8,436 nucleotides of DNA. It comes from Chloroflexota bacterium. GTDB taxonomy: Bacteria; Chloroflexota; Anaerolineae; Promineifilales; Promineifilaceae. The notes beneath the pieces were generated by a model. That model saw only the letters and a program-made list of their open reading frames with translations. It ran no database searches and had not been told where the DNA came from. Location of the stretch: assembly GCA_008501785.1 (NCBI GenBank), contig QQUD01000587.1:1-8436 (forward strand), in the 5' to 3' direction. Position numbers and translations under genes: made by a program. Shown in pieces: positions 1-8,436 of the stretch. Position 1 is the stretch's first letter, and each line of letters starts with the position of its first letter.

Positions 1-455
1 TAGGCGTGAACTTGAATACCTTTTGCCTGAGCTTTTTCGACCATCAGCGCCAGCGGGTCCCACACTGGGTCCGGTGGCTGTCCGTAAGTGCCGCTAACCA
101 GCGCCGACCACGGCTCCAAACCGGGCGTGTAAAACGCAACAGCCACTGCACGCACCTGAAAAAAGATGACGTTAAATCCAGCATCTGCCACATTATTCAC
201 AACTTCGTCGATTTTATTGGGATCGGCAGGATAACGGGCGTCGGGTATCCAATCAAAACGGCTAACCCATATGCCGCGAAATTCAACGATTGGGTCTGGG
301 AGGACAACCGGTGGGGTGAGCACGAGGGGGAGGTAAACGCCAGCACTGAGCGCAGTCGAAGTGGCCGTTTCCCGCTCCGCATCAGCAAATACACCAGGAT
401 TCAACAGCAAGGGAATCACAAAAAAGAGTACCAACAGCGCCAGCAATCGTCTCAT
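1..455 (-). CDS. Exported GHL10-type glycoside-hydrolase-like protein, 3' end beyond window
   Basis: The reading frame starts at the ATG whose complement is at 453-455 and stays open to base 1, giving 151 residues plus two bases of the next codon. Residues 1-26 form a signal peptide: basic MRR, a long Leu/Val/Phe core, and an A-D-A cleavage-like site. A short linker follows, containing YLPLV (residues 41-45). From residue 60 the start of the GHL10 (DUF187, PF02638) domain is recognisable: RGIWVSRFDW (60-69), AGFNVIFFQVR (92-102), a Tyr in AFY (107-109), EPWSALVSG (114-122) and WDPLALMVEKAQAKGIQVHA (132-151). This family is a TIM-barrel glycoside-hydrolase-like group thought to act on extracellular or cell-wall glycans; the substrate is unknown. 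A GGAG (complement of 467-470) lies about 11 bases before the ATG. The C-terminal bulk of the domain, including any catalytic acids, is not visible. The family call is firm, the activity is inference. Confidence 0.85.
   Translation of the reverse strand, partial: MRRLLALLVLFFVIPLLLNPGVFADAERETATSTALSAGVYLPLVLTPPVVLPDPIVEFRGIWVSRFDWIPDARYPADPNKIDEVVNNVADAGFNVIFFQVRAVAVAFYTPGLEPWSALVSGTYGQPPDPVWDPLALMVEKAQAKGIQVHA
344..363. repeat. CACTGAGCGCAGTCGAAGTG element within the GHL10 gene linker
   Basis: This 20-base, imperfectly palindromic string (CACT at one end, AGTG at the other) lies in the codons just after the signal peptide, encoding the low-complexity TSTALS stretch. It runs directly into GGCCGTTT (363-370), three-quarters of the AACGGCCGTT palindrome that is abundant elsewhere in the window. 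It looks like a short interspersed repeat tolerated in a linker. Only one copy is present here, so the repeat nature is inference. Confidence 0.35.
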
Positions 456-506
456 AAATGTCAAATCTCCACAAAAGGTTTTTGCCATTGTTACACAAGA
501 TTTGCG

Positions 507-535
507 ATTGTAGCTGCACGCAAACCACGTTTTAA
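507..535 (-). promoter_or_regulatory. Candidate sigma-70-type promoter of the GHL10 gene
   Basis: Read on the minus strand, TTAAAA (complement of 530-535), a 17-base spacer and TACAAT (complement of 507-512) match the -35/-10 consensus at four and five of six positions. The start would fall near base 500, giving a leader of about 45 bases that contains the GGAG ribosome-binding site. This is pattern matching only. Confidence 0.35.
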
Positions 536-665
536 CGCCTTCTTGACCCACCATTTGCCCCCTTTTTACGAAACCCACAGTTGGGCACATACAACTTATA
601 GAGAATTCAATTAAAGTTCGGACAACAATCAAGACGCTCAAGAAATATCACCAACAACATTCCTC

Positions 666-746
666 ATTCGTAATCGTGATCGTCGCTCGTGATCGTGATC
701 GATAATGAAACCGATTACGCCTACGAAAACGATCACGATCACGAAT
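666..746. repeat. Imperfect inverted repeat built of GATCGT units
   Basis: The left arm at 666-683 (ATTCGTAATCGTGATCGT) is the reverse complement of 729-746 at 17 of 18 positions, separated by 45 bases. The spacer carries another GATCGTGATCGAT run (691-703), and a second pair, CGTAATCG (669-676) against CGATTACG (712-719), allows an alternative fold. The tract is rich in GATC sites. It may be an interspersed repeat or a cruciform/hairpin former. It lacks the T-run of an intrinsic terminator and sits between divergent genes, so termination is unlikely. Confidence 0.6.
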
Positions 747-849
747 AGGCAGTCTGGTCTTAAATTGATACCTCAATGACCTGCACCAACGGTCTAACCC
801 TTCCGCAAAACCATCACATGTCACCGTACTCAATCTGCGAAACAGTAGA

Positions 850-855
850 TATAAT
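850..855 (+). promoter_or_regulatory. -10 box TATAAT immediately before the hydrolase gene
   Basis: A perfect TATAAT ends six bases before the ATG at 862. If used, transcription would begin at or next to the start codon, giving a leaderless mRNA. This fits the lack of any Shine-Dalgarno sequence. No good -35 is seen; TACTCA at 827-832 has the right spacing but matches at only three positions. Confidence 0.45.
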
Positions 856-861
856 CGACAC

Positions 862-1866
862 ATGAGCAAGCTAAAGCATTTTGAAACCAATACAGGCCGA
901 ATAATTTACTCGTTTCCAGTGCAATCTTTTCCCGGTTTAATCAACAACATTATGATTATTACCGATGGGGAACAGCGCATTTTGGTTGATTGTGGCTCTG
1001 GCACACCACAGGCAAATGATGAACTGTTGGCGGGCATAACGGCCGTTTCCGAACAACACGACCCCTCTATTAAATTCGAAACCCTCGACACCATCCTCAT
1101 CACCCACGGCCACATCGACCATTTTGGCGGCCTGCCCTTTGTACGCCAATTCACCGATGCCCCCGTTGGCATCCACGTTTTAGACCGGCGCGTCCTCTCT
1201 AACCACGAAGAGCGCGTCGTTTTTGCCTCGAACCGGCTCGATCTATTTTTAGAAAGCTCAGGGGTTTCTGAAAAACACCGCCAGGAATTGATGCAGGTTT
1301 ATCTGTTCAGCAAAAACTACTACCGCTCCATCCCCGTCCAATTTTTGCTAGAAGAAGGCACGCCCACCGTTGGCGACATTGGCGTTTACCATGTGCCCGG
1401 TCACTGCCCTGGGCAAGTTTGCCTGATGGTAGACGACATCATGCTCACCGCCGATCACATTTTGTCACGCATCACCCCACATCAAGCCCCCGAAAGCATC
1501 ACCAACAACATGGGATTGGGCCATTACCTCGATTCGCTCACTAAAATTGAACAGGTGGAAGACATTCGGCTGGCATTGGGTGGGCATGAGGAGGAAATGG
1601 GGGATGTATACGGCCGTATCCACGCCATCAAACAATCCCACGACAGCCGCCTCAACAAAATCCTCGACATCTGCCAATCCCCCAAATCCATCACCGACAT
1701 CAGCCGAGACCTGTTCGGCAACGTGCTCAGCTACCACGTCCTGCTCGCCCTCGAAGAAACTGGGGCTCACGTCGAATACCTCTACCAGCGCGGCGAACTC
1801 GTCGCCGCCAACCTTGAAGAAATCGAATCCACCAGCCACCCTATCGTGCAATACATTCGGGCGTGA
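862..1866 (+). CDS. MBL-fold metallo-hydrolase with C-terminal winged-helix-like region
   Basis: This 334-residue protein carries the metallo-beta-lactamase metal-binding signature. THGHIDH at residues 81-87 supplies H82, H84, D86 and H87. H181 sits in PGHCPG, D198 in TADHI, and H242 in GGHEE, matching the usual di-metal (normally zinc) ligand set. The core covers about residues 15-250. Residues about 260-315 form a small helical region with the spacing of the winged-helix tail seen in LACTB2-like members, so that subgroup is favoured. Members are hydrolases acting on thioesters, lactones or phosphodiesters; the substrate cannot be read from the sequence. No signal peptide is present, so it is probably cytoplasmic. 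The ATG at 862 has no ribosome-binding site but is preceded by TATAAT. The gene converges on the DM13 gene with 32 bases between stops and no hairpin terminator. Confidence 0.9.
   Translation: MSKLKHFETNTGRIIYSFPVQSFPGLINNIMIITDGEQRILVDCGSGTPQANDELLAGITAVSEQHDPSIKFETLDTILITHGHIDHFGGLPFVRQFTDAPVGIHVLDRRVLSNHEERVVFASNRLDLFLESSGVSEKHRQELMQVYLFSKNYYRSIPVQFLLEEGTPTVGDIGVYHVPGHCPGQVCLMVDDIMLTADHILSRITPHQAPESITNNMGLGHYLDSLTKIEQVEDIRLALGGHEEEMGDVYGRIHAIKQSHDSRLNKILDICQSPKSITDISRDLFGNVLSYHVLLALEETGAHVEYLYQRGELVAANLEEIESTSHPIVQYIRA
1038..1047. repeat. AACGGCCGTT palindrome, copy 1
   Basis: Exact copy inside the MBL-fold hydrolase gene, read as Thr-Ala-Val in residues 60-62. Confidence 0.9.
1609..1618. 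repeat. Variant TACGGCCGTA palindrome
   Basis: The core CGGCCG is kept, and symmetric changes outside it preserve a perfect 12-bp palindrome (1608-1619), inside the hydrolase gene at Val-Tyr-Gly-Arg-Ile (249-253). Confidence 0.6.
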
Positions 1867-1898
1867 TTGTTCCAAACATCTGAGGTTTTGTCTACAAG

Positions 1899-2573
1899 CT
1901 AATTCAACGTGGCTGTCGAAAAAACGACGTGGAATGGTACACAGTAAATGACCACGCTTTGGTAGTCTGACAAATCGACATCGGCTGGAATTTCGTAGTT
2001 TTGATTGCCAATATTGCCTTTAATGGCTCCCAGGTCAATGTAATCTTCACCGACATCGCTGCGACTGGCGGGGGCCGGGTGTTTAGTCAAAATAACGTGC
2101 AAATCAGGGCCATTGGTGACGGAAAATTCTTCAAAGCGCAGCACCCGTTCGTCGTTTTGTTGGAAGATAACGGCCGTTCCCTCACCCAAATGAAAGCTAT
2201 CCGCATCCACAAACTCACCCGCTGCTACTTGCACCCACTCCGCTGCGGCGACAGGCATTTCATCATCCATGCTTTTATCTTGCATCACCAACGCGGCAGC
2301 AGCCAGCACATCCTCTTCAACTTGAGCCAGTTGTTCAGGCGACAGACTCTCTAAAACATCAGCATCTGGCACAGCTTCCATAAAATCATTTTCTAACGCC
2401 TGCCGCTCATCTGCGGGCATCGCGTCAACCGCCGCTGCATCGGGCATCTCAAATGGAAACGCTTCATCAACTGCATTTTCTATAAAAAGTGGCGAGGCCA
2501 AATACCAGCCAGCAGCCAATACAACAATTAGCCCAATCAATCCACCAACGAATAATAATGCTCGGTTTTTCAT
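1899..2573 (-). CDS. Membrane-anchored DM13-domain protein
   Basis: The 224-residue product starts MKNR and has one hydrophobic segment at about residues 6-28, followed by a Pro/Ala/acid-rich stalk (about 33-108). This suggests an N-terminal anchor with the rest outside the membrane. The C-terminal half (about 112-224) matches the DM13 domain (PF10517): GEF..A.SFHLGEGTAVI, VLRFEEFSVTNGPDLHVIL, LGAIKGNIGNQNYEIP, and a final VVIYCVPFHVVFSTATL. The single Cys, C211, sits at the conserved DM13 cysteine position. That cysteine underlies published proposals of redox or electron-transfer roles, which remain unproven. An AGGAG (complement of 2580-2584) six bases before the ATG fixes the start. The gene is separated from the upstream same-strand gene by about 210 bases of repeats, so it is probably its own unit. 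Confidence 0.88.
   Translation of the reverse strand: MKNRALLFVGGLIGLIVVLAAGWYLASPLFIENAVDEAFPFEMPDAAAVDAMPADERQALENDFMEAVPDADVLESLSPEQLAQVEEDVLAAAALVMQDKSMDDEMPVAAAEWVQVAAGEFVDADSFHLGEGTAVIFQQNDERVLRFEEFSVTNGPDLHVILTKHPAPASRSDVGEDYIDLGAIKGNIGNQNYEIPADVDLSDYQSVVIYCVPFHVVFSTATLN
2169..2178. repeat. AACGGCCGTT palindrome, copy 2
   Basis: Exact copy within the DM13 domain, read on the minus strand as Thr-Ala-Val (residues 133-135). Confidence 0.9.
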
Positions 2574-2593
2574 TTTTCACTCCTGAAAGAAGG

Positions 2594-2621
2594 TTTCAGC
2601 CATCAGCCATCAGCTTTCAGC
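2594..2621. repeat. Four tandem heptanucleotides, (TTT/CAT)CAGC
   Basis: Two CATCAGC units (2601-2607 and 2608-2614) are flanked on each side by a TTTCAGC unit (2594-2600 and 2615-2621), giving 28 bases of perfect 7-base periodicity. It lies ten bases upstream of the ribosome-binding site of the DM13 gene, so it would be in its 5' leader or promoter zone. It resembles in form the short tandemly repeated heptanucleotides (STRR) described in filamentous cyanobacteria. Confidence 0.75.
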
Positions 2622-2683
2622 TTGTTACCAGATTAGTTATTCTCTGCTTTGAATTGTTGGATGGGGTCAAACGGTTGTTTTTT

Positions 2684-2703
2684 ACGCGAATTGAGAAGAT
2701 TTA
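2684..2703. repeat. Diverged copy of an ACGC(A)GATTAAGAAGATTTA-type repeat
   Basis: The sequence here, ACGCGAATTGAGAAGATTTA, aligns with 6808-6827 with few differences. It is the second member in this window of an A-rich intergenic repeat located next to hairpins. The alignment was made by eye. Confidence 0.4.
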
Positions 2704-2735
2704 AGGGTTTTGTAAGATTTATTACCAAATGGATA

Positions 2736-2768
2736 ACCCTCCCGGAGGTGCGGCACCTCCGGGAGGGT
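2736..2768. repeat. 16-bp perfect inverted repeat downstream of the cNMP-binding gene
   Basis: Bases 2736-2751 are the exact reverse complement of 2753-2768, with a single G (2752) at the centre; the arm reads ACCCTCCCGGAGGTGC. It lies 17 bases beyond the stop of the minus-strand gene at 2786, where a terminator would be. The RNA hairpin would be very stable, but the bases after it on that strand (TTATCCATTTGG) are not a U-run. It is therefore either an atypical terminator/RNA stabiliser or a REP-like palindromic repeat. Confidence 0.7.
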
Positions 2769-2785
2769 AAAGTTGTTTATGATGA

Positions 2786-3574
2786 CTAGTCATCAAGGTC
2801 TGACAAAAGTCCGGTGTCTTTGCGGCGGCGAACGGCCGTTTCCTTCAACTGCGCCAAGCTTTGCGGCGAATTCTGCATCCAGCGCATAAAAGATTCACGG
2901 CTAAAGGTGACAACCTGAACGGCCGTTAACGCTCGCACTGTCGCATTCCGCTGTCGCCTTTCCAGCAGACCAATCTCGCCAAAAAAGTCACCCTCACCCA
3001 ACTGCCGCACCACATCTACATCGCCAGCATCATTTTGATGAGTAACTTCAACCAACCCTTCCACAATAATATAAAATTTCTCAGAGGGATCGCCTTGCTG
3101 AATGATTGTTTCACCTGGCGCATACATTGCCGCGTGTTCCAAACCTTGCGTCTCAAAAAAGCCAGTTTGTCGTTTCCGTTTTTTCTTCGGTGTTAACCTA
3201 TCCGTTATTCCCGACATTGGCATTTTTAACGGACCCGTGCGCTGTCTCACCAATGCCTCAAGTTCTTCTTGAATCACGGGTGACGACTCTAACCAACTGA
3301 CAAATGTAGCATAATCCATCGCCATCACATCAACATTAGTCAAGGCTCGCACAGTCGCATTTCGGGGCGTCTGCCGCATCAGACCAATTTCACCAAAGTA
3401 ATCACCAGCTTGCAGCGTCGCAATAAACTTCTCAATGCCATCGTCCTGCTGTTCAATCACTTCCACACGGCCACTGCTAATGATATAAAATTTATCCGGC
3501 ATATCTCCCTGGCGAATAATAACCACACCAGCAGGAAAATGCTCGGGGCCAAATTTTGGATTGGATTGCGTCAT
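2786..3574 (-). CDS. Tandem cyclic-nucleotide-binding-domain protein, no output domain
   Basis: The 262-residue protein consists of two CRP/PKA-type nucleotide-binding domains. The first (about residues 13-108) has the phosphate-binding cassette FGEIGLMRQTPRNATVRA (60-77). The second (about 151-245) has FGEIGLLERRQRNATVRA (198-215). Each keeps the Gly-Glu pair and the Arg that contacts the cyclic phosphate (R71, R209) in this family. The domains are alike enough to be an internal duplication. The linker holds a basic run PKKKRKRQ (129-136). No helix-turn-helix, kinase or membrane segment is present, so it is not a CRP-type transcription factor; it may be a stand-alone sensor or regulatory subunit. 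AAGGA (complement of 3582-3586) lies seven bases before the ATG. A TATAAT box at 3640-3645 suggests its own promoter. The domain call is firm, the ligand and partner are unknown. Confidence 0.9.
   Translation of the reverse strand: MTQSNPKFGPEHFPAGVVIIRQGDMPDKFYIISSGRVEVIEQQDDGIEKFIATLQAGDYFGEIGLMRQTPRNATVRALTNVDVMAMDYATFVSWLESSPVIQEELEALVRQRTGPLKMPMSGITDRLTPKKKRKRQTGFFETQGLEHAAMYAPGETIIQQGDPSEKFYIIVEGLVEVTHQNDAGDVDVVRQLGEGDFFGEIGLLERRQRNATVRALTAVQVVTFSRESFMRWMQNSPQSLAQLKETAVRRRKDTGLLSDLDD
2831..2840. repeat. AACGGCCGTT palindrome, copy 3
   Basis: Exact copy near the 3' end of the cNMP-binding gene, read as Thr-Ala-Val (residues 246-248). Confidence 0.9.
2918..2927. repeat. AACGGCCGTT palindrome, copy 4
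   Basis: Exact copy in the second cNMP-binding domain, read as Thr-Ala-Val (217-219). The matching place in the first domain reads Thr-Asn-Val (79-81) and lacks the palindrome. Confidence 0.9.
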
Positions 3575-3639
3575 TAAAAGTTCCTTTCGTATCGTAGCCG
3601 ATTAAAACTGGCACATAAACATCTTAATCTTCACAGCAC

Positions 3640-3645
3640 ATTATA
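3640..3645 (-). promoter_or_regulatory. Candidate -10 box of the cNMP-binding gene
   Basis: The minus strand reads TATAAT here, placing a start near 3632 and a leader of about 58 bases containing the AAGGA site. The -35 region 17 bases upstream (CACTGA) is poor, so the promoter may need an activator or may not be real. Confidence 0.35.
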
Positions 3646-3747
3646 GCGAAACACGCCGCAGATCAGTGCATAATAGGCCAATTTTCCTACCCACACATGA
3701 AAACAAAATTAGGCCGACCCCCTATTCCAAACAAACTATCAGAAGCA

Positions 3748-3757
3748 AACGGCCGTT
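3748..3757. repeat. AACGGCCGTT palindrome, copy 5
   Basis: The only exact copy between genes, 46 bases past the stop of the debranching enzyme gene; flanking A and T extend it to a 12-bp palindrome (3747-3758). Confidence 0.9.
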
Positions 3758-3803
3758 TTCCTACAACAACATCCTCCTTGCCCCTTTGCTCCCCGCCCCC
3801 TTC

Positions 3804-5786
3804 CTAAATGTTCTCCGTCTCTTTCAACGCCCGTAACAATTCCGCCACACTCCAAGCCTGCGCAATACAGCCACGCGGCGTAAACGGCGCATCACCATCA
3901 AAAATCTCGCTGATGCTGCCCACACCATGATCCGCCAAATGATACATGAGCGGTTCCAGATAGGTACGTGCCTGAGCGTTATCCTGATAAACGCGCAAAT
4001 GGGCGCTGACAAATGGACCAATCAGCCATGCCCAGACGGTACCTTGATGATAGGCTCCGTCTCGCTTGGAACGATCTCCCCCGTAATGTCCAATATAATT
4101 TTTATCATCGGGTGAGAGACTGCGCATACCAAGCCCTGTCAACAAATGACGCGCACAGGCATCTACCACAGACCGCTGTTGTTCGGCAGGCAATGGGCTG
4201 TGTTTCAAAGAAACCGCCAACAGTTGATTGGGGCGCAAGCTGCCATCGTAGTCATCCGGGCCATCAACCACATCGTAACAATACCCCATTTTAGCATACC
4301 AAAAACGGCCGAATCCGACTTTCACCTTTTCTGCCAACGCATCATAAAGATCCGCAGGTTTATCAAGCAAGCGCGCAAAATCTCCCATGATGCATAATGC
4401 GTTATACCAAAGCGCATTAATTTCCACTGGCTTGCCGATACGAGAGGTCACGACCCATTGATCAATCTTGGCATCCATCCAGGTGAGTTGGCTGCCCGGT
4501 TCACCGGCATACAAAAGCCCATCCCGCTCATCCATATGAATGCTGTACCGGGTACCGCGTTGATGCCACATGATCATCTCTTGCAAAACCGGGAACAGTT
4601 CACGCACCAATTCATCATTTCCCGTCGCTTCATGGTAGGCACGAAGCGCCTCAACATACCAAAGTGTCGCATCAACTGTGTTGTATTCGGGTCGCTCACC
4701 TTCATCGGGAAAACGGTTGGGAATCATGCCCTGGTCTACAAATTGAGCATAGGTGCGTAAAATGCTGGCCGCTACTTCAGACCGGTTGGTAGCCAAGGTC
4801 AACCCAGGCAGCGCAATCATCGTATCACGCCCCCAGTCACCAAACCAATGATAACCGGCAATGATAGAACGGCCGTTAACATCACTCGCAGTCGGCCGTT
4901 TTACCACAAACTGATCCGCCGCCAACACCAATTGATGCAATGATTTCGGCAAATCAGCTTTATCCAACAGCGCCTTCTCATACGCCTGCCGCTCCGCATA
5001 AGCCGAGTCACCATCCATATTCGCATCTGCATCCGTTGTTGCCACCAGCGTTATCGACTCACCAGGCCGCAGCGTCGCTCGAATGAGTGCCGCATAAACA
5101 TGATCCTCTTCAACATCTGGCTGCCCCCGAAATTCCTCAACTTTCAAATAAAAATCTTCATACCAATCAAACTGCGGAATCAGCAGAGCACGATCACTCA
5201 TCAAATAATAAGGCGTCGCGTTTTCAAACATTTGCAGCTTCAGCACACGAGAAATCGATTGAATATCTGGCTGCCAATCTTGCATAATCGTCGTATTATG
5301 ATAATCACGATAATCAACAAACGCTTTTGCTTCCAGGCTCAATGGGCCAGTGGCTCGTACCAATCTGTATTGAATATAAGTCGTATTGGCACCAGGCTGC
5401 ATCCAAATTCGCTTTTCAAGCAGCGCATTGCCAATGCCATACGTCCAAACAGGCGTTGTGCCTTCGAGGTGAAATCGGTTTAAATTAAAATGACCAAACG
5501 ATTCGAGCGTGTCATCTGACCAACGATTGGCATAAAGTGGATAAAATTTCCCGCTTTCGGGGTAAATGCCATCGTATTCGGCCGTTTCATCAATCTTAGC
5601 CACCATCAACGTCCGTCCCAACGGTGGCTCAAGCGATGCCATCAGCAATCCATGATAACGACGGGTCAATACACCAGCGATAGTACCGGAAGCAAAGCCA
5701 CCAATGCCATTGGTAACTAACCACTCCCGCGACTCAGCAACGGACGAATTCCCACAAACCTCACGTCCGAAATCTAATTTGATCAT
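3804..5786 (-). CDS. Glycogen debranching enzyme, amylo-alpha-1,6-glucosidase type (GH133)
   Basis: The 660-residue protein has the bacterial/archaeal two-part debranching layout. An N-terminal domain (about residues 15-250) opens with SREWLVTNGIGGFASGTIAG and RRYHGLL (42-48). A C-terminal (alpha/alpha)6-barrel glucosidase domain (about 285-655) carries IIAGYHWFGDWGRDTMIALPG (308-328), YNTVDATLWYVEAL (368-381), EINALWYNAL (455-464), GAYHQGTVWAWLIGPF (577-592) and SISEIFDGDAPFTPRGCIAQAWS (624-646). By family precedent the Asp of GRD (D321) and the Glu of SEIFDG (E627) are candidate catalytic acids; I have not verified this. It would hydrolyse alpha-1,6 branch points in glycogen or related glucans in the cytoplasm. 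No signal peptide is seen and the length is full for the family. AAGGAG (complement of 5794-5799) sits seven bases before the ATG. No other glycogen gene is in the window, so it appears to stand alone. Confidence 0.93.
   Translation of the reverse strand: MIKLDFGREVCGNSSVAESREWLVTNGIGGFASGTIAGVLTRRYHGLLMASLEPPLGRTLMVAKIDETAEYDGIYPESGKFYPLYANRWSDDTLESFGHFNLNRFHLEGTTPVWTYGIGNALLEKRIWMQPGANTTYIQYRLVRATGPLSLEAKAFVDYRDYHNTTIMQDWQPDIQSISRVLKLQMFENATPYYLMSDRALLIPQFDWYEDFYLKVEEFRGQPDVEEDHVYAALIRATLRPGESITLVATTDADANMDGDSAYAERQAYEKALLDKADLPKSLHQLVLAADQFVVKRPTASDVNGRSIIAGYHWFGDWGRDTMIALPGLTLATNRSEVAASILRTYAQFVDQGMIPNRFPDEGERPEYNTVDATLWYVEALRAYHEATGNDELVRELFPVLQEMIMWHQRGTRYSIHMDERDGLLYAGEPGSQLTWMDAKIDQWVVTSRIGKPVEINALWYNALCIMGDFARLLDKPADLYDALAEKVKVGFGRFWYAKMGYCYDVVDGPDDYDGSLRPNQLLAVSLKHSPLPAEQQRSVVDACARHLLTGLGMRSLSPDDKNYIGHYGGDRSKRDGAYHQGTVWAWLIGPFVSAHLRVYQDNAQARTYLEPLMYHLADHGVGSISEIFDGDAPFTPRGCIAQAWSVAELLRALKETENI
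4304..4313. repeat. Degenerate copy, AACGGCCGAA
   Basis: The left half and core are intact and the right flank is changed; it lies in the debranching enzyme gene, encoding Phe-Gly-Arg-Phe on the minus strand. Confidence 0.5.
4868..4877. repeat. AACGGCCGTT palindrome, copy 6
   Basis: Exact copy in the debranching enzyme gene, read as Asn-Gly-Arg (304-306), just before the catalytic-domain motif IIAGYHWFGDWGRD. Confidence 0.9.
4891..4900. repeat. Degenerate copy, GTCGGCCGTT
   Basis: The right half and core are intact, 23 bases from exact copy 6, in the codons for Lys-Arg-Pro-Thr (296-299) of the debranching enzyme. Confidence 0.5.
5577..5586. repeat. Degenerate copy, TTCGGCCGTT
   Basis: The right half and core are intact, in the codons for Glu-Thr-Ala-Glu (67-70) of the debranching enzyme. 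Confidence 0.5.
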
Positions 5787-5896
5787 ACAGTGACTCCTTC
5801 AATCATAGTATTTGGTCAACAGTTACTTGCGCTCTATTTAAAACAGCGGGTTGGGAATTAAAACTTTTAGTTTCATGCATAAAAATTATTTTGTGT

Positions 5897-5926
5897 ATCA
5901 TATGCCAAACTTAGTGAATTAGGCAA
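5897..5926 (-). promoter_or_regulatory. Candidate promoter of the debranching enzyme gene
   Basis: On the minus strand TTGCCT (complement of 5921-5926), 18 bases, then TATGAT (complement of 5897-5902) match the sigma-70 consensus at four and five positions. The start would be near 5890, with a leader of roughly 100 bases. The intervening DNA is AT-rich. Confidence 0.4.
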
Positions 5927-5942
5927 ACATTTAACGAGAAAG

Positions 5943-5971
5943 TTGCCCACTGTGTAAGAGCCAGCTAAAGT
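5943..5971 (+). promoter_or_regulatory. Candidate promoter of nth, close to its start codon
   Basis: TTGCCC (5943-5948), 17 bases, and TAAAGT (5966-5971) form a moderate sigma-70-like promoter. The predicted start, about 5978, is only a few bases before the ATG at 5982, leaving no room for a ribosome-binding site. This agrees with the absence of a Shine-Dalgarno sequence and points to a nearly leaderless mRNA. Confidence 0.38.
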
Positions 5972-5981
5972 TAAATTTACC

Positions 5982-6635
5982 ATGAGCAAACAATTGCAAA
6001 AACCATCTCCAAAATACTTATCTGCCATCCTATCACGATTAGAAAAAATGCACCCCGATGCCCATTGTGAGCTAAATTATGAAACACCGCACCAACTGCT
6101 AGTTGCCACCATACTATCTGCCCAATGCACCGACCAGCGCGTCAACATAGTAACGCCTCCGCTGTTTGCCACATACCAAACACCAGCAGATTTTGCCGCA
6201 GCCAACCGCACCGAGCTAGAAGAATTGATTCGCTCAACGGGCTTTTTTCGGCAAAAGGCGCGTTTTATTCAAGAATCGGCGCATACGATTGTGCATGAAC
6301 ACGGTGGTGAAATACCGCAAGAGATGGATAGTTTACTCAAGCTAACCGGCGTGGCACGAAAAACGGCCAACGTTGTTTTAGGCGAGATTTACGGCATTGC
6401 AGATGGCATTACTGTCGATACGCATGTCAAACGCATTGCACATAAATTAGGCCTCACCAGCACAAACAAAGACCCAGTCAAAGTTGAAAAAGAATTAATG
6501 ACACTCATTCCGCAATCACACTGGATTCAGATTTCTCATCTGCTCGTTTTTCATGGCCGCCGCATCTGCAAAGCCCGTCGCCCCGACTGCTCTAACTGTC
6601 CATTAAACGATCTCTGCCCATCAGCAGAGCCATAA
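5982..6635 (+). CDS. nth: Endonuclease III, DNA glycosylase/AP lyase
   Basis: The 217-residue protein is a full-length endonuclease III, the base-excision-repair enzyme that removes oxidised pyrimidines and cleaves the abasic site by beta-elimination. It has LVATILSAQCTDQRVN (40-55), the helix-hairpin-helix LTGVARKTANVVL (121-133) with catalytic lysine K127, and VDTHV (145-149) with catalytic aspartate D146. The C-terminal iron-sulphur motif is C196-x6-C203-x2-C206-x5-C212, binding one [4Fe-4S] cluster. These match E. coli Nth K120, D138 and its four cysteines. The N-terminus is a few residues longer than in E. coli. The ATG at 5982 lacks a Shine-Dalgarno sequence. The gene is divergent from the debranching enzyme gene and followed by hairpin repeats. 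It holds no exact AACGGCCGTT, although AAACGGCC occurs at 6361-6368. Confidence 0.96.
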   Translation: MSKQLQKPSPKYLSAILSRLEKMHPDAHCELNYETPHQLLVATILSAQCTDQRVNIVTPPLFATYQTPADFAAANRTELEELIRSTGFFRQKARFIQESAHTIVHEHGGEIPQEMDSLLKLTGVARKTANVVLGEIYGIADGITVDTHVKRIAHKLGLTSTNKDPVKVEKELMTLIPQSHWIQISHLLVFHGRRICKARRPDCSNCPLNDLCPSAEP

Positions 6636-6680
6636 AGTGTATAAGGCCCACGATCCTGTCCCGTCCTGAAAGTCGTAAAA

Positions 6681-6695
6681 CAAAACGCTGTTTTG
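6681..6695. repeat. Small hairpin CAAAAC-GCT-GTTTTG
   Basis: A perfect 6-bp inverted repeat with loop GCT lies 46 bases after the nth stop. Read on the minus strand it is followed by TTTT, but no minus-strand gene ends here. On the plus strand CTCCCCC follows, so it is a poor terminator for nth. It shares the centre ACGCTGT with the next hairpin. Confidence 0.55.
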
Positions 6696-6702
6696 CTCCC
6701 CC

Positions 6703-6723
6703 GGTCAAGACGCTGTCTTGACC
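6703..6723. repeat. Hairpin GGTCAAGAC-GCT-GTCTTGACC
   Basis: A perfect 9-bp inverted repeat with loop GCT lies 25 bases (centre to centre) from a similar hairpin. The identical loop and the ACGCTGT core in both, with different outer arms kept complementary, suggest a repeat family under selection for folding. It may help end or stabilise the nth transcript, but no U-run follows. Confidence 0.65.
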
Positions 6724-6804
6724 TACGATCATTATAGATTTTCATCTGACATGATGCCGTGCAACGACATGTTTTGGGGATCAGCAAAAAGTTTTCAGAA
6801 ACCT

Positions 6805-6849
6805 TAAACGCAGATTAAGAAGATTTAGGACGAAAATTAAGAAGATTAA
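6805..6849. repeat. A-rich direct repeat with ATTAAGAAGATT units
   Basis: ATTAAGAAGATT occurs at 6814-6825 and again at 6836-6847, a 22-base period. The left copy sits within TAAACGCAGATTAAGAAG. The segment TTAAATCTGTGT at 6863-6874 is an imperfect reverse complement of ACGCAGATTAA (6808-6818), so the whole may be one inverted-repeat element. A related copy lies at 2684-2703. Confidence 0.5.
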
Positions 6850-6969
6850 TTTCAATTTCCTCTTAAATCTGTGTCATTTGTAGTGGTATGCCACGCTCGC
6901 AAAACCCCCTATGCGAAATACCCTCCTATGAGGATTGAAAAAGAATTTGGTTCATTTTTTTATATGGAA

Positions 6970-6998
6970 TAAACAAAATGTGACCCTATTGGTATAAT
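6970..6998 (+). promoter_or_regulatory. Promoter of the ribA-ribD fusion gene
   Basis: TAAACA (6970-6975), a 17-base spacer and a perfect TATAAT (6993-6998) preceded by TGG give an extended -10 promoter, the best in the window. The start would be near 7005, leaving a 5' leader of about 67 bases, too short for an FMN riboswitch and without its conserved sequence. Confidence 0.6.
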
Positions 6999-7041
6999 AA
7001 TTAATCTGTACCGAGGGAAAGGACACTTTTTACACAGCAAT

Positions 7042-7065
7042 ATGTTGAACACACTGCAATCATAG
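7042..7065 (+). other. Seven-codon upstream open reading frame in the ribA leader
   Basis: ATG at 7042 opens MLNTLQS and stops with TAG at 7063-7065, six bases before the ribA ATG and in the same frame. It shows that the ribA frame cannot start further upstream. Its nearest GGA (7020-7022) is about 19 bases before the ATG, too far for a good ribosome-binding site. Translation of this mini-ORF is therefore doubtful. Confidence 0.25.
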
Positions 7066-7071
7066 CAAAAT

Positions 7072-8436
7072 ATGACTCAAATAACTGTAGAGAAAAAGAC
7101 GTGTGCCCGCATTCCAACAGAGGCTGGCGAATTTCAACTTTGTTATTTTAAAAACAATCAAGATAGCAAAGAACATCTCGCCCTCATATTCGGTGACATC
7201 ACGCAAACATCACCTATTCTCACACGCATCCATTCAGAATGTTTTACGGGAGATGTACTGGGTTCAAGGCGGTGTGATTGCGGTCCACAACTGCAAAGCG
7301 CGATGGAGATGATTGCTGCAGAAGGACGGGGGGTGATTGTTTATTTGCGGCAAGAGGGGCGCGGCATTGGGCTGTTAGACAAGCTGCGTGCTTATAATTT
7401 GCAAGATTTAGGCTATGACACAATTGATGCAAATTTGTTGTTAGGTCATCAAGCCGATGCGCGTGATTACACAATTGCCGCGCTCATTTTGCAAGAATTG
7501 AGGATTGAATCGCTGCGCTTAATCACCAACAATCCTGTAAAAATTGAAAGCCTGGAGCAGCTTGGCGTTGCAGTGGCGGAGCGGGTTTCGATTCAAACGG
7601 CCGTTCACGCCGACAATAAAGTATACCTCTCGACCAAAGTATCCCGAATGCGCCATCTGTTGCATATCAATGAGGGTGAAAATGGCACAATGAACGGCCG
7701 TTCAGACGATCATTCGGCTGGGGGAAACGGCCGTTTACAACCAACCCTCTTGCCAACACCCCACCTGACACCACATCCAACCCGTCCGGCTGTTACCTTG
7801 AGCTATGCTCAAAGTTTAGACGGGTCAATCACTGCCAAACGCGGCCAACCAACAGCTATCAGCGGCGATGCATCTATGAAACTGACCCATCAGCTTCGCG
7901 CCAGCCACGATGCCATTTTGGTGGGAATTGGCACAGTTCTGGCAGATAACCCACGCCTCAACGTGCGCCTGGCAGAAGGCAGCGATCCACAGCCCATCAT
8001 TTTAGACACTGAGCTGCGTTTCCCACTTGATGCGCGTCTGCTGCAAAACAAACGCTGTCCGTGGATTGCCACATCTGCCCACGCATCACAAGCGAAACAA
8101 TCTGCGCTGGAGGCTACCGGAGCCAAGGTGCTGCGCTTTCCTGTCAACGAGCAAGGACATGTTGATCTGACGACTGTATTGGCTAAATTAGCAGATGCAC
8201 ACATTCACAGTGTCATGGTTGAGGGTGGCGCACAGATAATCACAGCTTTTCTAAATTTGCAGCTTGTGGATCGGGTTGTACTCACGATTGCACCCAAGTT
8301 TATCGGAGGGTATCATGCGGTGGGAGCGATGTCGGGAAACGGCCGTTTACACCCCCACTTGATCAACACACACACCACCCAAATGGGCGATGATTTGATT
8401 GTCTTTGGTGATGCCGTTTGGCCTGAAGCAGCAAAT
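7072..8436 (+). CDS. ribA: GTP cyclohydrolase II fused to RibD-type pyrimidine reductase, 3' end beyond window
   Basis: The frame gives 455 residues and is still open at the window end. Residues 1-200 are RibA: HSECFTGDVLGSRRCDCG (54-71) gives zinc ligands C57, C68 and C70, YLRQEGRGIGLLDKLRAY (91-108) includes Y108, and ADARDY (128-133) holds D129 and R131. These correspond to E. coli Y105, D126 and R128. TNNPVKIESL (152-161) also fits. It converts GTP to 2,5-diamino-6-ribosylamino-4(3H)-pyrimidinone 5'-phosphate. A linker (about 201-238) follows. Residues about 239-450 are the RibD C-terminal reductase (PF01872): VTLSYAQSLDGSIT, RASHDAILVGIGTVLADNPRL, VMVEGGAQIITAFL and APKFIGG. The final MGDDLIVFG implies the stop is close. 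The RibD deaminase domain is absent, so another protein must supply it. There is no Shine-Dalgarno; an in-frame TAG at 7063 supports the ATG at 7072. The fusion could skip one pathway step, or the reductase half could serve another substrate. Confidence 0.92.
   Translation, partial: MTQITVEKKTCARIPTEAGEFQLCYFKNNQDSKEHLALIFGDITQTSPILTRIHSECFTGDVLGSRRCDCGPQLQSAMEMIAAEGRGVIVYLRQEGRGIGLLDKLRAYNLQDLGYDTIDANLLLGHQADARDYTIAALILQELRIESLRLITNNPVKIESLEQLGVAVAERVSIQTAVHADNKVYLSTKVSRMRHLLHINEGENGTMNGRSDDHSAGGNGRLQPTLLPTPHLTPHPTRPAVTLSYAQSLDGSITAKRGQPTAISGDASMKLTHQLRASHDAILVGIGTVLADNPRLNVRLAEGSDPQPIILDTELRFPLDARLLQNKRCPWIATSAHASQAKQSALEATGAKVLRFPVNEQGHVDLTTVLAKLADAHIHSVMVEGGAQIITAFLNLQLVDRVVLTIAPKFIGGYHAVGAMSGNGRLHPHLINTHTTQMGDDLIVFGDAVWPEAAN
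7596..7605. repeat. AACGGCCGTT palindrome, copy 7
   Basis: Exact copy in the RibA domain, read as Thr-Ala-Val (176-178), in the variable stretch after the conserved GVAVAERV segment. Confidence 0.9.
7693..7702. repeat. AACGGCCGTT palindrome, copy 8
   Basis: Exact copy in the linker between RibA and the reductase domain, extended by TG and CA to a perfect 14-bp palindrome (7691-7704); read as Asn-Gly-Arg (208-210). Confidence 0.9.
7726..7735. repeat. AACGGCCGTT palindrome, copy 9
   Basis: Exact copy 33 bases (11 codons) after copy 8 in the same linker and the same frame, read as Asn-Gly-Arg (219-221); flanks extend it to a 12-bp palindrome. Confidence 0.9.
8338..8347. repeat. AACGGCCGTT palindrome, copy 10
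   Basis: Exact copy near the end of the reductase domain, read as Asn-Gly-Arg (423-425), in a loop-like segment between APKFIGG and the final strand; a 12-bp palindrome with its flanks. Confidence 0.9.

Follow-up and report, generated by a model that had tools for sequence, protein, structure and literature searches.

Across an 8436-nt stretch of Chloroflexota DNA (hereafter the window), the 10-base palindrome AACGGCCGTT recurs in ten exact copies (Table 1), raising the question of whether it is a highly iterated palindrome (HIP) resembling the cyanobacterial HIP1, as the initial annotation proposed. All ten start positions given there are exact, and its estimate of roughly 0.01 expected copies agrees with values recomputed from base composition (0.007) and an order-1 Markov model (0.011); higher orders give 0.019 (order 2) and 0.043 (order 3). 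No other 10-base palindrome occurs more than once in the window. With up to two mismatches allowed, 22 matches are found, compared to 3.9 ± 2.0 in shuffled sequence, and none of 200 shuffles reached 22. The hexamer CGGCCG is present 14 times, as originally counted, although the expected number is 2.2–3.4 (order 1–3 Markov) rather than one or two. Three more hexamers keep CGGCCGTT, provided that both strands are counted (4893 and 5579 on the plus strand, 4306 on the minus strand). Predicted genes, some on each strand, contain nine of the ten AACGGCCGTT copies, and the tenth is intergenic, also as annotated. The octamer ACGGCCGT occurs 11 times in the 8436 nt, equivalent to 1,304 per Mb, and 10 of these 11 carry the outer A..T flank.

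Table 1. Copies of the palindrome and related octamers in the window
Feature	Position	Context
AACGGCCGTT copy 1	1038..1047	metallo-beta-lactamase-fold gene 862-1866 (+)
AACGGCCGTT copy 2	2169..2178	DM13-domain gene 1899-2573 (-)
AACGGCCGTT copy 3	2831..2840	cyclic-nucleotide-binding-domain gene 2786-3574 (-)
AACGGCCGTT copy 4	2918..2927	cyclic-nucleotide-binding-domain gene 2786-3574 (-)
AACGGCCGTT copy 5	3748..3757	intergenic
AACGGCCGTT copy 6	4868..4877	glycogen-debranching-enzyme gene 3804-5786 (-)
AACGGCCGTT copy 7	7596..7605	GTP cyclohydrolase II / RibD-C fusion gene 7072-8436 (+)
AACGGCCGTT copy 8	7693..7702	GTP cyclohydrolase II / RibD-C fusion gene 7072-8436 (+)
AACGGCCGTT copy 9	7726..7735	GTP cyclohydrolase II / RibD-C fusion gene 7072-8436 (+)
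AACGGCCGTT copy 10	8338..8347	GTP cyclohydrolase II / RibD-C fusion gene 7072-8436 (+)
TACGGCCGTA, eleventh ACGGCCGT octamer, flank T..A	1609..1618	
AACGGCCGAA, one-off octamer, CGGCCGTT on - strand	4304..4313	
GTCGGCCGTT, one-off octamer TCGGCCGT	4891..4900	
TTCGGCCGTT, one-off octamer TCGGCCGT	5577..5586	

Comparison with relatives shows that the 10-mer is not the true unit; this is the octamer ACGGCCGT, with core CGGCCG, and the outer A..T is dominant in some lineages only. Nor, judged from its relatives, does the window look like an outlier against a genome-wide frequency near expectation: they contain 5,641–15,031 copies of ACGGCCGT in 10 of 20 Chloroflexota genomes (∼1–2 per kb), with 2,982 in G020 and 1–505 in the other nine. 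The word reversed from ACGGCCGT numbers only 64–403 per genome in the ten strong genomes. Across the class, 20 of 396 genomes have at least 450 copies per Mb. In 1.21 Mb of pieces, ACGGCCGT exceeds the expectation of an order-3 Markov model (motif masked) 62-fold, compared to 3.8-fold for the runner-up palindromic octamer. Sites fall within ORFs in 95% of 432 cases (ORFs make up 91% of the DNA) and use all three codon offsets (228/140/43). Spacing is near random, with pairs closer than 50 nt depleted in five of six stretches. One-off octamers with a changed outer position are raised in two of three cases (TCGGCCGT 4.5-fold, GCGGCCGT 2.5-fold, CCGGCCGT 1.0-fold), and all nine with a changed inner position occur at 0.4–1.3 times expectation.

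These data leave virtually no room for explaining the copies by chance or base composition, by codon usage or repeats in proteins, or by a mobile element. Against these stand the 62-fold excess, the use of all three codon offsets, the occurrence in unrelated proteins and at one intergenic site, and surroundings that show graded composition with no fixed longer sequence. No point in support of these explanations was found, and the initial annotation was right to set codon use and protein homology aside. DNA uptake sequences, which would serve self-recognition in natural transformation, typically occur as thousands of copies scattered over coding DNA, as seen here. However, uptake sequences known to us are not palindromic, and a palindrome whose alternates conserve one core better fits a methyltransferase or a dimeric protein, making this explanation highly improbable.

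We conclude that the repeats are a HIP of a Chloroflexota clade, dispersed throughout the genomes of relatives; from these we infer a similar spread in the window's own genome. Its density (991–2102 per Mb in octamer-rich relatives, and that of the window) lies within the ∼500–2500 per Mb given for HIPs in section 2.3 of Elhai (2015), and, as for other HIPs, the palindrome far exceeds its Markov expectation across the genomes of the relatives, is scattered over coding DNA in different reading frames, and varies mainly at its first and last positions. The proposed likeness to HIP1 is borne out in the relatives, since both are perfect 8-base palindromes found ∼1–2 times per kb genome-wide, mostly in genes, with deviations at the outer positions and lineage-specific palindromic extensions. 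It is not HIP1 proper, which is GCGATCGC, is cyanobacterial and is associated with GATC and CGATCG methyltransferases. The core here is CGGCCG rather than CGATCG, the phylum is different, and those methyltransferases are not applicable to ACGGCCGT.

In an rpoB tree, all 23 placed HIP genomes fall in one clade. Some of them carry GCGGCCGC, TCGGCCGA (G114) or bare CGGCCG (G020, G170, G222 and G365) in place of ACGGCCGT, yet the core CGGCCG is retained in all four forms, and the AA..TT flank is one lineage's extension. Elhai (2015), which examines cyanobacterial genomes, lists TCGATCGA, GGGATCCC, GGCGCC, rCCGGy and GCsGC among alternate HIPs. As in cyanobacteria, sister lineages swap one HIP for another GC-rich palindrome; the Chloroflexota forms differ in keeping a single core, and their match to a methyltransferase is a candidate one.

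ACGGCCGT sites outlast comparable words. In all four aligned pairs (two of which have sequence in common), a larger fraction of sites than of comparable 8-mers is present in both genomes; in one pair the figures are 95% and ∼60%. This longer persistence suggests active maintenance. Fourfold divergence is slightly reduced within 30 nt of sites in three of three pairs. Within 110 nt, all-site divergence is slightly raised in G006/G019 but lowered in G010/G008. Substitution near sites is thus not clearly raised in the aligned pairs, and a mutation hotspot is not supported. Unpolarised C/G exchanges show no excess within 60 nt of sites in G006/G019 (10 C-to-G among 285 C; 24 G-to-C among 585 G), and hence a mutagenic repair tract has no direct support.

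The DNA flanking the sites has a distinctive composition. GC skew at fourfold-degenerate sites flips at the palindrome, from +0.43 on the 5′ side (7–15 nt) to –0.45 on the 3′ side, and is mostly gone by 60 nt. The flip is positive in all 63 Chloroflexota pieces (24 assemblies). Skew of the same sign surrounds GCGGCCGC (16 sites) and TCGGCCGA (29 sites), with one exception in extent, G114, where it persists at +0.26 at 91–150 nt. Control palindromes, and the core without both outer bases, show no flip. Cyanobacterial HIP1 exhibits a flip of the same sign in 35 of 40 pieces, although the flank skew is stronger in Chloroflexota. The shared flip points to a similar DNA process at the two palindromes. 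At GATC, the short methylated palindrome that directs strand-specific repair via Dam in E. coli, skew is at most +0.05 (100 kb of K-12 only). Apart from a clear signal at position 1 and marginal ones at positions 4 and 16, the arms lack complementarity beyond composition, which argues against hairpin formation.

One alternative is that the octamer is the binding site of a sequence-specific protein acting in the nucleoid, in segregation or in recombination, with selection keeping the sites and the G-rich 5′ and C-rich 3′ flanks, which would aid binding or wrapping, and with methylation incidental. The excess conservation of sites, the lowered fourfold divergence close to them, their near-random spacing with fewer close pairs, and a flank effect that is present in every codon offset and decays smoothly are all consistent with such a protein. 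However, the flank is a graded G/C bias rather than a position-specific consensus, and the limited arm pairing beyond composition also counts against it. Moreover, no such protein was found, and the same bias at the unrelated cyanobacterial octamer would require a second protein with the same preference. We consider this alternative somewhat unlikely.

The initial annotation also raised a link to methylation and a search for a co-occurring orphan methyltransferase. The search yielded a DUF1156-like enzyme, represented by a 658-residue protein encoded at L115:1273-3249 (-), as the best candidate partner, but its association with the motif is confounded by shared ancestry, and the methylation link is suggestive only. 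Named homologues of the enzyme include those of Candidatus Leptofilum, known from activated sludge. The gene is present in 18 of 19 octamer-type clade genomes on the tree versus 5 of 11 others, a tree-based comparison resting on only two independent contrasts. It was also found in many genomes lacking the motif, and no match was found in G153 (octamer type) or in the four hexamer genomes. In G114 it is split across two overlapping frames, reflecting a frameshift or sequencing error. DPPY and GGGT are invariant across 23 sequences. The profile match to PF01555 is split (55.1 and 40.8 bits); one of the two proteins scores 18.1 bits with DUF1156, under the 24-bit cut-off, and NF042963 gives 75.5 and 76, far short of its cut-off of 1000. 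A universal m5C methyltransferase was rejected, as PF00145 is missing from 5 of 10 strong genomes and from the hexamer-type G222. Within ∼250 bases downstream of the methyltransferase gene, and in the same orientation, lies a gene for a NurA-type resection nuclease in G314, G006, G384, G199, G114, G232 and G389 (in the last, the piece carries only the gene start). The best-scoring NurA subfamily among the 396 genomes includes all HIP forms and the majority of octamer genomes, with lower scores in G002 and G007 and barely a match in G389; G019 and G329 are absent from the matches. Because the HIP genomes are one clade by rpoB, G349 and G016 have this subfamily without the motif, and some NurA occurs in 305 of 396 genomes, we do not claim NurA as a specific partner.

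Elhai's HIP model offers another explanation, namely that methylation-dependent mismatch repair ratchets sequence toward the octamer, the sites having no use of their own. A MutL domain in 22 of 23 HIP genomes, the enrichment of outer-position deviants and the core shared by the alternates accord with this model, as does a density near one per kb, which fits the expectation in section 3.4 of its text (PMC4390886). GmeC is possible in the octamer because the core contains GGCC. On the other hand, the strong genomes have no m5C methyltransferase in common, and the model as given in PMC4390886, whose text lacks skew or asymmetry wording, leaves both the A..T flank and the skew flip unexplained. 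We judge it unlikely. The GGCC site of M.Ssp6803II, a Synechocystis N4-cytosine methyltransferase whose absence reportedly has effects on replication and repair (PMC6560206), forms the centre of ACGGCCGT, but skew at cyanobacterial GGCC is at most slight (+0.07 at 7–15 nt, none beyond).

The explanation we favour, while giving it somewhat less than an even chance, is that a DNA-acting system recognises the octamer as a unit and is in addition sensitive to whether the CGGCCG core is modified. Modification would probably be due to an orphan DNA methyltransferase, for which the DUF1156-like enzyme is the best candidate. One strand would probably be opened at the site, by a nick or an end, and on each strand the 5′ flank would become accessible or be processed for a short time, much as happens in methyl-directed repair or where recombination starts. 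Strand opening would favour mutations that create or keep the site and would leave strand-asymmetric G/C flanks extending ∼60 nt to either side. In its favour are the genome-wide counts, the raised outer-position variants, the core kept by the alternates, the excess sharing of sites, the skew flip, the MutL domain and the distribution of the methyltransferase. Counting against it are the genomes with no match to that enzyme and those with the enzyme but no motif, the slight skew at most around E. coli GATC, the unfading skew in G114 and substitution that is not clearly raised near sites; the analysis also found no enzyme that would make the nick.

Among the ranked matches of literature searches, the AACGGCCGTT 10-mer appeared only in other contexts (e.g. 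a Thermus regulator site, and norovirus and cytomegalovirus topics), and those for ACGGCCGT, Chloroflexi palindromes, and HIP with skew included no report of the element or of its skew; PMC3497702 contains both GCGATCGC and the word 'skew'. The Chloroflexota element represents a second phylum with the HIP phenomenon, with a different sequence and its own alternates, and it separates the essentials (palindrome, reading as an octamer, density, persistence and flank skew) from the accidental letters. To our knowledge, there is no agreement on the function of HIP1 after decades. A broader idea, which we regard as fairly unlikely, is that HIPs of unrelated phyla and sequences mark where one ancient kind of strand-specific DNA transaction, serving repair or recombination, starts or stops, its trace being the dyad-symmetric GC-skew flip of ∼60 nt to either side of the sites; if so, the Chloroflexota HIP, its alternates and the methyltransferase, which neighbours a NurA gene in several genomes, would expose the machinery. 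The flip is a quantitative signature that every proposed mechanism has to explain, and public long-read data and lab-tractable cyanobacteria both offer ways to test it.

All ten exact copies of the palindromic 10-mer AACGGCCGTT listed in the initial annotation were recovered, and their number is, as had been claimed, far above chance (0.007–0.043 expected, under models from base composition up to order-3 Markov). The observed number of near copies was reached in none of 200 shuffles. As also described there, nine fall in genes that belong to unrelated families and lie on both strands, and one falls between genes. The genes encode metallo-beta-lactamase-fold, DM13, cyclic-nucleotide-binding, glycogen debranching enzyme and GTP cyclohydrolase II/RibD-C proteins. 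Among the best 120 of 7997 matches, those nearest to the debranching enzyme are from Chloroflexota (named: Chloroflexi bacterium, 79%; Ardenticatenaceae, 74%). The metallo-beta-lactamase-fold and DM13 genes are convergent, and the DM13 protein seems, by its appearance, to carry an N-terminal membrane anchor.

A scan of genome contigs for the debranching enzyme confirmed 539 loci, of which the best 80 were analyzed. Within this set, 12 Chloroflexota loci, representing 11 genomes (L001–L005, L007–L010, L012, L053, L055), have ACGGCCGT, the inner octamer of the 10-mer, as their top overrepresented palindromic octamer (18–37-fold). Enrichment is lower in L059 (7 copies, 9.9-fold) and the short L006 (4 copies, 6.3-fold), and was not seen in the remaining Chloroflexota loci of the set. 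As a built-in positive control, 40 of the same 80 loci contain at least eight copies of GCGATCGC, the cyanobacterial highly iterated palindrome (HIP) HIP1. The count against a Markov background proposed in the initial annotation, run on relatives, bears out its claim of iteration: masking the motif gives an expectation of 33.9 copies of ACGGCCGT in 1.21 Mb, where 2,108 were found (62-fold), and the second-ranked palindromic octamer reached 3.8-fold. This pool covers 24 assemblies, window included, with L055 left out for its overlap with other pieces. Among 20 Chloroflexota genomes picked from the debranching-enzyme loci and counted whole, ten contain 5,641–15,031 copies, G020 contains 2,982 and nine contain 1–505; a reversed control word has 20–514 copies in all 20. 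In an even draw of the class, 20 of 396 genomes carry at least 450 copies per Mb, and most others fewer than 300 copies.

The overrepresented unit is the octamer, not the 10-mer originally put forward; the base outside it varies by lineage. This flanking pair is A..T at 25 of 30 sites in the window and L009, and C..G is the most frequent pair (26/128) in L007, L010 and L012. Variants differing at one inner base occur at 0.4–1.3 times expectation, and those differing at the octamer's own outer A at 4.5 (TCGGCCGT), 2.5 (GCGGCCGT) and 1.0 (CCGGCCGT) times. Sister genomes use different words with the same CGGCCG core: GCGGCCGC, the NotI site, in G199 (20 in 13.9 kb, 19.7-fold) and TCGGCCGA in G114 (32 in 19 kb, 16.5-fold). 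CGGCCG lacks a dominant flank in G020, G170 and G222 (7.9-, 6.6- and 3.7-fold, respectively), ACGGCCGT making up 7/60 cores in G020 and 11/96 in G170. Across the 396 genomes, CGGCCG is at least 2.5-fold over its reversed control in 30. The 8.0-Mb genome of G199 (L161) contains 13,814 CGGCCG versus 51 GCCGGC, one palindrome being strongly enriched and another strongly avoided.

Sites were compared in blastn-aligned stretches of at least 600 bases and >78% identity between related genomes. In all four pairs, ACGGCCGT was common to both genomes more often than comparable 8-mers: 95% versus 59–62% for G006/G019 (63 shared of 66 and 67; stretches about 90–94% identical), 85% versus 68–69% for G008/G271 (20 of 22 and 25), 80% versus 33–35% for G010/G008 (20 of 26 and 24) and 86% versus 40–45% for G010/G271 (15 of 17 and 18). 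Spacing is near random, at 1.6–2.1 octamers per kb, with pairs <50 nt apart depleted in five of six stretches and octamers clumped in the sixth (G006).

Each strand is G-rich 5′ of the octamer and C-rich 3′ of it. For 1,911 octamers, GC skew at the surrounding fourfold-degenerate codon sites (baseline −0.045) is +0.43, +0.28, +0.15 and +0.13 upstream at 7–15, 16–30, 31–45 and 46–60 nt, and −0.45, −0.32, −0.19 and −0.13 downstream; past 60 nt, values of roughly +0.05 (upstream) and −0.11 to −0.14 (downstream) persist. C and G chiefly trade places, A and T being little altered past the first six bases. All 63 pieces with at least five octamers (one assembly can supply several) have a positive flip at 7–45 nt, and it is also present in the window plus L009 (28 sites, +0.66 at 7–15 nt). 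Control palindromes in Chloroflexota pieces show none (33/60 positive, median 0.01), nor does CGGCCG with neither outer base (21/46, median −0.01); all CGGCCG outside the octamer, pooled, give a slight +0.08 at 7–15 nt only. The flip is present at GCGGCCGC (n = 16) and, without fading, at TCGGCCGA (n = 29; +0.26 at 91–150 nt). For bare CGGCCG it is weaker in G020 and G170 and marginal in G365 and G222; the weakly enriched group lacks it. Complementary arms were rejected as its cause, since arm pairing above composition is clear only at position 1. So was raised substitution: the 30 nt next to shared sites have a fourfold divergence that is, if anything, below that of the comparison (about 0.14 versus 0.17, 0.08 versus 0.14 and 0.24 versus 0.30, bins pooled). 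As substitution is not raised, selection on the flanks would also agree with these data; a protein binding at the octamer is a rather unlikely explanation.

Cyanobacterial HIP1 shows a flip of the same sign (35/40 pieces, median 0.21), weak at its core outside HIP1 (19/25, median 0.09) and absent at control palindromes (18/40 positive). In 100 kb of E. coli K-12, skew is at most +0.05 at GATC, with a slight opposite bias at CCWGG (−0.11 at 16–30 nt); cyanobacterial GGCC gives +0.07 at 7–15 nt only, and 29 Calothrix GGCGCC sites give no clear signal. The L069 piece of Calothrix sp. HK-06 has GGCGCC as its leading palindromic hexamer (32 copies, 21-fold), and HIP1 is not among its top octamers, in agreement with the alternate HIP described for another Calothrix by Elhai 2015 (PMC4390886). 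HIPs as a kind are already known from that source, whose text has no words starting 'skew' or 'asymmetr'. In the open-licence literature searched, we found no earlier report of a HIP in this phylum or of this sequence, set of alternates or skew signature, and no combination of 'highly iterated palindrom' with GC skew.

An rpoB tree placed 56 of 59 genomes (G394, G006 and G332 had no rpoB match), which were picked by motif, methyltransferase or NurA status and are not a census. One clade of 30 (SH-aLRT 100) contains 17 ACGGCCGT, two alternate-word, four hexamer, five weakly enriched and two motif-free genomes (G016, G349); G129 (CGGCCG/control ratio 2.6) lies outside it. Ratios for genomes without tree placement are 8.3 in G332 (only 243 copies), 3.1 in G248 and 2.6 in G285.

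A universal m5C methyltransferase was rejected, PF00145 being absent from five of ten strong genomes. G020 (L081, L089, L093–L096), where the repeated word is bare CGGCCG, has six m5C methyltransferase matches. A PF01555 search led to a candidate of about 660 residues; its GGGT and DPPY motifs are invariant, and its N-terminus weakly resembles DUF1156. The sources, which include Candidatus Leptofilum, call it 'DNA methyltransferase', 'putative DNA methylase' or 'hypothetical protein'. A search of solved structures gave no close match (best E 0.004). Of the 396 genomes, 49 carry close homologues (at least 276 bits), with G038 counted negative and its homologue (325 bits, 37% identity, long branch) excluded. 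The median CGGCCG/control ratio is 1.75 with this candidate and 0.62 without, and ratios of at least 2.5 occur in 21/49 versus 9/347; the tree of 48 candidate proteins tracks motif status. A candidate for the orphan methyltransferase that the initial annotation proposed to look for does track the motif, but the association is largely shared ancestry, and supported branches offer just two independent contrasts, both of which usually agree. Within the clade of 30, the gene is present in 18/19 octamer-type versus 5/11 other genomes (Fisher p 0.0045), and hexamer-type genomes lack it; from these sequence comparisons, the enzyme may go with the octamer form.

Gene coordinates in the window and related loci
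Sequence	Positions	Feature	Remark
Window	862-2573	Metallo-beta-lactamase-fold and DM13-domain genes	Convergent
L161	9584-10780	NurA gene	Follows methyltransferase gene
L175	15912-17099	NurA gene	Follows methyltransferase gene
L175	17117-19001	Candidate methyltransferase gene of G114 (TCGGCCGA genome)	Two overlapping frames; frameshift or sequencing error
L185	8945-10150	NurA gene	Follows methyltransferase gene

In seven genomes, the candidate DUF1156-like methyltransferase gene is followed by a gene for a NurA-domain nuclease (examples in the table). G008 (L104) has its NurA gene close to an ORF of 320 aa that resembles a different type of methyltransferase (SPPY motif). MutL was found in 22 of the 23 HIP genomes that were searched, and they probably can carry out mismatch repair. 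That the octamers are purely a by-product of repair is improbable. For the density, the octamer unit, the core with its alternates, the excess persistence and the flank skew taken together, we tentatively favor opening of a strand at the site and processing of its 5′ flank, tied to modification of CGGCCG. The direction of the skew agrees with 5′-end resection or nick translation from the site. A DNA-acting system coupled to core modification would then recognize the octamer as a whole, and the strand asymmetry would be the mark of 5′-flank processing of each strand.
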